Positions 1 to 64,000 of a stretch of DNA of 64,000 bases are shown in pieces; the stretch's first letter is position 1, and each line of letters begins with the position of its first letter. The translations under genes and the position numbers were made by a program. The stretch spans positions 62,001 through 126,000 of the forward strand of contig NZ_KB373316.1 in assembly GCF_000314795.2 (NCBI RefSeq), given 5' to 3'. The DNA comes from Streptococcus sp. F0442 (lineage in GTDB: Bacteria; Bacillota; Bacilli; Lactobacillales; Streptococcaceae). The notes beneath the pieces were generated by a model that was not told the origin of the DNA, ran no database searches, and saw nothing but the letters and a program-made list of their open reading frames with translations.

Positions 1-2
1 AA

Positions 3-104
3 GAAGGTTCAACCTTTACCCTTCGTGATGTTGAAGCACGTGAAACCTATACCTTTGATAGCATTGATTTAATTGCAATGGAAATTTATGAATTGCTTTA
101 CTAA
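3..104 (+). CDS. 3' end of an unidentified gene
   Basis: Thirty-three codons of an open frame run in from the window edge and end in TAA. The visible tail is acidic (it ends DLIAMEIYELLY) and I do not recognise the family. A hairpin followed by a T-run begins 14 bases after the stop, consistent with a real gene end. The 5' part lies outside the window, so no function is offered. Confidence 0.5.
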   Translation, partial: EGSTFTLRDVEARETYTFDSIDLIAMEIYELLY

Positions 105-117
105 GCAGGTTAGTGGA

Positions 118-148
118 TGAGTTTGGGGTGGTCTCAAGCTCATTTTTT
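118..148 (+). terminator. rho-independent terminator upstream of folD
   Basis: An 8-bp stem (TGAGTTTG pairing with CAAGCTCA, one G-T wobble) encloses a 9-base loop and is followed by TTTTTT. It closes the preceding gene and separates it from folD. Confidence 0.6.
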
Positions 149-269
149 GTCTACCTGGCTATAGTTTTCGTCTATAGGAAATTCTAAATAGGAACAGTTA
201 GGTTTGAGAGATGAAATCTGCTATAATAGAGAGAAATATTTTCATTACTTGACTAGAAAGAGAATTGAC

Positions 270-1124
270 ATGACGACAATCATTGATGGGAAGGCGCTCG
301 CTTCAAAATTACAGGGTGAGATCGCTGAGAAAACAGCACGATTAAAAGAAGAGACAGGCCTGGTACCTGGTCTTGTTGTGATCGTGGTAGGAGATAATCC
401 AGCCAGTAAGATCTATGTAAGAAATAAAGAACGATCTGCTATTGCGGCAGGTTTTCGCAGTGAGGTGAGACGCCTTCCTGAAAGCATTCGCCAAGATGAA
501 TTATTAGAAGTGATTGAACAATACAATCAAGATCCTCTATGGCATGGGATTTTGGTGCAGTTGCCCCTTCCTAAGCATATCGATGCGGATGAAGTCCTTT
601 TAGCCATAGATCCGACAAAGGATGTGGATGGCTTTCATCCATTGAATATGGGGCGCTTATGGGCTGGCAATCCCCTCATGGTTCCTTCTACCCCAGCTGG
701 GATCATGGAGATGTTCAAAGAGTACGGGATTGATCTGGAAGGGAAGCGAGCGGTCGTGATTGGTCGTTCCAATATTGTTGGGAAACCCATGGCGCAGTTG
801 CTCCTCGCAAAAAATGCGACGGTGACCTTGACCCATTCCCGGACCCATCATTTGCCTAAAATTGCTAGAAGAGCGGATATCTTGGTTGTTGCGATTGGTC
901 GTGCGAAATTTGTAACAGCAGACTTCGTGAAAGAAGGCGCAGTGGTCATTGACGTCGGGATGAATCGCGATGAAGATGGCAAATTATGTGGGGATGTCGA
1001 TTTTGACTCTGTTGCACCCCTAGCTAGTCACATTACTCCAGTACCAGGAGGAGTTGGTCCTATGACCGTTACCATGTTGATGGAGCAAACCTACGAAGCA
1101 GCTGTTCGTACCTTAAAAAAATGA
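270..1124 (+). CDS. folD: bifunctional methylenetetrahydrofolate dehydrogenase/cyclohydrolase FolD
   Basis: FolD interconverts 5,10-methylene-THF, methenyl-THF and 10-formyl-THF using NADP, feeding purine and formyl-methionine synthesis in the cytoplasm. The 284-residue protein has the family's usual length. Visible landmarks are the catalytic Tyr49/Lys53 pair in [11 protein letters not shown], the QLPLP and [11 protein letters not shown] segments, the NADP-binding [14 protein letters not shown] and the C-terminal [11 protein letters not shown] signature. The open frame reaches back to 204, but the ATG at 270 starts exactly at the family N-terminus ([11 protein letters not shown]) behind an AGAAAGAGAA ribosome site, so it is preferred. 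A TATAAT at 222-227 would supply the promoter. The HAD gene follows within a few bases. Confidence 0.96.
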
Positions 1125-1128
1125 AAGT

Positions 1129-1911
1129 GTGAACGAGATGAAGTTTGTCTTTGATTTAGATGGAACCTTGTCATTCGATGGTCTTACCATCGATGATGAA
1201 ATCAAACAGGTCTTATTGAGAGCAGAAGAATTTGGCCATGAAGTCGCTTTTGCTTCTGCGCGTTCTTATCGGGATTGTTTAGGCCTTTTAGGGGATCAAC
1301 TGAGTCAGCAACTCGTGATTGGCTTAAATGGCGGGCTAGCTTATCGTCAGGGCCAACTGGTTTATGAGGATCAATTGGACAAGGATGTTTATCGAGAAGT
1401 CCTTGGTTTTTGTCGCCATTTCAATCTACCATTTTTTGTGGACGATACCTTTGATTATAGTGGTCAGATTTTGGAAAAGATTCCTTTTATTGCGAATGTG
1501 GATCCCCTCAAAAAAGCCCAGTATCGTTCTTTAGAGGACCTGACGGACCCGATTAAGGTTGTGATCTATATGGGGGCCCATGAGGAATTGGTAGATGAAA
1601 TCATTGAGCGAATTGAAAAGACCAATAAGGCCCACATTCGTTATCATGCTCATGAAAAATGTATCTATCTCAATCCAGTAAACACTCATAAAGCGACAAC
1701 AGTCGAAGAACTCTGTGGAGAAAATTTCGTGGCTTTTGGTAATGATCAAAACGATATTGAGCTCTTTGAAAAAGCTATTTATGCAGTTCAAATTGGCGAT
1801 TTTCCATCCCTTCGGCCTTACGCTGATGATCAATTAGTGGCCAAGCAAAATCATCCACAAGCTGTTGCTGCTAAGATCTTGCAAGTCTTCGCAGAATTCA
1901 GAGGAAAATAA
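1129..1911 (+). CDS. Cof-type HAD-IIB hydrolase
   Basis: A haloacid dehalogenase superfamily phosphatase of the Cof class, expected to dephosphorylate sugar phosphates or similar small metabolites. The first motif, FDLDGTLS, lies at the N-terminus with the nucleophile and acid/base aspartates; the terminal motif is FGNDQNDIELF, which binds magnesium. About 260 residues with a central type-IIB cap is normal. Start is uncertain: a GTG at 1129 lies five bases after the folD stop, and an ATG at 1138 gives MKFVFDLDGT, a more typical N-terminus. Neither has a strong ribosome site, so coupling to folD translation is likely. The substrate cannot be told from sequence. Confidence 0.88.
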   Translation: MNEMKFVFDLDGTLSFDGLTIDDEIKQVLLRAEEFGHEVAFASARSYRDCLGLLGDQLSQQLVIGLNGGLAYRQGQLVYEDQLDKDVYREVLGFCRHFNLPFFVDDTFDYSGQILEKIPFIANVDPLKKAQYRSLEDLTDPIKVVIYMGAHEELVDEIIERIEKTNKAHIRYHAHEKCIYLNPVNTHKATTVEELCGENFVAFGNDQNDIELFEKAIYAVQIGDFPSLRPYADDQLVAKQNHPQAVAAKILQVFAEFRGK

Positions 1912-1963
1912 AAGAAGGAGGGGGAGTTGTGGCTTCTCCTTTTTCGCTAGAAATGAGGAAAGT

Positions 1964-2842
1964 ATGAAAACAGTTCAGAAAGATGAGATTCAGCGTGTCA
2001 TTGTGCAGCGAGAGTCAAGATCTTATAAGGGTGATTTTGGCCGTCTGCTCTTGATTGGGGGGACTTATCCTTATGGTGGAGCCATCATTATGGCAGCCCT
2101 CGCTGCGGTTCACAGTGGAGCGGGGCTGGTCACTGTCGCAACAGATCCTGACAATCTGACGGCCCTTCATAGCCATCTTCCTGAATCCATGGGCTTTGAT
2201 CTAGCGGATCATGAACTCCTTTGTGAGCAATTGCAAAAAGCTAGCGTGATTTTAGTAGGGCCGGGCTTAAAGGAATCTAATGAAAACCAAGGAGTCTTAC
2301 AAATGATTTTTGAGCAGGTCTCTAGGCATCAGGTTCTGATTTTAGATGGAGGTGCTATTAGTCTTTTTGCAACTTCTCAATTTGACTTGCCAGAAGCTCA
2401 GTTGGTCTTTACCCCTCATCAAAAAGAATGGGAAAAACTATCGGGACTTGATCTAGCAAGCCAGACAGAAGAGAAGAGCCAAAGAGCTGTACAGAACTTT
2501 CGTGAAGGGACTGTCATAGTAGAAAAGGGGCCCCACACAAGAATTTGGACAAGTGGGCAAGATGTGGGCTATCAGCTAGATGTTGGTGGTCCTTACCAGG
2601 CAACAGGTGGCATGGGAGATACCTTGGCAGGGATGATCGCGGGGTTTGCAGGTCAATTTCCACAGGTCAGTCTCTATGAGCGCGTGGTGGTCGCGACCTA
2701 CCTCCATTCAGCTATTGCTGAAGACTTGAGCAAGGAGGCTTATGTAGTTTTACCAACAACCATCAGCAAAGAAATTCCCAAATGGATGAAGAAGTGGAGT
2801 GACAATTTAAACGAAAATGTTGAAAATGAAACGTTTTCATGA
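1964..2842 (+). CDS. nnrD: ADP-dependent NAD(P)H-hydrate dehydratase
   Basis: Repairs hydrated, inactive NADHX/NADPHX by ADP-dependent dehydration; a ribokinase-fold (YjeF C-terminal, CARKD) enzyme. The 292-residue protein shows KGDFGRLLLIGG near the N-terminus, the LVGPGL segment, TPHQKEWEKL, and the family's GGMGDTLAGMIAGF anion-hole/catalytic motif near residue 210. There is no NnrE epimerase domain, so it is the stand-alone dehydratase form. The frame is open from 1865, but ATG 1964 follows GAGGAAAGT at good spacing and matches the family start. Its last codons overlap a LacI-type half operator at 2827-2836. Confidence 0.88.
   Translation: MKTVQKDEIQRVIVQRESRSYKGDFGRLLLIGGTYPYGGAIIMAALAAVHSGAGLVTVATDPDNLTALHSHLPESMGFDLADHELLCEQLQKASVILVGPGLKESNENQGVLQMIFEQVSRHQVLILDGGAISLFATSQFDLPEAQLVFTPHQKEWEKLSGLDLASQTEEKSQRAVQNFREGTVIVEKGPHTRIWTSGQDVGYQLDVGGPYQATGGMGDTLAGMIAGFAGQFPQVSLYERVVVATYLHSAIAEDLSKEAYVVLPTTISKEIPKWMKKWSDNLNENVENETFS
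2827..2839. promoter_or_regulatory. imperfect LacI-type operator upstream of the repressor gene
   Basis: The sequence TGAAACGTTTTCA matches the two perfect TGAAACGTTTCA operators at 3914 and 3971 except for one extra T. It lies 34 bases before the repressor start and across the nnrD stop, so the repressor probably also controls itself. Confidence 0.6.
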
Positions 2843-2872
2843 TAGTATGGATGAAAGGAGGTGAAAAAATGA

Positions 2873-3865
2873 ATGAGCAAAAAAAAATCGATTACCATGA
2901 AAGATGTTGCAGCAGAAGCTGGAGTTAGTGTTGGGACAGTCTCTCGTGTCATCAATAATGAAAAAGGCATTAAAGAGGTGACCTTAAAAAAAGTTCAACA
3001 GGCAATTGAAAAACTTTCTTATGTCCCAGATGAATATGCGAGAGGATTAAAAACAAATCGTAGTAATATTATTGCTTTACTCATTCCAACCATTTGGCAT
3101 CCATTCTTTTCTGAGTTTGCTTATCATGTAGAAAAGGAATTATTGAAAAATCAATGTAAATTATTGATTTGTAATGCAGATAAAGATGCTCAAAACGAGA
3201 TAGAGTACATAAAATTACTTGAAAAAAATAAGGTAGATGGGATTATAGGGATCACCTATTCAGATATTGATAAGTATGTCTCATCAAATTTACCTTTTGT
3301 CAGTATTGACCGTCATTTTTCTGAAAATATCTATTGCGTAACTTCTGAAAATTTTCATGGTGGTCAACTAGCTTGTCGCGAATTAGTCAAACGCGATTGT
3401 CAAAATCTAGCTTACATTAGTGGTGTGAACAAACATTTGAATGAAACAACGGAACGGGGGAGAGGCTTCAAAGCGGAGGCTAAACAGAAAAATACGAACC
3501 TTTATTGTCTTGAAATGCCGGAACCACTGAATCAAGCAGAAGAGCAAATAAGAACCTTTTTTGAAAAGCATCCTCAGATTGATGGGATTTTCACAGTAAA
3601 TGATTTTATGGCCCTTCGTGTGATAAAAGTTTTAGGGGAGATGGGAAAAACTCCTGTAGAAGATTATCAGATTATTGGTTTTGATGGATTAAGACCAGCT
3701 TTTGATCAACCTTACTTACTTTCTACGATTGTTCAACAAATAGCTCAGATGGCTCAAGCAGCAGTTGAACTATTGCTTAAATTAATTCGTGAAGAAGAAA
3801 TAGATCAGAATGTAATTAGTTTACCGGTACATTTTTTTGAAGGAAACACAACAAAAAAATTATAA
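2873..3865 (+). CDS. LacI-family repressor of the sucrose/fructo-oligosaccharide operon
   Basis: Dimeric DNA-binding sugar sensor. Residues 8-55 form the LacI helix-turn-helix and hinge (MKDVAAEAGVSVGTVSRVIN, then LSYVPDEYARGLKT), followed by a periplasmic-binding-protein-like effector domain; 330 residues is standard. The ATG at 2869 is out of frame; ATG 2873, ten bases after AAAGGAGG, reads into the motif directly. It sits just upstream of, and in line with, the transporter and GH32 hydrolase genes whose promoter carries two perfect 12-bp palindromes, so it is the likely repressor, similar in role to pneumococcal SusR. The effector (sucrose or a phosphorylated product) is inferred. Confidence 0.93.
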   Translation: MSKKKSITMKDVAAEAGVSVGTVSRVINNEKGIKEVTLKKVQQAIEKLSYVPDEYARGLKTNRSNIIALLIPTIWHPFFSEFAYHVEKELLKNQCKLLICNADKDAQNEIEYIKLLEKNKVDGIIGITYSDIDKYVSSNLPFVSIDRHFSENIYCVTSENFHGGQLACRELVKRDCQNLAYISGVNKHLNETTERGRGFKAEAKQKNTNLYCLEMPEPLNQAEEQIRTFFEKHPQIDGIFTVNDFMALRVIKVLGEMGKTPVEDYQIIGFDGLRPAFDQPYLLSTIVQQIAQMAQAAVELLLKLIREEEIDQNVISLPVHFFEGNTTKKL

Positions 3866-3872
3866 AAAGCGC

Positions 3873-3901
3873 TTGACAAATTATGAAAGCGCTGTTATAA
3901 T
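3873..3901 (+). promoter_or_regulatory. consensus sugar-operon promoter containing a CRE
   Basis: TTGACA at 3873-3878 and TATAAT at 3896-3901 are separated by exactly 17 bases. The spacer and -10 edge (3883-3897) read ATGAAAGCGCTGTTA, matching the CcpA catabolite-response consensus at all but one fixed position. CcpA bound here would block polymerase, giving glucose repression of the operon. Confidence 0.85.
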
Positions 3902-3913
3902 TTAGTCATAAAA

Positions 3914-3925
3914 TGAAACGTTTCA
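3914..3925. promoter_or_regulatory. LacI-family operator O1
   Basis: Perfect palindrome TGAAACGTTTCA, 12 bases after the -10 box, where bound repressor would block initiation or clearance. Confidence 0.85.
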
Positions 3926-3970
3926 AAAAAACTCAACTATTTTAGTTTGGGTTAAAAAATCAATAAAAAA

Positions 3971-3982
3971 TGAAACGTTTCA
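3971..3982. promoter_or_regulatory. LacI-family operator O2
   Basis: Second identical palindrome TGAAACGTTTCA, 57 bases from O1 and immediately before the AAAGGAGG ribosome site of the binding-protein gene. Paired sites could allow cooperative binding. Confidence 0.85.
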
Positions 3983-3997
3983 AAAAAGGAGGACGCT

Positions 3998-5311
3998 ATG
4001 CGTAAAGGTATTAAGTTATCTGTAGTTGCAGCACTATCATTAGGATTGCTTGCAGGATGTGGTGGGGGATCAAAATCCAAAACAGCAAGTTCTTCGGACG
4101 AAATAAAAGTCTGGGTTCAATTCTCAGATGAAACAGCTGAGGGAAAAGCTTGGCAACAAGTTGTTGATAATTTCAACAAGTCAAAGAAAACTAAATACAA
4201 GGTTGTGACAGAATATATTCCACGTAGTGGTAGCGGTGGAGGATATGAAGATAAGGTCAACGCTGCTGTTACGACAAATAGTTTACCAGATGTTATTACG
4301 CTAGATGGACCAAACACTGCTGCCTATGCAAAATCAAAAGTGATTGCTCCCTTGGATGATTATCTAAAGGACAATGACATGGATGATGTACTGGACAGTA
4401 TTAAACAACAGGGAACTTATGATGGTAAATTCTATGCGTTTGGTTTTTCTGAATCAAATGTAGGTGTATACTATAACAAGAAGATGTTTAAGGAAGCTGG
4501 GATTGATGAAGCGAGTTTGCCAACCCTTGAAAAGCCATGGACCTGGTCTGAGTTTAATGCCATTGCTAAGAAATTAAAAGATCATTTTAATAAACCAGCA
4601 ATCGATTTCCGTTTGAATTCAAATGATGAGATGTTACCATATGCTTATATGCCTCTTATTTGGTCAAATGGTGGTTCTGTTGTAAATTCTAAAGGAACAA
4701 AAGCTGAAGGTTACTTCAATAGTAAGGAAAGTGTTGAAGCTGTTCAATTTATTCAAAATCTAGTAAAAGAGGATTACACTACAGTTAGTCCTGTTGAAAA
4801 AGGATTTGAAACAGGTGAGTATCCGATGGTTCTAAGCGGGTCTTGGACGATTGGGGATCTACAAACAAATTACAAAGATATTGATTTTGGTATTCTTCCT
4901 TATCCAGTTTCAGATAAAACGAAGAAATTGGTCTCACCTTCAGGTAGTTGGCAATTAGCTGTTACAACAAAATCTGATAAAAAAGAAGCTGCTGCTGAAT
5001 TTGTTAAGTTTGCAACAAATACAGAATCTAGTGAAATTATAAGCTTGGGGAACAGTGTTCTTCCAATCAGAAAATCAACAATTAAAAATATTAAGGATAA
5101 AGTATCTGAACCATTGCGCTTCTTGATGGAACAAAATGCTGTATCAGCCCATCCTCGTCCTGTTGTAGTAGCTTATCCACAAGTTTCACGCGCTTTCCAA
5201 CAAGCGATGCAAGATATCAGCTATTATAAAGATAATCCAGATGTACAAAAAGTATTAGATGCTCGTACTAAAGAAATGCAAACAGCAATCGACCAATCTT
5301 TAAATAAATAG
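3998..5311 (+). CDS. sugar ABC transporter substrate-binding lipoprotein
   Basis: Surface lipoprotein that captures the oligosaccharide for the two permeases encoded next. A signal peptide with lipobox LLAGC (Cys21) is followed by a family-1 extracellular solute-binding fold, with features such as AVTTNSLPDVITLDGPN and GFETGEYPMVLSGSW. At 437 residues it is ordinary for the CUT1 class; I recall the pneumococcal sus binding protein being larger, so this may be a different branch. It has its own ribosome site (AAAGGAGG) directly after operator O2, and a strong stem-loop follows it, so it is probably made in excess over the permeases. Substrate (sucrose or short fructo-oligosaccharide) is inferred from the GH32 gene in the operon. 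Confidence 0.92.
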   Translation: MRKGIKLSVVAALSLGLLAGCGGGSKSKTASSSDEIKVWVQFSDETAEGKAWQQVVDNFNKSKKTKYKVVTEYIPRSGSGGGYEDKVNAAVTTNSLPDVITLDGPNTAAYAKSKVIAPLDDYLKDNDMDDVLDSIKQQGTYDGKFYAFGFSESNVGVYYNKKMFKEAGIDEASLPTLEKPWTWSEFNAIAKKLKDHFNKPAIDFRLNSNDEMLPYAYMPLIWSNGGSVVNSKGTKAEGYFNSKESVEAVQFIQNLVKEDYTTVSPVEKGFETGEYPMVLSGSWTIGDLQTNYKDIDFGILPYPVSDKTKKLVSPSGSWQLAVTTKSDKKEAAAEFVKFATNTESSEIISLGNSVLPIRKSTIKNIKDKVSEPLRFLMEQNAVSAHPRPVVVAYPQVSRAFQQAMQDISYYKDNPDVQKVLDARTKEMQTAIDQSLNK

Positions 5312-5322
5312 TTGATATTCAA

Positions 5323-5366
5323 AAGGTGGAAGGAAAGTTATGAAATGTACCTTCCACCTTATTTTA
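5323..5366 (+). terminator. intra-operon stem-loop after the binding-protein gene
   Basis: An 11-bp perfect stem (AAGGTGGAAGG with CCTTCCACCTT, 16-base loop) followed by a T-rich stretch separates the binding-protein gene from the permeases. It probably acts as a partial terminator or 3' stabiliser that makes binding protein more abundant than permease. Confidence 0.75.
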
Positions 5367-5395
5367 TTTAATGATTTCATCTTAGGAGACGAACA

Positions 5396-6298
5396 ATGAG
5401 CGAAACAAAGAAAGTCGAAACAAAAAAGAAAGAACGTCTTAAAGAAAATATTATGGGCTATAGCTTTTTAGCTCCAGCCTTAGTATTACTTTTTATCTTT
5501 TTGGTGATACCTGTTGGTATGGTCATCTATTATGCCTTTACAGATTATTACCTATTGACCCCAGAGGACAGAAAATTTGTAGGGCTACAAAATTTCATGC
5601 GCTTAGCACAAGATCCGATCTTTATAAAAAGCTTCTTGAATACCTTGAAATTTGTTGTTTGGATTATTCCAGTACAACTTGGGGCAGCCCTTGGTATGGC
5701 TTTAATCGTAAATAAGAAACGTAAAGGAAACATGTTCTTTAAGGTAGCATTCTTTGCTCCTGTTGTGATGTCTCTCGTGGTTATCTCTATCCTTTGGCTA
5801 TACTTGTTAAATCCAAATAATGGTTTGCTCAATGCCCTACTGAATAAAATTGGTATCTCATCCCAACCATTTTTGACAAGTCCAAAGCAGGCCATGTATG
5901 CGATTGTCTTTGTTTCTGCATGGCAAGGAGCAGGATATCAAATGTTGTTGTTCCTTGGAGGAATGCAAAATATTCCACAAGATATCTATGAAGCTGCTGA
6001 GTTAGATGGATTTTCAAAATGGGCTCAATTCAGATACATCACAATGCCTTTATTGAAACCAACGGCCTTGTTTGTTCTATTGACAACGTTGATTTCAGCC
6101 TTTAAATTGATTGTGCAACCAATGGTCATGACTCAAGGTGGACCACTAAACTCAACAATTACAATGGTATATTATATTTACCAACAAGGTTTCACAGACC
6201 GTCTCGTTGGTTATTCAAGTTCTATTGCCTTAGTATTTACAACATTGATTGGTATGATCAGTCTTGTACAACGGCGAGTTTTGAAGGAGGACGATTAG
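5396..6298 (+). CDS. sugar ABC transporter permease 1 (MalF-like)
   Basis: Membrane component of a CUT1 importer with six predicted helices beginning near residue 20 (SFLAPALVLLFIFLVIPVGM). The EAA loop that docks the ATPase is visible as YEAAELDGFSKWAQFRYITMP near residue 200. Length 300 is typical. It starts after TAGGAGACGAAC and is one base away from permease 2. No ATP-binding subunit is encoded in this operon, so a shared sugar ATPase such as MsmK encoded elsewhere must power it (family knowledge, not shown here). Confidence 0.93.
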   Translation: MSETKKVETKKKERLKENIMGYSFLAPALVLLFIFLVIPVGMVIYYAFTDYYLLTPEDRKFVGLQNFMRLAQDPIFIKSFLNTLKFVVWIIPVQLGAALGMALIVNKKRKGNMFFKVAFFAPVVMSLVVISILWLYLLNPNNGLLNALLNKIGISSQPFLTSPKQAMYAIVFVSAWQGAGYQMLLFLGGMQNIPQDIYEAAELDGFSKWAQFRYITMPLLKPTALFVLLTTLISAFKLIVQPMVMTQGGPLNSTITMVYYIYQQGFTDRLVGYSSSIALVFTTLIGMISLVQRRVLKEDD

Positions 6299-6299
6299 G

Positions 6300-7145
6300 A
6301 TGAAACGTTTAAAACCGACTTCTATTTTAGAATATATTTTATTAATTCTATTAGCAGGCCTCTTTCTATTTCCTATGATCTGGATGGTGGTTTCAGCTAT
6401 GAAACCAGAAGCAGATGTGTACAAGAATTTAACAAGTTGGAAAGCATTCTTACCTAGTTTAAATCCAGCTGATTGGTTTAAACCATACCAAGAAGTTCTT
6501 TCACGTTTTAGTATTCTAACATACCTGGGGAACAGTATTTTTTATGCAGGAACATTTGCACTTGGCTCTATTATTGTTAATGCCTTAGGGGGATTTGCAT
6601 TTGCAAAAATAAATTTTACAGGTAAAAAAATTCTGTTTGGCTTTTTATTGGCCTTGTTAATCATTCCGATGGAAACAGTGTTGATTCCTCAATTTACAAT
6701 TATTAATTCACTTGGCTTAGTCAATAATCGTTTAGCGGTTATTATCCCTGGATTAGCTAGTGTCTTTAATATCTATCTTTTCCGGAACTTCTTTATTGCC
6801 ATTCCAGAAGAAATTATCGAATCTGCAAAAATAGATGGTGCAAGTATCTTGCGGATCTTTTTCAAGATTATGTTACCGATGTCGAAACCGGCAGTTGCAA
6901 CAGTAGGTGTTCTTTCCTTTATTTCTAGTTGGAATGATTATATCTGGCCATTGATGGTGTTAACCGATTCTTCAAAATTTTCAATGCAGGTAGCGATTAC
7001 AACTATTAATACAACTCAACCAGTTTATATCAATCAAGTAATGGCTGTTTTGACAATTTCTACAATTCCACTTATTCTAGTATATATCGTAGCACAAAAA
7101 TATATTATTCAAGGTTTAGGTGGGTCTGGAACAGGTATTAAGTAG
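6300..7145 (+). CDS. sugar ABC transporter permease 2 (MalG-like)
   Basis: Second CUT1 permease, 281 residues, six helices. The EAA motif reads IESAKIDGASILRIFFKIMLP near residue 180, and the C-terminus IIQGLGGSGTGIK is the G-rich tail usual in MalG homologues. The ATG follows GAAGGAGGACG inside the end of permease 1 and begins one base after its stop, so the two are translationally coupled. Confidence 0.93.
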   Translation: MKRLKPTSILEYILLILLAGLFLFPMIWMVVSAMKPEADVYKNLTSWKAFLPSLNPADWFKPYQEVLSRFSILTYLGNSIFYAGTFALGSIIVNALGGFAFAKINFTGKKILFGFLLALLIIPMETVLIPQFTIINSLGLVNNRLAVIIPGLASVFNIYLFRNFFIAIPEEIIESAKIDGASILRIFFKIMLPMSKPAVATVGVLSFISSWNDYIWPLMVLTDSSKFSMQVAITTINTTQPVYINQVMAVLTISTIPLILVYIVAQKYIIQGLGGSGTGIK

Positions 7146-7154
7146 GTGATAAGG

Positions 7155-8609
7155 ATGAAGGAAACTATTCGAAAAGCAAATCAGTATATCGATGAAAATA
7201 GGGAGAAGGTTGACCAGCAATATAGAGGATCCTTTCACTTACTACCTCCAATTGGCTGGATGAACGATCCTAATGGCTTTGTTTATTTCCGTGGGGAATA
7301 CCATTTGTTTTACCAATTCTATCCCTATGATAGTGTTTGGGGACCTATGCATTGGGGGCATGCTAAGTCAAAAGATCTCCTCCATTGGGAAGAATTACCA
7401 GTAGCTTTAGCACCAAGTGAAAACTATGATAAGGATGGTTGTTTCTCAGGAAGTGCTATTGTGAAAGATGACAAGCTCTATTTGCTTTATACTGGTCATA
7501 TAGATGATGAGGAGAAGCGAGAAGAGACCCAGTGTCTTGCAGTTTCAACGGATGGAGTTACTTTCGCAAAATTGCCAGCCAACCCAGTGATTCATGTGCA
7601 GCATATTGAGGGTATCGCAGATATTGCTGATTTTCGTGATCCCAAAGTCTTTGAATACCAAGGAATCTATTATACTGTAGTTGCTTCCAAAACAGTAGAT
7701 GATCGAGGGCAAATTCTCTTGTTTGCGTCAAGTAATCTAGAGGACTGGAGCTTTAAATCAGTCTTACTGGAAGGTGAAAAAGGGCAAGGTATCATGTGGG
7801 AATGTCCGGATTTCTTTCCCTTAGATGGTAAATGGGTCTTGATTCTGTCTCCCATTGAAATGGAAAGACAGCAAGAAAAATACTGGAATTTAAATTCGAC
7901 TGTTGCCTTTATTGGTGACATGAATTGGGAAACGGGTCAGTTTTTTGTCGATTCCTATGATGAAATTGATGGTGGCTTGGATTTCTATGCTCCTCAAACT
8001 TGTCAAGGACCAAATGGCGAACGATACATGGTTGCTTGGATGCAAATGTGGCAACGTTCCATCCCTAGTCATGACTTAGGTCATGGTTGGGCAGGAAGCA
8101 TGACGGTTCCTAGAAAATTAGGCTTGAAAGACGGAAGATTGGTTCAGGAGCTACCTGAGTCTGTGAAAAGTCACTTTATTGTAGAGAATGCACCAGAAAC
8201 CACTGTTAAGGGCAATCAGATCATGATCCCGGCTAGAGGGAAACAAACCTTGTTTGAGATAGATTCCAAATCAGGTCGCTCCTTTATCCTAAAATATGGG
8301 GATGAATCCGATGTTGATAGTGCCTTGCAATTGATTTACGATTCCTCCAATAAACGCTTTAGCTTGAGTCGAGACCAATTTGGACACCTCATTTCTGGAA
8401 AAGAAAGCCCAGAATTTCAATCAAGATGGATTCAGTTGGATGGTGAAAAGGATCATCATTTCTCGATTCTTCGAGATGCCAACTCAATTGAAGTATTCGT
8501 GGATGGTAAAACTCTATCAATGACCTTTTATGAAACGACTGAGAACCCTGTCTATACCTTCAAAGCAGATGAAGGGATCGATTTAGTTGTAAAAACATAT
8601 CAAAAATAG
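7155..8609 (+). CDS. GH32 sucrose-6-phosphate hydrolase / beta-fructofuranosidase
   Basis: Cytoplasmic glycoside hydrolase family 32 enzyme cleaving beta-fructosidic bonds of sucrose, its phosphate or short fructans brought in by the adjacent ABC importer. The three GH32 signatures are present: WMNDPNGF (nucleophile Asp) near residue 38, FRDPKVF (stabiliser Asp) near 160 and WECPDFF (acid/base Glu) near 215, followed by a C-terminal beta-sandwich. No signal peptide, so it acts inside. The frame opens at GTG 7146, but ATG 7155 sits six bases after AGGTG. Because uptake is by an ABC system rather than a PTS, unphosphorylated sucrose is the likelier substrate. It ends the operon at a strong terminator. 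Confidence 0.93.
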   Translation: MKETIRKANQYIDENREKVDQQYRGSFHLLPPIGWMNDPNGFVYFRGEYHLFYQFYPYDSVWGPMHWGHAKSKDLLHWEELPVALAPSENYDKDGCFSGSAIVKDDKLYLLYTGHIDDEEKREETQCLAVSTDGVTFAKLPANPVIHVQHIEGIADIADFRDPKVFEYQGIYYTVVASKTVDDRGQILLFASSNLEDWSFKSVLLEGEKGQGIMWECPDFFPLDGKWVLILSPIEMERQQEKYWNLNSTVAFIGDMNWETGQFFVDSYDEIDGGLDFYAPQTCQGPNGERYMVAWMQMWQRSIPSHDLGHGWAGSMTVPRKLGLKDGRLVQELPESVKSHFIVENAPETTVKGNQIMIPARGKQTLFEIDSKSGRSFILKYGDESDVDSALQLIYDSSNKRFSLSRDQFGHLISGKESPEFQSRWIQLDGEKDHHFSILRDANSIEVFVDGKTLSMTFYETTENPVYTFKADEGIDLVVKTYQK

Positions 8610-8634
8610 GTATATAAAAATCTCCTAAAGAAGA

Positions 8635-8666
8635 AAAGACAAGTCCTTAGACTTGTCTTTTTGTTG
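8635..8666 (+). terminator. terminator of the sugar operon
   Basis: Perfect 10-bp stem AAAGACAAGT/ACTTGTCTTT with a 6-base loop and T-run, 25 bases after the GH32 stop. Confidence 0.9.
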
Positions 8667-8685
8667 TATCCTAAATAGGTTTTGA

Positions 8686-8883
8686 GCTTCATCGAAGAAA
8701 ATTTTAGGAACTGGCCTCATGACCGTTCTGACTCTTTTTCCAGAATATCCAAATCTTGTCACAATTCCCCTGGTTGAAGAGGAAAAAACAGTCTTCTATA
8801 TTAGTTATGCCTATCCAAATGAAGGGGAGCCCCAAGCACTTCTTAGCTCCTTTATTGAACGATTAGAGAAGTGTGACAAATAG
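8686..8883 (+). pseudogene. remnant of a LysR-type regulator C-terminus
   Basis: An open stretch ending in TAG at 8881 reads ILGTGLMTVLTLFPEYPN, then LVTIPLVEEEK and SYAYPNEGEP, ending in an FIERLEK helix. This resembles the last quarter of a LysR-family effector domain (the segment where LysR proteins read like GLGISILP, VTIPL and a final helix). There is no start region, no helix-turn-helix and no ribosome site, and a stop precedes it in frame at 8683. It is best read as a decayed fragment left between the sugar operon and xseA. Assignment rests on pattern only. Confidence 0.45.
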
Positions 8884-8995
8884 GGAAGCTGGTTTAAAAT
8901 AGACCAGTAGAAAATGACTTGAATAAAATGAGGATTGTGGAGAAAGGAAATTCATGATTTCGCTTTGTCTGCCAGCCTTTTTTGGTGTTTTTTGG

Positions 8996-9001
8996 TATAA
9001 T
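8996..9001 (+). promoter_or_regulatory. extended -10 promoter of xseA operon
   Basis: TATAAT preceded by TGG (TTTTGGTATAAT) 35 bases upstream of the xseA start; no good -35, as expected for an extended -10 promoter. It probably drives xseA through recN. Confidence 0.7.
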
Positions 9002-9035
9002 TAAACTTGATCATATTCTGCAGAAAGGAGTTCCT

Positions 9036-10376
9036 ATGTCCAACTATTTATCGGTATCCAGTCTGACCAAATACCTCAAGTTAAAATTTGATAAGGACCC
9101 CTATCTGGAGCGGGTCTATTTGACGGGTCAGGTTTCGAATTTTCGGAAGCGTCCCAATCACCAGTATTTCTCTCTAAAGGATGAAAAGGCTGTGATTCAG
9201 GCGACTGTTTGGGCTGGGATCTATAAGAGTTTTGGTTTTGAGCTAGAAGAAGGCATGAAAATCAATGTCATTGGTCGGATCCAACTCTATGAGCCAAGTG
9301 GGAGTTATTCCATTGTCATCGAAAAGGCGGAACCAGATGGGGTAGGGGCCTTAGCCGTTCAGTTCGAGCAACTCAAGAAAAAGCTGACCGAAGAAGGGCT
9401 TTTTCAGGATCGGTGGAAGCAAGCTCTACCACAATTCCCAAGAAAGATCGGGGTGGTCACTAGTCAGAGTGGGGCTGTTATTCGAGATATTATTACGACT
9501 GTCACTCGGCGTTTTCCTGGCGTGGAGATTCTCCTTTTTCCAACCAAGGTACAAGGAGAGGGGGCGGCTCAAGAAATTGTCGCTAATATCCAGAAGGCCA
9601 ATGCTCGGACGGACCTAGATGTCTTGATCATCGGTCGTGGGGGTGGTTCGATTGAAGACCTCTGGGCCTTTAATGAAGAGCCGGTTGTGCGGGCTATTTT
9701 TGAGTCTAGAATTCCCATTATTTCCAGTGTAGGACATGAGACAGACACGACTCTAGCAGATTTTGTAGCGGACCGACGAGCCGCTACTCCGACAGCAGCA
9801 GCTGAATTAGCCACTCCGGTAACCAAATTAGATCTCTTGTCCCATTTACAAAAGCAGGAGAATCGCATGGCAACAGCTATGTCCAATCGTTTGGCCTATA
9901 ATCGTGAACGTTTGGCCAAATTAAGTCAATCGGTTATTTTTAGACAGCCTGAAAGACTCTATGATGGCTACCTGCAAAAAATTGACCAGTTGCAATTGCG
10001 CTTGAAACAAGGGATGCGGGATGCTTATGGACAAGGGGCCAATCAGCTACAAGGTCTGCGTCATCGCTTAGAAGCTATGTCTCCATTGCATCGTATCGAG
10101 CGTTATCAAGACCGTGTTCTCCAAGATAAGAGGATCTTAACCAGCCGCATGGAACAAGTCCTAAAAGAGCAAAATGTCAAGGTGCAAGGTTTATCAGAAG
10201 CCCTCTTGATGCTGGATACCAGTCGGATTATTGCGCGTGGTTATGCCATGGTCAAGCAAGACGATCAGGTCTTGGATTCGGTTGCAAAAGTAAAAGAAGG
10301 AGACCTGCTGTCCCTCATCATGAGAGATGGCCAGTTAGAAGTAGAGGTAAAACATGTCGAAAGAAAAGAAATTTGA
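9036..10376 (+). CDS. xseA: exodeoxyribonuclease VII large subunit
   Basis: Catalytic subunit of exonuclease VII, which degrades single-stranded DNA to oligonucleotides and acts in mismatch and damage repair. The 446-residue protein has an N-terminal OB fold ([28 protein letters not shown]), the central catalytic region with [46 protein letters not shown], and a coiled-coil tail. The frame opens at 8982, but ATG 9036 follows AAAGGAG and starts at the conserved N-terminus. It overlaps xseB by 23 bases, giving coupled synthesis of the two subunits. Confidence 0.96.
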
Positions 10377-10566
10377 AGAAAATTTAGCAGATTTGGAAGC
10401 CATCGTCCAGAAATTGGAGAGTGGAGATGTAGCTCTTGAAGAAGCGATCTCTGAATTCCAAAAAGGAATGAAGTTGTCAAAAGAATTGCAAGATACCTTG
10501 GATCAAGCAGAGAAAACCTTGGTTAAGGTCATGCAAGCAGATGGTACTGAAGCGGATCTAGCATGA
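10354..10566 (+). CDS. xseB: exodeoxyribonuclease VII small subunit
   Basis: Seventy-residue helical-hairpin protein that coats the coiled coil of XseA. The conserved core [18 protein letters not shown] followed by [14 protein letters not shown] is plain to see. It overlaps the end of xseA and shares an ATGA stop/start with ispA. Confidence 0.95.
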
Positions 10567-11438
10567 GACAAGAAGAAAAACGAAATAGAGTAGAGCAAGC
10601 GGTTCGCTCTTTTTATGAGGAAAAATCCATCGCACCCCATTTAGTGGAGTCGGTCCTTTATTCCATCCAGGCAGGTGGAAAACGCCTGCGCCCATTGCTC
10701 CTTCTAGAATTATTAGAGGCCTTTGGACAGGAATTGACAGAGGATCATTTTCAAGTAGCGGGGGCTTTGGAGATGATCCACACAGGAAGCCTCATTCACG
10801 ATGATCTACCGGCTATGGACAATGACGATTACCGTCGGGGGCAATTGACCAACCACAAGAAATTCGGAGAAGACCTGGCAATTTTAGCAGGGGATGCGCT
10901 TTTTCTTGATCCCTTTGGGATGATAGCTGCCAGTGCCCTTCCTGATGCGGTCAAGGTCTCTTTGATCCTTGAATTGTCGGATGCATCCGGAAGTCGTGGA
11001 ATGGTAGCTGGCCAAGTCCTTGATATGGAAGGGGAGCACAAACAGCTCACGCTAGCAGAATTGCAGACCATCCATGCCAATAAGACAGGACGCCTCCTTG
11101 CCTATCCTTTCATCGCAGCAGTTTTGATGTTAGAGTTGCAAGCAGACATTGGTCAGCTCTTAGATAAAATCGGGAAAAAATTAGGTCTGGCTTTTCAAGT
11201 GCGGGATGATATTTTGGATTTGGTCGCTGATTTTGAAGCTCTGGGCAAGACCCCTCAAAAGGATTTAGTAGCAGAAAAATCGACCTATCCAGCCTTGTTG
11301 GGATTGGAAGAATCAAAAGCTTTGCTGACAAGTGAATTAGATGCTTGCGAAGATTTGTTGGATCAGATTACAGCTACTTGCGACTTTGATCCGCAAGCGA
11401 TCAAGAAATTAATAGAAGGATTACGAATAGATGGCTAA
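10563..11438 (+). CDS. ispA: polyprenyl (farnesyl/geranyl) diphosphate synthase
   Basis: Condenses isopentenyl diphosphate with allylic diphosphates to make the precursor for undecaprenyl phosphate and other isoprenoids. The 291-residue protein carries GGKRLRP near residue 38, the first aspartate-rich motif [14 protein letters not shown] near 80 and the second as DDILD near 215. Bulky or small residues before the first motif set chain length; I cannot be more exact than C15/C20. Position between xseB and tlyA is the common Firmicute arrangement, and its start overlaps the xseB stop. Confidence 0.94.
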
Positions 11439-12249
11439 GGAAAGAGTGGATGTATTAGCCTATAAACAAGGCCTATTTGATACCCGCGAACAAGCCAAAA
11501 GAGGGGTGATGGCAGGTCTTGTCGTTGCCGTTATCAATGGTGAGCGCTTCGATAAACCGGGTGAAAAAATTGATGAAGCAATCGAGTTGAAACTAAAGGG
11601 CGAAAAGCTCAAATATGTCAGCCGGGGCGGTCTTAAATTAGAAAAAGCCCTGAACCAATTCGGTTTATCTGTAGAGGATAAAATTGCGATTGATATTGGA
11701 GCTTCTACAGGTGGCTTTACGGATGTCATGCTGCAAAATGGAGCCAGCCAGGTCTTTTCGGTGGATGTCGGGACCAATCAGTTGGCCTGGAAATTGCGCA
11801 ATGACCCTCGGGTAGTCTCAATGGAACAGTTCAATTTCCGCTATGCTGAGCCAGATGATTTTGAAGCGACACCGAGCTTTGCGAGTATCGATGTCAGCTT
11901 TATTTCCTTGGACTTGATTCTGCCAGCCCTTTATCGGATTTTGGCAGATCATGGACAAGTGGTTGCGCTAGTTAAACCCCAGTTTGAAGCAGGACGCGAG
12001 CAGATCGGAAAAAATGGGATCATTAAGGATCCTAAGATTCATTTAGCGGTCCTTGAAAAGGTCGCTACATTTGCAGGGACACATGGCTTTTCCGTGATGG
12101 GAGTGGATTATTCCCCTATCCAAGGAGGCCATGGCAACATCGAATTTTTGATGTATCTAGAAAAAAAAGAAGAGAAAACAAAGCCAACGACAGAGCAGCT
12201 GGAGGCTGTTGTGGAGCTGGCACACAAGGAATTTAAACATGAAGAGTAA
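11431..12249 (+). CDS. TlyA-type rRNA (cytidine-2'-O)-methyltransferase
   Basis: Putative SAM-dependent rRNA 2'-O-methyltransferase of the TlyA/hemolysin-A family. Residues 1-60 form an S4 RNA-binding domain (VDVLAYKQGLFDTREQAKRG), followed by a FtsJ-like Rossmann fold with the SAM motif AIDIGASTGGFTDVML, then SIDVSFISLDLILPAL and LVKPQFEAGREQIGKNG. The old hemolysin name reflects indirect effects. It overlaps ispA by 8 bases and argR by 11, typical of this conserved operon. Confidence 0.92.
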   Translation: MAKERVDVLAYKQGLFDTREQAKRGVMAGLVVAVINGERFDKPGEKIDEAIELKLKGEKLKYVSRGGLKLEKALNQFGLSVEDKIAIDIGASTGGFTDVMLQNGASQVFSVDVGTNQLAWKLRNDPRVVSMEQFNFRYAEPDDFEATPSFASIDVSFISLDLILPALYRILADHGQVVALVKPQFEAGREQIGKNGIIKDPKIHLAVLEKVATFAGTHGFSVMGVDYSPIQGGHGNIEFLMYLEKKEEKTKPTTEQLEAVVELAHKEFKHEE

Positions 12250-12673
12250 GAATATCAGATTAGAAAAAATTCGTCGCTTCATTCGTGATCATGAAGTGGG
12301 GACGCAAGAAGAGATCGTCGAACATTTAAAAGAAGAAGGCATCTCAGCAACTCAAGCGACGGTGTCACGGGATATCAAAGAATTGGGCATCGTTAAACGC
12401 CCTCTGAAAGACATGACCTATGTTTATGAGTTGCCACGTAAACACCACCAAGGGATCGGGATGATCGAAAGCAATATCTTGTCTCATCGCCGCATGGGAG
12501 AATATGTCAATTTCACCATGATTCCAGGGACGGCTCCTTTGGTCAAACGTCGCTTGCGGGAGATTTATAAGGAGCATATCTTTAGTATTGTCGCAGATGA
12601 TGATACGATCTTGCTGATGGCTTATTCCGCTCCAGAAGCAGAGAATATCCTTAAATCAATCTTTGGGTGGTAA
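12239..12673 (+). CDS. argR: arginine repressor ArgR/AhrC
   Basis: Arginine-sensing regulator of arginine biosynthesis and catabolism. The N-terminal winged helix includes ISATQATVSRDIKELGIVK; the C-terminal hexamerisation domain ends VADDDTILLMAYSAPEAENI with the conserved arginine-binding DD pair. At 145 residues from ATG 12239 it has normal length; the longer frame from 12209 only adds residues from within tlyA. Streptococci usually carry several ArgR paralogues; the copy beside recN is the conserved one. Its start overlaps the tlyA end. Confidence 0.94.
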   Translation: MKSKNIRLEKIRRFIRDHEVGTQEEIVEHLKEEGISATQATVSRDIKELGIVKRPLKDMTYVYELPRKHHQGIGMIESNILSHRRMGEYVNFTMIPGTAPLVKRRLREIYKEHIFSIVADDDTILLMAYSAPEAENILKSIFGW

Positions 12674-12679
12674 GAGCCT

Positions 12680-14338
12680 ATGCTATTAGAAATTTCGATT
12701 AAGAACTTTGCCATTATCGAAGAGATTTCCTTAAATTTTGAGAAGGGAATGACGGTACTGACAGGGGAAACAGGTGCAGGGAAATCCATCATTATCGATG
12801 CCATGAATATGATGCTGGGAAGCCGCGCAACGACGGATGTCATTCGCCACGGAGCCCCAAAAGCTGAAATCGAAGGCCTCTTCGCTGTTGAGAGCAATCG
12901 CCACTTGACGGCTCTCTTTGAAGAGCAAGGGCTAGAGTGGACCGATGAATTGATCATTCGCCGAGAGATCCTGCAAAATGGACGAAGTGTCAGTCGGATC
13001 AATGGTCAAATGGTGAATTTGTCTGTCTTAAAGGCAGTTGGCCAACACTTGGTGGACATCCACGGCCAACACGATCAGGAAGAACTCATGCGACCCCAAT
13101 TGCATATCGCTATGCTAGATGAATTTGGAGACGCAGCCTTTTTCCAAACCAAAGACGCGTATCGTCAGACCTTTGAAGACTACAAACGCCTGCGCAAACA
13201 AGTGGTGGAACTCCAGCGCAACCAGCAGGAAAACAAGGCCCGTATTGAAATGTTAGAGTTTCAAATTGCGGAGATTGAGGCTGCTTCCTTGGAAGTGGAT
13301 GAGGATGTGCGTTTGGAGCAAGAACGCCAACGCCTGCTCAATCATAAAATGATCGCAGATACCCTTACCAACGCTTATACCATGCTGGATGCGGAAGATT
13401 TTTCGAGTCTAGCCAATGTTCGCTCAGCCATGAATGATTTGGAAAGTATCGAAGAATATGATACCAGCTACAAAGAGCTCTCAAGCCAGTTATCTGAAAC
13501 CTTCTATGCCCTTGAGGATATTACCAAGCGCTTAGAAGATGTGGTCGATGGTCTGGAGTTTGATGGCAATCGTCTCATGCAGGTGGAGTCGCGTTTGGAT
13601 TTGATCCACTCCATCACGCGCAAGTATGGTGGTCAAGTCAAGGATGTCTTGGAATACCTGGCGCAAATCACGAAAGAATATGGCCTCCTCACCGGCAGTG
13701 ATCTCTCGTCTGAGGACTTGGAAAAAGAACTCAAATGTCTAGAAAAGAGCTTGGTCACCTTGGCTCAAGATTTGAGTGATCAGCGGCATGCCTTGGCCCA
13801 AGCTTTGGAAAATGAGATCCAACAAGAATTGGCAGACCTCTACATGGACAAGGCGCGTTTCCAAGTGCGCTTTAGCAAGGCTAAGTTTAATCGTGAGGGA
13901 AATGAAGCTGTCGAATTTTACATTTCGACCAATCCAGGTGAGGACTTTAAACCGCTCGTTAAGGTAGCATCTGGTGGAGAATTGTCACGCTTGATGTTGG
14001 CCATTAAGTCGGCTTTTTCTCGAAAAGAAGGAAAAACCAGTATCGTCTTTGACGAGGTGGACACAGGAGTTTCTGGGCGCGTGGCCCAAGCTATCGCAGC
14101 GAAAATTCATAAGATTGGTCAAAATGGCCAAGTGCTCGCCATTTCTCACCTGCCTCAAGTCATCGCTGCAGCAGATTATCAATTCTATATTGAAAAGATC
14201 AGTGATGAACATTCAACTGTATCCACTGTACGTTTGCTCAATAGAGAGGAACGAATCGAAGAAATTGCCAAGATGCTGGCAGGAGAGGATCTAACGGAAG
14301 CTGCCCGTCAACAAGCAGAGCAACTTCTCAAGCGTTAA
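12680..14338 (+). CDS. recN: DNA repair protein RecN
   Basis: SMC-like ATPase that acts at double-strand breaks in recombinational repair. Walker A GETGAGKS is at residues 29-36, long coiled-coil arms fill the middle, and the C-terminal half has the signature ASGGELSRLMLAIK and Walker B SIVFDEVDTGVSG. Length 552 matches the family. It begins six bases after argR, so it ends the xseA-to-recN transcription run. Confidence 0.97.
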   Translation: MLLEISIKNFAIIEEISLNFEKGMTVLTGETGAGKSIIIDAMNMMLGSRATTDVIRHGAPKAEIEGLFAVESNRHLTALFEEQGLEWTDELIIRREILQNGRSVSRINGQMVNLSVLKAVGQHLVDIHGQHDQEELMRPQLHIAMLDEFGDAAFFQTKDAYRQTFEDYKRLRKQVVELQRNQQENKARIEMLEFQIAEIEAASLEVDEDVRLEQERQRLLNHKMIADTLTNAYTMLDAEDFSSLANVRSAMNDLESIEEYDTSYKELSSQLSETFYALEDITKRLEDVVDGLEFDGNRLMQVESRLDLIHSITRKYGGQVKDVLEYLAQITKEYGLLTGSDLSSEDLEKELKCLEKSLVTLAQDLSDQRHALAQALENEIQQELADLYMDKARFQVRFSKAKFNREGNEAVEFYISTNPGEDFKPLVKVASGGELSRLMLAIKSAFSRKEGKTSIVFDEVDTGVSGRVAQAIAAKIHKIGQNGQVLAISHLPQVIAAADYQFYIEKISDEHSTVSTVRLLNREERIEEIAKMLAGEDLTEAARQQAEQLLKR

Positions 14339-14360
14339 GAGAGAAAGAAGGTTTATAACC

Positions 14361-15089
14361 ATGTCAACATACTTTGTCGTTGGAGATATTCACGGGAAAG
14401 CAGATATGCTCGAAGAGCTTATGAAAGAGTGGGACGGGAAAGCCCAATTAGTCTTCTTAGGAGATTTGATCGACCGGGGAGAAGATGGGAAACGATCCGT
14501 CGAGCTGGTGAAAGACTACGTAGATCATCATGGGGCAATTTGTCTTTCTGGCAACCATGAGTACATGTTTTTAGCTTGGTTGGACAATCCAGAAGAGCGT
14601 TATGACCACTACCGAAGAAATGGTGGCGATACGACCATTAATTCTCTATTGGGACGACCGCTCGATGCTCCTGTAGATGGGATTGCGGATGCGCAAACAG
14701 TAGAGAGCACCGTCCCTGACTTGGTGGCCTTCATCCGCAGTTTGCCCTTTGATTATGAGACAGAAACCTATTACTTTGTCCACGCCGGGGTGGACTTAAC
14801 CCTTGAAAATTGGCGGGAAACCAGTGACTACCAAAAGGTCTGGATCCGCAAACCCTTCCATGAAGCGGAGAATCAGACAGGCAAATGGATCGTCTTTGGC
14901 CATACACCAGTCTATGGACTGCTCCATGAGCCGGTCGGCACTGAAAATCTTTGGATTTCAGATCAAAAAATGGGCGTCGATGGAGGCGCTGTCTATGGCG
15001 GAGTGCTCCATGGACTGCTCCTAGATGAAAAGGGGATTGTTGAAGATCATGTCCTTCACAATACCGGCTTCTCCGCTGCAGACGACTGA
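14361..15089 (+). CDS. serine/threonine-phosphatase-like metallophosphoesterase
   Basis: Calcineurin-type metallophosphatase of the PPP/diadenosine-tetraphosphatase group. Metal-binding motifs are in order: VGDIHGK near residue 8, LGDLIDRG near 36, SGNHEYM near 64, then FVHAGVD and VFGHTPV. The 242-residue size fits the bacterial PPP-like class. The ATG follows GAGAGAAAGAAGG, 22 bases after recN, so it is probably co-transcribed. Substrate (phosphoprotein or dinucleotide polyphosphate) is undetermined. Confidence 0.87.
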   Translation: MSTYFVVGDIHGKADMLEELMKEWDGKAQLVFLGDLIDRGEDGKRSVELVKDYVDHHGAICLSGNHEYMFLAWLDNPEERYDHYRRNGGDTTINSLLGRPLDAPVDGIADAQTVESTVPDLVAFIRSLPFDYETETYYFVHAGVDLTLENWRETSDYQKVWIRKPFHEAENQTGKWIVFGHTPVYGLLHEPVGTENLWISDQKMGVDGGAVYGGVLHGLLLDEKGIVEDHVLHNTGFSAADD

Positions 15090-15136
15090 GAGCGCAGAGT
15101 TGGTTATCTTTCACTGCAAAACCCCGTGTTTTTTGA

Positions 15137-15142
15137 TATAAT
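15137..15142 (+). promoter_or_regulatory. promoter -10 of degV
   Basis: TATAAT preceded by a T-rich tract, 37 bases before the degV ATG. No convincing -35 hexamer is seen. Confidence 0.55.
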
Positions 15143-15178
15143 GAAAGCAGAACATTCTTAGGAAGAGTATAAAAATAT

Positions 15179-16012
15179 ATGGCAAATATTAAAATAGTTA
15201 CAGACTCATCTATTACTATCGAGCCAGAAGTGGTTGAAGAATACGGGATTAGCATCGTACCACTTTCTGTGATGGTAGATGGAGTCCTTTATTCAGACAG
15301 TGAGTTGGGCCAAGGGGATTTCCTGCGCTTAATGCAGTCTAGCAAAAATCTACCCAAGACCAGCCAACCTCCTGTTGGTGTCTTTGCAGAGATTTATGAA
15401 AACTTAGCTGCAGATGGAGCCCACATTGTTTCAATTCACATGTCTCATGCCTTGTCAGGAACAGTAGAGGCAGCTCGTCAAGGGGCAACCTTGTCAGGGG
15501 CAGATGTGACCGTGATTGATAGTGGCTTTACAGACCAAGCCATGAAGTTCCAAGTCGTTGAAGCAGCCAAGTTGGCCAAAGAAGGAGCTGATTTAGACAC
15601 TGTCTTGGCTCGCATCGAAGAAGTCAAAGAAAAGACAGAGTTGTATATCGGCGTATCTACCTTGGAAAATCTAGTTAAAGGTGGTCGGATTGGCCGTGTT
15701 ACCGGACTTTTGAGCTCTCTTCTCAATATTCGTGTCGTGATGGAAATGAAGGATCATCAGTTAGAACCAATCGTCAAAGGGCGCGGTAACAAGACCTTTA
15801 AGAAGTGGTTGGATGAATTGACTGAGAAATTATCTCGTAGCAAGGTCGCTGAAATCGGGATTTCTTATGCAGGAACAGCAGAATGGGCCAATGAAATGAA
15901 GGCTCAGTTGCAATCACTCGTTGAAACAGCCATCCCTGTTCTTGAAACAGGATCCATTATTCAAACCCATACGGGTGAGAATGCATTTGCAGTTTTGGTG
16001 CGTTACGAATAG
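15179..16012 (+). CDS. DegV-family fatty-acid-binding protein (FakB-like)
   Basis: DegV/FakB proteins bind a fatty acid and present it to the kinase FakA for phosphorylation, letting streptococci use exogenous fatty acids. Visible motifs are [12 protein letters not shown], the TSQPPVG loop near residue 60, [12 protein letters not shown] near 90 and the basic KGGRIGR stretch near 165. Length 277 is usual. Which fatty acid it prefers cannot be told. It stands between its own promoter and the hup promoter. Confidence 0.9.
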
Positions 16013-16046
16013 GCCTAATAAAAGTTTGAAAAAACAGGTTTAGTAC

Positions 16047-16075
16047 TTGACCTAAAGGCTTTTTTTAGATATTAT
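16047..16075 (+). promoter_or_regulatory. strong promoter of hup
   Basis: TTGACC at 16047-16052 and TATTAT at 16070-16075 with a 17-base spacer precede a roughly 45-base leader and a GGAGG site. Confidence 0.8.
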
Positions 16076-16122
16076 AGTACTGTTAAGGCATGAAGCCTAA
16101 AAAAATTTGGAGGATTTGTTAA

Positions 16123-16398
16123 ATGGCTAACAAACAAGATTTGATCGCAAAAGTGGCAGAAGCTACAGAATTGACTAAAAAAGACTCAGCAGCAGCAGTT
16201 GACGCTGTATTTGCAGCTGTTTCAGAATACCTTTCAAAAGGTGAAAAAGTTCAATTGATCGGTTTCGGTAACTTTGAAGTTCGTGAACGTGCAGCTCGTA
16301 AAGGTCGCAACCCACAAACTGGTAAAGAAATCAAAATCGCAGCTTCTAAAGTTCCAGCATTCAAAGCTGGTAAAGCTCTTAAAGAAGCAGTTAAATAA
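16123..16398 (+). CDS. hup: DNA-binding protein HU
   Basis: Abundant nucleoid protein that bends DNA as a dimer, essential in streptococci. The 91-residue sequence has the helical dimerisation part ([19 protein letters not shown]), the arm signature [14 protein letters not shown] and the C-terminal [13 protein letters not shown]. Codons are strongly biased to the major set (CGT, GGT, AAA, GCT), fitting high expression. It has its own promoter and a strong terminator. Confidence 0.97.
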
Positions 16399-16410
16399 TT
16401 GTGATTTACA

Positions 16411-16446
16411 AAAGTTCCTTCTAGCTTGCTAGAAGGGACTTTTTGT
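16411..16446 (+). terminator. terminator of hup
   Basis: Stem of about 14 bp (AAGTTCCTTCTAGC with GCTAGAAGGGACTT) closed by a 2-base loop, followed by TTTTTG. Confidence 0.9.
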
Positions 16447-16484
16447 TTTGTAGTAGTTTCTAGACAGGGCCTATAAATAGGAGT

Positions 16485-16490
16485 ATAATA
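16485..16490 (+). promoter_or_regulatory. promoter -10 of a 51-residue membrane protein gene
   Basis: TATAAT in GAGTATAAT, 28 bases before the ATG at 16519; no clear -35. Confidence 0.5.
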
Positions 16491-16518
16491 GAAAAAAGTG
16501 AGAAATGGAGGGTGGACC

Positions 16519-16674
16519 ATGAGATGGATTTTTGGAATTTTTGTTCTGCTCATGATAAAGCCAATTCTTTATCTGTTTAAAGGCCTCTGGTTTCTGGTGG
16601 AACTCTTCTTTATGTTCCTCTTTGTCAAAGTCCTACTAGGAACCATGAGATGGATCCTTAATTGGGGAAGTTAA
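16519..16674 (+). CDS. 51-residue hydrophobic membrane protein
   Basis: An ATG at 16519 follows ATGGAGGGTGG (good ribosome site) and opens a 51-codon frame ending in TAA. The peptide starts MRWIFGIFVLLMIKP and ends GTMRWILNWGS; it has one long or two short membrane spans with tryptophans and an internal repeat of MRWI at both ends. It has its own -10 box and lies between the hup terminator and a repeat element. I know no named family; it could be a small inner-membrane regulator or a toxin-like peptide. Coding is supported by promoter, ribosome site and composition, not by homology. Confidence 0.6.
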   Translation: MRWIFGIFVLLMIKPILYLFKGLWFLVELFFMFLFVKVLLGTMRWILNWGS

Positions 16675-16689
16675 GAATAGAAAACAAAA

Positions 16690-16866
16690 GAGAGTGGGAC
16701 AGAAATCGGTCATTCGTTGGAATTCGATTTCGTCGTCCCACCTCCGCACAGTTGAGTAGGGCTGTAAAAGCTGATGAAATCAGCGTAGTAGAGCCCACTC
16801 AACCACTGCGTCTTGCTCGACAATCCAAAAACAATTGAGAGGCTAGGACTTTTGTCCCAGCCTCTT
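16690..16866 (+). repeat. dispersed structured repeat type 2, copy A
   Basis: Full copy of a roughly 177-bp intergenic element also found at 27198, 39023 and 52895. It begins GAGAGTGGGACAGAAATCG and ends AGCCTCTTTT. It can fold into three hairpins: GTGGGAC/GTCCCAC at the left, a central GTTGAGT/ACTCAAC stem extended by CGCA.AGT/ACTGCG, and a terminator-like GAGGCTAGGAC/GTCCCAGCCTC plus T-run on the right. No open frame is present. It lies between the 51-residue gene and perR and may terminate transcription into perR. Confidence 0.85.
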
Positions 16867-16873
16867 TTCTTAT

Positions 16874-16888
16874 TTACAAACATTCTAA
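16874..16888. promoter_or_regulatory. putative Per/Fur box upstream of perR
   Basis: TTACAAACATTCTAA matches 12 of 15 positions of the classical PerR operator TTAGAATTATTCTAA and lies just upstream of the promoter -10 (TATAAT, 16913-16918) of the Fur-family gene. This suggests autoregulation. Confidence 0.55.
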
Positions 16889-16951
16889 TTAGTCAAATTT
16901 TGGCATTCATGATATAATAGTCTAAAAGAAAAGATAGAAAGGGGAAAGACC

Positions 16952-17410
16952 ATGCTAGCTTGTTTAACACTTGATGCTGTTCAACAACAAGAAGTGGAAG
17001 ATGTATTGCAACACTTGCGTGAAAAATCTGTACGGATTACAGAGACGCGTCGGGCTGTCCTTTCCTATCTTGTCAAAAGCCAGGAACATCCGAGTGCAGA
17101 TGCCATCTACCAAGATTTAAGACCGGCCTTTCCCAATATGAGTCTGGCAACGGTTTATAATAATCTCAAGGTCCTCATTGAAGAAGGTTTTGTCTCTGAA
17201 ATAAAAGTGCGCAATGACACCACGACCTACTTTGATTTTATGGGACATGATCATCTGAATTTGATTTGTGAACGATGTGGAAAGATTGATGATGTTGACA
17301 TCGAAGTTCCAGATGTGAGAGCAGAAGCGAGAGAAAAGAGTGGTTACGTCATTACCAAGTGCCAAACCACTGTCTATGGTCTTTGTCCAGAATGCCAGAA
17401 GAAACAGTAG
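16952..17410 (+). CDS. perR: Fur-family peroxide-responsive repressor (PerR-like)
   Basis: Metal-dependent repressor of oxidative-stress and metal genes. The N-terminal winged helix includes VRITETRRAVLSYL, HPSADAIYQDL and SLATVYNNLKVLIEEGFV; the C-terminal dimer domain has DFMGHDHLNLICERCGK and CPEC, giving the paired CxxC structural zinc site. Length 152 is close to streptococcal PerR. Zur or Fur is possible, but this genus usually carries a single Fur member acting as PerR, and the upstream box fits. It stands alone between a repeat element and a terminator. Confidence 0.88.
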   Translation: MLACLTLDAVQQQEVEDVLQHLREKSVRITETRRAVLSYLVKSQEHPSADAIYQDLRPAFPNMSLATVYNNLKVLIEEGFVSEIKVRNDTTTYFDFMGHDHLNLICERCGKIDDVDIEVPDVRAEAREKSGYVITKCQTTVYGLCPECQKKQ

Positions 17411-17420
17411 AAAAAATAAA

Positions 17421-17446
17421 AAAGGAGCCGTTAGGCTCTTTTTTGT
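17421..17446 (+). terminator. terminator of perR
   Basis: Short stem GAGCC/GGCTC with GTTA loop flanked by A and T runs, starting 10 bases after the perR stop. Confidence 0.8.
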
Positions 17447-17495
17447 ATGGTAAAACCAGACTAGGATAGTGAAGGAAAAATAGGAGAAATCATGT

Positions 17496-17501
17496 TATAA
17501 T
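17496..17501 (+). promoter_or_regulatory. extended -10 promoter
   Basis: TATAAT preceded by TGT, 33 bases before the 42-residue gene at 17534. Confidence 0.6.
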
Positions 17502-17533
17502 ATACTTTTGAAATCAAACAATAGGAGAACGAG

Positions 17534-17662
17534 ATGAAAAAGCTGGAGAATTTTTCTTGGAAAATGTGGCAGGTCTATACCTTAGCAGCAGTGACCATTT
17601 TTATGATTGGTGCTATATGGTTTTTCTTTTTCTTGAAAACAGCCCCTCATATAGTTGGATAG
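17534..17662 (+). CDS. 42-residue single-span membrane protein
   Basis: ATG 17534 follows AATAGGAGAACGAG and opens a 42-codon frame ending in TAG. The peptide starts MKKLENFSWKMWQV and contains one hydrophobic helix (TLAAVTIFMIGAIWFFFFL) with a basic, amphipathic N-terminal cap, the look of a small bitopic membrane protein. It has its own extended -10 promoter. No family recognised. It may be in one transcript with the two membrane-linked genes that follow 45 bases later. Confidence 0.6.
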   Translation: MKKLENFSWKMWQVYTLAAVTIFMIGAIWFFFFLKTAPHIVG

Positions 17663-17707
17663 GGTAACAATGTTTGTGAGATAAGGACTTATAGAAAGAT
17701 TTAGAAA

Positions 17708-18508
17708 ATGAAGATAAAGAGTGAAAAACTAAAAAGTTTACTGGTCATTGTTGTTTTTTTTATCCTTTTAAGTATTTGTTTCTATAAAAATTTAGAATCA
17801 AATATCAAGGAAATCTACAAGAATAATCATTATACAGGAGAGGTTCGGATCACGAGTCTTTCGCTTACAAGTGAAACAAAACTAGTGATTAATGCTAATT
17901 ATAGCTATTCTGAAACGGTTAATGGGGAAGTCGTCTCTATTCCATTGAAGAAACAAATGATGTTGGAACAAGTCATTTTGCCATATTATCCACCTGTAGC
18001 TAAAGAAGGGCGTTTTGGATTGCTTGGTGATTCAATAGGAATGTATAGTGAGCCTCCTAGCACGTATGTACCCATTCTTGAAAAAGCCCTAGAATTGAAT
18101 CCTGAGAGAAAAAAGTTGGAGCAGGAATTAAAGAAAAAAATAGATCAAAATTCTATCTTAAAAGGATCGAAGGTAGCATTAAAACTTGGTATTTCAAGTA
18201 ATATTAACTATACCGGCGGGATACATTGGCTTGAAGATTACGAGAAACAATCGGCGAAGAGCGGACGGACTGTTCTTGGAGGATGGTATGGTTTTCCGGT
18301 AAAAGAAGCTTTAGATCACGATGTCCTATATGTTCAAGTGACATTACCTAAAGGTGTGAAGAGGGATCATATCCGGTTTAAGGATGAATTAAAAGCGATT
18401 GTAAAAAAATCGAATTTGCCAAATGGTCTTTATGTCTTAGGGACTATGACAGATTCGGATTTTGATAAAGTCGATATTGAAGACAGAGTGATTAAGGAAA
18501 GGGATTAA
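17708..18508 (+). CDS. membrane-anchored extracytoplasmic protein, unknown function
   Basis: A 266-residue protein with one N-terminal membrane helix (LLVIVVFFILLSICFY, residues 11-26) and a large outside domain containing GEVRITSLSLTSETKL, a proline/tyrosine stretch VILPYYPPV and a charged helix around residues 120-150. There is no lipobox. I do not recognise the family. It is AT-rich compared with the housekeeping genes, has a weak ribosome site and lies two bases from the next membrane gene, so the two likely act together. Confidence 0.75.
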   Translation: MKIKSEKLKSLLVIVVFFILLSICFYKNLESNIKEIYKNNHYTGEVRITSLSLTSETKLVINANYSYSETVNGEVVSIPLKKQMMLEQVILPYYPPVAKEGRFGLLGDSIGMYSEPPSTYVPILEKALELNPERKKLEQELKKKIDQNSILKGSKVALKLGISSNINYTGGIHWLEDYEKQSAKSGRTVLGGWYGFPVKEALDHDVLYVQVTLPKGVKRDHIRFKDELKAIVKKSNLPNGLYVLGTMTDSDFDKVDIEDRVIKERD

Positions 18509-18510
18509 AG

Positions 18511-19041
18511 ATGTCAGAAACAAAACAAGAAAGTAATCTTAGTTTAATCTGGGAGCTTGTATTGTATATTATTCTAATTTTTTCAATTGTTGGACTTCCA
18601 TTTTTGAATGGTCATTATTATTCGTATTCTGATGCTTCACAGGTTTTTCTCTTTCGGCAAAGCAACTCAGTATTTTGGGGTCAAGAATTTAAAGGTTTGG
18701 TGAATTCTTACTTTATTATTTCTCTCATACTATTAATTCTTTTACCTGTTATAGCCTATTTTATTCATGATTCTTTTGAGAAAAAAGGGTATCCATTTTT
18801 GGCTAGCCTACAATCGTTTTTGATTCACCTATCTTGTAGTGTTATTCTAATATATGCTGCATTTTCATTAACCATTCAAACAGTATATTATAATTTGGGG
18901 TTTGGTGTTTATCTCTGTCTGCTTATTTATATGGTTCATATGTATAGTGATTTAAAAGATATCAGAAACATGATTGAACAACGAAATTCCTTGAGGGAAG
19001 AGAATCAATTAGAAAATAAAGTTGTTTCAGAGAAAAAATAA
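18511..19041 (+). CDS. four-helix membrane protein, unknown function
   Basis: A 176-residue polytopic protein with about four hydrophobic segments: residues 12-28, 68-86, 98-122 and 127-145. The C-terminal tail is charged and helical (YSDLKDIRNMIEQRN). No recognised motif. It begins two bases after the upstream anchored protein, and both are AT-rich, suggesting a two-gene accessory unit. A terminator follows at 19062. Confidence 0.72.
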   Translation: MSETKQESNLSLIWELVLYIILIFSIVGLPFLNGHYYSYSDASQVFLFRQSNSVFWGQEFKGLVNSYFIISLILLILLPVIAYFIHDSFEKKGYPFLASLQSFLIHLSCSVILIYAAFSLTIQTVYYNLGFGVYLCLLIYMVHMYSDLKDIRNMIEQRNSLREENQLENKVVSEKK

Positions 19042-19061
19042 ACATTCCTCATTTTCAAACC

Positions 19062-19083
19062 AGAGCCGTCAGGCTCTTTTTTG
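19062..19083 (+). terminator. terminator after the two-gene membrane unit
   Basis: AGAGCC/GGCTCT stem with a GTCA loop and six-base T-run. Confidence 0.8.
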
Positions 19084-19111
19084 TGAGAAATTGCACTTTT
19101 CTATGGTCGCC

Positions 19112-19137
19112 ACTAGATTTTTTACTGAAAATCTAGT
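19112..19137. promoter_or_regulatory. inverted repeat upstream of gpmA
   Basis: Perfect 10-bp inverted repeat ACTAGATTTT/AAAATCTAGT with a 6-base loop, 57 bases before the gpmA ATG. A TTGCAC at 19091 would place its -10 inside the left arm, so this could be an operator; a leader hairpin is equally possible. Confidence 0.45.
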
Positions 19138-19193
19138 AGAATAAAATAGATAAACGGGGGGAAACCTCGGAGAATAAAAAGGAGATCCATCTA

Positions 19194-19886
19194 ATGGTAA
19201 AATTGGTTTTTGCTCGCCACGGTGAGTCTGAATGGAACAAAGCTAACCTTTTCACTGGTTGGGCTGATGTTGATTTGTCTGAAAAAGGTACACAACAAGC
19301 GATCGACGCTGGTAAATTGATCAAAGAAGCTGGTATCGAATTTGACCAAGCTTACACTTCAGTATTGAAACGTGCGATCAAAACTACTAACTTGGCTCTT
19401 GAAGCTTCTGACCAATTGTGGGTTCCAGTTGAAAAATCATGGCGCTTGAACGAACGTCACTACGGTGGTTTGACTGGTAAAAACAAAGCAGAAGCTGCTG
19501 AACAATTTGGTGATGAACAAGTTCACATCTGGCGTCGTTCATACGATGTATTGCCTCCTGCAATGGACCGTGATGATGAACACTCAGCACACACTGACCG
19601 TCGTTACGCTTCACTTGATGACTCAGTGATTCCAGATGCTGAAAACTTGAAAGTGACGTTGGAACGCGCCCTTCCATTCTGGGAAGATAAAATCGCTCCA
19701 GCTCTTAAAGATGGTAAAAACGTATTCGTAGGAGCACACGGTAACTCAATCCGTGCCCTTGTTAAACACATCAAACAGTTGTCAGACGACGAAATCATGG
19801 ATGTGGAAATCCCTAACTTCCCACCATTGGTATTCGAATTTGACGAAAAATTGAACGTAGTTTCTGAATACTATCTTGGAAAATAA
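19194..19886 (+). CDS. gpmA: 2,3-bisphosphoglycerate-dependent phosphoglycerate mutase
   Basis: Glycolytic enzyme interconverting 3- and 2-phosphoglycerate through a phosphohistidine. The 230-residue protein begins [20 protein letters not shown] with the catalytic His, has [16 protein letters not shown] near residue 85 and the second histidine in [16 protein letters not shown] near 180. Codon use is highly biased, as expected for an abundant enzyme. A strong AAAAGGAGA site precedes it. Its last 107 codons are repeated almost exactly at 20887-21210. Confidence 0.97.
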
Positions 19887-19900
19887 CTATAAAAGATAAA

Positions 19901-19926
19901 AGGCGGGATTTATTCCGCCTTTTTTT
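19901..19926 (+). terminator. terminator of gpmA
   Basis: AGGCGG/CCGCCT stem followed by a run of seven T, 14 bases after the gpmA stop. Confidence 0.88.
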
Positions 19927-19982
19927 GAGAAGTGACTCTCGGTTTGCCTCACTTTGTAAGGTGAGATGAACCAAGGAGATAA

Positions 19983-20312
19983 TTAGTTTAGAATTTCGAT
20001 ATACTCCAGTCCCCAATTTTCAATGGCATCTAGGACACCTTGAAATTTTCTACCCATTTCAGTTAGACTGTATTCGACCCGTGGGGGAACTTCAGCATAG
20101 ACTTTACGCTCCACGATTTTATCATTCTCGAGCTGTCTGAGGTGTCGTGTTAGAATGGTTTGGGTAATGCCAGGAATTAGACGTTGTAGTTCATTAAAAC
20201 GCTTAGTCCCCGTACTGAGTTGATAGATGATGACTAGAGCCCATTTGCCTGTTAGTACACGCTGTGTCGTTGCAAAAGGACAAATTCCGTATTCACTGAC
20301 TTTGGTTACCAT
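19983..20312 (-). CDS. HxlR-family transcriptional regulator
   Basis: A 109-residue winged-helix regulator of the HxlR (DUF24) family, whose members often sense aldehydes, quinones or diamide through an N-terminal cysteine. The typical start CPFATTQRVLTGKWALVIIY is present, with the single sensor-like Cys near residue 11, then RFNELQRLIPGITQTILTRH as recognition region and RVEYSLTEMGR. It is divergent from the SnoaL-like gene, with a palindrome between them, so it probably controls that gene. Both genes lie between the two gpmA 3' ends and look acquired. Confidence 0.92.
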   Translation of the reverse strand: MVTKVSEYGICPFATTQRVLTGKWALVIIYQLSTGTKRFNELQRLIPGITQTILTRHLRQLENDKIVERKVYAEVPPRVEYSLTEMGRKFQGVLDAIENWGLEYIEILN

Positions 20313-20346
20313 AATTCCTCCAAATTTTTTAAAAATATTCTCTTAT

Positions 20347-20376
20347 TTGACAATAATAGTATCGTATTTGATACTA
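20347..20376. promoter_or_regulatory. HxlR operator and divergent promoter region
   Basis: The palindrome TAGTATCGTATTTGATACTA (20357-20376) lies between the divergent HxlR and SnoaL-like genes. A TTGACA at 20347-20352 would put its -10 inside the right half of the palindrome, so a bound dimer would block transcription of the SnoaL-like gene. Confidence 0.65.
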
Positions 20377-20457
20377 GATAACAATAAAGTGCCTACTTGT
20401 CTTTTTGTTAGTAAGTGATAAAATTATATCATAAATAAGAGAAACGAGGAGTAACTC

Positions 20458-20847
20458 ATGTCAGTAAATTTAGAAATTTTTTATGCATATAACAATGGTC
20501 TTATAACAGGTGATTTTCCAGCTGTTTTTGAGACTATGGCAGATGATATCATCTGGCACCAGCCAGGTCAGCATAGTAATTCCGGTACAGTTGTTGGAAA
20601 AGAAGCACTTGGAGCACACTTGGCTCAATTTTCAGAAAAAACAAACGGTACCTTCAAAGTATTGACTAACTGGGTGTCTGAAAATATTGACCTTGTAGCA
20701 GCCAATGTGACCTTTGTCGGAACTCGCCCAGACGGCGAGGAACTCAACATGAATGGTATTGATCTTTTTCGCATGGATGATGGAAAGATCAAGGAAGTTT
20801 GGCTCTTTTCATCAGATCAAGCAGTAGAAGATGCTTTCTGGGGTTAG
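20458..20847 (+). CDS. SnoaL-like / NTF2-fold protein
   Basis: A 129-residue single-domain protein of the NTF2-like SnoaL group, a small alpha+beta cone that binds or isomerises small hydrophobic molecules. Features include a N-terminal helix with YAYNNGLITGDFPAVFETMADD, the DIIWHQPGQHSNSG strand and the final GIDLFRMDDGKIKEVWLF typical of the family. Ribosome site ACGAGGAG is good. Pairing with a divergent HxlR regulator suggests a role in handling a reactive or toxic small molecule; the substrate is unknown. Confidence 0.85.
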   Translation: MSVNLEIFYAYNNGLITGDFPAVFETMADDIIWHQPGQHSNSGTVVGKEALGAHLAQFSEKTNGTFKVLTNWVSENIDLVAANVTFVGTRPDGEELNMNGIDLFRMDDGKIKEVWLFSSDQAVEDAFWG

Positions 20848-20886
20848 ACAGTAAATTAATCTAGAATCTGAAATGAAATTTGATTT

Positions 20887-21210
20887 ATGGATCGCGATGA
20901 TGAGCACTCAGCACACACTGACCGTCGTTACGCTTCACTTGACGACTCAGTCATTCCAGATGCTGAAAACTTGAAAGTGACTTTGGAACGCGCTCTTCCA
21001 TTCTGGGAAGATAAAATCGCTCCAGCTCTTAAAGATGGTAAAAACGTATTCGTAGGAGCACACGGTAACTCAATCCGTGCCCTTGTAAAACACATCAAAG
21101 GTTTGTCAGACGACGAAATCATGGATGTGGAAATCCCTAACTTCCCACCATTGGTATTTGAATTTGACGAAAAATTGAACGTTGTAAAAGAATACTATCT
21201 TGGAAAGTAA
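20887..21210 (+). pseudogene. truncated duplicate of the gpmA 3' half
   Basis: The frame encodes 107 residues that match the last 107 residues of GpmA (from [12 protein letters not shown] to EYYLGK) with only two visible replacements (Gln to Gly before LSDDE, Ser to Lys before EYYLGK). It lacks the N-terminal catalytic RHGE segment and has no ribosome site, so it cannot be a mutase. It is followed by its own terminator. With the intact gene it brackets the hxlR/SnoaL pair, marking that pair as an insertion. Confidence 0.9.
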
Positions 21211-21234
21211 GATAACATAATTTGTTATCCATAA

Positions 21235-21261
21235 AAAAAGCTGACTTCAGTCAGCTTTTTT
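21235..21261 (+). terminator. terminator after the gpmA fragment
   Basis: AAAAAGCTGAC/GTCAGCTTTTT stem with a TTCA loop, able to work in both directions. Confidence 0.88.
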
Positions 21262-21316
21262 GTTTGTCCGTCGCAGACCTAGCTGTTTTTTGGTTTTCAG
21301 GGACTCCTAAAAATGA

Positions 21317-21322
21317 TATAAT
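21317..21322 (+). promoter_or_regulatory. extended -10 promoter of metG
   Basis: TATAAT preceded by TGA, 47 bases before the metG ATG. No T-box leader is visible in the short 5' region. Confidence 0.65.
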
Positions 21323-21368
21323 GAAGTGTTATTACATAAGGTTTCATTAGCCTTGAAAGGAAAAGAAA

Positions 21369-23360
21369 ATGACAAAATCATTCTACATCACAACCCCTAT
21401 CTATTACCCATCTGGTAAATTGCATATTGGTTCAGCTTATACAACCATCGCCTGTGACGTCTTGGCGCGTTACAAACGCATGATGAACTACGATGTTTTC
21501 TACCTGACTGGTCTCGACGAGCATGGTCAAAAGATCCAGCAAAAAGCAGAAGAAGCTGGCATCACGCCGCAAGCTTATGTGGATGGGATGGCGGTTGGAG
21601 TGAAGGAACTCTGGCAATTACTCGATATCTCATACGATAAATTCATCCGTACGACAGACGACTACCATGAAAAAGTGGTGGCCCAAGTCTTCGAACGCTT
21701 GCTGGCTCAAGATGACATCTACCTGGGTGAATACTCTGGTTGGTATTCAGTCTCTGATGAAGAGTTCTTTACAGAAAGCCAATTGGCTGAGGTTTACCGT
21801 GATGAGAATGGCAAGGTCATCGGTGGGGTAGCCCCATCAGGCCATGAAGTAGAATGGGTTTCTGAAGAATCTTATTTCCTTCGCCTCAGCAAATACCAAG
21901 ACCGCTTGGTGGAATTTTTCAAATCCCAACCGGATTTCATCACGCCGGATGGTCGTCTCAATGAAATATTGAAAAACTTTATCGAACCCGGTTTGGAAGA
22001 TTTAGCGGTATCTCGGACCACCTTTACTTGGGGAGTTCCAGTACCATCCAATCCAAAACACGTGGTCTACGTTTGGTTTGACGCCCTGCTCAACTATGTG
22101 ACAGCTCTTGGTTATGATCAAGAGCAGCATGGCAACTTTGACAAGTTCTGGAACGGAACAGTCTTCCACATGGTCGGAAAAGACATCCTTCGTTTCCACT
22201 CCATCTACTGGCCAATCCTTCTCATGATGCTCGATATCAAGTTGCCAGAACGTTTGATTGCCCATGGTTGGTTTGTCATGAAAGACGGTAAGATGTCTAA
22301 GTCTAAAGGAAATGTCATCTACCCAGAGATGTTGGTTGAGCGCTATGGTTTAGATCCACTTCGCTACTACCTCATGCGTAGCCTTCCTGTTGGTTCAGAC
22401 GGGACCTTCACTCCAGAAGACTATGTAGGCCGCATCAACTATGAATTGGCCAATGACCTTGGAAACCTCCTCAACCGGACGGTAGCCATGATCAACAAGT
22501 ACTTTGGTGGTCAAGTTCCAGCTTATGTCGAAAACATCAATACATTTGATGCAGATTTGGCTAAGGTGGTTGAAGAAAACATCGCTGAATACCACAAGCA
22601 AATGAACGCGGTTGATTACCCACGCGCTTTAGAAGCCGTATGGAACATCATCTCTCGTACCAACAAATACATCGACGAGACAGCTCCTTGGGTCCTTGCC
22701 AAAGAAGATGGTGACAAGGAACAATTGGCAGCGGTCATGGCGCACTTGGCAGCTAGCCTTCGTGTCGTGGCTCATTTGATCCAACCATTCATGATGAACA
22801 CCTCAAATGCCATCATGGAGCAACTTGGCTTGGGCTTGGACTTCGATCTTGAAAACTTGACTCTAGCAGGCTTCCCTGAAAATGTCACAGTGGTGGCCAA
22901 AGGAACTCCAATCTTCCCACGTCTCGACATGGAAGAAGAAATTGCCTACATCCAATCTCAAATGACTGCTGGAAAACCACAAGAAAAAGAATGGATTCCA
23001 GAAGAAGTGGAACTCAAGTCGGAAAAAGATGAGATCAAATTTGAAGACTTTGACAAGGTTGAAATCCGTGTAGCAGAGGTCAAAGAAGTGGAACGCGTCG
23101 AAGGATCAGACAAACTGCTTCGCTTCCGCCTTGACGCTGGTGACGGTGAAGATCGTCAAATCCTCTCTGGTATCGCGAAATTCTATCCAAATGAACAAGA
23201 ATTGGTTGGCAAGAAACTCCAAATCGTGGCCAACCTCAAACCACGTAAGATGATGAAGAAATATGTCAGCCAAGGCATGATTCTTTCCGCAGAACACGGA
23301 GATCAATTAACGGTCCTAACCGTAGATTCATCTGTACCAAATGGAAGCATCATCGGTTAA
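21369..23360 (+). CDS. metG: methionyl-tRNA synthetase
   Basis: Charges tRNA-Met. The 663-residue class I synthetase has the HIGH-like [13 protein letters not shown] near residue 13, the KMSKS motif as [10 protein letters not shown] near 305, the anticodon-binding helical domain, and a C-terminal tRNA-binding OB domain ([18 protein letters not shown] to the end) used for dimerisation. There is no zinc-knuckle cysteine set visible in the connective region, as in the shorter Firmicute type. ATG follows GAAAGGAAAAGAAA. A structured repeat starts 28 bases after the stop. Confidence 0.97.
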
Positions 23361-23388
23361 ACGATAGACAAAGAAAAAATCATCTAAA

Positions 23389-23525
23389 AAACTTTCCTTA
23401 GGTGAGTACGGACGTCAGCGAACTTCGAAGAAGTTCCATGACTTAGTTTTGGACCTAAGGTTCCAAAACTCCCGAGTGCTAGAAACAAAAGTGTTTCTAG
23501 CACTTTTCTCACGGCGGAAAGTTTC
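23389..23525 (+). repeat. structured repeat type 1, copy 1
   Basis: About 137 bp bounded by AAACTTTCC and GGAAAGTTT inverted ends. Inside: GTGAG/CTCAC inner pair; hairpin H1 at 23414-23442 (GTCA-GAACTTC/GAAGTTC-TGAC); H2 at 23445-23470 (AGTTTTGGA/TCCAAAACT with loop CCTAAGGT); H3 at 23475-23504 (13-bp stem, AAAG loop). The H2 loop CCTAAGG is complementary to CCTTAGG at 23396-23402, allowing a pseudoknot. Other copies are at 37867 (+) and 56102 (-). No coding potential. Confidence 0.9.
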
Positions 23526-23610
23526 AGTAAATGATTGAATAATTCTTACGAATAAATTTTTAGATTTTATAGGATTAATTTGATTTGTAAGGAAGAACAT
23601 GTCGTCTACG

Positions 23611-23678
23611 CTCTCAAGCACTCCCTCGGGAGTGCTTTTGTTGTGACGATACATGTCCTATTCATCTGGCCGGTATTA
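23611..23678. repeat. duplicate of terminator plus HTH-gene tail (left boundary of insert)
   Basis: The segment from AAGCACTCC through CGGTATT matches 24904-24966 at 56 of 63 positions. The right-hand copy is the terminator and last codons of the minus-strand HTH gene; this left-hand copy keeps the hairpin and reads YRPDE-stop on the minus strand but has no gene attached. The two copies bracket the EcsC-like gene. The rest of the 477-base gap (23361-23837) holds the structured repeat and AT-rich sequence with no further gene. Confidence 0.8.
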
Positions 23679-23837
23679 GAAGATTTATGAGCTCATATTT
23701 TTTCTAGTAAATTCTACTTATCTACAATTTAAAATATTTATATATCCATTGACAAAATTATCTCCATGTAGGATAATTTAGATATAGATTTTGTTTCATC
23801 TATAGAATTATTTGAAGAAAAGTTTAGGAGATTTGTT

Positions 23838-24815
23838 ATGGCTTTTTGGGATGATATTGTCAAGGGAGCAGGCGATATTGCAAATGGGACTTTAAAAGTT
23901 GTTGGAGATGGAGTGAATGCTACAACGAAAATTGTTGGAGATGGATTTAACACAACGACTAAAGTTGTAGGTGATATCGCAAATAGTACTTCAAAAGAAA
24001 TTGGTAAAGCATTTAATGGTGCAAAAGAGAAAATTAACGATAGACCGGAAGATATGGCTATTAAGGTATTAGAGCAAGTTGCTAAAATACCAGTTGTTAA
24101 AGTTGATAGAAATCAATTTCTTATGGATAAGTTTGGAAAAGGATTGAGCAGAGATCAGGTAAATCAACTATTATTAGACGGTCCAGTAAACATGGTTGAC
24201 AAAGAACGATTGGATAAAGTTGCAAAAACATGTATTATGGATAATGTATTGATGGCAAGCGGAGCATCTGTATTAGCGGGATTACCAGGAGGAGTCGCTA
24301 TGGCAATTACAATCCCTGCTGATGTTGCACAATATTATGCAATGTCTTTAAAATTAGCTCAAGAGCTGGGTTATATCTATGGTTTCCAATATTTATGGTC
24401 TGAAAAAGATAAGCTAACAGAAGAGGCACAAGATACATTGTTACTTTACTTGGGCATTATGTTGGGTGTATCAGGAGCTGCTGCAATCTTACGTGCAGGT
24501 GGAGTAGCGATTGGAAAACAGGCTTTAAAATCAATTCCTCAAAAAGCTTTAACTAAAACAATGTATTATCCAATTTTGAAAAAAGTTCTAAAAATCTTTG
24601 GAATTAGTCTTACTAAAGGAACTTTTGCAAAAGGAGTTTCTAAAGTATTGCCGGTTGTTTCAGGTGTAATTTCAGGCGGAATGACATTTGCTACTATGAA
24701 ACCTATGGGAGAGAACTTGCAAAAAGAACTTTCTAAGATGATTAATTATGATACAAAACAATATGAACAAGATCTTGAATCGATTCGTAAAGAAGCTGAA
24801 GTTATAGAGGAGTAA
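23838..24815 (+). CDS. EcsC-family-like membrane-associated protein with hendecad repeats
   Basis: A 325-residue protein starting MAFWDDIVKGAGDIANG. Residues 17-62 are four 11-residue repeats (pattern TKVVGDGVNTT) also visible as 33-bp repeats in the DNA; such hendecads form amphipathic membrane-surface helices. The remainder resembles the EcsC family (LPGGVAMAITIPADVAQYYAMS, LGYIYGF), with glycine/alanine-rich hydrophobic stretches around residues 135-165, 205-225 and 270-290. ATG follows TTTAGGAG. It is AT-rich and flanked by duplicated boundary DNA, so it looks acquired. Function unknown; EcsC-like proteins turn up in accessory and defence regions, but that is context only. Confidence 0.72.
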   Translation: MAFWDDIVKGAGDIANGTLKVVGDGVNATTKIVGDGFNTTTKVVGDIANSTSKEIGKAFNGAKEKINDRPEDMAIKVLEQVAKIPVVKVDRNQFLMDKFGKGLSRDQVNQLLLDGPVNMVDKERLDKVAKTCIMDNVLMASGASVLAGLPGGVAMAITIPADVAQYYAMSLKLAQELGYIYGFQYLWSEKDKLTEEAQDTLLLYLGIMLGVSGAAAILRAGGVAIGKQALKSIPQKALTKTMYYPILKKVLKIFGISLTKGTFAKGVSKVLPVVSGVISGGMTFATMKPMGENLQKELSKMINYDTKQYEQDLESIRKEAEVIEE

Positions 24816-24901
24816 ATTTATAAAACTTCTTAAGTTCAAATGAATAATATAACTTAATTAATCAATAAGATTTAGTATTATTTAACAGACCACTATAGAA
24901 G

Positions 24902-24930
24902 AAAAGCACTCCTGCGGGAGTGCTTTTCTT
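24902..24930. terminator. bidirectional terminator between EcsC-like and HTH genes
   Basis: Perfect 11-bp stem AAAAGCACTCC/GGAGTGCTTTT with a TGCG loop serves the convergent genes on both sides. A near-identical hairpin is at 23616-23638. Confidence 0.88.
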
Positions 24931-24945
24931 ATGACGATACATGTT

Positions 24946-25152
24946 CTATTCATCTGGCTGGTATTCCAGGATATCTCCTGGCTGGCAGTTGAGTTCTTTG
25001 CAGATGGCTTCAAGGGTAGTGAAGCGGATGGCTTTGGCCTTGCCGGTTTTGAGGATGGAGAGGTTGGCTGTGGTGATGCCGATTTTGTCGGCTAGCTCGT
25101 TGGATTTCATCTTTCGCTTGGCTAGCATGACATCTAGATTGACGATAATCAT
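24946..25152 (-). CDS. Cro/CI-type HTH regulator
   Basis: A 68-residue single-domain XRE protein of the YozG type: IVNLDVMLAKRKMKSNELAD, then KIGITTANLSILKTGKAKAI as the recognition helices, ending CQPGDILEYQPDE. It starts 10 bases after the DUF2975 gene on the same strand; these two families are commonly encoded together, with the HTH protein regulating the pair. Its ribosome site is AAGGAGG. Its 3' end is duplicated at 23650-23678. Confidence 0.92.
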   Translation of the reverse strand: MIIVNLDVMLAKRKMKSNELADKIGITTANLSILKTGKAKAIRFTTLEAICKELNCQPGDILEYQPDE

Positions 25153-25162
25153 GGCAACCTCC

Positions 25163-25684
25163 TTAAATGGTTAGCTCATTTTCTTCAGCAATCTCAATCC
25201 CTCTCTCTAAAATCTTGCCAGAGACCCAGACGATTGGAACGGCAAGGAGAAGCCCTGTGTTAAAGGTAAATTGGAAGGTGAAGGGAAGGAGATAAGCATT
25301 TCCACTGGTTTCAAGTGTGCCAGACATAAAGGACAAGACCAAGAGAATCTTCCAAGCTCGGTTGCAAAGATCAATGTTGGAGTGAGAAAAGATCTTTTCT
25401 TGGTAGAGATTTTGGAGGAAGCTGCGAATGGTGATGAGAAGGTAAATATAGATAGCGCTTGAGGCTAGTGGGAAGAGCAACTGCCAGAGGGGTTGCGGAT
25501 GTTGGGGAAAGAGCTGGATGCCATTCGCATCAAAGGACAAGCGACCTGATTGAATGAGATCTTTAAACACTCCCATCCGGGAAAGCAGGTGGACGACCAG
25601 TGCAGCCACGGTCATAAAGCCACAGAAGTAAATGAAAGCCGTTAAGACTTCAATGACATTTTTTAAGGTTTTTGAGTTTTTCAT
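25163..25684 (-). CDS. DUF2975 membrane protein
   Basis: A 173-residue protein with four membrane helices (about 10-30, 55-80, 100-120, 135-155), matching DUF2975. Function is not established; the family is nearly always next to a small XRE regulator as here. Ribosome site AAGGAGG, promoter probably in the AT-rich stretch 25685-25800. That 248-base gap shared with the next gene otherwise holds only the promoter of the DUF6287 gene. Confidence 0.87.
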   Translation of the reverse strand: MKNSKTLKNVIEVLTAFIYFCGFMTVAALVVHLLSRMGVFKDLIQSGRLSFDANGIQLFPQHPQPLWQLLFPLASSAIYIYLLITIRSFLQNLYQEKIFSHSNIDLCNRAWKILLVLSFMSGTLETSGNAYLLPFTFQFTFNTGLLLAVPIVWVSGKILERGIEIAEENELTI

Positions 25685-25870
25685 CGCAAGCCTCCTTGAA
25701 GTTTATTTATTTTTCACTTATAGTATACTCCTTATAAAAAATAAGTCAATAAAAAAGTATCGAAAAACGATAAAAAAATAATGTTAAACATAATATTATT
25801 TTTGAGAAACAGGTATTATTTACCACAACTAGTCAGTTTAAACCTAGAAAACCACTACATAGAGGGGAAT

Positions 25871-25899
25871 TTTACTATACTTTCGATTTAGGGTATACT
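25871..25899 (+). promoter_or_regulatory. promoter of the DUF6287 gene
   Basis: TTTACT (25871-25876) and TATACT (25894-25899) with a 17-base spacer, 34 bases before the ATG. Confidence 0.7.
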
Positions 25900-25932
25900 A
25901 GTGTAAAGATCTTATTCCATGGAGGTAGTAAA

Positions 25933-27195
25933 ATGAATCTAAAATGGAAGAAAAAATACCTGGGCCCGATTTTGGGACTGGTCGGAGCTGTTGTCCTGAT
26001 TGGAGGAGTCTATCTTTATTCTAGCTCTAACATCCAACCGGACCATCAAAAAGAATTTAGCCAGACCAGCAAGAAGGTCATCAAGTTAAAAGAAAAACCC
26101 ATTGACTTGAGTGGGGATTATATTTCCAATGAACGGGATGAAGCTAAAATCGAGAAAAATGGCAAAGCCTGGAAGATCGCTTACAAAACGGCTGATGGCA
26201 AGGTGTCCGCTGAATTTAGCACCGATTGGAAGATCGAAGGGGCTAATAAAGTTGCGACGGACAAGATGAAAAAATCTGATGGCAATACTGATTTTACCGT
26301 TACGGTTCGTGTCTTCAAATACAAGACAGACAAGAAACCATTGATCACGGTCACCATGTCTGATCAAAATCCCGATCACGAGATGGTCTTTGCCAATCGG
26401 GAGGATTTTTTCAAATCGACAGATCCTAACGACGTTATCCTTGATGGCAATCTCTCAGCATTTGAAGGTGCCTATTCCAATGATTCCTATGAAAAAGAAA
26501 TCGCAGCTTCAGGTTTTAAACTCTATGGCTATACTCCAGAAGAATATTACCAAAACAAGGCCAGCGCCTTTCCAAGTATTGTAAATGGTGAGACAGGATG
26601 GACCTTCTGGAGTGGGGGAACTCGGGCTAGTTACCTTTTCAATAGGGAAAAGGAGCCTAAGAAACGCAAAGGCTATTATGAAGTTTATTTCACAGGGGCC
26701 AATGGAACTGTGATCCAAGGGCAGGAGCAAATCTTGTACTTGATCCCGCCGGGTGTGACAGGTCCTGATGGAGTGGCTTCGCAAGAGCGTCGAATTATCT
26801 TTGGAGATGTGGCCTTCCGGGCTTACCATTTAGAGTGGTGGAAAGCCTATCCACAAGTGAAAAGTGAGAAGGATTTAGATATTGCGGCCATAAACGGAGG
26901 CGATTTCTCAAGCCTAGCAGGAACCTGGCGCAATGGCAAGGGTGCTGAGATCGTCATCCAAGCAGATGGAAAAGTCAAGGGTCAAGGTAGCCTCAAGGCT
27001 GTTGCGGATTCGGATAAGAAGAGCAAGATCCCTTATGTTGAGATGAAGATGGGTGAGACCGGTGCGGCGATTGGACTACTGAAAATTGGCTTCCAAAACC
27101 CAGATGGAGACCAGTCTGACACCAGCAAGCCACGTCTGGTGCTCACTCAATCTGCAGGCAACTACCCAGCTGATCAATATTTCTACCGTCAATAA
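25933..27195 (+). CDS. membrane-anchored surface protein with DUF6287 domain
   Basis: A 420-residue protein with a short basic N-terminus and one membrane helix (YLGPILGLVGAVVLIGGVYLY, about residues 9-29), then an outside region. Near residue 320 it has IAAINGGDFSSLAGTWRNG, the hallmark of the streptococcal DUF6287 domain, which ends with a C-terminal beta-rich part. An earlier region (DLSGDYISNERDEAKI) looks like a related lipocalin-like strand pattern. No lipobox and no sorting signal. Function unknown; it precedes the zinc operon but has its own promoter and a repeat element between. Confidence 0.8.
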   Translation: MNLKWKKKYLGPILGLVGAVVLIGGVYLYSSSNIQPDHQKEFSQTSKKVIKLKEKPIDLSGDYISNERDEAKIEKNGKAWKIAYKTADGKVSAEFSTDWKIEGANKVATDKMKKSDGNTDFTVTVRVFKYKTDKKPLITVTMSDQNPDHEMVFANREDFFKSTDPNDVILDGNLSAFEGAYSNDSYEKEIAASGFKLYGYTPEEYYQNKASAFPSIVNGETGWTFWSGGTRASYLFNREKEPKKRKGYYEVYFTGANGTVIQGQEQILYLIPPGVTGPDGVASQERRIIFGDVAFRAYHLEWWKAYPQVKSEKDLDIAAINGGDFSSLAGTWRNGKGAEIVIQADGKVKGQGSLKAVADSDKKSKIPYVEMKMGETGAAIGLLKIGFQNPDGDQSDTSKPRLVLTQSAGNYPADQYFYRQ

Positions 27196-27197
27196 AA

Positions 27198-27340
27198 GAG
27201 AGTGGGACAGAAATCGCTAATTCGTTAGAATTCGATTTCGTCGTCCCACCTCCGCACAGTAGAGCCCACTCAACCACTGCGTCTTGCTCGACAATTCAAA
27301 GACAATTGAGAGGCTAGGACTTTTGTCCCAGCCTCTTTTT
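27198..27340 (+). repeat. dispersed structured repeat type 2, copy B (internally deleted)
   Basis: Same ends and flanking hairpins as copy A, but 37 bases are missing between CACAGT and AGAGCCC, at short AGT direct repeats. The deletion removes the left arm of the central stem, leaving outer hairpins intact. It ends with the terminator-like hairpin and five T, likely terminating the DUF6287 gene. Confidence 0.85.
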
Positions 27341-27415
27341 TTCTGCAATGAAAGGTCGCGGAGGCTAGTAAAAGGTTAGATCCTAGCATTAAAAGGAAAA
27401 AAATGTAAAAAAGAC

Positions 27416-27444
27416 TTGACAAAGCAAATGATTAGCAGTATTAT
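27416..27444 (+). promoter_or_regulatory. promoter of the adcAII-pht operon
   Basis: TTGACA (27416-27421) and TATTAT (27439-27444) with 17-base spacing, immediately followed by AdcR boxes. Confidence 0.85.
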
Positions 27445-27479
27445 TAACTAGTTAATTAACTGATTAATAAACTGGTTAA
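27444..27479. promoter_or_regulatory. three tandem AdcR zinc-repressor boxes
   Basis: Three abutting 12-mers, TTAACTAGTTAA, TTAACTGATTAA and TAAACTGGTTAA, lie end to end. The first is a perfect match to the AdcR operator consensus TTAACNRGTTAA; the others differ at one position each. They start at the last base of the -10 box, so zinc-loaded AdcR would block initiation of the zinc-uptake operon. Confidence 0.9.
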
Positions 27480-27502
27480 CAAAAATAAAAAAGAGGTGAA
27501 GG

Positions 27503-28438
27503 ATGATAAGGAGAAAAATGAAGGTGCTGGGAATCTTGTTCCTCAGTTTCTTTCTGCTTGTAGCTTGTGCTAGTCAAGGAAATGCAGGCAAGCCCCCTTC
27601 TAAAAAAGGTCTTAAAATTGTCACGAGTTTTTATCCCATCTATGCCCTGGTCAAGGAAATCTCTGGGGATCAAAATGACATCTGGATGGTTCAGTCAGGT
27701 GCAGGGATCCATGATTACGAGCCCTCAACCAAGGAAGTGGCTCAGATCTATGATGCGGATGTATTTGTCTATCATTCTCAGACCCTGGAATCCTGGGCCG
27801 GTCGCTTAGATCCTAACCTACAAGGTTCCAAGTTACAGGTGATCGAAGGTAGTCAAGGAATGACACTTGATAAGGTGGCTGGATTAGAGGATGTCGAGGC
27901 TGGTCAGGGAAAAGAAGCCAAGCACCTGTATGACCCGCATACCTGGTTGGACCCTGCGAAAATTGCAGAAGAAGGAAAGATCATCGCTCAGCACTTAGGC
28001 GAGATCGATCCAAAGAACAAGGAGCTCTATCAAGCCAATGCCCAAAAGCTTGAAAAGCGCTGTGAGGAACTAGTAGCCCGCTACCAGCCTCTCTTTGACA
28101 AGGCCAAGCAAAAGACCTTTGTGACCCAGCATACGGCCTTTTCTTATCTGGCCAAACGCTTTGGTCTCAAGCAGTTGGGGATTGCAGGGATTTCCCCTGA
28201 GCAAGAACCAACCGCCCGGCAATTGGCGGAGATCCAGCAGTTTGTCAAAGATTATCAGGTGAAAACGATCTTCGTAGAGAAGCACACGTCGTCAAAGGTG
28301 GCAGATAGTATCGCCAAGGCAACAGGGGCGCGTGTCAAGGTCTTGGATCCACTGGAAGCTGATCCGCAAAACGATAAGGATCTATTAGCAAATTTAGAAG
28401 AAAATATGGCGACTTTAGCCAAGGAATTAGAGGAGTAA
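27503..28438 (+). CDS. adcAII: zinc-binding lipoprotein AdcAII
   Basis: Surface zinc-binding component of the Adc importer (cluster A-I, ZnuA-like). Signal peptide with lipobox LLVAC (Cys22); metal-ligand segments are GIHDYEPSTKE, YDPHTWLDPAK, FVTQHTAFSYL and IFVEKHTSSKVADS. At 311 residues it lacks the C-terminal ZinT domain of AdcA and so matches AdcAII. ATG 27503 follows AGAGGTGAAGG; ATG 27518 is a possible alternative. It is seven bases from the histidine-triad gene, the usual pair: the triad protein gathers zinc and passes it to AdcAII. Confidence 0.94.
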   Translation: MIRRKMKVLGILFLSFFLLVACASQGNAGKPPSKKGLKIVTSFYPIYALVKEISGDQNDIWMVQSGAGIHDYEPSTKEVAQIYDADVFVYHSQTLESWAGRLDPNLQGSKLQVIEGSQGMTLDKVAGLEDVEAGQGKEAKHLYDPHTWLDPAKIAEEGKIIAQHLGEIDPKNKELYQANAQKLEKRCEELVARYQPLFDKAKQKTFVTQHTAFSYLAKRFGLKQLGIAGISPEQEPTARQLAEIQQFVKDYQVKTIFVEKHTSSKVADSIAKATGARVKVLDPLEADPQNDKDLLANLEENMATLAKELEE

Positions 28439-28445
28439 ATCAAGG

Positions 28446-31400
28446 ATGAAGAAAAAGGGAACGATTGGAATTGTAGCAACTTTGGGAATAGGGCTATGTG
28501 CCTATGCGCTCAGTCAGCAACCACAAGCTAAGGAAGAGAAAAAGAATCAGATTCAGTATCTACAGGCAGAAAAGAAAGCGTCATCGACTGCCTCCAGCAA
28601 AAAGGAAGACAGCATCGAAGCAGTCAATGCCAAGGAAAAGACTCAGGCGGAGCAGATTGTCATCAAAATTACGGATGAAGGCTTTGTCACTTCTCATGGG
28701 GATCATTTTCATTACTATAGTGGTAAGGTCCCATTTGATGCCATCTTTAGTGAGGAGTTGATTTTGCGAGATCCAACTTATCAGCTCCAAGAAGCTGATA
28801 TTGTCAGCAAGGTCAAGGATGGCTATATCATTAAACGCGCTGGTAAATACTATCTCTACTTAAAGGATGCTCAGCATACGGTCAATGTGCGCTCGATCGA
28901 AGAGATCGCTCAACAACAAAAAGGAGGCACTAAAGAAGAAGGGGAAACGGGATCGGTACAGGCGAGCTCCTCGCACAAAGGGGTTAAAACTCGAGATTTT
29001 CGTCAGCCAAGTCAAGCGCTAAAAGAGGGGAAGACCCTTGAAACGCTGACTGCTAAAAACCATTCAGGAGGAGGCTATCGCACGGACGATGGTTATGTCT
29101 TTAGCCCTGGAGATGTCATTTCAGATACAGGGGATGGCTTCATTGTGCCCCATGGCGGACATTACCATTATATTCCAAAGAGTGCCTTATCTGCTGGCGA
29201 GTTAGCAGCAGCCCTCTCTGTCCTAGGCGGTCAAAGTGGTCATCAGGCTGGAAGCTCACACTTAGCTAGCCCAAGTGCAGAAGCAAGCAAAAATCAAGGA
29301 ACTCCAGATCAGGCCTCTCCAAGCTTAGGAAAACAAGCTAACAGTCAGCCGTCTGCTAGTCCAACCCATACACAGACGACCCCAACGAATTCTAAACCGG
29401 CTACTTCCAAACCGACTTCAACGCTCAGCAATCTGATGGAAGAATTGCAGAAAACACCTCTGTCTTCTCGTCATGTGGAGTCTGATGGTTCTGTCTTTGA
29501 TCCAAGTAAGATCACCAAGTGGACCGATCAAGGAATTGTCTACCCTCACGGGGATCATTTCCACTTTATCCCTTACAGCTCCCTATCTCCTTTAGAACGT
29601 GAGCTGGCGCGGCAATTCCAACTGCTTCGGGCCCAAGGTGCTACTACACCTGCTGAAATAAGTCCAAACCGGCCTTCAAGTCCAAGTACAAAACCAATTG
29701 ACCATGAGCACGAGCATGAACATGGAGATAGTCACGAGCATGAACATGGGGATAGTCATGGGGATAGTCACGAGCATGAACATGGGGACAGTCATGATCA
29801 CGAGCACGAAGAGGAGCACGATCATGGTTTCCATGCAGACATGGTCATCAGTAAGGACGAGGACGGTTACATGGTCGCTCATGGCAACCATGCCCATTAT
29901 TTCTATAAAAAGGACCTCTCTCCTCAAGAGATTGCAGCAGCAGAGGCAACTCTGGCAGGTAAGAAAGAAGAGTCCAAGGGACAGCCACTGACAGATGATG
30001 TCGCTAGCTATTCTCGTGATGCCTCAGATGAGGAAAAGATCCAGTACATCAGCAAGACCTACGGTGTCCCCCGTGAGGCCATTAAGATTTCCAATGGTTT
30101 CTTTGTCTTTAACAATCCAGACCAAGAATACGATCCGACCCACATCCACCCTTATGCCGTTCGGAAGGAACACGTTCGGATTCCACTTGAGACGGGTAAT
30201 CCTGAACTAGACTTTATCAATGAACTCTATGCAACAGCGCTTCGCTCGGGGATTTCTCCTTATAGCCTCCAGATTGAAAATGGCCAATTTGTCATCCCAC
30301 ATGGCGATCACAACCACTACATCAAGGTGCGATCAGCGGGACTAGCAGACTACTTAGCTCATCGCCTTCCTACCATCCAATCGCCTTACAAAAAAGGAGA
30401 CTTGAATAAAAAAGCAGTAGAGGACAGAGTCAACCAACTTTTAGCAGAAAGCCGAACTCTTTACGCTTCTGATCCATTGCAGCAACGACGGATTGAGCTC
30501 ATCTTGGGCCACTTCTTGGAAAATGTCAAGAGCTTCCCAAGTAACTCAACAGAGGGCTATCTAGCAAGTCTCAAACAGGTTGATGAGCAATACATCCATG
30601 CGACTCAAGCGATCAAACCAAAAGAAGAGACAGCCCTCGATCGTCGATACCAGGAATTGCTGGAACAAGTGCGCTTGCTAGACACCGAAGCCTTCCAACT
30701 GAAGAAGGAAGGGTTGGTCTCACAACTGCAGGAAGCCTATGCTGCCAAAGACAGCAAGCGTTTAGAGCAGGAAGGGAAGCTATTAGAAGCTGTTCAGGAG
30801 ATGCAAGATCGGACGGGTGTGACCTCGGTCGACTATCTCAAGTACTTCTACCAAAGCTTGAGCGACGCGCGCTTGACACCAGAACTGCGCACCAAGGCGG
30901 CAGATCTAGCTTTGAAACTCTATCGGGCCCAAGCCTTTGAAGAGGCCTGGGATGCTAAGGCTCACTTTATGGAACTCTACCAAACCAAGCAGGCAATTGA
31001 CCAGCTCTTCTCTCAAGAAAAAGGCCAAACCTATCCTATTGAAAAAACAGTTTTGGATCAAAAAGGAAGTCAAGCACCATCTTATAACTTAGCGGTCTAT
31101 GATTTCCTCAAGGGCTTATATGGAGAGTTGGATAAGGCGACAGAATCCCGTCAACGAACCAGCATCCTGACAGGGCTCTCAGAGCAAATCCAGTCGCTCT
31201 TGCCACAAGTCGAAGACCAGGCTAAACGAACTGCCTTTGAAGCAAGTTTGGCTCAACTTGGAAATGAGACGGATCCAGACAAGGCTATTGCAAGTGGACA
31301 AGCTCTGTTACGCGAAATCAGTGACACCATTGAAAAGCAAAAACAAAAGCAAACAGAAGAGCCTCAGATTGGGGATGTCGCCCTTTATCAACAGCTCTAT

Positions 31401-31754
31401 AACCAATTGATGGCGCTTCACCAACAATTGCAGGAAAATGGGGCTAGTGATGCTGTATTTGATCGCTTAGAAGCTCTCTTTGACCAATTGGCTAATCCAA
31501 AGAGTGACAAGGCGGCCTTACTACAGGCTATCCAAGCCTTTCAGGCAGAGTTAGTAGCGGTGCCATCTGCAAGCGAAGCGGGGAAACCTGCTAGCACGGT
31601 CGAAAAGCCTGTAGCTACAGAAACTCCGGTAGAAAAAGAAGCAGCAGCTTCAGCAGGAAGCAAGCCTGCCACAACTGAGACAGAAACAGAGCCTGCAAGC
31701 CCAGCTTCCATAGAAGAAGGCACGCCAGATGCTTCATCTTCTCAGGACCAATAG
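28446..31754 (+). CDS. polyhistidine triad surface protein (Pht family)
   Basis: Large zinc-scavenging surface protein of 1102 residues. The N-terminus (TLGIGLCAYALSQ) resembles the Pht signal region. Histidine triads HGDHFH, HGGHYH, HGDHFH, HGNHAH and HGDHNH lie near residues 83, 236, 368, 479 and 619, with HIHPY near 567. A Ser/Thr/Pro-rich linker covers about 265-330, and residues 419-464 are a His/Glu/Asp run built of repeats of EHEHGDSH. The C-terminal 450 residues are charged helical/coiled-coil, ending in a Pro/Thr/Glu tail with no LPxTG motif. Co-transcribed with adcAII and under AdcR control. Confidence 0.94.
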   Translation: MKKKGTIGIVATLGIGLCAYALSQQPQAKEEKKNQIQYLQAEKKASSTASSKKEDSIEAVNAKEKTQAEQIVIKITDEGFVTSHGDHFHYYSGKVPFDAIFSEELILRDPTYQLQEADIVSKVKDGYIIKRAGKYYLYLKDAQHTVNVRSIEEIAQQQKGGTKEEGETGSVQASSSHKGVKTRDFRQPSQALKEGKTLETLTAKNHSGGGYRTDDGYVFSPGDVISDTGDGFIVPHGGHYHYIPKSALSAGELAAALSVLGGQSGHQAGSSHLASPSAEASKNQGTPDQASPSLGKQANSQPSASPTHTQTTPTNSKPATSKPTSTLSNLMEELQKTPLSSRHVESDGSVFDPSKITKWTDQGIVYPHGDHFHFIPYSSLSPLERELARQFQLLRAQGATTPAEISPNRPSSPSTKPIDHEHEHEHGDSHEHEHGDSHGDSHEHEHGDSHDHEHEEEHDHGFHADMVISKDEDGYMVAHGNHAHYFYKKDLSPQEIAAAEATLAGKKEESKGQPLTDDVASYSRDASDEEKIQYISKTYGVPREAIKISNGFFVFNNPDQEYDPTHIHPYAVRKEHVRIPLETGNPELDFINELYATALRSGISPYSLQIENGQFVIPHGDHNHYIKVRSAGLADYLAHRLPTIQSPYKKGDLNKKAVEDRVNQLLAESRTLYASDPLQQRRIELILGHFLENVKSFPSNSTEGYLASLKQVDEQYIHATQAIKPKEETALDRRYQELLEQVRLLDTEAFQLKKEGLVSQLQEAYAAKDSKRLEQEGKLLEAVQEMQDRTGVTSVDYLKYFYQSLSDARLTPELRTKAADLALKLYRAQAFEEAWDAKAHFMELYQTKQAIDQLFSQEKGQTYPIEKTVLDQKGSQAPSYNLAVYDFLKGLYGELDKATESRQRTSILTGLSEQIQSLLPQVEDQAKRTAFEASLAQLGNETDPDKAIASGQALLREISDTIEKQKQKQTEEPQIGDVALYQQLYNQLMALHQQLQENGASDAVFDRLEALFDQLANPKSDKAALLQAIQAFQAELVAVPSASEAGKPASTVEKPVATETPVEKEAAASAGSKPATTETETEPASPASIEEGTPDASSSQDQ
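29698..29830 (+). repeat. in-frame tandem repeats encoding a His-rich run
   Basis: Imperfect 24-base units of the type GAGCATGAACATGGGGATAG, with 12- and 18-base partial units, encode EHEHGDSH and variants inside the Pht gene. Such arrays can change length by slippage while keeping frame. Confidence 0.8.
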
Positions 31755-31761
31755 AAAATAG

Positions 31762-31796
31762 AAAATCATCTGAAAGACATTTCAGATGATTTTTGC
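31762..31796. terminator. bidirectional terminator after the pht gene
   Basis: Perfect 14-bp stem AAAATCATCTGAAA/TTTCAGATGATTTT with a GACA loop and T-run, between convergent genes. Confidence 0.92.
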
Positions 31797-31842
31797 GTTC
31801 TAGTGAATAGAAGAGGTGGTTTCTTTTTTCAGTTGTTGAGTC

Positions 31843-33027
31843 TCATTCCTTGTGCTCAAGAAGCAGTTGTGAGGAGGACTCGACTGCTTTTTTTCGCTTG
31901 AAAAATGCAGTCATTTGAACCAGAATGCGGGGAACCGTCTGCCATTTTTTCCAAGCTTGGACACGGGTATCGAGGAGTTGTTTGGCTAGACGTTCCAGCA
32001 TTTCCCTTTCTGTAGGATCTAGGTCTTGAGCATTTTGAAAGATCTCTTTGATCTTGGAGAAATTTTTCAAGTTCCTCAAATCATTGATTGAAGTAATGCC
32101 TGCATCCAGAAAAATGCCAAAAAAGGTATCAAAGAACTTCTTGCGCTCATCCGCCGATGTTTCGCGAACCCACTGCTTCAGGGTCTCGTCGGTTTGCTGG
32201 CTGTCAGGACTGGTTTGATCCAGGGTCACAAATTTATCCTTCTCAATCATCCAAGTAAAAGCGTCATGCTGGACAAAGCCACCAAAAGCTCGGCTTTTGA
32301 CAATCGTAGCAGGCTCAGGGACTTCTAGCATCATGCCGACGATGGATCCTTGGGGGACAAAGCGAAGAATGTTTGGGGACGTCCGCTGGTAGCCTTCGGT
32401 CTCGATAATGGCCCTGTTGAGGCCAGGAGCATCGTAGCTGTAGATGGCATCGACTCGTTCAAATAAGGAATCCGGCAGGTAAGTGCAGGCATAGGTTGCG
32501 AGATTGCCCCCTTTGGAGTGACCGGCTACTAAGAAGCGCCCTTTAGGAAATTCCTTCATGACGTTTTGCAGGTAGCAGGCTGCGCGCCTCTGAGCTGGGA
32601 CATGATCCATATAGGTCATGTGGAAGTCTTCCTTCCAGCCGATCAAGGTGTCATCCGTCCCTCTGAAGACAACTAAATAAACATCCATGGTAAGACGATA
32701 GGTCATAGCCGCAAACTGCTTCTGAACATCAGGGTCATATTCGTTGACATAGTTGAGGAGTTTGATGTTTTTAAAACGCTTTGAACTAGCTAAGTCATCG
32801 ACTAATTGCAGGTGTTGGTCTGTCACGATGAAATCGGTGGTCCGGTCGATAAGTTCTGCTGCATCAGATAAGCGGACTTCAATATTGGTCGTATCCCCTT
32901 GGGGCACGATCCGATCAAAAGGAAGATAGGTCAGCTCTGTCAGTGCCAGGACATCCAGTTCATTGAAAGGACGGTCGTATATGGAATCGTAGGTCACTTC
33001 TTTTAGGTAATCAAAAATAGTTGACAT
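31843..33027 (-). CDS. DUF2974 (Mbeg1-like) alpha/beta-hydrolase
   Basis: A 394-residue lipase-like protein of the DUF2974/Mbeg1 family. The nucleophile elbow is GHSKGGNLATYACTYL; DVYLVVFRGTDDTLIGWKEDF supplies the upstream strand and oxyanion region, and DQTSPDSQ / HDAFTWMIE are later family segments. It lacks a signal peptide. The frame extends 13 codons further, but ATG 33027 follows GGGAGGCACAG and starts MSTIFDYLKEV as in homologues. Substrate unknown. It is convergent with pht and divergent from the two-component genes. Confidence 0.88.
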   Translation of the reverse strand: MSTIFDYLKEVTYDSIYDRPFNELDVLALTELTYLPFDRIVPQGDTTNIEVRLSDAAELIDRTTDFIVTDQHLQLVDDLASSKRFKNIKLLNYVNEYDPDVQKQFAAMTYRLTMDVYLVVFRGTDDTLIGWKEDFHMTYMDHVPAQRRAACYLQNVMKEFPKGRFLVAGHSKGGNLATYACTYLPDSLFERVDAIYSYDAPGLNRAIIETEGYQRTSPNILRFVPQGSIVGMMLEVPEPATIVKSRAFGGFVQHDAFTWMIEKDKFVTLDQTSPDSQQTDETLKQWVRETSADERKKFFDTFFGIFLDAGITSINDLRNLKNFSKIKEIFQNAQDLDPTEREMLERLAKQLLDTRVQAWKKWQTVPRILVQMTAFFKRKKAVESSSQLLLEHKE

Positions 33028-33195
33028 CTGTGCCTCCCGTGTCTTATTTCTTTCAGTATAGCACAAAAATGGATGGAGAAAAAGCGCCTTCCATCAAGAA
33101 AGTAGGAGTGAGATCTTCTTTCCCTCTGAAACAGCCTTTTTCTCTGCTTCTTAATCTGTTATAATAGGAAGAAGAAAAAAGAAGGAAAGAAAACC

Positions 33196-33873
33196 ATGCA
33201 TAAAATTCTCTTAGTCGAAGATGATGACATTATCCGCCAACAGGTCAAACAATTATTGGAACAATGGGGCTATGAAGTGGTCGCAGTCGAGGATTTTATG
33301 GACGTCCTCGGGATCTTTGTCGAAACCGACCCCCACTTGATCCTCATGGATATTGGCCTTCCTCTCTACAATGGGTACCACTGGTGCCAGGAGATTCGCA
33401 AGGTTTCAAAGGTTCCGATTATGTTTCTTTCTTCACGGGATCAAGCCATGGATATTGTCATGGCCATCAATATGGGTGGAGACGATTTTGTCACCAAGCC
33501 TTTTGATCAAAATGTGCTCCTTGCCAAAGTCCAAGGGCTCTTGCGTCGCTCTTACGAATTTGGCACAGATCAATATCTGCTGGAGCACCGGGGAGCCATC
33601 CTCAATCTCAAGTCCACGGACTTGGTGTATGAAGGGGAAGTCATCAAGTTGACCAAGAATGAATTTCAGATCCTGCGCGTCCTGTTTGAGCATGCGGGCA
33701 GTATTGTGGCGCGCGATGATATGATGAAAGAACTCTGGAATAGCGACTTCTTTATTGATGATAATACCTTGTCTGTCAATGTGGCCCGCCTTCGCAAGAA
33801 ATTAGAAGAGGCTGGCTTGTCAAACTTCATCGAAACCAAGAAAGGCATCGGTTATGGGTTAATCCATGAATAA
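33196..33873 (+). CDS. OmpR-type response regulator (BceR-like)
   Basis: A 225-residue regulator: receiver domain with acidic pocket VEDDD, phospho-acceptor Asp52 in LILMDIGLPLYNG and TKPF lysine, then a winged-helix output domain ending NTLSVNVARLRKKL and KKGIGYGL. It overlaps the kinase start by eight bases. With the kinase lacking a large sensor domain and an FtsX-type ABC pump downstream, it belongs to the BceRS class that responds to cell-wall-active peptides. It probably binds the CTTACA-N4-TGTAAG sites at 34851 and 53082. Confidence 0.94.
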   Translation: MHKILLVEDDDIIRQQVKQLLEQWGYEVVAVEDFMDVLGIFVETDPHLILMDIGLPLYNGYHWCQEIRKVSKVPIMFLSSRDQAMDIVMAINMGGDDFVTKPFDQNVLLAKVQGLLRRSYEFGTDQYLLEHRGAILNLKSTDLVYEGEVIKLTKNEFQILRVLFEHAGSIVARDDMMKELWNSDFFIDDNTLSVNVARLRKKLEEAGLSNFIETKKGIGYGLIHE

Positions 33874-34840
33874 ATATGGGAACATCTTTTGGCAGTATGT
33901 GGTATCCCGCAGGCGCCTGCTCTATCTAGTGGTCATCTTTTTGATGGTCGATTTGGTCTTTGCCTTTCTCTTTCCAGAGACGGGGACAGTTTTCCTCTAT
34001 GCAACTCTGATGCTAGGATTTTTTACCCTCTGTATCTTGATCTGGGATTTCGCTATGACCTTTCAAGAGTACCGCAAAGCCTTGCTGTATGAGGAAATAG
34101 AGCTTGCCTCACCACTGGAACATCTCCTTTATGAAAAATATACAGAAGAACAACAGGCGCGCCTGGAGCAAGGCAAAGTAGCCCAGGCCAAGTTCAATGA
34201 CCTGATGGATTACTACACCCTCTGGGTTCACCAGATTAAGACGCCCATTGCAGCTAGCCAGCTCTTGGTCCAAGATGTCGAGACACCTATTGTCAAGCAG
34301 CAGATGGAGCAGGAGCTTTTCAAAATTGACTCCTATGCCAATCTGGTTCTGCAGTACCTGCGATTGGAGAGTTTTCATGACGATCTGGTCTTAAAGCGCG
34401 TGTCGCTAGAGGACTTGGTCAAAGAAGTGGTCCGCAAATATGCCCTCTTTTTTATCCAAAAGAACTTGACAGTGGACCTGCATGATTTGGATGTCGCCGT
34501 CATTACCGATCGCAAGTGGCTCTTGGTCATCATAGAGCAATTGCTGTCCAATAGCCTCAAGTATACCAGTACAGGTGGAATTGAGATCTATTTCAAAGAC
34601 CAGACCCTCTATATAAAGGACAGCGGGATTGGAATCAAAAATAGCGATGTCCTCCGCGTATTTGAGCGGGGCTTCTCCGGTTACAATGGCCACATGACCC
34701 AGCAATCCTCAGGGCTGGGGCTCTATCTGTCTAAGAAAATTGCAGAGCAATTGGGCCACAAAATTAGCCTCCACTCAGAGGTTGGCCAAGGCACAACCGT
34801 CGCTATTCGCTTTGAAGAGAAGAAGTTGGTCATGGATTAG
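33866..34840 (+). CDS. intramembrane-sensing histidine kinase (BceS-like)
   Basis: A 324-residue kinase with two closely spaced N-terminal helices (about 14-32 and 37-58) and almost no outside loop, so it cannot bind ligands alone and is expected to sense through its ABC partner. The H-box is WVHQIKTPIAASQLL near residue 121; N-box IEQLLSNSLKYTS, G1 IKDSGIGIKNSD and G2 SSGLGLYLSK follow. Coupled to the regulator by an 8-base overlap. Confidence 0.94.
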   Translation: MNKYGNIFWQYVVSRRRLLYLVVIFLMVDLVFAFLFPETGTVFLYATLMLGFFTLCILIWDFAMTFQEYRKALLYEEIELASPLEHLLYEKYTEEQQARLEQGKVAQAKFNDLMDYYTLWVHQIKTPIAASQLLVQDVETPIVKQQMEQELFKIDSYANLVLQYLRLESFHDDLVLKRVSLEDLVKEVVRKYALFFIQKNLTVDLHDLDVAVITDRKWLLVIIEQLLSNSLKYTSTGGIEIYFKDQTLYIKDSGIGIKNSDVLRVFERGFSGYNGHMTQQSSGLGLYLSKKIAEQLGHKISLHSEVGQGTTVAIRFEEKKLVMD

Positions 34841-34850
34841 TTTTTTCCAT

Positions 34851-34925
34851 CTTACAAAAATGTAAGAAATAAACGGTAAAATGAAAGGTTAGGTTATGGT
34901 AGCCGCCTTTTATTTTTTATACAAT
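34851..34925 (+). promoter_or_regulatory. BceR-type operator and promoter of ABC operon 1
   Basis: The palindrome CTTACA-AAAA-TGTAAG (34851-34866) is followed 54 bases later by a -10 TACAAT (34920-34925). The same palindrome, a nearly identical 35 bases after it and the same distance to TACAAT recur at 53082-53156 before the paralogous operon, indicating one regulator for both. Confidence 0.82.
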
Positions 34926-34954
34926 AGTCTCATCAAATGAAGGAGGTCAAGAAA

Positions 34955-35083
34955 ATGAAACTCTTGAAATGGATGAAAGAACCCAAAAAGATTAAGAAAC
35001 CAAATGAGCAAACCGATCTGGAAAAGACGGAATTTGGTCTCCAAGTCCTGCAACAAACCCAAGAATTTTTCTTGATCTACTAG
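34955..35083 (+). CDS. 42-residue charged peptide upstream of ABC operon 1
   Basis: ATG 34955 lies eight bases after a perfect AAGGAGG and opens a 42-codon frame ending TAG, 15 bases before the ATPase start. The peptide begins MKLLKWMKEPKKIKKP, very basic, then turns acidic (TDLEKTEFGLQVLQQ). It sits inside the operon transcript driven by the BceR-type promoter and is absent from the second operon. Unknown family; it may be a leader peptide or a small regulator of the pump. Support is the ribosome site and position, not homology. Confidence 0.55.
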   Translation: MKLLKWMKEPKKIKKPNEQTDLEKTEFGLQVLQQTQEFFLIY

Positions 35084-35098
35084 TAAAAGGAGAAAAGT

Positions 35099-35857
35099 AT
35101 GTCATTGCTAGACGTTCAACACATCAAAAAAATCTACAAAACCCGCTTTCAAGGGACGCAGGTTGAAGCCCTAAAGGACATTCATTTTACCGTGGAAAAT
35201 GGCGAATACGTTGCCATCATGGGGGAATCAGGGTCCGGGAAATCGACCCTCCTCAATATCCTAGCCATGCTGGACCAGCCGACCGAAGGGCGGGTCTATC
35301 TCAACGGTACCGATACTTCAACTATCAAGAACAAGGATGCCTCGAGCTTCCGTCGGGAAAAACTAGGATTTGTCTTTCAAGACTTTAATCTGCTCGATAC
35401 CTTGTCCGTCAAGGACAATATCCTTCTCCCTCTCGTCCTCTCACGCAGACCCGTCAAGGAAATGATGAGTAAGGTGGATAGCGTGAGTCGGGAACTGGGC
35501 ATTCACCAGCTTCTTGAGAAATATCCCTACGAAATCTCTGGTGGGCAAAAACAACGGGTGGCTGTAGCACGGGCCATCATCACCTCACCTGAAATCCTCC
35601 TTGCCGATGAACCAACAGGGGCGCTGGATTCTAAGTCCTCGGCTGCGTTGCTCGATGTCTTTGAAGACATCAATAGCATGGGGCAAACCATTCTCATGGT
35701 GACCCATTCGACCGCCGCAGCAGCGAGGGCCAAGCGCGTGCTCTTTATCAAGGACGGGATCCTCTACAACCAGATCTTCCGCGGGGAAAAGACAGAGCGT
35801 CAGATGTTCCAAGAAATCTCAGATACTCTGACAGTCATGGCAAGTGAGGTGGGGTAG
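35099..35857 (+). CDS. BceA-type ABC transporter ATP-binding protein 1
   Basis: A 252-residue ATPase of the MacB/LolD/Bce class. Walker A is GESGSGKS near residue 42, Q-loop FVFQDFNLLDTL, signature SGGQKQRVAVARAI, Walker B ILLADEPTGALDS and H-loop VTHSTAAA. It pairs with the FtsX-like permease directly after it to detoxify or release peptide antibiotics at the membrane and to signal to the kinase upstream. It is nearly identical to the protein encoded at 53207. Confidence 0.94.
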   Translation: MSLLDVQHIKKIYKTRFQGTQVEALKDIHFTVENGEYVAIMGESGSGKSTLLNILAMLDQPTEGRVYLNGTDTSTIKNKDASSFRREKLGFVFQDFNLLDTLSVKDNILLPLVLSRRPVKEMMSKVDSVSRELGIHQLLEKYPYEISGGQKQRVAVARAIITSPEILLADEPTGALDSKSSAALLDVFEDINSMGQTILMVTHSTAAAARAKRVLFIKDGILYNQIFRGEKTERQMFQEISDTLTVMASEVG

Positions 35858-37843
35858 ATGTTTCGATTAACCACTAAATTAGCTTGCTCCAATCTGATCA
35901 AGAACCGCAAGCTCTATTATCCCTTTGCGATTGCAATCATTCTCGCAGTGACCATCGCCTACCTCTTTGACTCCCTGACCTTTAATCCCCATATTCACGA
36001 GCTTCGAGGGGGATCTCCCATCCTCTTCACCCTTGGATTGGGACTGTTCGTGGTAAATGTTGCGGGGGCTATCATCGTGCTCTATGCCAATAGCTTTGTC
36101 ATGAAAAACCGCTCCAAGGAGTTGGGAATTTACAGTATGCTAGGCCTTGAGAAACGCCATCTCATCAGCATGATCTTCAAGGAACTCTTGATCTTTGGCT
36201 TTGTGACTATCTCAGCCGGTGTCTTGATCGGGGCTCTCTTTGACAAGCTGATCTTTGCCTTTCTCTTGAAACTGATGAAGATGAAGGTTCAGCTGGTATC
36301 TACCTTCCAACCTGGGATTGTCATCTTGGTCTTTGTCACCTTTGGTCTCATCTTTGGCCTCTTAGTTTTTCTCAATGCTTGGCGCATTCTCCGTTTGAAT
36401 GCCCTGCAATTGACGCGTGAGAAGGCTAGTGGTGAAAAGAAAGCCCGCTTCTTGTGGCCCCAAACCATCCTGGGCTTAGCCTCTCTCGGTTTTGGCTACT
36501 ACCTGGCTTTGTCAGTCAAAGACCCCATGTCTGCGATTTTGATCTTCTTTCTAGCCGTTGTCTTGGTTATGATCGGGACCTACTTACTCTTTAATGCGGG
36601 GATCACCGTCTTCTTGCATCTTCTTAAGAAAAAGAAGAACTATTATTACCAACCCAACAACATGATCTCGGTCTCTAACCTTATCTATCGCATGAAGAAA
36701 AATGCGGTGGGCCTTGCGACCATTGCCATCCTCTCGACCATGGTGCTGGTGACGATCTCTGCTGCCACCAACATCTATGTCGGTGGCGAAATGATCAAGA
36801 AAATCATGAATCCACATGATTTCTCCATTCAAGGAAAAGGGGTGGACCTGGAGCAAATCAACCAGAAGTTTGATGAATTTGCTTCTGAGCATCATCTTGA
36901 GATCAAAAATCGTGACCTGGTGAACTATGCCACCTTTGGGGTCGAATCACAAAAGGGCACAGACTTCACGGTCTATCCTGATGATGAACGCGATGTCAGA
37001 CCGCGGACAGTCTTTCTGGTCTTTGATGCAGCTAGCTATGAGCAAATGACCGGAGAACACGTTGATCTGGCCGGCAACCAAGTCGTTCTCTTTGCCCATA
37101 ACCAGGCTCTGACAGGGCAGAAACAGTTCACCATCAATGGGCAAGACTTCCAAATCAAGGAAGAAGTGACCAAGGATTTTATCACGGATCATGTCCCAAA
37201 CATCTTTAACATGCTGACGGAGGATTTCAATTACCTGATCGTACCTGACCTTTCAGCCTTTGTTGCCAAGTTTCCGAACCTTGCTGTCGTTACCCAAATC
37301 TATGGTGGTTTCAATGTCAATGTTGACGAAGACCAGCAACTCAAGCTGGCAGCCAGCTATGACAAGATGATCGATGAATTGAGCAGCCAACAGGGCCAAG
37401 GAACATTTGTCTATGGAGGCAATCGAGCATATAATGTGAGAGAAATGAATAGCCTCTTTGGTGGCATCTTCTTTATCGGTATTTTCTTGTCATTGATCTT
37501 TATGGTCGGAACAGTCATCGTTATCTACTACAAGCAAATTTCAGAAGGCTATGAAGACCGTGACCGCTTTGTCATCCTCCAACAGGTGGGACTTGATGAA
37601 GATGAGGTCAAACGGACCATCAACCGTCAAGTGCGGACCGTCTTCTTCCTTCCCCTCATCTTTGCCTTTGTCCACCTGGCCTTTGCCTACCATATGATCC
37701 GCCTGATCCTCAAAGCCCTTGGCGTGATTAATAGTGGCCAAGTCCTCGTCGTCACCCTCAGTGTCTGTGCTGTCTTTCTTATCACCTACCTGATCGTCTT
37801 TTGGATCACCTCTCGGAGTTATCGTAAGATTGTGCAGATTTAG
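35858..37843 (+). CDS. BceB-type FtsX-like permease 1
   Basis: A 661-residue permease with ten predicted helices. The N-terminal helix starts near residue 21, an FtsX domain covers about 60-180, and a large extracellular domain of roughly 200 residues (about 310-525) lies between helices 7 and 8, the ligand-binding hallmark of Bce permeases. The C-terminal part has VIYYKQISEGYEDRDRFVIL, a conserved cytoplasmic segment. The gene starts at the base after the ATPase stop. Confidence 0.92.
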   Translation: MFRLTTKLACSNLIKNRKLYYPFAIAIILAVTIAYLFDSLTFNPHIHELRGGSPILFTLGLGLFVVNVAGAIIVLYANSFVMKNRSKELGIYSMLGLEKRHLISMIFKELLIFGFVTISAGVLIGALFDKLIFAFLLKLMKMKVQLVSTFQPGIVILVFVTFGLIFGLLVFLNAWRILRLNALQLTREKASGEKKARFLWPQTILGLASLGFGYYLALSVKDPMSAILIFFLAVVLVMIGTYLLFNAGITVFLHLLKKKKNYYYQPNNMISVSNLIYRMKKNAVGLATIAILSTMVLVTISAATNIYVGGEMIKKIMNPHDFSIQGKGVDLEQINQKFDEFASEHHLEIKNRDLVNYATFGVESQKGTDFTVYPDDERDVRPRTVFLVFDAASYEQMTGEHVDLAGNQVVLFAHNQALTGQKQFTINGQDFQIKEEVTKDFITDHVPNIFNMLTEDFNYLIVPDLSAFVAKFPNLAVVTQIYGGFNVNVDEDQQLKLAASYDKMIDELSSQQGQGTFVYGGNRAYNVREMNSLFGGIFFIGIFLSLIFMVGTVIVIYYKQISEGYEDRDRFVILQQVGLDEDEVKRTINRQVRTVFFLPLIFAFVHLAFAYHMIRLILKALGVINSGQVLVVTLSVCAVFLITYLIVFWITSRSYRKIVQI

Positions 37844-37866
37844 GAAAAGAAACTCAAATTAAATTA

Positions 37867-38004
37867 GAAACTTTCCTTAGGTGAGTACGGACGTCAGCGA
37901 ACTTCGAAGAAGTTCCATGACTAATTATTGAGCCTAAGGTCTCAATAATTCCGAGTGCCTGAAACATAATTATTTCAGGCACTTTTCTCACAGCGGAAAG
38001 TTTC
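37867..38004 (+). repeat. structured repeat type 1, copy 2
   Basis: 138 bp with ends GAAACTTTCC/GGAAAGTTTC. H1 is the same as copy 1; H2 is AATTATTGAG/CTCAATAATT instead of AGTTTTGGA/TCCAAAACT, and H3 is GTGCCTGAAA/TTTCAGGCAC, so both stems keep pairing despite different sequence. CCTTAGG near the 5' end and loop CCTAAGG in H2 are unchanged. It starts 24 bases after the permease stop. The rest of the 367-base gap (37844-38210) is AT-rich with only the SemiSWEET terminator. Confidence 0.9.
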
Positions 38005-38164
38005 AATATACTCTAATAATAATCAGATATTATTTGGATATTTTTGCACAATAATCCAGCATAGGTTATTCAAAGAAAAGAATTGTCAATTTTTTTAGCT
38101 TGCTCATAGCGGGCTTTTTTGTACGAAAACCGACTGCGATTGTTTTTGTTTTTCAAAGGGATAC

Positions 38165-38198
38165 ACAAAAAAGACTGAACCCGTAGAGTTCAGTCTTT
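38165..38198 (-). terminator. terminator of the minus-strand SemiSWEET gene
   Basis: Stem AAGACTGAAC/GTTCAGTCTT with a 7-base loop; the A-run on its left gives the T-run on the minus strand. Confidence 0.85.
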
Positions 38199-38210
38199 GT
38201 TCACTTTCTA

Positions 38211-38474
38211 TTAAAGTGATGTAAGGAAAGTCAATCCCCCTAGGATGACACCTGCCGAATTCGGAATGATCAAAATCCAGTCTTTTTTAGGTTCCTTTGT
38301 CCAACCATAAATGACCCAGATCAAGCAAGAAATAGCAGCTGACAAGGGTTGGAAAGGTTGGGCCTTATTTCCCTGTAAATTAGCAATAATTTGTGGGATG
38401 TAGGCAATGAAAACGATAATCCCAATAAAGGCACCGATCGAGCCAACGATTTGGTTGATTTTTTGTTTATTCAT
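38211..38474 (-). CDS. SemiSWEET sugar transporter / PQ-loop protein 1
   Basis: An 87-residue three-helix protein that dimerises to make a sugar channel-like transporter. The PQ motif is in FIAYIPQIIANLQGNKAQPFQPL on helix 1, helix 2 is AAISCLIWVIYGW, helix 3 GVILGGLTFLTSL. Divergent from a paralogue 280 bases away. Sugar specificity cannot be told. Confidence 0.9.
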   Translation of the reverse strand: MNKQKINQIVGSIGAFIGIIVFIAYIPQIIANLQGNKAQPFQPLSAAISCLIWVIYGWTKEPKKDWILIIPNSAGVILGGLTFLTSL

Positions 38475-38690
38475 AAAATTTTACCTCTGTGTATCAAAAT
38501 AGCATAAGTAGGAAGAAAATGCAATTAATTTGCATGTTATTCGAGATGAAAATGATTACATTTCCACAAAATTAGACAATATATCTAAAAACAACAATTA
38601 GAGAGAATATTCCCTCGAAAAGAAATCCATCTTCCTGCAAAATCACAAGATTGTGACACTTTACAGTTTGGTAACATTTGAAAAAAGCAC

Positions 38691-38719
38691 TTGAATTTGT
38701 AAAAGACAAAAGGTAGAAT
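38691..38719 (+). promoter_or_regulatory. promoter of SemiSWEET 2
   Basis: TTGAAT (38691-38696) and TAGAAT (38714-38719) with a 17-base spacer. The 280-base divergent region otherwise holds AT-rich DNA and the minus-strand promoter near 38501 (TATGCT on that strand). Confidence 0.65.
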
Positions 38720-38753
38720 AGTGCGTACTCAAAAAATGAAAGGTATTTTGAAA

Positions 38754-39011
38754 ATGAATGAAAAACAAATGAAAATTCTTGGTTGGGTTGCGACCTTTAT
38801 GTCTGTTATGATGTATGTGTCTTACTTCCCACAAATCATGGATAACCTCGCAGGTCACAAAGGAAACTTTGTTCAACCCCTTGTCGCAGCCATCAACTGT
38901 AGTCTTTGGGTTTACTACGGACTCTTCAAAAAAGAACGCGATATCCCACTTGCTGCAGCCAATGCTCCAGGTATCATCTTTGGTTTGATCACAGCGATCA
39001 CAGCCTTGTAA
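38754..39011 (+). CDS. SemiSWEET sugar transporter / PQ-loop protein 2
   Basis: An 85-residue paralogue of the divergent gene: PQ motif in SYFPQIMDNLAGHKGNFVQPL, then AAINCSLWVYYGLF and GIIFGLITAITAL. The frame runs from 38721, but ATG 38754 follows AAAGG at nine bases and starts at the family N-terminus. Homodimer is the rule in this family, but two co-located copies allow a heterodimer. Confidence 0.9.
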   Translation: MNEKQMKILGWVATFMSVMMYVSYFPQIMDNLAGHKGNFVQPLVAAINCSLWVYYGLFKKERDIPLAAANAPGIIFGLITAITAL

Positions 39012-39022
39012 TTAATGAAAGA

Positions 39023-39202
39023 GAGAGTGGGACAGAAATCGGTAATTCGTTAGAATTCGATTTCGTCGTCCCACCTCCGCACAGTTGAGTAGGGCTTAAA
39101 AGCTGATGAAATCAGCGTAGTAGAGCCCACTCAACCACTGCGTCTTTGCTTGACAATCCAAAGACAATTGAGAGGCCAGGACTTTTGTCCCAGCCTCTTT
39201 TT
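39023..39202 (+). repeat. dispersed structured repeat type 2, copy C
   Basis: Full copy, differing from copy A by a few bases (one base lost in GGGCTTAAAAG, CTTTGCTTG for CTTGCTCG). Ends in GTCCCAGCCTCTTTTT and lies directly after the SemiSWEET 2 stop, so it likely terminates that gene. Confidence 0.85.
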
Positions 39203-39225
39203 GGTGGAATGAATCATTTCCATGG

Positions 39226-39231
39226 TATAAT
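39226..39231 (+). promoter_or_regulatory. extended -10 promoter
   Basis: TATAAT preceded by TGG, 40 bases before the DUF1722 gene. Confidence 0.6.
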
Positions 39232-39270
39232 GGGAGGACTATTCATAGAGAAGATCAAAAGGAGACAAGA

Positions 39271-39648
39271 GTGGATCAAAAACATCACTGCCAAGTCCTA
39301 TGGGCGAAAAATAAATACCTGGTGCTCAGTCATTCCAGCAACATTTACAAGGAGATTCGAGAATACCTCAAGCAAGACCAGGTGGAGGTCAGCCACGTCG
39401 AGGACCTGATCCAGCAAGCGCTGGCCTTGCCGGAAAATCGTGGTCAGGTCTCCAATGCCTTCCAGCATATCTGGGGTTATTTTAAAAAGCAGGCGACTCC
39501 TGAGGAAAAGGCTGACTTCATGCTGCTACTTGAGAAATATCAGCATGGACAAGCTAGTCAAGAGGATCTCATCAAGGGGATCCAGACGCTCCTAGAGCGC
39601 TACCCGAATCGCTACTTACAAGACTCGACGCTACTAGGAGGTCAATAG
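39271..39648 (+). CDS. DUF1722 (YbgA-like) protein
   Basis: A 125-residue protein of the YbgA/DUF1722 family: LWAKNKYLVLSHSSNIYKEI at the start, SNAFQHIWGYFKKQATPEEK in the middle, LLERYPNRYLQDSTLL near the end. It starts at GTG, ten bases after AAAAGGAGA. In other bacteria this domain is often fused or adjacent to photolyase or other DNA-repair genes, and here the next gene (touching its stop) is a pyrimidine-dimer glycosylase, so a repair role is likely but unproven. Confidence 0.88.
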   Translation: MDQKHHCQVLWAKNKYLVLSHSSNIYKEIREYLKQDQVEVSHVEDLIQQALALPENRGQVSNAFQHIWGYFKKQATPEEKADFMLLLEKYQHGQASQEDLIKGIQTLLERYPNRYLQDSTLLGGQ

Positions 39649-40014
39649 ATGAGACTCTGGCACCAAGACTTGATTCCCAAACTTCCTCGTCCCCAGCTCC
39701 TGGGCCAACACCGGGAATGCTGCGCTCTTCGAGGCAATGGCTGGGGCAAGAAGCACGCGACGGTCAACTATGTCTTTGACTACTCTCCCTATCGTCTCTA
39801 TGCCTATCACCGACTAATCATGGAGGAGATGACCGCTCGTGGCTATAAGGTCAGCCCAGAGTGGTGGGAGTCGACCTACCGAGGCAAGAACTGTCCAGCC
39901 TATCCAGAGCTGGAAGAGGAAGCATTGAGCACACCCATCTATCCCGAGCATCAGGAAACTTACCTACAAGAATGTCTAGACAATCTAGCAGAAAAAGGGA
40001 TTTATTTAGATTAA
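39649..40014 (+). CDS. pyrimidine-dimer DNA glycosylase-like protein (T4 endonuclease V type)
   Basis: A 121-residue protein beginning MRLWHQDLIPKLPRPQLLGQ, then HRECCALRGNGWGKKHATVN, the signature of the bacterial TIGR02328/DenV-like family. T4 endonuclease V uses the N-terminal amine (after Met removal) and a nearby Glu; here Arg2, His5 and Glu23 (in HRECC) align with that layout. Expected to nick DNA at UV-induced cyclobutane dimers. Its ATG follows the upstream stop directly, after AGGAGG. Confidence 0.85.
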   Translation: MRLWHQDLIPKLPRPQLLGQHRECCALRGNGWGKKHATVNYVFDYSPYRLYAYHRLIMEEMTARGYKVSPEWWESTYRGKNCPAYPELEEEALSTPIYPEHQETYLQECLDNLAEKGIYLD

Positions 40015-40017
40015 GAA

Positions 40018-40047
40018 AGAACGGACCAGACCAGGTTCGTTTTTTTG
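40018..40047 (+). terminator. terminator before the MazG operon
   Basis: AACGGACC/GGTTCGTT stem (one G-T pair), six-base loop, then seven T. Confidence 0.75.
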
Positions 40048-40069
40048 CGCGAAAAACCAACAAAATGCT

Positions 40070-40106
40070 TTGAAAGCGTTAATTTCTTTCTCAAACATGC
40101 TATAAT
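40070..40106 (+). promoter_or_regulatory. promoter of the MazG/GIY-YIG operon with CRE-like sequence
   Basis: Extended -10 TGCTATAAT (TATAAT 40101-40106), 35 bases before the MazG start. TTGAAAGCGTTAATT at 40070-40084 resembles a CcpA site, matching all but one or two fixed positions, but could be chance in AT-rich DNA. Confidence 0.5.
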
Positions 40107-40140
40107 AATAGGAGATTATGCACAGGAAAAGGATAGACGG

Positions 40141-40479
40141 ATGAAGGAATTAATCGACTTAATTAATCAATTTAGAGATGAACGTGACTGGAGAAAGTTT
40201 CATAATGAAAAAGATCTAGCCATTTCGATTTCATTAGAAGCAAGCGAATTGTTGGAACTTTTTCAATGGAAACAATCAGAGGAGGTAGTTGAAAAATCAT
40301 TGCAAGATATCAAAGAAGAGCTTGCGGATGTTTTTATGTATTCTTTAATGTTGGCAGATAATTTGAATCTGGATGTAGAAGAAATTATAAAAGAGAAAAT
40401 GGATATAAATTCAAAAAAATATCCTGTAGAATTGAGTAAGGGTAGCAATAAAAAATATACGGACTTGGAGAAAAAATGA
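40141..40479 (+). CDS. MazG-like nucleotide pyrophosphohydrolase
   Basis: A 112-residue all-alpha NTP pyrophosphatase. The metal-binding pattern is present: SLEASELLELFQWK (ExxE) and KEELADVFMYSLMLAD (ExxD), followed by KMDINSKKYPVELSKG. It would hydrolyse (d)NTPs or modified nucleotides to monophosphates. ATG 40141 is chosen over the upstream frame since it starts at the fold. Its TGA stop overlaps the ATG of the GIY-YIG-DUF2075 gene, so the two are translated together. Much more AT-rich than the neighbours upstream, suggesting acquisition. Confidence 0.9.
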   Translation: MKELIDLINQFRDERDWRKFHNEKDLAISISLEASELLELFQWKQSEEVVEKSLQDIKEELADVFMYSLMLADNLNLDVEEIIKEKMDINSKKYPVELSKGSNKKYTDLEKK

Positions 40480-42206
40480 GCAACATTCAGTCACCTGTAG
40501 TCATAGAAATCGACTATTCAAGTCGAACATTTGATCAATTAAAAGAAACAATTGCACCAAAACATTCTAAGCTCATTTTTGATTACCCAACTGTATATAT
40601 CGTAAATGATGAAACTAAAAATAAGTATAGCGTATATGTTGGAGAAACAACAGATATTATTCGAAGAACAAATCAGCATTTGTCAGATGATATAAAGAAG
40701 GATAGAGAAGATTGGCGACAATTTGAACAATCTAAAACTTCTAAAATGTTTGTCATTGGGCATAACCATTTTAATAAATCATTGACATTGGATATTGAGA
40801 ATAAATTAATGCTCTATCTTTCAAGTGTTGAACAGGTTGAACGTGTTCAAAATAGAAGAGGGAATCCTCAAAATCAATACTATACTTCTGAGGAATTGGA
40901 CGAGATTTTTTCAAAGATTTGGAGAAGCCTAAATCGGAAAAACCACTATTTATTTCCAGCAGAAAGCTTTATTCGAAATTCAGCGATATTTAAATCCTCT
41001 CCATTTCACAAGTTAACGGATGAACAAGTAAAGGCCAAAAATGAAATTTTGCTAAAAATCACCTCTGTTATCAGTAGAAATAAAACAGGAGTTTTAATTT
41101 TAGTAAAGGGTGATGCTGGTGCAGGAAAAACAGTTTTGATGAGTTCTCTCGTTGATGATTTGTTGAATTCTGAAGATATTCAGATGATTCGTGAAAATAA
41201 TGATATCAATCTAGTTGTGAATCATGATGACCAACTCAGTGTTTACCAAGAAATTGAGAAAAAATTAGAATGGAAGAGTGGATCAAATATTAATGTTGTG
41301 ATGAAACCAACTCAATTTTTAAATGCTCTGAAAAAAGAAAAAACTGATGCTGGAATTGTAGTGGTTGATGAAGGTCACTTGTTATTGACTGCAAAAAATC
41401 AAGCCTATTTAGGCGGGAATCATTTAAATGATTTACTCGCTAAATCTAAAGTGGTCGTGTTAGTTTATGATGAAAATCAGATCATGAATAAATCCCAAAT
41501 ATGGACAGATGATGCTTTCTTGAAATTGGAGCATGAAGCCAATTTAAAAGGAAATCTCATTACACTACATAACCAAATGCGTATCCATGCAACAAAAGAA
41601 ACAGTTGAATGGATAAGAAACCTGATTGATGCTGGAGTTGTAAATGAGGTTCCAATTGATAATGATTATGATATTAGAGTTTTTGACTCTCCTGAGGAAC
41701 TTCAAAGTGCAATCATGGAAAAAAATGATAATCAGAGTTTAGGGATTTCACGCTTAACAGCAACCTATGATTGGGAATATAGTAGTCAATCAAAACCGAA
41801 GGATTCTGACTATTGGTGTGTCCGTATCGGAGACTGGTCTTGTCCGTGGAACAGACAACTTGCAAAAGAAAAAGAATCTAAACATTTATCCTGGATAGAG
41901 CAGTCTCAAACGATTCATGAAATTGGCTCAACGTTTACCGTTCAGGGATTTGATCTAAATTATGTGGGAGTTATCATTGGCCCATCTGTCAAATATAGAG
42001 AAGGGAAAATTATTTTTGATATAAGTGAAAGCAAAAATAAAAGTGCTGTTCAAAACAGAAAACTTGAATCAGGTGAAATGATTAATTACGGAGAAACATT
42101 ATTGCGAAATGAGTTAAATGTTTTGTTAACCCGTGGAGTTAACGGGCTATACGTCTATGCGGTTGATGAAGAACTTCAACAAGCATTAAAAAAGGCGACA
42201 AGATAA
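40476..42206 (+). CDS. GIY-YIG nuclease fused to DUF2075 (Schlafen-type) ATPase/helicase
   Basis: A 576-residue two-part protein. Residues 38-110 look like a GIY-YIG endonuclease (TVYIVND, KYSVYVGETTDIIRRTNQH). Residues about 205-570 are a P-loop ATPase of the DUF2075 group: Walker A KGDAGAGKTV near 212, Walker B GIVVVDEGHLL near 294, sensor motif LVYDENQIMNKSQ near 328, HNQMRIH near 366, and the terminal helicase-like NELNVLLTRGVNGLYVYAVD. Such proteins are found in accessory and defence loci. ATGA overlap with MazG implies joint function, perhaps nucleotide sensing coupled to nucleic-acid cleavage; this is inference. Confidence 0.87.
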   Translation: MSNIQSPVVIEIDYSSRTFDQLKETIAPKHSKLIFDYPTVYIVNDETKNKYSVYVGETTDIIRRTNQHLSDDIKKDREDWRQFEQSKTSKMFVIGHNHFNKSLTLDIENKLMLYLSSVEQVERVQNRRGNPQNQYYTSEELDEIFSKIWRSLNRKNHYLFPAESFIRNSAIFKSSPFHKLTDEQVKAKNEILLKITSVISRNKTGVLILVKGDAGAGKTVLMSSLVDDLLNSEDIQMIRENNDINLVVNHDDQLSVYQEIEKKLEWKSGSNINVVMKPTQFLNALKKEKTDAGIVVVDEGHLLLTAKNQAYLGGNHLNDLLAKSKVVVLVYDENQIMNKSQIWTDDAFLKLEHEANLKGNLITLHNQMRIHATKETVEWIRNLIDAGVVNEVPIDNDYDIRVFDSPEELQSAIMEKNDNQSLGISRLTATYDWEYSSQSKPKDSDYWCVRIGDWSCPWNRQLAKEKESKHLSWIEQSQTIHEIGSTFTVQGFDLNYVGVIIGPSVKYREGKIIFDISESKNKSAVQNRKLESGEMINYGETLLRNELNVLLTRGVNGLYVYAVDEELQQALKKATR

Positions 42207-42246
42207 GATGCTTCTTATTTCCCAAATTTTTTTCGAATAATAGAAG

Positions 42247-42271
42247 TAGAGGGATCTTCCCTCTATTTTTT
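42247..42271 (+). terminator. terminator of the MazG operon
   Basis: TAGAGGGA/TCCCTCTA stem with 3-base loop and T-run. Confidence 0.88.
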
Positions 42272-42288
42272 ATCGAAAAGGAGCAGGG

Positions 42289-43164
42289 ATGCAGAAAAGA
42301 CACGCGCATGTATCGCCGACCTTGGACATTATGGCCAAGAAGATTTTTAGTTTGCCAGAGGTGACGGCAGCATTTATTCGAGATATTTTAGAGCTGGATG
42401 TAGCAGACGCTCAGATTGTGGAGGGAAGCCAGCCCCACAATATGGCTTATGAGGAGGATGACTTGTTCTCCACTGCGGTGGATGTGAGAGCCAAGCTCCA
42501 TGATGGAACCGAGGTGATCATCGAGATCCAGATTCGCAAGCAGCAGTATTTCTTGAATCGGTTCCATTACTATTTGGCCAATCAGCTGGTGGAGAATGTG
42601 CAAAAACTGCGCCAGCAAGGACAGACACATAAGATGTACGAGCAGATGGAGCCCGTCTATGGGATTGCGATTTTGGAGAAGTCGCTCTTACTAGACGAAG
42701 AGGCCGCTATCAACAAATACTGGCTGACCAATAGCCGCTCTGGCAAGCAACTCAAGGCCTATTATAAAAATGGCAAGCACCAAAATCTTCTGCAGGTTGC
42801 CTTTTTAGAGCTAGACAAGTATAATAAAGATGAGAACCTGACAGATGCAGGCAGACAATGGTTGGAGTTTTTTGGGAATCTTCCCTTTACAAAAGCTCCC
42901 AGTCAGGCAGTTGCTCACGCAGATTCATTATTAGATTCATCTAGCTGGACCAAGGAGGAAAAGACCATGATAGACGAGCGTATTCGCATTCAAGAAAATT
43001 ATGATATGACCCTGGAGACGGCGATTGATGAAGCGCGAGAAGAAGGTCTGGAACAAGGTCGTAAACAGTTAGTGTGCGAAATGATCTCACGAGGAATGAC
43101 ACCTGAGTTTATCTCAGATATGACAGGTTTGTCGCTTGAAGAGATTGAGACTCTTCTTTCTTGA
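42289..43164 (+). CDS. Rpn-family PD-(D/E)XK nuclease (transposase-like)
   Basis: A 291-residue protein of the PDDEXK_2/Rpn family. The catalytic core is VDVRAKLHDG then EVIIEIQIRKQQYF (D-x-EIQ), followed by RFHYYLANQL and YGIAILEK. The C-terminal end is a charged helix with EEGLEQGRKQLV and a small helix-turn (MTPEFISDMTGLSLEEI). Family members promote recombination or act as DNA endonucleases; despite database naming they are not linked to a transposon here. Ribosome site AAAGGAG. Confidence 0.9.
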   Translation: MQKRHAHVSPTLDIMAKKIFSLPEVTAAFIRDILELDVADAQIVEGSQPHNMAYEEDDLFSTAVDVRAKLHDGTEVIIEIQIRKQQYFLNRFHYYLANQLVENVQKLRQQGQTHKMYEQMEPVYGIAILEKSLLLDEEAAINKYWLTNSRSGKQLKAYYKNGKHQNLLQVAFLELDKYNKDENLTDAGRQWLEFFGNLPFTKAPSQAVAHADSLLDSSSWTKEEKTMIDERIRIQENYDMTLETAIDEAREEGLEQGRKQLVCEMISRGMTPEFISDMTGLSLEEIETLLS

Positions 43165-43170
43165 GTCGTT

Positions 43171-43197
43171 AAAAGAGGCGCTGCCTCTTTTCTTTTT
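43171..43197 (+). terminator. terminator of the Rpn gene
   Basis: AAAAGAGGC/GCCTCTTTT stem with a GCT loop. Confidence 0.85.
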
Positions 43198-43250
43198 GAA
43201 AAAACTTGAAAATTTTCCCGTTTTTTCAATCCGCCTTTCTAGAATTGTGG

Positions 43251-43256
43251 TAGAAT
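43251..43256 (+). promoter_or_regulatory. extended -10 promoter
   Basis: TAGAAT preceded by TGG, 61 bases before the hydroxyacid dehydrogenase gene. Confidence 0.55.
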
Positions 43257-43316
43257 AGAGTCAACAAAGAGCTATCCTCACCAACAGTGTGATCGATACT
43301 AGAAAAGAGGATTCTG

Positions 43317-44240
43317 ATGACAAGAAAAATTGGTATTATTGGTTTGGGGCATGTGGGTGCGACCTTGGCCCACAGCATGATTTTGAAACACACCTGTGAT
43401 CACTTGGTCTTGATTGATACCAATGAGAAAAAGGTCAAGGCAGATGCCTTGGATTTCTGTGATACAGTTGCCAATACGGGGTATCCGGTTCATATCACGG
43501 TCAATGACTATTCGGCCTTAGTAGATGCGGATGTCGTGGTGTCGACTCTTGGAAATATCGAGTTGCAGGCCAATAACACGGATGACCGTTTTGCGGAGCT
43601 TCCTTTTACTAGCAAGCAAGTGGTGCAAGTAGCGCGTGATTTGAAGGCTTCTGGCTTTAGTGGGGTCTTATTGGTAGTGACCAATCCGGTCGATGCGGTT
43701 ACTCAACTCTATCAACAATATACCGGCCTTCCAAAAGAGCAGGTGATTGGGACAGGAACCTTGCTGGATACAGCTCGGATGAAGCGCGCAGTCGCCGATC
43801 GTTTGCAGGTATCTCCTGCTAGTGTATCTGGCTATAACCTCGGTGAGCATGGAAATTCTCAATTTGTTGCTTGGAGTCAGGTCCGTGTCAAAGGACACGC
43901 TATCACCGATCTCTTCTCTCAAGAAGAGCTGGACGCCATCAACTACGAGTCCTTGCGTGGTGGTCATACTGTCTTTTTTGGCAAATTCTATACCAATTTT
44001 GGGATTGCTGCAGCAGCCCAACGCTTAGCAGAAGCTGTGATCAATGATAGCCACGAGGAAATGCCAGTCTCTAACTATCGTCCAGAATATGGAACCTATC
44101 TTGGCTATCCAGCGATTGTAGGTGGAAAAGGAATTATTGAACGATTGGACTTGCATTTGACAGAAGAAGAAAAAGAAAAATTACTCCATTCAGCCGAAAC
44201 CATCAAGGAAAACACAAAAAAAGGGCTGGAGCATGCATAA
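43317..44240 (+). CDS. L-2-hydroxyisocaproate/L-lactate-type dehydrogenase
   Basis: A 307-residue NAD-dependent member of the lactate/malate dehydrogenase family. NAD motif IGLGHVGATLAHS at the start, TNPVDAVTQL near residue 120, GTGTLLDTARMKRAVA near 143, and the catalytic histidine in LGEHGNSQFVAWS near 175. It is not the main streptococcal LDH (the helix GTGTLLDTAR and GNSQFVAWS pattern are those of L-HicDH-like enzymes), so it probably reduces branched 2-oxo acids. Ribosome site AGAGGA. An orphan repeat hairpin follows at once. Confidence 0.87.
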   Translation: MTRKIGIIGLGHVGATLAHSMILKHTCDHLVLIDTNEKKVKADALDFCDTVANTGYPVHITVNDYSALVDADVVVSTLGNIELQANNTDDRFAELPFTSKQVVQVARDLKASGFSGVLLVVTNPVDAVTQLYQQYTGLPKEQVIGTGTLLDTARMKRAVADRLQVSPASVSGYNLGEHGNSQFVAWSQVRVKGHAITDLFSQEELDAINYESLRGGHTVFFGKFYTNFGIAAAAQRLAEAVINDSHEEMPVSNYRPEYGTYLGYPAIVGGKGIIERLDLHLTEEEKEKLLHSAETIKENTKKGLEHA

Positions 44241-44285
44241 AAGAGAGGAGGCTGGGACAAAAGTCCTAGCCTCTCAATTGTCTTA
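44241..44285 (-). repeat. orphan right-end hairpin of repeat type 2 (copy F, inverted)
   Basis: The sequence GAGGCTGGGACAAAAGTCCTAGCCTC with flanking CTCAATTGTCTTA is the reverse complement of the right end of repeats A-D. Only the last hairpin is present. It sits where the terminator of the dehydrogenase gene should be. Confidence 0.8.
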
Positions 44286-44336
44286 GCCCTTGCTTAGTGA
44301 ATTTAATAAAGCTTAGTAAATTCCAAGTTGTAATTC

Positions 44337-44390
44337 TTGACATTACATCTATGGTATGTATAATATTACTTGTAACAAATAATCTTACAA
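44337..44390 (+). promoter_or_regulatory. promoter and operator of the FMN reductase gene
   Basis: TTGACA (44337-44342), 16 bases, TATAAT (44359-44364), then the inverted repeat TTGTAA-N9-TTACAA at 44370-44390. The 21-base operator core is shared at 19 positions with the one at 45980-46000 before the VOC gene, as is TTGACA-N-TACATC. One regulator, probably responding to quinones or electrophiles, is inferred for both. Confidence 0.75.
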
Positions 44391-44407
44391 CAAAAGAGGT
44401 AATAACT

Positions 44408-44947
44408 ATGAAAAACATTTTATTTATCGTCGGATCCCTTCGTCAAGGATCTTTCAACCATCAAATGGCGCAGAAAGCAGAAAGCCTTCTTGAAGGAAAA
44501 GCAACAGTGACTTACTTGCACTACAAGGACATCCCTTTGTTTAACCAAGATTTAGAAACGCCAACCTTGCCAGCGGTACAAGCAGCGCGTGATGCGGTCC
44601 TTGCGGCAGATGCGATTTGGATCTTCTCACCAGTTTATAACTTTGCCATTCCAGGTGTAGTGAAAAACCTGATCGACTGGCTTAGCCGTGCCCTTGATCT
44701 GTCAGAAACTCGTGGCCCATCTGCCCTCCAAGACAAGATCGTAACCGTCTCTTCAGTCGCTAATGCAGGACACGAGCCAATGTTTGCGGCTTACCAAGCC
44801 CTCTTACCATTCGTTCGGACTCAAGTAGTGGGTGACTTCACAGGAACAACCGTGAACCCAGAAGCCTGGGCAACAGGTGAATTGATCTTGACAGATGAAG
44901 CAGTGGAAGGATTGAAAAAACAAGCACAAGCTCTGTTAGAAGCATAA
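44408..44947 (+). CDS. NADPH-dependent FMN reductase (flavodoxin fold)
   Basis: A 179-residue flavoprotein of the NAD(P)H:quinone/FMN reductase group: FMN phosphate loop [15 protein letters not shown] at the start, [20 protein letters not shown] near 80, and [12 protein letters not shown] near 120. The long frame from 44297 covers its promoter; ATG 44408 follows AAAGAGGTAATAACT and is clearly the start. Sharing an operator with a VOC dioxygenase gene suggests quinone detoxification by two-electron reduction. Confidence 0.9.
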
Positions 44948-45002
44948 GAAAAAGTCCATTTTGGACAATTTTCTTCAGTTTTTTTAAAAAATAGAGAAAG
45001 TA

Positions 45003-45047
45003 AAAAACTCTTACGAATAGCGCTATATCAGCATTCCTAAGAGTTTT
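45003..45047. terminator. long stem-loop after the FMN reductase gene
   Basis: AAAACTCTTA/TAAGAGTTTT stem with a 25-base loop. A second hairpin, CTGAGAC/GTCTCAG at 45119-45136 followed by TTTTTT, probably also ends transcription from both sides toward the VIT gene. Confidence 0.65.
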
Positions 45048-45118
45048 CATTCTATGGTGTCCAACCTACAAAATGGCAATGTTTCTATTGCTGGTAGGGG
45101 TTGTCTACGATCTGAAAA

Positions 45119-45143
45119 CTGAGACAAAAGTCTCAGCTTTTTT
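45119..45143. terminator. terminator between FMN reductase and VIT genes
   Basis: CTGAGAC/GTCTCAG with an AAAA loop, T-run on the plus strand and TTTT on the minus strand; serves convergent genes. Confidence 0.8.
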
Positions 45144-45837
45144 AGATACTAAAGAGTTGTCCAAAGAAATAGGTTACTCCCATGGTAAGGAGGCCAATGA
45201 TCAGGTTGCGAAGCATGGCTGGCTTGGTTGGTGCTTTTCCTAGTTTCGCACTGGTATAGCCAGTGAAGATCAAGGATAGTCCAACAACGAAGACTGTCAC
45301 TGGAATGCGATAGTTAGCTGGAAAGAGAATGATAGAGAGCATTGGAGGAAGGGAACCAATAGAAAAAGCAAGGAAGCTAGATGCAGCTGCATGCCAAGGA
45401 TTGGTAAATTCTTCGTATTCAATGCCGTATTTCTCTTCGACCAAGGCTTTGAGGGGGTGTTTCAGAAAGGCCCGCTCTGTCAGAATTTTTGCTGAAGTTT
45501 CGCATTCTCCATTTTCAAGATAAGCATGGTAGAGAGATTCTCTAGCTAACTTTGGATCGCGATCCAATAAGGCTTGTTCGCGGTTCACAGCAGCTTCTTC
45601 CGTGTCTTTTTGTGTGGAAACAGAAACATACTCACCACCCGCCATCGAAAAGGCACCGGCCAGAATTGCAGACAAGCCAGATAAGAAAATGATCCAGATG
45701 TTATGCGTGGCACTGGCCACCCCGATCACCACTCCAGCGATAGAAATGATTCCATCATTGGCCCCTAGAACCGCAGCTCTTAAGATATTCAAGCGATCGC
45801 CAAATGATTCATCTACTCCATGTTTCATTTCAGTCAT
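45142..45837 (-). CDS. VIT1/CCC1-family iron/manganese transporter
   Basis: A 231-residue membrane protein of the vacuolar-iron-transporter/nodulin-21 family, expected to move Fe or Mn across the membrane. Conserved start DRLNILRAAVLGANDGIISI, then FSMAGGEYVSVSTQKD, a cytoplasmic metal-binding helical domain (residues 80-150) and SFLAFSIGSLPPML. About five helices. ATG 45837 follows AAGGAGACATTGT. In the other half it shares nothing obvious with flanking detoxification genes. Confidence 0.9.
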   Translation of the reverse strand: MTEMKHGVDESFGDRLNILRAAVLGANDGIISIAGVVIGVASATHNIWIIFLSGLSAILAGAFSMAGGEYVSVSTQKDTEEAAVNREQALLDRDPKLARESLYHAYLENGECETSAKILTERAFLKHPLKALVEEKYGIEYEEFTNPWHAAASSFLAFSIGSLPPMLSIILFPANYRIPVTVFVVGLSLIFTGYTSAKLGKAPTKPAMLRNLIIGLLTMGVTYFFGQLFSI

Positions 45838-45952
45838 ACAATGTCTCCTTTATCTTATTTAGAATGATTATAAATAAAAAACAGAAAGAAAGCAAGTACT
45901 TACATTCAAATGATAAAAGTTCGACAATTTAATAAAACAAATGATATAACGG

Positions 45953-46000
45953 TTGACAGTACATCGTAAAAAGATACAATGTAACAAACAATTTTACAAC
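45953..46000 (+). promoter_or_regulatory. promoter and operator of the VOC dioxygenase gene
   Basis: TTGACA (45953-45958), 16 bases, TACAAT (45975-45980), overlapped by TGTAACAAACAATTTTACAA, the near copy of the operator at 44370-44390. Same geometry relative to the start site. Confidence 0.75.
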
Positions 46001-46011
46001 TAGGAGGAGAT

Positions 46012-46863
46012 ATGGCATACACATATAATAGTAAGATTTACCTCGCAGAAGCAGTGCTAAATGTTAAGGATTTGACACGACAAACCGCTTTTTATACACA
46101 AGTCCTTGGCCTCATGATTCTGTCGCAATCCGATCAAGATGTACTTTTGGGAGCTGGGGGAAAGCCCTTAGTGCACTTATTTCAAACACCACGAGATGAG
46201 AATGTTAAGGAGTCTTATGGCCTTTACCATATGGCGATTTTATTGCCGTCTCGCGAGGATCTAGCAGATGTGTTTAAACATATTGCGGAGTTGAACTATC
46301 CCTTTGTTGGCGCAGCAGATCATGGCTATAGCGAAGCTCTTTATTTGGAAGATCCAGAAGGAAATGGTATCGAACTCTATAGAGATAAACCTGTTGCCGA
46401 CTGGGATATTCGGGATGATGGCCGCATCATTGGGGTGACAGAGGAACTCTCAGCACAAGAAATTTATGACATGGGCCGCAAGGTTGATCCTTTTGTCATT
46501 GCGCCAGATACCCGCATGGGGCATATCCACTTATCGGTCAAGGATAGCGAGCAAGCAACAACTTTCTACCAAGCAGTTTTGGGCCTAGCCAATAAGTTCA
46601 CCATTCCATCGGCCAGCTGGATTGCCTCAGGAGATTACCACCATCACCTAGCTGTCAATGAGTGGGGTGGAAAAAACTTGGACAAGAGAAAAGCAGAATT
46701 TCCTGGACTTGCCTATTACGTCGTTGAAGTGGCAAACAAAGATGACTTAGTTGTTATTGCAGAAAGAGCGAAAACACAAAGGGCTCCGATCAACTGGGTG
46801 ACATCTAGTGAATTTTCTTTTGAAGATCCTGATGGTATTGTAACGAGGGTAAGAAAAGGATAA
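46012..46863 (+). CDS. VOC-family ring-cleavage dioxygenase (CatE-like)
   Basis: A 283-residue protein with two vicinal-oxygen-chelate domains: AEAVLNVKDLTRQTAFYTQVLGL at the N-terminus and HIHLSVKDSEQATTFYQAVLGL in the second half, with metal ligands likely His in MGHIHLSV, His in DYHHHLAVN and Glu in the last strands. It resembles catechol-2,3-dioxygenase CatE/YfiE of Bacillus, which opens catechol rings. Ribosome site TAGGAGGAG. The shared operator with the FMN reductase supports a quinone/catechol stress role. Confidence 0.87.
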   Translation: MAYTYNSKIYLAEAVLNVKDLTRQTAFYTQVLGLMILSQSDQDVLLGAGGKPLVHLFQTPRDENVKESYGLYHMAILLPSREDLADVFKHIAELNYPFVGAADHGYSEALYLEDPEGNGIELYRDKPVADWDIRDDGRIIGVTEELSAQEIYDMGRKVDPFVIAPDTRMGHIHLSVKDSEQATTFYQAVLGLANKFTIPSASWIASGDYHHHLAVNEWGGKNLDKRKAEFPGLAYYVVEVANKDDLVVIAERAKTQRAPINWVTSSEFSFEDPDGIVTRVRKG

Positions 46864-46869
46864 CAAAAA

Positions 46870-47047
46870 GGGAGTGGGAAAGAACTCCAACTAATTTAGA
46901 AGAGTTCGTTTTCCCACCCCCGCAAAGTTGATTAGGTCTTCTTTGGAGCTTAATCAAGCGAACAAAGATGCCAATCAACCACTGCGTCATACAGTTATTT
47001 CTATCAAAGATCGAAGGTTGGACAGTTTTTTGCCCAACCCCTTTTTA
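46870..47047 (+). repeat. divergent relative of repeat type 2 (copy E)
   Basis: Same three-hairpin plan as copies A-D but with most stem bases changed: left GTGGGAA/TTCCCAC, central GTTGATT/AATCAAC, right GGTTGG/CCAACC plus T-run. Single-stranded boxes CCGCA-AGTTGA and CAACCACTGCGTC are conserved. It separates the convergent VOC and MFS genes and probably terminates at least the plus-strand one. Confidence 0.75.
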
Positions 47048-47057
47048 ATGAGATAAA

Positions 47058-48452
47058 TTAGTTCGTTTCATTATCTTTTCCCACCACCCAAAATAAGAGA
47101 AGGAGTTGGAAAATACCTAAGGCAAATAAGGCCATGAAACCGTTGCGACTTCCTTTAGCTGTGGCTTGGGTGAAATCCAACTTTTGATTGGCTTGGCTCA
47201 TGGCAACGATCAAGGAAGCCAGAGTTGTTCCAACAGCACCTGCAAATTGTTGCAAGGTATTAAAGATTGCGTTCGCATCGGGTTGCTCTTCCAGAGAGAG
47301 TTGTTTCTGTCCGTTTGTCATGATATTGCCAAAGGCAAGTCCCATACCGGTCATGAAGATCATGTAAAAGATGAGAATCAAGCCATTTGTCAGCTTCAGG
47401 CCCAAGAGGGTAAAGTGAAAATGGGCCAGAAGGATGAAAGCAGCTCCAAGGAGGATCGGTTTGCGGGCCCCCAGTTTATCTAGAATCAGACCGGAGAAGG
47501 GAGCAAAACCAGCTCCAATGATGGCTCCTGGAAGCAGCATCAAGGCTGCAAGCGTCGTGCTTGAGTGGTTGACCAATTGGACATAATTAGGAAGAAGAAA
47601 ACTCATGGCAAGAGAACCTAATTGAAAGGTGAAGAAGGCTAGAATATGGCCAGTGAGACGATGATTTTTCAAAATAGAAAGATTGATAATGGGAGTCTCT
47701 AACTGATTGGACCGCCAGACCAAAAGGACCAGTCCCAAGGTTCCGATCACCAGCCAACCAAGCACAGAAAAACTGAAGAACGCATGATCCGCTAGGCCAT
47801 GAATACCTAGAATCAACCCTATGAAAAGGGCAATGATGGCAAGAAGGCTCCCGATATCAAAGGTTTCCCTCTTGACTTTACTGATTTGCTCAATGGAGCG
47901 AAGTCCTGCAACTAGTGAGGCCAAAAGGATCGGGAATTGAACTAAAAAGATGGACCGCCAGCCGAAGCTAGCGGTTAAGAGTCCCCCGACAGTAGGCCCA
48001 ATAGCGGGTGCAATGGCTGTAATCAAGGTCCCCACTCCCATCATGAGACCGATCTTACGTTTTGGGACTTGTTCTAAAATGATATTAAACATCAGAGGGA
48101 GGGCAAAACCAACCCCCATTCCTTGGACCAATCGCCCCAGGACCACAAAGCCAAAATTTGGAGCTAAGAAGTCGATAAGAACACCTAAAACAGATAGGAG
48201 ATTTCCAACTAAAAAGATGGACTTCATTTTAAAGGAACGCTTGAGATAAGCAGATAAGGGGACCACACAGGCAACCACTAGAAGATAGATGGTGGTAACC
48301 CACTGGACTGTTGCGGTGTTGATCTCAAATTCCTTCATCAATATTGGAAAGGTGATGTTCATGGCAGTTTCTCCAGCCACCCCGCAAAAGGACAGGATCC
48401 CTGTCGCAAAGATCGCGAACAAGACCTTGGCTGAAATTTTTTCTTGTGACAT
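47058..48452 (-). CDS. MFS multidrug efflux transporter (DHA2/EmrB-like)
   Basis: A 464-residue drug:proton antiporter with 12-14 helices. Family features: AMNITFPILMKEFEINTATVQWVTTIYLL at helix 1-2, motif around GRLVQGMGVGFALPLMFNI, and motif C GVGTLITAIAPAIGPTVGGLL in helix 5. A near-consensus promoter on its strand carries a perfect palindrome just downstream of the -10. No regulator gene is next to it. Ribosome site AGGAGG-like before ATG 48452. Confidence 0.92.
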   Translation of the reverse strand: MSQEKISAKVLFAIFATGILSFCGVAGETAMNITFPILMKEFEINTATVQWVTTIYLLVVACVVPLSAYLKRSFKMKSIFLVGNLLSVLGVLIDFLAPNFGFVVLGRLVQGMGVGFALPLMFNIILEQVPKRKIGLMMGVGTLITAIAPAIGPTVGGLLTASFGWRSIFLVQFPILLASLVAGLRSIEQISKVKRETFDIGSLLAIIALFIGLILGIHGLADHAFFSFSVLGWLVIGTLGLVLLVWRSNQLETPIINLSILKNHRLTGHILAFFTFQLGSLAMSFLLPNYVQLVNHSSTTLAALMLLPGAIIGAGFAPFSGLILDKLGARKPILLGAAFILLAHFHFTLLGLKLTNGLILIFYMIFMTGMGLAFGNIMTNGQKQLSLEEQPDANAIFNTLQQFAGAVGTTLASLIVAMSQANQKLDFTQATAKGSRNGFMALFALGIFQLLLLFWVVGKDNETN

Positions 48453-48584
48453 AGACGTCTGATTCCTCCTAAATCTTCCTATAATGTTGTAAAAATGGTC
48501 TGAAAATCCATTGTAGCGATCTCATTTCCTGTCAAATCCAATTGCTATGAGCATAGCAGGACCGACGTTAACCTGATTCATCGT

Positions 48585-48630
48585 TTTGTTAGCTAACAAA
48601 TAGTATAGAGGAAATGAAGAACCCTGTCAA
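48585..48630 (-). promoter_or_regulatory. promoter and palindromic operator of the MFS gene
   Basis: On the minus strand TTGACA (48625-48630) and TATACT (48602-48607) are 17 bases apart. The perfect 16-base palindrome TTTGTTAGCTAACAAA (48585-48600) lies just after the -10, where a TetR- or MarR-type repressor would act. It leaves a leader of about 130 bases before the ATG in which I see nothing else. Confidence 0.8.
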
Positions 48631-48716
48631 AGAGTTTTTGAAAAATTGTGAAAATTTTAAAAGTATTCTCAAAAGATGCTGCTTCTAAAAATGAAAGGGA
48701 TTGCTCACCACTATGA

Positions 48717-48722
48717 TATAAT
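48717..48722 (+). promoter_or_regulatory. extended -10 promoter of the EIIC gene
   Basis: TATAAT preceded by TGA (ACTATGATATAAT), 43 bases before ATG 48765. Confidence 0.6.
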
Positions 48723-48764
48723 AAGAAGAAAGCAAGCAACGTGAACACACCAATAGGGGGCGCC

Positions 48765-50057
48765 ATGGCCAAGTATTTAGTCCAGAAGTTTTTTTGGTTA
48801 CGAGAAAATAGTTTAATTCAAATATCCCAGAAAACACTCGTTTCCTTATTTCCTTTTTTCTTATTTTCAGGAATCGTTCGGGTGATCGCCTTATCGGTCT
48901 TCTCTGGTCCAGGCTATATTCATCAACTCTTTTCGATGGATAGTTGGTTGCCATGGGATCAAGTGGTCAGTCAAGTTCTTATTAATTTTTCCAACTTTCT
49001 AGGAGGTCTAGCGGGGCCTTTAGCGACTTACTTTGCTGGGAAATATACAGCTGGGCACTATGGTAGAAGTACGGGGACAGCTGGTGTCACTGCTCTTTTG
49101 GTCAGCTTGATTGTAGGGTCTCAGGAATTATTGGTGAGCCCACTCAATGATGGACAACTGACGCGAATCAACTTACCTGCGACGACCAATATCCTCTTAG
49201 CCATTGTTTTAGGCTATCTAATCGGACAGATCTTTCGACTATCCAAGGCTAGTGACGACCAGATTGTGGACAAAGACTTTATCTATCAGCCCAAGACTGT
49301 GCGTCCCATTTTCTTGTCCTTGGTTCTAGGGGTTAGCCTGAATATTCTCCTCCTTCTTGGCAATCAGTACCGTATTTTTCAAATGATCGGTCAATTCTTT
49401 AGTTCTCTGACTATAAGCAGTCATCATCTCCTGTCCACCTTTGTCATGGGACTCTTCAGTGGCTTATCAGCTTGGGTCGGCAACAGTCAGGCTTTTGCCC
49501 TAAACTCAATTGCGGATGACAGTTTTGCTTTAGAAAATCTGAATTATGCTGTGACCCATCATACAACGACGGGGATTCCTCATCTCTATACTTTGACCAA
49601 TTTGTATCGGAGTTTTGGCATGGTAGCTGGAATTGGCGCTGTCCTAGCACTTTTGGTAGTGATCTTACTGGTCTCCCACAGTCGAAAGGACAAGAAAGTT
49701 AGTCTCCTCAGTATTTTTCCAGGCCTCTTTAATAACGGTGCCCCCTTCATGGTAGGGATTCCGGTCCTGCTCAATCTTCTATATGTGATTCCCTTCTTAT
49801 TGATCCCCTTGGTCAATATGGCCATCGCTGCTGTGGCTTTGTGCTTTAAACTTATGCCAGCAGCCGTCTATCCAGTGCCGGATGGGACTCCTAGCCTTCT
49901 CTATGCTTTCATTGGAACGGGAGGAAGTCTGAGAGCCTTAGCTGTGAGTATACTTTGTTTTGTAATAGATGTGCTCCTTTATCTACCATTTGTCCGTATG
50001 GGAAATCGTATTCGAAAAGATTTAAAAGTGAAAGGAGAAAGCGATGAAAGTCTCTAA
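48765..50057 (+). CDS. PTS EIIC-like permease
   Basis: A 430-residue membrane protein of the lactose/cellobiose PTS EIIC superfamily with about ten helices; the NNGAPFMVGIPVLLN segment near residue 325 is the family's substrate-site signature. No EIIA or EIIB gene is near, so it either borrows them or works otherwise. The frame could begin at GTG 48741, but ATG 48765 follows TAGGGGGCGCC. Its end overlaps the secreted hydrolase gene by 14 bases, an unusual partner for an EIIC. Confidence 0.88.
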   Translation: MAKYLVQKFFWLRENSLIQISQKTLVSLFPFFLFSGIVRVIALSVFSGPGYIHQLFSMDSWLPWDQVVSQVLINFSNFLGGLAGPLATYFAGKYTAGHYGRSTGTAGVTALLVSLIVGSQELLVSPLNDGQLTRINLPATTNILLAIVLGYLIGQIFRLSKASDDQIVDKDFIYQPKTVRPIFLSLVLGVSLNILLLLGNQYRIFQMIGQFFSSLTISSHHLLSTFVMGLFSGLSAWVGNSQAFALNSIADDSFALENLNYAVTHHTTTGIPHLYTLTNLYRSFGMVAGIGAVLALLVVILLVSHSRKDKKVSLLSIFPGLFNNGAPFMVGIPVLLNLLYVIPFLLIPLVNMAIAAVALCFKLMPAAVYPVPDGTPSLLYAFIGTGGSLRALAVSILCFVIDVLLYLPFVRMGNRIRKDLKVKGESDESL

Positions 50058-50901
50058 AAAAACAGCCATCGTCCTCACTTTGGTCTGTCTTTTCTTGATC
50101 GGTTTAGCCATTCCTTCTTATAGCTGGACTCGAACCAATGTTTCAAAAATCGAGAAATTTTATAATTCCAAACTGTCGCCCATCATCATGATTCCAGGAA
50201 GCTCAGCAACAGAGAACCGCTTTGATGGCTTAGTGACCAAGCTCAACCAAGGCCGCCAAGGCACCAAGCACAGTCTTCTCAAGGTCAAGGTATGGAATGA
50301 TGGGAATATCACCTATAGCGGTAGTATTGATGCCAAGGACAATGAACCAGTGATTGTGGTTGGTTTTGAAAACAACAAAGATGGCTATAGCAATATTAAA
50401 AAGCAGGCTAAACTATTCAATCAAGCCTTTGAAGCCCTTCAAGAAAAATACAATTTTAATAATTTCAAGGGCTTGGGTCATTCTAACGGGGGCTTGATTT
50501 ATACAGCCTTTATCGAAAATTATCTAGAAGATTATGATGTGGATCTCAAGACCCTCATGACCATCGGAACTCCCTATAATTTCACGGAAACCAATATTCA
50601 AAACAAATCTGAGATGTTGGCCGATTTTATTAAGGGAAAAGAAGCCATCCCTAATACGCTTTATATGTATTCAGTAGCAGGAACCATCACCTATGATTCC
50701 GATGAGTTGGTCCCGGACGCCAGTGTTTCTGCTGGGAAATATATCTACCAAAACCAAGCTGCTAGTTATACGGAGATCACAGTGACGGGGGAAGATGCCC
50801 AGCACTCGGACCTTCCAACCAATGATGAGGTGGTTGCCTTGGTGAAAGAGCATATTGAAAGTCAAATGGATCGTAGAACCAAACCAAATAAAGAAAACTA
50901 A
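50044..50901 (+). CDS. DUF915 secreted/anchored alpha/beta-hydrolase
   Basis: A 285-residue hydrolase with one N-terminal signal/anchor helix (TAIVLTLVCLFLIGLAIPSY, residues 8-27). The fold begins SPIIMIPGSSATENRFDGLV; the nucleophile elbow is GLGHSNGGLIYTAFIENYL, and an acid/His pair likely in GEDAQHSDLPTN. Matches DUF915 proteins common in lactic acid bacteria. Works outside the membrane on an unknown ester. Its start overlaps the EIIC end, after AAAGGAGAAAGCG, so the two are coupled. Confidence 0.88.
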   Translation: MKVSKKTAIVLTLVCLFLIGLAIPSYSWTRTNVSKIEKFYNSKLSPIIMIPGSSATENRFDGLVTKLNQGRQGTKHSLLKVKVWNDGNITYSGSIDAKDNEPVIVVGFENNKDGYSNIKKQAKLFNQAFEALQEKYNFNNFKGLGHSNGGLIYTAFIENYLEDYDVDLKTLMTIGTPYNFTETNIQNKSEMLADFIKGKEAIPNTLYMYSVAGTITYDSDELVPDASVSAGKYIYQNQAASYTEITVTGEDAQHSDLPTNDEVVALVKEHIESQMDRRTKPNKEN

Positions 50902-50902
50902 G

Positions 50903-50936
50903 TGTGAAGAAGGGATTCCTTCCTCACTCTTTTTTT
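50903..50936 (+). terminator. terminator after the hydrolase gene
   Basis: GTGAAGAAGG/CCTTCCTCAC imperfect stem with a GATT loop and run of seven T. Confidence 0.75.
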
Positions 50937-50938
50937 AG

Positions 50939-50944
50939 TATAAT
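50939..50944 (+). promoter_or_regulatory. promoter -10 of the DUF4767 lipoprotein gene
   Basis: TATAAT immediately after the preceding T-run, 40 bases before ATG 50984. Confidence 0.55.
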
Positions 50945-50983
50945 AAAGTTCAGTATGAAAACACGGGAGACTAAAGGAGTCAG

Positions 50984-52102
50984 ATGAAAAGAAAACATTG
51001 GATCCAGTTGGGATTAGTGGCTTCAAGTATGGTCTTGTTAACAGGATGTTACCAAAGATACCAGCGCCAGTCCAGTCCTAAAAAAGAGGTTGCAACCAGC
51101 CAGACAGCAGCTAAAAAACAAGCGAAAAAAGCAGACAACAAACAATTATACCAGTCTGTTTTTTCAGACTACCAAAAGATTTTTGCCACTTCAAAGGATT
51201 TGGATGCCATTTCCAAATTGAATGATGCATTAGCCAAAGAAGATCGGATGATCAATAGCTGGGTGATCGAGACTGTCATCAATCAGCCAGCAGCTGTTCG
51301 CTATGCCTTTAAGGACTTAAATAGCGATGGGGTAGATGAGATGATCATCGCCAACCAGCAAACCGATGGGAGCTACTTTGCGATAGGAATCTACTACCTC
51401 AAGGACCAAAAGCCGACCTTGCTTGCAGAAGGTTTCGTCGCTGGACACGGAGGAGCGCGCAATGCGACAACCCTCTATAAGGGAGGAGATGTCCTGGAAG
51501 TCAGCTGGTTGTCGGGAACTGGCCGTGGTGTAGCCGTGCTTTCACGAATAGAAAAGACACCTCAAGCCGCGACAAAAGTCCAGGAAGAAGAAGTTCAGGT
51601 ACCTGGTTCAGATCTGAATGCCCTTTTTGGAAAATCGGATGAGGATAAACTGGACCTCAAGAGTTTTGACTGGCAAACCTTTGAAAGCACACCATCAGGA
51701 GGCGATACCCAAAGCCAGGAGAAAACGCCATGGAATGCTGAAAAATCAGCAAAATTAGCAGAATTTATGAAGACCTGGGGCGAAAAGATGGGGCAACCCA
51801 ACTACCAAAAAGGCATTGCTGGCGGTGATGTAGGACCAGACAACCTCTATACTCTAGGGGACAATAGCAAGATGGATGCTATTTATACAGATACTGGTCA
51901 GGGAAATGCAAAATACCGCATAGTGGAACGCTATAGCAATTGGGACAAGTATCCAGATGTGCATAGTTATTTCTTTGCTATTACAGATACAGGAGAAGGC
52001 ATTGTCTTTCATTCCCCAACGACCAATGGTGGAAAGATGTATCTAAAACCAACGGACAACAAGGAACTTCAAGAAGCATTTACACAGTTGCTTCATCAAT
52101 AA
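50984..52102 (+). CDS. lipoprotein with DUF4767 domain
   Basis: A 372-residue lipoprotein: signal peptide ending LLTGC (Cys22), a Lys/Ser/Gln-rich linker, a middle domain with DLNSDGVDEMIIANQQTDGS that resembles an EF-hand-like/VCBS loop, and a C-terminal DUF4767 domain (WNAEKSAKLAEFMKTWGEKM to the end). Function not known. It stands alone with its own promoter and terminator. Confidence 0.87.
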   Translation: MKRKHWIQLGLVASSMVLLTGCYQRYQRQSSPKKEVATSQTAAKKQAKKADNKQLYQSVFSDYQKIFATSKDLDAISKLNDALAKEDRMINSWVIETVINQPAAVRYAFKDLNSDGVDEMIIANQQTDGSYFAIGIYYLKDQKPTLLAEGFVAGHGGARNATTLYKGGDVLEVSWLSGTGRGVAVLSRIEKTPQAATKVQEEEVQVPGSDLNALFGKSDEDKLDLKSFDWQTFESTPSGGDTQSQEKTPWNAEKSAKLAEFMKTWGEKMGQPNYQKGIAGGDVGPDNLYTLGDNSKMDAIYTDTGQGNAKYRIVERYSNWDKYPDVHSYFFAITDTGEGIVFHSPTTNGGKMYLKPTDNKELQEAFTQLLHQ

Positions 52103-52112
52103 AAAGAAGAAT

Positions 52113-52142
52113 AAACCAGAAAATTGGTATTTTCTGGTTTTA
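52113..52142 (+). terminator. terminator of the DUF4767 gene
   Basis: Perfect 11-bp stem AAACCAGAAAA/TTTTCTGGTTT, six-base loop. Confidence 0.88.
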
Positions 52143-52255
52143 ATTTATTCGTTTTATGCATAAAAAATCAAAATATGCAGTATTGTTTAGGAAAGAAAAT
52201 ATGTTAAAATATAGTGATAAATAAGGTTATAAAAGCACTTGAAAACAGAAAATAT

Positions 52256-52284
52256 TTGACAATAAAAGGGAAATCATTTAAAAT
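52256..52284 (+). promoter_or_regulatory. promoter of a small lipoprotein gene
   Basis: TTGACA (52256-52261) and TAAAAT (52279-52284) with 17-base spacing, 29 bases before the ATG. Confidence 0.8.
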
Positions 52285-52312
52285 ATATTCAAACTTTATT
52301 TATAGGAGAATA

Positions 52313-52879
52313 ATGATGAAAAAACTTCTTACAGCCGGTGTGGCTCTCTTGTCAGTTGCAACATTGGCAGCCTGTTCAGGTAAGACTGCTTCAGAATCAT
52401 CTAACAAAGAAGCAAAGGCTTCTTCTAGCAAAGTAGAAAAATCATCTACTTCAGAAAGCAAGTCAAGCAGTTCAGAAAAAACATCAAAATCGTCAACAAC
52501 TTCGGTTGCTTCCAAAGAAGTCATCTTGTTAACGGATGAAGAAATCGATAATGCCAAAACAATTGGTGACTTTAAAAATCTTTATGGCAAATTAGTAGAT
52601 AACTACAAAAAATATGCACAAGATATCGGTCAACAAATTCCAGAACTACAGAGAGCTACTTATACTCAACAAGTAGAACCAGCTATCAAGGCTATGGACG
52701 ACTCAAAAGTTCAATTCAATAACATGCTGTCAAGTGCAGGTTCAGATGATACGCTTGTTCCTGAGCAAGGGCGTACACCTTTCTTGACACAAATTAGAAC
52801 AGCTCGTGACTCAATGGAAAATATTCTTGAAGGTGTTTACAAATCTATTGAGGAAGCTACCTCTTCATCAGCTGATTAA
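52313..52879 (+). CDS. serine-rich small lipoprotein
   Basis: A 188-residue lipoprotein: signal peptide with lipobox TLAAC (Cys21), a low-complexity linker of Ser/Lys/Glu/Thr through about residue 67, then a helical domain (TDEEIDNAKTIGDFKNLYGK onward) with no recognised motif. The upstream extension to 52214 covers the promoter, so ATG 52313 after TAGGAGAATA is chosen. Function unknown; a repeat element follows as likely terminator. Confidence 0.82.
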   Translation: MMKKLLTAGVALLSVATLAACSGKTASESSNKEAKASSSKVEKSSTSESKSSSSEKTSKSSTTSVASKEVILLTDEEIDNAKTIGDFKNLYGKLVDNYKKYAQDIGQQIPELQRATYTQQVEPAIKAMDDSKVQFNNMLSSAGSDDTLVPEQGRTPFLTQIRTARDSMENILEGVYKSIEEATSSSAD

Positions 52880-52894
52880 TTCATAAATGAAAAT

Positions 52895-53076
52895 GAGAGT
52901 GGGACAGAAATCGGTCATTCGTTAGAATTCGATTTTGTCGTCCCACCTCCGCACAGTTGAGTAGGGCTGTAAAAGCTGATGAAATCAGCGTAGTAGAGCC
53001 CACTCAACCACTGCGTCTTGCTCGACAATCAAAAAACAATTAAGAGGCTAGGACTTTTGTCCTAGCCTGTTTTTTT
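52895..53076 (+). repeat. dispersed structured repeat type 2, copy D
   Basis: Full copy, differing from A by single bases (for example CGATTTTGTC for CGATTTCGTC, and CTAGCCTG at the right hairpin). It fills the gap between the small lipoprotein and the promoter of ABC operon 2. Confidence 0.85.
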
Positions 53077-53081
53077 GGTTT

Positions 53082-53156
53082 CTTACAAAAATGTAAGAAA
53101 TAAAGGGTAAAATGTAAGGTTATGTTATGGTGAAAGCGTTCTTATTTTAGTACAAT
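53082..53156 (+). promoter_or_regulatory. BceR-type operator and promoter of ABC operon 2
   Basis: CTTACA-AAAA-TGTAAG (53082-53097), a conserved 35 bases (AAATAAA-GGTAAAATG-AAGGTTA) and TACAAT (53151-53156), at the same spacing as in the operon at 34851. The two-component system at 33196-34840 is the only candidate regulator in the window. Confidence 0.82.
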
Positions 53157-53206
53157 TGATTTGTAAAAAACAATTGAAGCTTTTTCGAGCTAGAAAGGAA
53201 CGGACC

Positions 53207-53974
53207 ATGACCCTACTAGACGTTCAACATATCAAAAAAATCTACAAAACCCGCTTTCAAGGAACGCAAGTCGAAGCCTTGAAAGATATTCACTTCACTG
53301 TGGAAGAGGGTGAATATGTCGCCATCATGGGGGAATCAGGATCCGGGAAATCGACCCTCCTCAATATCCTGGCCATGCTGGACCAGCCGACGGAAGGACG
53401 GGTCTACCTCAATGGCACCGACACCTCAACCATCAAGAACAAGGATGCCTCCAGTTTCCGTCGGGAAAAATTAGGTTTTGTCTTTCAAGATTTCAACCTT
53501 CTCGATACCTTATCGGTCAAGGACAATATCCTCTTGCCTCTCGTCCTTTCTCGCAGACCAGTCAAGGAAATGATGACTAAGGTGGAGAGCGTGAGTCGGG
53601 AATTGGGTATTCACCAGCTCTTAGAAAAATACCCTTACGAAATCTCTGGTGGGCAAAAGCAAAGGGTAGCCGTAGCACGGGCCATCATCACCTCACCTGA
53701 AATTCTCCTGGCGGATGAGCCAACAGGGGCGCTGGATTCCAAGTCTTCGGCTGCGTTGCTAGATGTCTTTGAAGATATCAATAGCATGGGGCAAACCATC
53801 CTCATGGTGACCCACTCAACCGCAGCGGCAGCTCGGGCCAAGCGCGTGCTCTTTATCAAGGATGGGATTCTCTACAACCAGATCTTTCGAGGGGGAAAGA
53901 CAGAGCGTCAGATGTTCCAAGAAATCTCAGATACTCTGACAGTCATGGCGGGTAAGGAGGATAGCGATGTTTAA
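53207..53974 (+). CDS. BceA-type ABC transporter ATP-binding protein 2
   Basis: A 255-residue ATPase nearly identical to that at 35099, differing mainly at the N-terminus and the last ten residues: Walker A GESGSGKS, signature SGGQKQRVAVARAI, Walker B ILLADEPTGALDS. ATG 53207 follows AAAGGAACGG; the upstream extension is not conserved. It overlaps the permease gene by eight bases. The near identity contrasts with the diverged permeases, pointing to recent duplication or gene conversion. Confidence 0.93.
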   Translation: MTLLDVQHIKKIYKTRFQGTQVEALKDIHFTVEEGEYVAIMGESGSGKSTLLNILAMLDQPTEGRVYLNGTDTSTIKNKDASSFRREKLGFVFQDFNLLDTLSVKDNILLPLVLSRRPVKEMMTKVESVSRELGIHQLLEKYPYEISGGQKQRVAVARAIITSPEILLADEPTGALDSKSSAALLDVFEDINSMGQTILMVTHSTAAAARAKRVLFIKDGILYNQIFRGGKTERQMFQEISDTLTVMAGKEDSDV

Positions 53975-55970
53975 ATTATCGAGTAAATTAGCTCTTTCCA
54001 ACCTCAAACAAAATCGTAAGCTCTATTACCCTTTTGCTATAGCTGTCATATTAACGACCATGATCCTCTATAGCTTTATCGCTTTGGCATCAACCCCTCA
54101 TTTAGAGGATTCTTACGGAGGGGGGGCGGCGAGAACTGTACTTGGTTTTGGTAGTTTCGTCGTCCAGCTGGTCGTCATCATTTTGGTGGCTTATGCCAAT
54201 GGCTTTGTCATGAAAAATCGTTCCAAAGAACTGGGCTTGTACAGTGTTCTGGGAATGGAGAAGAAGCATCTCCTCATCATGACCTTATGGGAATTGCTCT
54301 TCTTCTATGTTCTCACAGTTGGAGTAGGACTGGGTTTGGGGCTCTTATTTGATCGCCTGATTTTTGCCTTGCTCCTAAAATGTATGGGGCTACCAGTCGT
54401 CATTCAATCGACCTTCCAGCTAGGGGCTGTTCTAGACACTTTACTTGGGTTAGCCTTAGCTTTTGGCCTCATTCTCTTGTTGAATTCTTTCCGCCTCTTG
54501 CGCTACAGTTCCCTCCACCTCATGCAACAGAAAAAAGCAGGAGAGAAGAAGGGATGCTTCTTGCTGGTCCAAACTTTTTTAGGACTTGGGCTCTTAGGAA
54601 TTGCATTTTATATAGCGCTAACCGTTGAGCGTCCGGTTGCGGCGGTTCAAGGATTCTTTATTGCTGTCATTTTGGTCATTCTAGCGACTTATCTCTTATT
54701 CAACGCAGGATCTATTACCTTCTTAAGATTTCTCAAAGGTAGGAAATCCTACTATTACAAGCCAGAGAATTTTATATCCGTCTCTAACTTAATAGCTCGG
54801 ATGCGAAAAAATGCAGCGGGCCTTGCGACCATTAGTATTCTTTCCACCATGGTTTTGGTAACCTTAACCGGGTCACTCAATATCTTTATTGGAGGGCAGA
54901 ACTACCTAGATACTGTTTACCCTTCTGATTACATGATTAGTGTGGGGCATATGCCTTCAGATGCTGAGACAGAACCGGTTATCAAGGATGTTCAAGCTCA
55001 AATTAAGAAAACAGCCGATTCGACAAATCTATCAGATTATCAGGTGGCACAGACAACATACTGGTCGGCTGAAATTCGAAAGATTGATGGAAGGAGCTTA
55101 GAGGTGTATGAGCAGTCCTATCAAGAAGCTGGTCAGGAGATGAAGACAGAAGGAGTGGTCAACTTTTTTGATCAGGCGACTTATGAGCAACTGACGGGTA
55201 AAAAAGTTGAGCTTGGGGAAAATGAGATCCTAGCCTATGGTTATCACTATCCTGGAAGATTAGACGCGCAGTTAAAAATCAATGGGAAGACCTTCACGAT
55301 TAAAGAAAAACTAAACTCCAATTTTATCCAAGGAGAACTTTCTCAAGGCAGCTTGTTTCAACATCAAATGGGCTTGTACCTTGTTCTTCCTGACTTGAAC
55401 CAACTGGGACTAAAAGTTGATAAAAATTTGGAATTCTCTATTACTGCAAAAGATAAAGAGAACCAAGATTTCATCGGTAGCGTGACCAAAGAGCTGTATT
55501 CGACAGACAAAATGAGTCAATATGGTGCGACTTATTTTGGTGGATATGAACGATACAGTATAGAGAAGGAGTGGCGTGAAACAGCAGGGACTCTCCTCTT
55601 TATTGGAGTTTTCCTATCTGTGATCTTTCTATTGGCTACGGTTCTCGTCATTTACTACAAACAGATTTCAGAAGGCTATGAGGACCGGGAAAATTTTGTG
55701 ATTTTGCAACAAGTAGGATTGGACCAAAAGCAAACCGGCACCACCATTCGCAAACAGATTCTCACCGTCTTTTTCCTTCCTCTATTCTTCTCCTTCCTTT
55801 ACCTAGGAGTAGCCTACAAGATGATTGCAAAAATCGTTGCCATCTTAGGAGCGACCAATGCAGGCTTGGTCCTTCAAACAACCTTAGCAATCTGTGCTGT
55901 CTTTTTTATCTCCTATGTTCTCGTCTTTCTTCTGACTTCTAGAAGTTATCGGAAGATTGTCGTGAGGTAG
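53967..55970 (+). CDS. BceB-type FtsX-like permease 2
   Basis: A 667-residue paralogue of the permease at 35858 with the same ten-helix layout. Cytoplasmic-side motifs are shared (NRKLYYPFAIA, FVMKNRSKELG, VIYYKQISEGYEDRENFVIL), while the extracellular domain (about residues 310-530) has little resemblance, suggesting a different peptide ligand. Coupled to its ATPase by an 8-base overlap. No kinase pair accompanies it. Confidence 0.92.
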   Translation: MFKLSSKLALSNLKQNRKLYYPFAIAVILTTMILYSFIALASTPHLEDSYGGGAARTVLGFGSFVVQLVVIILVAYANGFVMKNRSKELGLYSVLGMEKKHLLIMTLWELLFFYVLTVGVGLGLGLLFDRLIFALLLKCMGLPVVIQSTFQLGAVLDTLLGLALAFGLILLLNSFRLLRYSSLHLMQQKKAGEKKGCFLLVQTFLGLGLLGIAFYIALTVERPVAAVQGFFIAVILVILATYLLFNAGSITFLRFLKGRKSYYYKPENFISVSNLIARMRKNAAGLATISILSTMVLVTLTGSLNIFIGGQNYLDTVYPSDYMISVGHMPSDAETEPVIKDVQAQIKKTADSTNLSDYQVAQTTYWSAEIRKIDGRSLEVYEQSYQEAGQEMKTEGVVNFFDQATYEQLTGKKVELGENEILAYGYHYPGRLDAQLKINGKTFTIKEKLNSNFIQGELSQGSLFQHQMGLYLVLPDLNQLGLKVDKNLEFSITAKDKENQDFIGSVTKELYSTDKMSQYGATYFGGYERYSIEKEWRETAGTLLFIGVFLSVIFLLATVLVIYYKQISEGYEDRENFVILQQVGLDQKQTGTTIRKQILTVFFLPLFFSFLYLGVAYKMIAKIVAILGATNAGLVLQTTLAICAVFFISYVLVFLLTSRSYRKIVVR

Positions 55971-56101
55971 CGCTGAGTCTATAAAAGATTGAGAAATGAA
56001 AAATCCAATAAATAGACAAACTGTTTTTTACATAGGACAAGCCAAGTGTTGCGGAAAGAATTATAATAATCTAAATTATTAAGCTTATTTAAACAAATAC
56101 C

Positions 56102-56239
56102 GAAACTTTCCGCCGTGAGAAAAGTGATAGAAATACTAGTATTTCTATCACTCGGGAGTTTTGGAACCTTAGGTCCAAAACTAAGTTATGGAACTTCGAA
56201 GAAGTTCGCTAACGTCCGTACTCACCTAAGGAAAGTTTC
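56102..56239 (-). repeat. structured repeat type 1, copy 3
   Basis: 138 bp on the minus strand with the same ends. Relative to copy 1, the H1 base pairs GTCA/TGAC become GTTA/TAAC and its GAA loop becomes TTC; H3 is a 14-bp stem AGTGATAGAAATAC/GTATTTCTATCACT. CCTTAGG and the CCTAAGG loop are kept. The 331-base gap (55971-56301) otherwise holds AT-rich DNA and the terminator of the peptide-binding gene. Confidence 0.9.
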
Positions 56240-56261
56240 AAGGATAGGTTTTTCCTTAATC

Positions 56262-56294
56262 AAAAACACCGAGGATTTGATCCTCGGTGTTTTT
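56262..56294 (-). terminator. terminator of the peptide-binding lipoprotein gene
   Basis: Perfect stem of 15 bp (AAAACACCGAGGAT/ATCCTCGGTGTTTT) with a 3-base loop; works on the minus strand. Confidence 0.9.
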
Positions 56295-56301
56295 ATCGTG
56301 A

Positions 56302-58266
56302 TTATTTCACGTGTTTTGCAAGTTCTTCTTGTGCTTTTTTGTTTGATTCTTCTTTTTCCTTCAACCAATTCTTATAAGCTTTTTCGTAGTCAGCAGTTGT
56401 GACTGTCTTGTCTTGAACCTTTTGGTATTTGAAGAAGGTTGTTTCACCTTTAATACCAATTGCAGAATTTGCTCTTGAGAATGGTGTTACCTTAGTGATA
56501 GATGGAACTCCACCCTTAGAGTAGATTGGAAGAACCATGGCATTTTCTGTCAACCAAGCTTGGGCAGCAGCGTATTTTTCATAACGTGCATTGGTATCCA
56601 ATTTTTCAGCATTGGCAGCATCTAGCAATGCTTGGTATTCGTTCAAACCAATTTTCTCGATGAGTGCTTGGTCTTTCTTAGGATCAAGTCCCATACCAGT
56701 CAAGGTTGAACCATCTGTTGAGTTTAAGATATCCAAGTAAGTAGATGGGTCTTGGAAGTCAGGTCCCCAACCAGTGATATCCATATCAAAGTCTTTTTGC
56801 TCTGGTGATTGGGCAAAATAAGTAGCGTTATCTGCATCGTCTGTAGACAATTTTTGTACATCGATCACGACATTGTCTGTACCAAGGGCTGCTTCGATTG
56901 AGCTCTTCAAAGAGTCTGCTTGTTGGACAAGAGCATTAGAAGATTGGTCCACAACATAGTCGATATGGATTGGGAATTGAACACCTTGTGATTGCAATTC
57001 AGCCTTCGCTTTTTCAAGTTCCGCTTTGGCTTTATCCGCATTATGCAAGCTATCTTGAGCATCTGCGAAGCTAACACCTTTCCACTCATCTCCTGTTGCG
57101 GCAAGTTTTTCTTCAACGAGAGTACCGAAGTCTTTCCCATCTGCTTGCACAAATGTCGGTGGAACTAGAAGGGTACGAAGAGTTTTTGATGCTCCGTCTT
57201 TCCCATTCACTTGAGCACTGTAGGAAGTTCTGTCTAAAGCAAAGTTCAAAGCTTGACGGAAGTTTTTGTTTTGAAGAGCTGTTTTGGTGTTATTCTTTTG
57301 CTCATCAGATGTCTTCTTCGTATGGCCGTAATTTTGACGGTTGACGTTGAAGTAAGCGTAGTAAACAGTAGAATCTTGTGGGGAATAAACGATGTTATCC
57401 TTGAATTTCTTCTCAATCGTACTGTAGGTTGAGCTTGTTGGGAAGAGACGAGCAGTAGATAGGTTACCATCTGAGAAGTTACGAGCAAGGTAGTCTTGGT
57501 CGGATCCATCGAAGTAAGTTAATTTAACCGTATCGATGTGAACATTTTTCTTATCGTAGTAATCAGGGTTCTTTTCCAACTCGATTTGTGATTTTGAAGT
57601 GAAGGATTTCAAAATGTATGGACCATTGTAGAGGATCCCATTTGGTTTCACGCTACCGAAGTCTTTCCCAGCTGATTCTAAGAATTTGTCATTGACCGGC
57701 ATCATAGTAGAAGTAGTCAATTTAGAATTCCAGAAAGATTCAGGTTGGTTCAAAGTATATTGAAGAGTATGATCATCAACAGCTTTGACCCCAACAGTTG
57801 AGAAGTCTTTAGTTTTTCCGTTCACATAATCATCCAAGCCTTTGACTGAGTTTTGAACCAAGTAAAGAGCATCGGACTTTTTATCGGCTACATATTTCAG
57901 AGATGTCACGAAATCATTTGCAGTGACGTCAGCGTATTCATTTCCTTCTGAATCATACCACTTCGCGTCTTTTCGAAGCTTGTAGGTATAAGTGAGCCCG
58001 TCTTTTGAAACAGACCAGTCTTCTGCAAGAGCAGGCACTAAGTTACCGTATTGATCGTTTTCAAACAAACCATCGACCAAGTTACTTGTAATGTCGCTTG
58101 TAGTTGAACGATTTGAAGTCAAATAGTTCAAGGAATCAGGGTCTGTACCATACACGTAGTTGTAGGTTGTTCCCTTTGATGAATTAGAAGATGAACCACA
58201 TGCAGCAAGGAAAAGCGTTGAAGCAGCGGCTACACCTGCTAAAAGAGCAAGCTTCGATTTTTTCAT
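56302..58266 (-). CDS. oligopeptide ABC transporter substrate-binding lipoprotein (AliA/AliB/OppA-like)
   Basis: A 654-residue lipoprotein (lipobox LFLAAC, Cys23) of the family-5 solute-binding class that captures peptides for the Opp importer. It begins TYNYVYGTDPDSLNYLTSNR, typical of streptococcal Ali proteins, with FNVNRQNYGHTKK and TGWGPDFQDPSTYLDILN later. No permease or ATPase is adjacent, so it is an orphan receptor that uses Opp encoded elsewhere. Such receptors affect nutrition, competence and quorum peptides. Promoter lies in 58267-58430, shared back to back with the PadR operon. Confidence 0.94.
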   Translation of the reverse strand: MKKSKLALLAGVAAASTLFLAACGSSSNSSKGTTYNYVYGTDPDSLNYLTSNRSTTSDITSNLVDGLFENDQYGNLVPALAEDWSVSKDGLTYTYKLRKDAKWYDSEGNEYADVTANDFVTSLKYVADKKSDALYLVQNSVKGLDDYVNGKTKDFSTVGVKAVDDHTLQYTLNQPESFWNSKLTTSTMMPVNDKFLESAGKDFGSVKPNGILYNGPYILKSFTSKSQIELEKNPDYYDKKNVHIDTVKLTYFDGSDQDYLARNFSDGNLSTARLFPTSSTYSTIEKKFKDNIVYSPQDSTVYYAYFNVNRQNYGHTKKTSDEQKNNTKTALQNKNFRQALNFALDRTSYSAQVNGKDGASKTLRTLLVPPTFVQADGKDFGTLVEEKLAATGDEWKGVSFADAQDSLHNADKAKAELEKAKAELQSQGVQFPIHIDYVVDQSSNALVQQADSLKSSIEAALGTDNVVIDVQKLSTDDADNATYFAQSPEQKDFDMDITGWGPDFQDPSTYLDILNSTDGSTLTGMGLDPKKDQALIEKIGLNEYQALLDAANAEKLDTNARYEKYAAAQAWLTENAMVLPIYSKGGVPSITKVTPFSRANSAIGIKGETTFFKYQKVQDKTVTTADYEKAYKNWLKEKEESNKKAQEELAKHVK

Positions 58267-58434
58267 ATTCGTGTCTCCTTTTGTATAATTTTAATTATTA
58301 TACTCCATTCAATCCATAAAATAAAGTGTTTTTTGAACTTTTTTTGCATATTTACACACCAGTATACAGTGAAAGCCTTGATTTTAAGGGGTTTTTAAGG
58401 AATAAAAATTTTTTTAAAAAGATTACTATTATGC

Positions 58435-58488
58435 TTTACATACTAGTTGAGAAAGAGTATACTGATAGTGAAGAAACTAGTATGTAAA
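58435..58488 (+). promoter_or_regulatory. PadR autoregulatory promoter
   Basis: TTTACA (58435-58440) and TATACT (58458-58463), 17 bases apart, are flanked by a perfect 14-base inverted repeat: TTTACATACTAGTT (58435-58448) and AACTAGTATGTAAA (58475-58488). The left half contains the -35 box, so the bound PadR protein would exclude polymerase. A third ACTAGT is at 58493. Confidence 0.85.
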
Positions 58489-58521
58489 ACAAACTAGTGG
58501 ATAAAGAGAGAGGTGAGAAGG

Positions 58522-58851
58522 ATGAAAGAGTCCCAATTACTAAAGGGAGTCTTGGAGGGCTGTGTGCTGGAGATTATTTCCAAAAAGGCTATCTATGGCT
58601 ATGAATTGATCCAAAGTCTCAAAGAGATGGGATTTGATAAGATTGTCGCCGGGACCATTTATCCCCTGCTTCAAAAATTAGAAAAACAAGGAATTATTTA
58701 TGGGGAAATGAGGCCGTCTCCAGATGGTCCTGATCGTAAGTATTTTTCACTCAGTGATGCTGGAAAAGAGCGTTTAGGGGAATTTTGGGACCAGTGGCAG
58801 GAGCTAGTCACAAAAGTAGAACGTATCAAGAAGGAGGGGAAAGAATGGTAG
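58522..58851 (+). CDS. PadR-family transcriptional regulator
   Basis: A 109-residue winged-helix regulator: LLKGVLEGCVLEIISKKAIYGYEL, then GTIYPLLQKLEKQGII and GPDRKYFSLSDAGKERL, with a C-terminal dimer helix. The frame opens at GTG 58513, but ATG 58522 after GAGAGGTGAGAAGG gives the standard MKESQLLKG start. It overlaps the DUF1129 gene by seven bases and has its own operator, so it most likely represses this three-gene operon. Confidence 0.93.
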   Translation: MKESQLLKGVLEGCVLEIISKKAIYGYELIQSLKEMGFDKIVAGTIYPLLQKLEKQGIIYGEMRPSPDGPDRKYFSLSDAGKERLGEFWDQWQELVTKVERIKKEGKEW

Positions 58852-59645
58852 AAAGTTATACAGAAAAAATGTCAGATGAATTGATTCATTTAAATAAAGA
58901 GGATCAAGCCTATGTGAAAAAAATGGTGGCCTATATTGGGGCTAAGTCCTATTTTTATGATGATGAAGCACTCGGTGAACAACTCTACAATATGGTTTGC
59001 GACCTAAAAGTTGCTGAAAAAGAAGACATTCGGGCAGTGGATTATTTTGGAAAGGATCCACGGGCTATGGTGGACCAAGTTCTTTCAGATTTGCCTAAAC
59101 GCTCTTTAGGATCTTATGTGGGACTCGTCTTCCTACTTGGAGTGATCTTAGTTGGCATGCGTTATTTAATGGATTTTACCTGGATGACGCCATTGAAAAT
59201 TGAACCCCTGACCTATGTTGTTATTTTATTCAATTTCTTGGTGTTTAGCCAGTTCATCACGTGGCTTTGGTCCAAACAGAGCTATGGTGAAATGAAGAGG
59301 TCTTGGGCTATTTTTATCAGTGTGATCTGCCTGATGGTATTTCTGAACATCATACGACTATTTTCGATTTATTTTGGCCACATTGGGAGTCTCTTCTTAT
59401 CAGATGGTTGGGCGGTTGTTCTTGCTATCCTAGTCCTACTTGGGTTTGCGGTTATGGCTTATAGAAGCAGGGAGCGTTTAATGACGAGTCTACTAGTTAT
59501 GGGCCTGACTTTCCTAGTTACTGGATGCTGGATTCGTCTTGTGAATCAGGAAACTGCTCACTTATTAGGCTGGCTACTTCCTCTCATAGGACTAGTCCTG
59601 ACCTTCGTTGTATTTCGTCTCCAAAGAAAGGGGGAAGAAAGATGA
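58845..59645 (+). CDS. DUF1129-type membrane protein 1
   Basis: A 266-residue protein with an N-terminal cytoplasmic helical domain (residues 1-85, with LNKEDQAYVKKMVAYIGAKS and DYFGKDPRAMVDQVLSDLP) and about five to six membrane helices. The same N-terminal pattern occurs in the next gene. DUF1129 proteins often accompany PadR regulators and function is unknown. ATG 58845 lies within the padR end; AAGGAGGGGAAAGA is its ribosome site. Confidence 0.85.
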   Translation: MVESYTEKMSDELIHLNKEDQAYVKKMVAYIGAKSYFYDDEALGEQLYNMVCDLKVAEKEDIRAVDYFGKDPRAMVDQVLSDLPKRSLGSYVGLVFLLGVILVGMRYLMDFTWMTPLKIEPLTYVVILFNFLVFSQFITWLWSKQSYGEMKRSWAIFISVICLMVFLNIIRLFSIYFGHIGSLFLSDGWAVVLAILVLLGFAVMAYRSRERLMTSLLVMGLTFLVTGCWIRLVNQETAHLLGWLLPLIGLVLTFVVFRLQRKGEER

Positions 59646-60469
59646 CAGCAGTTATTTATTATGAAGAAACTCAGGCTTTGGTTCAAACCTTTAGCCAGGA
59701 GGACCAAGCTTATTTCCAAGATCTCTGGGATTATTTCAATTTCGCCGGTTTCTTATATGAGGAGAAGGCTTTGAGAGAGCAGGTCTATAATTTAGCACTA
59801 GATTTTTCGCAAGCAGGAGCGGATGGATTGACAGCAAAGGACTATTTTGGTCTCAATCCAAAGGAAATGGCAGACCAAATCATCGAAAATATGCCCAAAG
59901 AATCGACACGGTCTGTTCTGAAATATGGGGCGATCATCTCGGGAATTGTGATTTTCTATCGCCTCTTAAGTGATTTTGCTTCGCAAGTAGTCCTGGTTCT
60001 CAAGCCCCTCATCTATCTAACGGATAGTATTTTAGGACTTTTGGCCGTTGGGTTACTATTCTATCTCCTTCGTCGCCTCATTTTTGCAGAAGAGAAGTCA
60101 AAAAAAGTAATCTATGTAGCAGTCGTTCTCGTTCTGGGGATCTATTTTATCAGTGAAATAGTTGGGGTCCGATTCTTGCCAGCTTTTGCCTGGTTGACGG
60201 TACCGAATCCATGGGATACTTTCCTGATGACAGGGGCTTCTGCAGGTCTTATCCTCTGGCAATGGAAAGAAGAGTTTGTTCGTGCCTTCATCTTTCCTAT
60301 TCTGTCCTTCTTAGTAGTGGGATTCTTGCATCGCTGGACTTTGGCACAAGGAATTCAGAATCCTAGTATGACTGTCCTCCTGCCAACAGCCGTCATTGTT
60401 TTTGGGCTAGTTATATACTATTGGTTTACCATTCGGGCCTTGAGAAAGATGAAGGCTGAAGAAGGTTAA
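59642..60469 (+). CDS. DUF1129-type membrane protein 2
   Basis: A 275-residue paralogue of the preceding protein: FSQEDQAYFQDLWDYFNFAG and DYFGLNPKEMADQIIENMP align with the first, followed by about six helices. Begins at ATGA overlapping the previous stop, after AAAGGGGGAAGA. Sequence between the two is diverged, so they are an old tandem pair, possibly forming a heteromer. Confidence 0.85.
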   Translation: MTAVIYYEETQALVQTFSQEDQAYFQDLWDYFNFAGFLYEEKALREQVYNLALDFSQAGADGLTAKDYFGLNPKEMADQIIENMPKESTRSVLKYGAIISGIVIFYRLLSDFASQVVLVLKPLIYLTDSILGLLAVGLLFYLLRRLIFAEEKSKKVIYVAVVLVLGIYFISEIVGVRFLPAFAWLTVPNPWDTFLMTGASAGLILWQWKEEFVRAFIFPILSFLVVGFLHRWTLAQGIQNPSMTVLLPTAVIVFGLVIYYWFTIRALRKMKAEEG

Positions 60470-60478
60470 AATACAGTT

Positions 60479-60503
60479 AAGGAGGGGTGCCCCTCCTTTA
60501 TTA
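60479..60503 (+). terminator. terminator of the PadR operon
   Basis: AAGGAGGGG/CCCCTCCTT, 2-base loop, followed by a short T-rich tract. Confidence 0.8.
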
Positions 60504-60554
60504 GTTGGAGAAGTTACTGTCAGAGATAGGCTACCATTTTCAATCTAAGTATGA

Positions 60555-60560
60555 TAGAAT
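60555..60560 (+). promoter_or_regulatory. extended -10 promoter of the amino acid permease gene
   Basis: TAGAAT preceded by TGA, 26 bases before ATG 60586. Confidence 0.55.
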
Positions 60561-60585
60561 GATGACAATAAAAGGGGGGAAAGGG

Positions 60586-61986
60586 ATGAATCTATTTCGA
60601 AAAAAAGATGTTGGCAAATCTCATGCTGGTCTGAACCGCCATTTGCGAATGTGGGATTTGATTGTTTTAGGTATCGGTGCTATGGTGGGAACGGGGATTT
60701 TCACCATTACGGGAACTGCTGCTGCTACTTTAGCTGGACCAGCCTTGATTGTTTCCATTGTGATTGCAGCTTTTTGCGTAGGATTGTCTGCTCTCTTTTT
60801 TGCAGAGTTTGCTTCGCGGATCCCTGCGACTGGGGGAGCCTATAGTTACCTCTATGCTATCTTTGGTGAGTTTCCAGCTTGGCTTGCAGGCTGGCTAACG
60901 GTTATGGAATTTATGACAGCTGTATCCGGGGTCGCTTCGGGTTGGGCAGCCTATTTCAAGGGCTTGTTAGCGAATGGAGGTATCCATCTCCCAGCTGCTT
61001 TAAATGGGACCTTTAATCCTACTGCAGGGAACTATGTGGATCTGTTACCCATTTTAGTCATGGTTCTGGTGACGGCTCTAGTTCTCCACAATGCTAAATT
61101 TGTCCTGCGCTTTAATTCGATCCTGGTAATTTTGAAATTCTCTGCCCTGGCTTTGTTTGTTCTGGTAGGAATGTTTCATCTCAATCCTGCCAACTGGGCA
61201 AATTTTGCTCCTTACGGATTTGGGGAAATCTACGGTGGTCAGACAGGGATTATGGCGGGGGCTTCGCTCATGTTTTTCGCTTTCCTAGGATTCGAGTCTA
61301 TTTCCATGGCGGTTGATGAAATTCAAGAGCCTCAAAAGAATATTCCTCGGGGGATTGTTCTCAGTTTGATGATTACGACGGTGCTCTATATCTTGGTAAC
61401 CTTGGTGCTAACGGGGATGGTACCTTTTAGTCAGTTGAATGTGGATGATGCGGTTGCCTATGCTCTCCGTCAGGTAGGAGCCTCTTGGGCAGGGACCTAT
61501 GTTTCCCTCGTTGCGATTTTTACCCTCATCACCGTCTGCATTTCCATGACCTTTGCTCTTTCTCGAATGATCTATAGTTTAGCGCGTGATGGTCTTCTTC
61601 CCAGTATGATGCGGGAGTTGGATCCTAAGACCAAGGTGCCTAAAAAGGCAACGATACTAGCTGGGATTGCTGCAGCGATTGCAGGTGGGGTTTTCCCATT
61701 AGCGAGCATTGCCTCCTTTTTAAATATCTGTACCCTAGCCTATTTGATCATGATGGCCTTAGCTATTCTTAAACTTCGTAAAGAACAAGGGCTACCAAAG
61801 GAAGGGGAGTTCAAGACTCCTTTGGTTCCATTCCTGCCTATTTTATCCATTATCATCTGCGTCTCTTTCATGACCCAGTATTCTCTAGGAACTTGGATGG
61901 CCTTTGGCCTTGCTCTCTTGATTGGGACGGTCCTTTATTTCAGCTATGGCTATCAACATTCTGAAGAAAATAAGCAAGAAGATTAA
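60586..61986 (+). CDS. APC-family amino acid permease
   Basis: A 466-residue transporter of the CAT/YfnA-like cationic or neutral amino acid permease group with 12 helices. Helix 1 has IVLGIGAMVGTGIFTITGTA (substrate-site glycine motif), then FAEFASRIPATGGAYSYLY, FLGFESISMAVDEIQEPQKNIPR in helix 6 and FALSRMIYSLARDGLLP in helix 8. ATG 60586 after GGGGGGAAAGGG is the true start; the longer frame covers the promoter. Substrate not determined. Confidence 0.92.
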   Translation: MNLFRKKDVGKSHAGLNRHLRMWDLIVLGIGAMVGTGIFTITGTAAATLAGPALIVSIVIAAFCVGLSALFFAEFASRIPATGGAYSYLYAIFGEFPAWLAGWLTVMEFMTAVSGVASGWAAYFKGLLANGGIHLPAALNGTFNPTAGNYVDLLPILVMVLVTALVLHNAKFVLRFNSILVILKFSALALFVLVGMFHLNPANWANFAPYGFGEIYGGQTGIMAGASLMFFAFLGFESISMAVDEIQEPQKNIPRGIVLSLMITTVLYILVTLVLTGMVPFSQLNVDDAVAYALRQVGASWAGTYVSLVAIFTLITVCISMTFALSRMIYSLARDGLLPSMMRELDPKTKVPKKATILAGIAAAIAGGVFPLASIASFLNICTLAYLIMMALAILKLRKEQGLPKEGEFKTPLVPFLPILSIIICVSFMTQYSLGTWMAFGLALLIGTVLYFSYGYQHSEENKQED

Positions 61987-61991
61987 CGAAA

Positions 61992-62022
61992 AGTCAGAGA
62001 ACTACTCTGGCTTTTTCTTTTG
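61992..62022 (+). terminator. terminator of the permease gene
   Basis: GTCAGAG/CTCTGGC stem (one G-T pair), 5-base loop and T-run. Confidence 0.75.
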
Positions 62023-62076
62023 AGCAGGTGAAGAAGAAATGCCAGATAGTAAGCAACAAGTAAACTTGATTTTTGT

Positions 62077-62082
62077 TATAAT
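62077..62082 (+). promoter_or_regulatory. extended -10 promoter of a broken small gene
   Basis: TATAAT preceded by TGT, 31 bases before ATG 62113. Confidence 0.5.
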
Positions 62083-62112
62083 GAAAGGGAGTATAAATCA
62101 AAGGAGAAGATC

Positions 62113-62301
62113 ATGACATTTGAAGAAATCTTTAAAAAATAGCAATATGTATTAGTATCGTTCTCATTTGTCAACATTTTAAAATTGGCAGTTTGGGCAC
62201 TCCTAAAAGGAGGTTTTAGAGTGTTTATCTACTATATCTCTTGGTTCATTCTAGGTTTATTTGAGAAAGGGATTATGAATAATTCATTTTTTAGAACTTG
62301 A
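62113..62301 (+). pseudogene. small membrane-peptide gene with an in-frame amber stop
   Basis: ATG 62113, eight bases after AAAGGAGA, reads MTFEEIFKK and then TAG. Removing that stop, the frame continues for 53 more codons (QYVLVSFSFVNILKLAVWAL, then FIYYISWFILGLFEKGI) to TGA at 62299, giving a 62-residue hydrophobic protein. Promoter, ribosome site and hydrophobic coding continue across the TAG, so a recent nonsense mutation is likely; a genuine nine-residue peptide is the alternative. The gap around it (61987-62415) holds nothing else. Confidence 0.5.
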
Positions 62302-62415
62302 TTAGTAACTTACACGTTCATAGTAGATTTATATATTCGAAAGTTTGGGGTAGTTTTAGAGAGTTATAAAGTATGAAAAAGTTAAAAAAGATTGAAAAAT
62401 GAATAGGAGGTTTCT

Positions 62416-63030
62416 ATGAGATTCATTATTTCTTTTATCACATTTTGTGGTCTAGTTGGTGTTTGGTATTTTATAAAAAAACAACCAAATATAAAATATC
62501 GAAACATTTCAGCTTTGGTTTCTATAATTGGTTTTATTATTTTTGGTTTATTCTTTCAAGAAGAAAAAACTCAACAAGCTTCGGTAGAGCCTGTTGTTAG
62601 TTCAAGTAACTCGTCTTCTAGTGTATCAACAATAATTCAGACGTCCTCCTCGACTTCAGAAATTAGTTCATCAAGCGAATCAGTTTCGACATCAAAACAA
62701 TTTAATGATGAAGAGTTTCAAAAATATGCTATTCAATTTCAGAATAAATTGAATGAGTTGGTAAAAGAGACTGGGCAAGTTTATAGTGCTACAGGGAGAG
62801 GGCTTATACTGTATCTGACTGTTCCACAAGATTTTAAATATAATTCAAAAGATAATATTCAAGAATTTGCTGACAAAGTTTTACAGGTTAAGAATGAAAC
62901 TTTCCCCGTTTGGCTCGTTGAAAATGGTTATTCTGCTCAAGATGTCAGTATTCATCTACACATTAAGACAGAAGATGGGACGACAATCGCAAAAGAAAAG
63001 TTCTCGGGTTCAATGAAGGTTACGAAATAA
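62416..63030 (+). CDS. membrane-anchored protein with Ser-rich linker
   Basis: A 204-residue protein with two N-terminal helices (residues 3-20 and 30-49), a Ser/Thr-rich linker (about 58-95) and a C-terminal outside domain beginning FNDEEFQKYAIQFQNKLNEL with alternating strands and helix to TIAKEKFSGSMKVTK. Ribosome site AATAGGAGG. AT-rich. I do not recognise the family. A 157-base AT-rich gap without a visible feature follows. Confidence 0.75.
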   Translation: MRFIISFITFCGLVGVWYFIKKQPNIKYRNISALVSIIGFIIFGLFFQEEKTQQASVEPVVSSSNSSSSVSTIIQTSSSTSEISSSSESVSTSKQFNDEEFQKYAIQFQNKLNELVKETGQVYSATGRGLILYLTVPQDFKYNSKDNIQEFADKVLQVKNETFPVWLVENGYSAQDVSIHLHIKTEDGTTIAKEKFSGSMKVTK

Positions 63031-63187
63031 ATAATTAGTTTAAAAAATATAACAAATTTAGTTTGATTAATGGTACAGGATATTTTAAATAACAAATGAA
63101 TATGAGGGATGTTACTATCTAAATGACAGCCTGTTTTAGATTTATTGTTCAATAAAAAGACACAGTTTTAGAAGAAGGAAGAAACTT

Positions 63188-63457
63188 ATGGGATTTTTTG
63201 ATAATGTAAAACAAGAAGGTACCTTTTCAAATGCTTCTGGAGCAAATGGATTACATTATGTTGTTCTTCAAGTGACATTGAAAGAAAAATTTTTTGGCAC
63301 TGGTTCAGGGAACCTTACAGAATTAGAAGATGTAATCAATCGCCAAGCGTCTAAGGGATATAGACTTCATACAATCAGTACAGCAAATGGTGGAAGTAAA
63401 GGATTAGGTGGAGGAGATCGTATTCAAGCAACTATGGTTTTTGAGAAGATTGTATAA
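63188..63457 (+). CDS. DUF4177-like small protein
   Basis: An 89-residue cytoplasmic protein: after a short N-terminus, LHYVVLQVTLKEKF, then LTELEDVINRQASKGYRLHTIS and RIQATMVFEKIV, the layout of DUF4177 (strand, long helix with ...LEDVIN..ASKGYRL, glycine loop, final strand ending in FEK). Function unknown. Ribosome site AAGAAGGAAG. Confidence 0.75.
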   Translation: MGFFDNVKQEGTFSNASGANGLHYVVLQVTLKEKFFGTGSGNLTELEDVINRQASKGYRLHTISTANGGSKGLGGGDRIQATMVFEKIV

Positions 63458-63562
63458 TCCCTCTTTATTCCTCATATTTGCCAGTAATAACCTTTTTTTT
63501 AAGTGTTATTCTAACAAAAATAGTGTAAATAGAAGACAGAAATCGAAAATAAATAGAGGTCG

Positions 63563-63609
63563 AACAAGTTTGCTAACTTGTTGACATATGGCTCCAAATG
63601 GATTATAAT
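63563..63609 (+). promoter_or_regulatory. consensus promoter with overlapping palindrome upstream of the small RNA
   Basis: TTGACA (63581-63586) and TATAAT (63604-63609) match both consensus hexamers with exactly 17 bases between. The inverted repeat AACAAGTT-TGCT-AACTTGTT (63563-63582) abuts and overlaps the -35. This is the strongest-looking promoter in the region and drives no open frame for about 90 bases. Confidence 0.85.
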
Positions 63610-63615
63610 TTATTT

Positions 63616-63678
63616 AATCTTAATGAATGGTTGCAGTAGCGACCTACCGAAAGGGGCTTCTAACGAAGCTCCTTTTGT
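63616..63678 (+). ncRNA. small structured RNA upstream of Abi_2 gene (abiF RNA candidate)
   Basis: The predicted transcript begins about seven bases after the consensus -10 and ends at a terminator. It contains hairpin GGTTGC-AGTA-GCGACC (63629-63644), a short CTACC link, and terminator hairpin AAAGGGGCTTC-TAAC-GAAGCTCCTTT (63650-63675) with T-run. From established work, abiF-class Abi_2 genes in Firmicutes are often preceded by a conserved abiF RNA motif; position and size fit, but I cannot run the covariance model. Confidence 0.65.
63650..63677 (+). terminator. terminator of the small RNA
   Basis: 11-bp stem with one G-T pair, TAAC loop and TTTT; leaky termination would allow reading into the Abi gene. 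Confidence 0.8.
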
Positions 63679-63700
63679 GCATTATTATGAGGTACAATCA

Positions 63701-64000
63701 ATGAAACCTTTTACAAATATTGATGAACAGATAGAGCTGCTAAAATCCAGAAATCTAACATTTATAAATGAAAGTTTAGCAAGACAATCTCTAACCAATT
63801 ATGGATACTATGAAATAGTCAACGGATATAAGTATTTCACTATTGAGTTAGACTCTGAGGAGGAAATCTATAAAGATGGTGAAACGTTTGAACATATGCT
63901 CGCCCTCTACGAACTTGATAAGGATATCCGAAAAGGAATTATAGAAGCGACTATGGAGATTGAATTGTCACTACGGACAGCAATCGGTTACGTTGTCGCA
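63701..64000 (+). CDS. Abi_2 (AbiD/AbiF) family protein, 5' part
   Basis: The first 100 codons of a gene running off the window. The N-terminus (FTNIDEQIELLKSRNLTFIN, NYGYYEIVNGYKYF and LYELDKDIRKGIIEATMEIE) is the standard start of Abi_2 proteins, HEPN-fold ribonuclease-like abortive infection factors. The catalytic RxxxxH motif would lie downstream of the window. Ribosome site ATGAGG before ATG 63701. The upstream small RNA with its own strong promoter suggests an RNA-controlled toxin-like defence gene. Confidence 0.85.
   Translation, partial: MKPFTNIDEQIELLKSRNLTFINESLARQSLTNYGYYEIVNGYKYFTIELDSEEEIYKDGETFEHMLALYELDKDIRKGIIEATMEIELSLRTAIGYVVA

Follow-up and report, generated by a model that had tools for sequence, protein, structure and literature searches.

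SauUSI, a type IV restriction enzyme joining a PLD nuclease, a helicase and a DUF3427 domain, resembles the gene pair analyzed here in combining a nuclease and an ATP-dependent helicase in a single chain. It also has an NTP pyrophosphohydrolase gene next door, a NUDIX gene in 18 of 30 SauUSI-like loci, and in some genomes SauUSI adjoins the nuclease-helicase of the pair itself. MutT homologues beside SauUSI homologues also appear in a figure legend in the accessible part of PMC7641849. The pair differs from SauUSI in its nuclease (GIY-YIG instead of PLD), its helicase (PF09848 instead of ResIII/Helicase_C) and its hydrolase (MazG instead of NUDIX). CMoRE (PD-T4-3), a GIY-YIG enzyme of type IV, shares with the pair an N-terminal GIY-YIG domain and the lack of a methylase (fold Z 4.7-4.8). 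However, as described in the available sections of PMC12923530, CMoRE is single-component, contains a GIYxY-YIG motif with two tyrosines two residues apart and ends in a small 5hmC-sensing domain, while the protein studied here has Tyr41 alone at this place (Thr at 39, Val at 43), has an SF1 helicase as its C-terminal part and is accompanied by a partner gene.

The group 3 Schlafens (SLFN11 and SLFN14) possess a homologous PF09848 helicase behind an N-terminal nuclease, but that nuclease is the Schlafen core/AlbA domain. The protein of the pair resembles UvrC in its GIY-YIG fold (Z up to 5.9) and UvrD in its SF1 fold (Z 21.1), but unlike them it is one fused chain, patchily distributed, sometimes located on mobile DNA and partnered by a MazG. 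This MazG matched DCTPP1 (RS21-C6) over residues 7-110 of 112, including the C-terminal tail, and its metal site and most of its base-pocket residues were invariant; in contrast to DCTPP1, it is bacterial, operonic with a nuclease and has His38 replaced.

No description of a GIY-YIG/DUF2075-MazG pair was found in the literature searched, which lay outside subscription journals and bioRxiv. The parts available of PMC11514479, PMC9519451, PMC12839542, PMC10952713, PMC1564403 and PMC5737866 contained nothing resembling it, and PMC12839542 refers to a preprint about bacterial Schlafens. Within this literature, the pair looks like an undescribed restriction-type defence.

The gene pair in Streptococcus sp. 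F0442

The window, that is, the whole stretch of 64,000 nucleotides analyzed, contains the following features at the locus.

40098-40106, plus strand: extended -10 element TGcTATAAT, read from the sequence, kept in a sister genome with other genes in the slot, unlisted by the consensus scan
40116-40141, no strand: left boundary of the exchanged segment, where sister genome G281 ceases to be homologous just before the start codon
40141-40479, plus strand: MazG-like all-alpha NTP pyrophosphohydrolase, predicted to be DCTPP1-like, 112 aa (Pfam, alignment, solved relatives)
40476-40479, plus strand: ATGA overlap of the start codon of gene 2 and the stop of gene 1 (sequence)
40476-42206, plus strand: GIY-YIG nuclease/Schlafen-type SF1 helicase fusion, 576 aa (Pfam, motifs, fold models)
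40590-40865, plus strand: GIY-YIG domain, residues about 39-130 (Pfam, invariant motifs, fold match)
41007-42167, plus strand: SF1 helicase core, residues about 178-564 (Pfam, fold match)
41109-41132, plus strand: Walker A GDAGAGKT, residues 212-219 (sequence, alignment)
41367-41378, plus strand: Walker B/motif II DEGH, residues 298-301 (sequence, alignment)
42247-42271, plus strand: terminator-like palindrome (42247-42265) followed by T6 (sequence; palindrome in the consensus scan on the minus strand only)

The ORFs and Pfam matches bore out the earlier note, in which a MazG-like gene was described as sharing ATGA with a GIY-YIG/DUF2075 gene, and so did the base composition. The GC content of the pair was 0.328 compared to 0.418 for the window, and equally low values occurred in 4 of 620 sliding windows of the length of the pair. 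As for the claim of the earlier note that the pair has its own promoter and terminator, the -10 element and the palindrome with T6 could be read directly and the -10 stretch was kept in the sister genome, but the consensus scan listed no promoter at 40098-40106 (6 promoters in total, shuffled mean 9.7) and placed the palindrome solely on the minus strand. The promoter call is therefore based on direct reading together with conservation in the sister genome.

The 576-aa protein matched PF01541 (GIY-YIG) at residues 39-84 (3e-6) and PF09848 (Schlafen group 3 helicase, which we take to be the former DUF2075) at residues 207-564 (1.3e-86, 291.5 bits, cut-off 24). The GIY-YIG residues Y41, Y54, G56, R64, H68 and E108 were invariant in the alignment, and Y41, Y54, R64, E108 and the Walker A/B residues were invariant across 65 aligned rows, so that the earlier wording of a nuclease-like domain fused to a P-loop ATPase can be sharpened to invariant motifs in both domains. 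Neither a Schlafen core/AlbA domain, the N-terminus being GIY-YIG instead, nor a PLD or DUF3427 domain was present among the 23 Pfam families at E<=1. No modification-sensing domain was identified in the protein, and phmmer and hmmsearch against the PDB revealed no closely related solved structure for the fusion.

The fold model of the helicase matched UvrD (Z 21.1) and SLFN11 (Z 19.6), with Z 18.7-19.6 for SLFN11/14, and UvrD and HelD scored no lower than the Schlafens. For the N-terminal domain, Foldseek alone gave no match at E<=0.001. In a second structural comparison, nine of the first 11 matches were known GIY-YIG nucleases (UvrC, I-TevI, CMoRE; Z 4.7-5.9) and the remaining two were T4 EndoII and a plant Grx domain (Z 6.5), both presumably GIY-YIG. 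Since these Z values of 4.7-6.5 lie below 8, the assignment of the fold relies on Z, Pfam and motifs together.

The MazG ORF matched PF12643 (2.1e-22), and its best solved relatives were 4qgp (2.4e-24) and DCTPP1/RS21-C6 (1.7e-20). W17, H21, E33, E36, W43, E60, D63 and Y67 were invariant in 52 rows, among them the ExxE...ExxD metal site of all-alpha NTP pyrophosphohydrolases (E33, E36, E60, D63). The base pocket of DCTPP1 is given in the accessible sections of PMC4491611 as His38, Trp47, Glu63, Glu66, Trp73, Glu95, Asp98 and Tyr102. Seven of these eight were matched by the invariant W17, E33, E36, W43, E60, D63 and Y67 of the 52 MazGs, while His38 was not conserved (Ile8 in the MazG of the window). 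Human DCTPP1 prefers 5-methyl-dCTP, and both pocket tryptophans, which belong to the conserved seven, are reported in the same sections to contact the 5-methyl group. The generic nucleotide hydrolase of the earlier note is more exactly DCTPP1-like.

Conservation of the pairing and carriage on mobile DNA

A MazG gene adjoined the nuclease-helicase in 64 of the 80 named loci, downstream in 43, upstream in 19 and divergent in two; in streptococci it was the small upstream gene. The earlier note would have been refuted had the two genes not been conserved together elsewhere, and their adjacency in three arrangements shows that they are. The other 16 loci were without a nearby MazG, and MazG-less copies on plasmids included L004, beside a type III CRISPR locus, and L007, beside restriction genes. 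A tree of 78 of the 80 rows (L071 and L098, broken or short, were dropped) required no fewer than 14 switches between the four states of MazG (upstream, downstream, divergent or absent), a rough parsimony count because the tree was built by a quick method and long branches were flagged. The pairing with MazG tracked the nuclease domain: MazG was found beside 16 of 20 divergent GIY-YIG forms (20 of the 22 listed; G297 and G230, both with MazG beside them, were left out) vs. 0 of 20 helicases without GIY-YIG, these being part of those among the matches listed (Fisher p 1.5e-7).

Sorting of the matches listed for 395 genomes yielded 52 class A and 21 class B forms, all intact. Hosts of the pair are lactic acid bacteria, streptococci, enterococci and staphylococci, and relatives occur in two actinobacteria. 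DCTPP1-like MazGs also occurred alone: in 20 loci, chosen for the absence of the helicase, 11 fell within one conserved chromosomal neighbourhood.

A complete pair was located between an endolysin and an integrase gene on a prophage-like viral contig, and two plasmids also had complete pairs, which adjoined HsdS and a methylase in one case (L006) and NUDIX/SauUSI in the other. The slot of the pair was occupied in a sister streptococcus, where the promoter is kept, by an Eco57I-type methylase/helicase (restriction-methylase) locus. The stretch of upstream genes was matched in 13 of 41 genomes of relatives, and the nuclease-helicase was not found in any of the six of these 13 that were searched, in a search run without its own positive control. 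The presence of the pair on the prophage-like contig and two plasmids, and the slot shared with a restriction-methylase locus, support a role in mobile defence.

Neighbouring genes and m5C methylases

Three of the 80 named loci (L049, L065, L084) had a SauUSI-like gene no more than 1.2 kb away from the nuclease-helicase; L055 was not counted, as its 138-residue match covered the helicase part only and the gene was cut by the contig end. In the genome survey, where coordinates were compared by eye, both genes lay within 1.2 kb in four of the 27 genomes having both (G212, G164, G029, G066), for which the chance is approximately 4e-6 at an assumed rate of 0.004 per genome. One locus (L160) displayed the row GIY-helicase, MazG, NUDIX and SauUSI. 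The SauUSI-like protein of L005 contained PLDc_2, ResIII and DUF3427, and the solved relatives of one SauUSI-adjacent NUDIX included CTP pyrophosphohydrolases and MutT2. After MazG, the commonest neighbour family was found in only 11 of the 80 loci, at scattered distances. Among the neighbours annotated, no methylase is therefore a regular companion, although the plasmid copy L006 adjoins HsdS and a methylase.

PADLOC returned no full-length model match for the pair. The MazG hit no family at E<=1 and the nuclease-helicase had only five partial weak matches, the best to PDC-S14 (1.2e-6, residues 37-159). Nor was there a general excess of PADLOC matches (1e-15) around the pair, with 71 families near vs. 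90 far, of which the first 25 each were compared. Near genes were 129 of the 248 within 2.5 kb, one per cluster and nearest first, and far genes 129 of the 226 beyond 6 kb, taken at random; the comparison is coarse since counts are members per family and not unique members. The only near families with three members, among the matches listed, were two mREase_IV models. A defence island was thus rejected as a general statement. The candidate defence pair of the earlier note stood in part, through conserved pairing, mobile carriage and slot exchange with a restriction-methylase locus, but not through a general enrichment of defence genes.

m5C methylases were present in 17 of 52 class A genomes vs. 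158 of 310 (p 0.016, genome kinship ignored). With SauUSI in the model the odds ratio was 0.61 (z -1.33). Class B ran in the opposite direction (14 of 21), and three sister genomes contained an m5C methylase alongside the pair. For these counts 12 genomes with a broken, partial or incompletely listed match were set aside (G320, G030, G240, G098, G171, G077, G152, G176, G230, G202, G355, G221), while the weak-match G023, G125 and G133 and genomes with only GIY-less helicases were kept as negatives. SauUSI-like genes, used as a control, were clearly associated with fewer m5C methylases (33 of 105 vs. 118 of 190, p 5e-7, kinship ignored). An incompatibility of the pair with m5C methylases was not supported, the difference losing its significance after allowing for SauUSI and being reversed in class B. 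Because the pair gave no independent signal, though the SauUSI control shows power, 5-methylcytosine is not claimed as the target.

Possible roles of the pair

Our tentative reading, to which we assign a probability of slightly under one half (about 0.48), is that the two genes form a restriction-type defence that has no methylase and in which the MazG partner removes modified dCTP. Both genes, their catalytic motifs, the pairing, the mobile carriage and the DCTPP1-type pocket form its observed basis. We infer from them a defence function with DNA as target, a modified base as trigger and the MazG as guard. The larger protein, an ATP-driven Schlafen-type SF1 helicase with an N-terminal GIY-YIG domain, would most likely engage, move on and cut invading DNA. 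Because no methylase of its own marks self, another way to spare the host is needed. The target would most likely be DNA with modified pyrimidines, such as 5-hydroxymethylcytosine, or of abnormal structure. The DCTPP1-like MazG would clear the pool of 5-substituted dCTP, keeping the mark out of host DNA, and might also withhold modified dCTP from the phage.

The same enzymes could serve DNA repair and house-cleaning without any phage, with MazG clearing damaged dCTP (e.g., 5-hydroxy-dCTP) and a UvrC/UvrD-like nuclease-helicase removing what was incorporated. The fold matches to UvrC and UvrD, the MazGs standing alone on chromosomes and the lack of a recurrent defence neighbour in most loci are in agreement with this, as is the description of MazG-family and MutT enzymes as pool-sanitising in the accessible part of PMC10742078. 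We nevertheless consider repair unlikely, given the patchy presence in the 395 genomes, the carriage on a viral contig and plasmids, the slot exchange with a restriction-methylase locus and a type IV restriction enzyme as recurrent neighbour. Those solitary MazGs also argue against toxicity, and hence against abortive infection, in which a phage would unleash MazG, or MazG and the nuclease, to destroy dCTP and stop replication. Although its relative DCTPP1 hydrolyses dCTP, no obvious change in cellular dCTP followed over-expression or knock-down of DCTPP1 (both from the available sections of PMC4491611). Despite the conserved pairing and the active site invariant in 52 rows, the 16 of 80 systems without MazG add to making abortive infection quite improbable.

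The MazG-less systems likewise speak against a toxin-antitoxin-like arrangement, in which MazG binds and restrains a toxic nuclease-helicase. The gene overlap and the small partner upstream in streptococci would suit it, but MazG is downstream in 43 of the 64 pairs and its invariant catalytic residues would be unneeded by a mere binder, leaving this the most remote of the readings. Hardly more probable is a Schlafen-like RNA defence, in which the helicase would sense foreign nucleic acid while tRNA or other RNA would be cut by the nuclease at the N-terminus. Its PF09848 helicase, the fold match to SLFN11/14 and the order of nuclease and helicase are those of Schlafens, which cut tRNA or other RNA with a different nuclease. 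However, the GIY-YIG relatives matched here (UvrC, T4 EndoII, I-TevI and CMoRE) act on DNA, a dCTP-type partner suits DNA more than RNA, and UvrD and HelD scored as high as the Schlafens.

Restriction-type defence with a dCTP-clearing partner could also be one instance of self/non-self discrimination through the nucleotide pool. Unrelated modification-dependent nuclease-helicases (GIY-YIG/SF1, the PLD/helicase SauUSI and perhaps GmrSD-like) would each have recruited, in place of a methylase, a pyrophosphohydrolase (MazG/DCTPP1-like or NUDIX) of the kind that hydrolyses 5-modified dCTP, and animal DCTPP1 and Schlafens would echo two parts of one bacterial module. We regard this generalization as doubtful. 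If the proposed reading is true, a restriction-type defence unrecognised by the PADLOC library used would be common in lactic acid bacteria, streptococci, enterococci and staphylococci, and there would be a concrete reason why nucleotide-cleaning enzymes adjoin methylase-free restriction enzymes. Human DCTPP1 and the Schlafen helicases would then share one bacterial setting, and the pair could help account for transformation barriers in its host bacteria.

The overlapping gene pair and its conservation

The genes encoding a MazG-like protein and a GIY-YIG/Schlafen-type SF1 helicase fusion (nuclease-helicase) overlap by ATGA, formed by the stop of the first and the start of the second.

40141-40479, + strand: MazG-like gene, 112 residues; Pfam PF12643 (2.1e-22)
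40476-42206, + strand: nuclease-helicase gene, 576 residues; GIY-YIG PF01541 (3e-6) and PF09848 (1.3e-86)
40098-40106, + strand: extended -10, direct reading of the sequence
42247-42271, + strand: terminator-like palindrome with T6, direct reading of the sequence

The overlap of MazG and GIY-YIG-DUF2075 genes described in the earlier note was confirmed by the ORFs and by the Pfam matches PF12643, PF01541 and PF09848, the last (Schlafen group 3 helicase) being the former DUF2075. The pair was also richer in AT as claimed, with 32.8% GC versus 41.8% in the window. The promoter and terminator assigned to the pair are both readable in the sequence, but the promoter at 40098-40106 was absent from the list of the consensus scan. 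Streptococcus parasanguinis strains were the closest named relatives among the matches listed (98% identical). The F0442 genome contained a single PF09848 and a single PF12643 match above the cut-off, both belonging to the pair.

MazG and the nuclease-helicase are one unit. The expectation that their neighborhood is conserved elsewhere was borne out by 64 of the 80 named loci (the best 80 of at least 552 relatives), where MazG adjoined the nuclease-helicase downstream (43), upstream (19) or divergently (2); no MazG adjoined it in the other 16. A second, independent set from the survey of the order gave 25/30 loci, five of the 30 being nearly identical. On the tree of 78 nuclease-helicase rows, a minimum of 14 switches is required to explain where MazG stands (upstream, downstream, divergent or absent), and the commonest neighbor family after MazG was present in 11/80 loci at scattered distances. 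MazG was present with 16/20 divergent GIY-YIG fusions (33-36% identical) versus 0/20 related helicases without GIY-YIG (p 1.5e-7); it follows the nuclease domain and not the helicase alone. Close relatives outside the order were found in two actinobacteria, Corynebacterium (without MazG) and Alloscardovia (with MazG), and one Lachnospiraceae, suggesting transfer, with the tree placement of these rows unsure.

Predicted activities of the two proteins

Among 65 aligned nuclease-helicases, the GIY-YIG residues Y41, Y54, G56, R64, H68 and E108, the Walker A residues G212, G215, G217, K218 and T219, and motif II D298/E299 together with Q335, R369, Q490/G491 and R553 were invariant. The helicase part of the whole-chain model (pLDDT 89.8) resembled UvrD (Z 21.1), SLFN11 (19.6), DSH9 and HelD (19.0) and SLFN14 (18.7). 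For the model of residues 1-175 (pLDDT 86.1), Foldseek by itself gave no significant match. Nine of its first 11 rows were GIY-YIG nucleases, namely six UvrC (Z 5.7-5.9), I-TevI (5.8) and two of the type IV restriction enzyme CMoRE (4.8, 4.7); the remaining two rows, T4 EndoII and a plant Grx N-domain (6.5 each), are likewise GIY-YIG, and all these Z values are modest.

The best solved relatives of the window MazG were the pyrophosphatase 4qgp (2.4e-24) and RS21-C6/DCTPP1 (dCTP pyrophosphatase 1; 1.7e-20), and the alignment extended through the C-terminal tail. According to PMC4491611, DCTPP1 favours dCTP along with the 5-methylated and 5-halogenated derivatives, its Km being lower for 5-methyl-dCTP, and docking gives Trp47 and Trp73 an extra contact to the 5-methyl group. 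PMC10742078 names Orf135, RS21-C6 and DCTPP1 as 5-methyl-dCTP hydrolases. The two tryptophans correspond to W17 and W43. All 52 MazGs compared keep both, and also the counterparts of Glu63, Glu66, Glu95, Asp98 and Tyr102; His38 was not conserved in this set. From these residues, the predicted substrate is of DCTPP1 type (modified dCTP), and by their motifs and models both proteins look like intact enzymes.

The same MazG type was matched in 181/395 genomes of the order. Among 20 loci with a stand-alone MazG, chosen for absence of the helicase, 11 had a common chromosomal neighborhood. The existence of stand-alone DCTPP1-like MazGs indicates that this family was recruited by the pair and not invented for it. 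The copies of the common neighborhood (L230-L232, L235-L236, L240-L245), beside a membrane gene that resembles a sortase gene, are probably housekeeping. At another locus (L237:2284-4415), a DCTPP1-like MazG lies 39 nt behind a GmrSD-type gene (GmrSD_N, DUF262), a possible third nuclease/pyrophosphohydrolase pairing besides that of SauUSI considered below.

Mobile DNA and exchange with restriction genes

The pair occurs on mobile DNA and swaps places with restriction genes. The sister streptococcus G281 was 92% identical to the window over 39214-40116, promoter included; near the position of the MazG start codon identity stops and a different gene set starts. Its products are a protein of 277 aa (mechanical start) that resembles a methylase, and a helicase/Eco57I methylase of 1462 residues (PADLOC type IIG, 2.5e-126). 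Further right, three downstream genes of the window follow in changed order, and the Rpn and dehydrogenase genes are missing. The nuclease-helicase was found in 0/6 searched relatives having the same upstream gene. In the window, a DUF1722 gene and then a pyrimidine-dimer glycosylase (Pyr_excise) gene occupy 39271-40014. Just upstream of the shared gene, one of the six relatives (G396) carries a type I HsdR, and just upstream of the DUF1722/Pyr_excise region genome G129 carries a 1259-residue ORF resembling a P-loop ATPase; these surroundings therefore resemble a gene-exchange site.

A 49-kb viral contig carries the complete pair between an endolysin gene, one ORF apart, and genes for a Doc-like toxin and an integrase. 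The complete pair was present on two of the seven plasmid loci read, adjoining HsdS and an N-6 methylase (L006) or a NUDIX/SauUSI-like pair (L005). The others have a nuclease-helicase without MazG, beside type III-A CRISPR genes in L004 and restriction genes in L007 (also L008-L010). The enrichment in defence islands raised by the earlier note did not hold as a general feature: PADLOC matches showed no excess among 129 near versus 129 far genes, and so the pair is not in general a defence-island gene.

Several other neighbors were observed. An Rpn-family PD-(D/E)XK nuclease gene directly follows the pair (42289-43164), and S. parasanguinis loci L041 and L043 have a second copy (~70% identical) ~2.3 kb further on. 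The small membrane genes at 38211-38474 (-) and 38721-39011 (+) resemble those for SemiSWEET sugar transporters. Short stretches at 44248-44285 and 39015-39203 recur at other places in the S. parasanguinis loci, some on the opposite strand, like dispersed streptococcal repeats. Beside nuclease-helicases without MazG, there were a 1099-residue protein with a weak ThsA match (5.9e-12) directly after (L118:5235-8534) and a GajA-like gene (6e-167) upstream (L081:5859-8174).

Candidate targets, proposed mechanism and the SauUSI parallel

PMC3874153 lists SauUSI, a type IV PLD nuclease-helicase, with activity on DNA containing 5-methyl- or 5-hydroxymethylcytosine. Genomes with SauUSI-like genes had fewer m5C methylases (33/105 vs 118/190, p 5e-7), the expected direction. 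The deficit was weaker for the close form of the nuclease-helicase (17/52 vs 158/310, p 0.016) and lost significance once the model included SauUSI (OR 0.61, z -1.33); genomes that lack SauUSI gave counts of 12/20 versus 92/154. The divergent form showed no deficit (14/21 genomes), and three sister genomes carry the pair and an m5C methylase together; none was found in the F0442 genome. Given no SauUSI-independent deficit, 5-methylcytosine is unsupported as target; hydroxymethylated pyrimidines or a structural trigger are candidate alternatives.

The conserved pair and motifs, the DCTPP1-type pocket, the mobile carriage and the exchange with restriction genes are observed. Beyond them, in the most likely mechanism the nuclease-helicase would attack foreign DNA and, since the pair has no methylase, self would be spared through absence of a mark, while MazG may keep modified dCTP out of host DNA. 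DNA repair, nucleotide depletion, RNA targeting and a toxin-antitoxin function are the rival readings. The nuclease-helicase differs from CMoRE in having one tyrosine and no sensing domain, from SauUSI in its folds, and from Schlafen in lacking the Schlafen core domain. PADLOC had no full-length model for either protein, and the literature searched contained no description of the pair. We rate the pair as a putative variant of the methylase-free nuclease-helicase restriction enzyme, a known kind, with an unusual partner.

The SauUSI-like genes offer a parallel. A NUDIX gene adjoined them in 18/30 loci, and a figure legend of PMC7641849 places MutT homologues beside SauUSI homologues. Solved relatives of the L005 NUDIX included CTP pyrophosphohydrolases and MutT2. 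A SauUSI-like gene lay within 1.2 kb of the nuclease-helicase in 3/80 named loci (the best 80) and in 4/27 survey genomes having both. In locus L160, GIY-helicase, MazG, NUDIX and SauUSI-like genes are consecutive, so that two nuclease-helicase/pyrophosphohydrolase pairs stand together. Since two unrelated nuclease-helicases each have a pyrophosphohydrolase whose type is linked to modified dCTP, the analogy suggests that SauUSI and the pair may answer a common need for such a partner.
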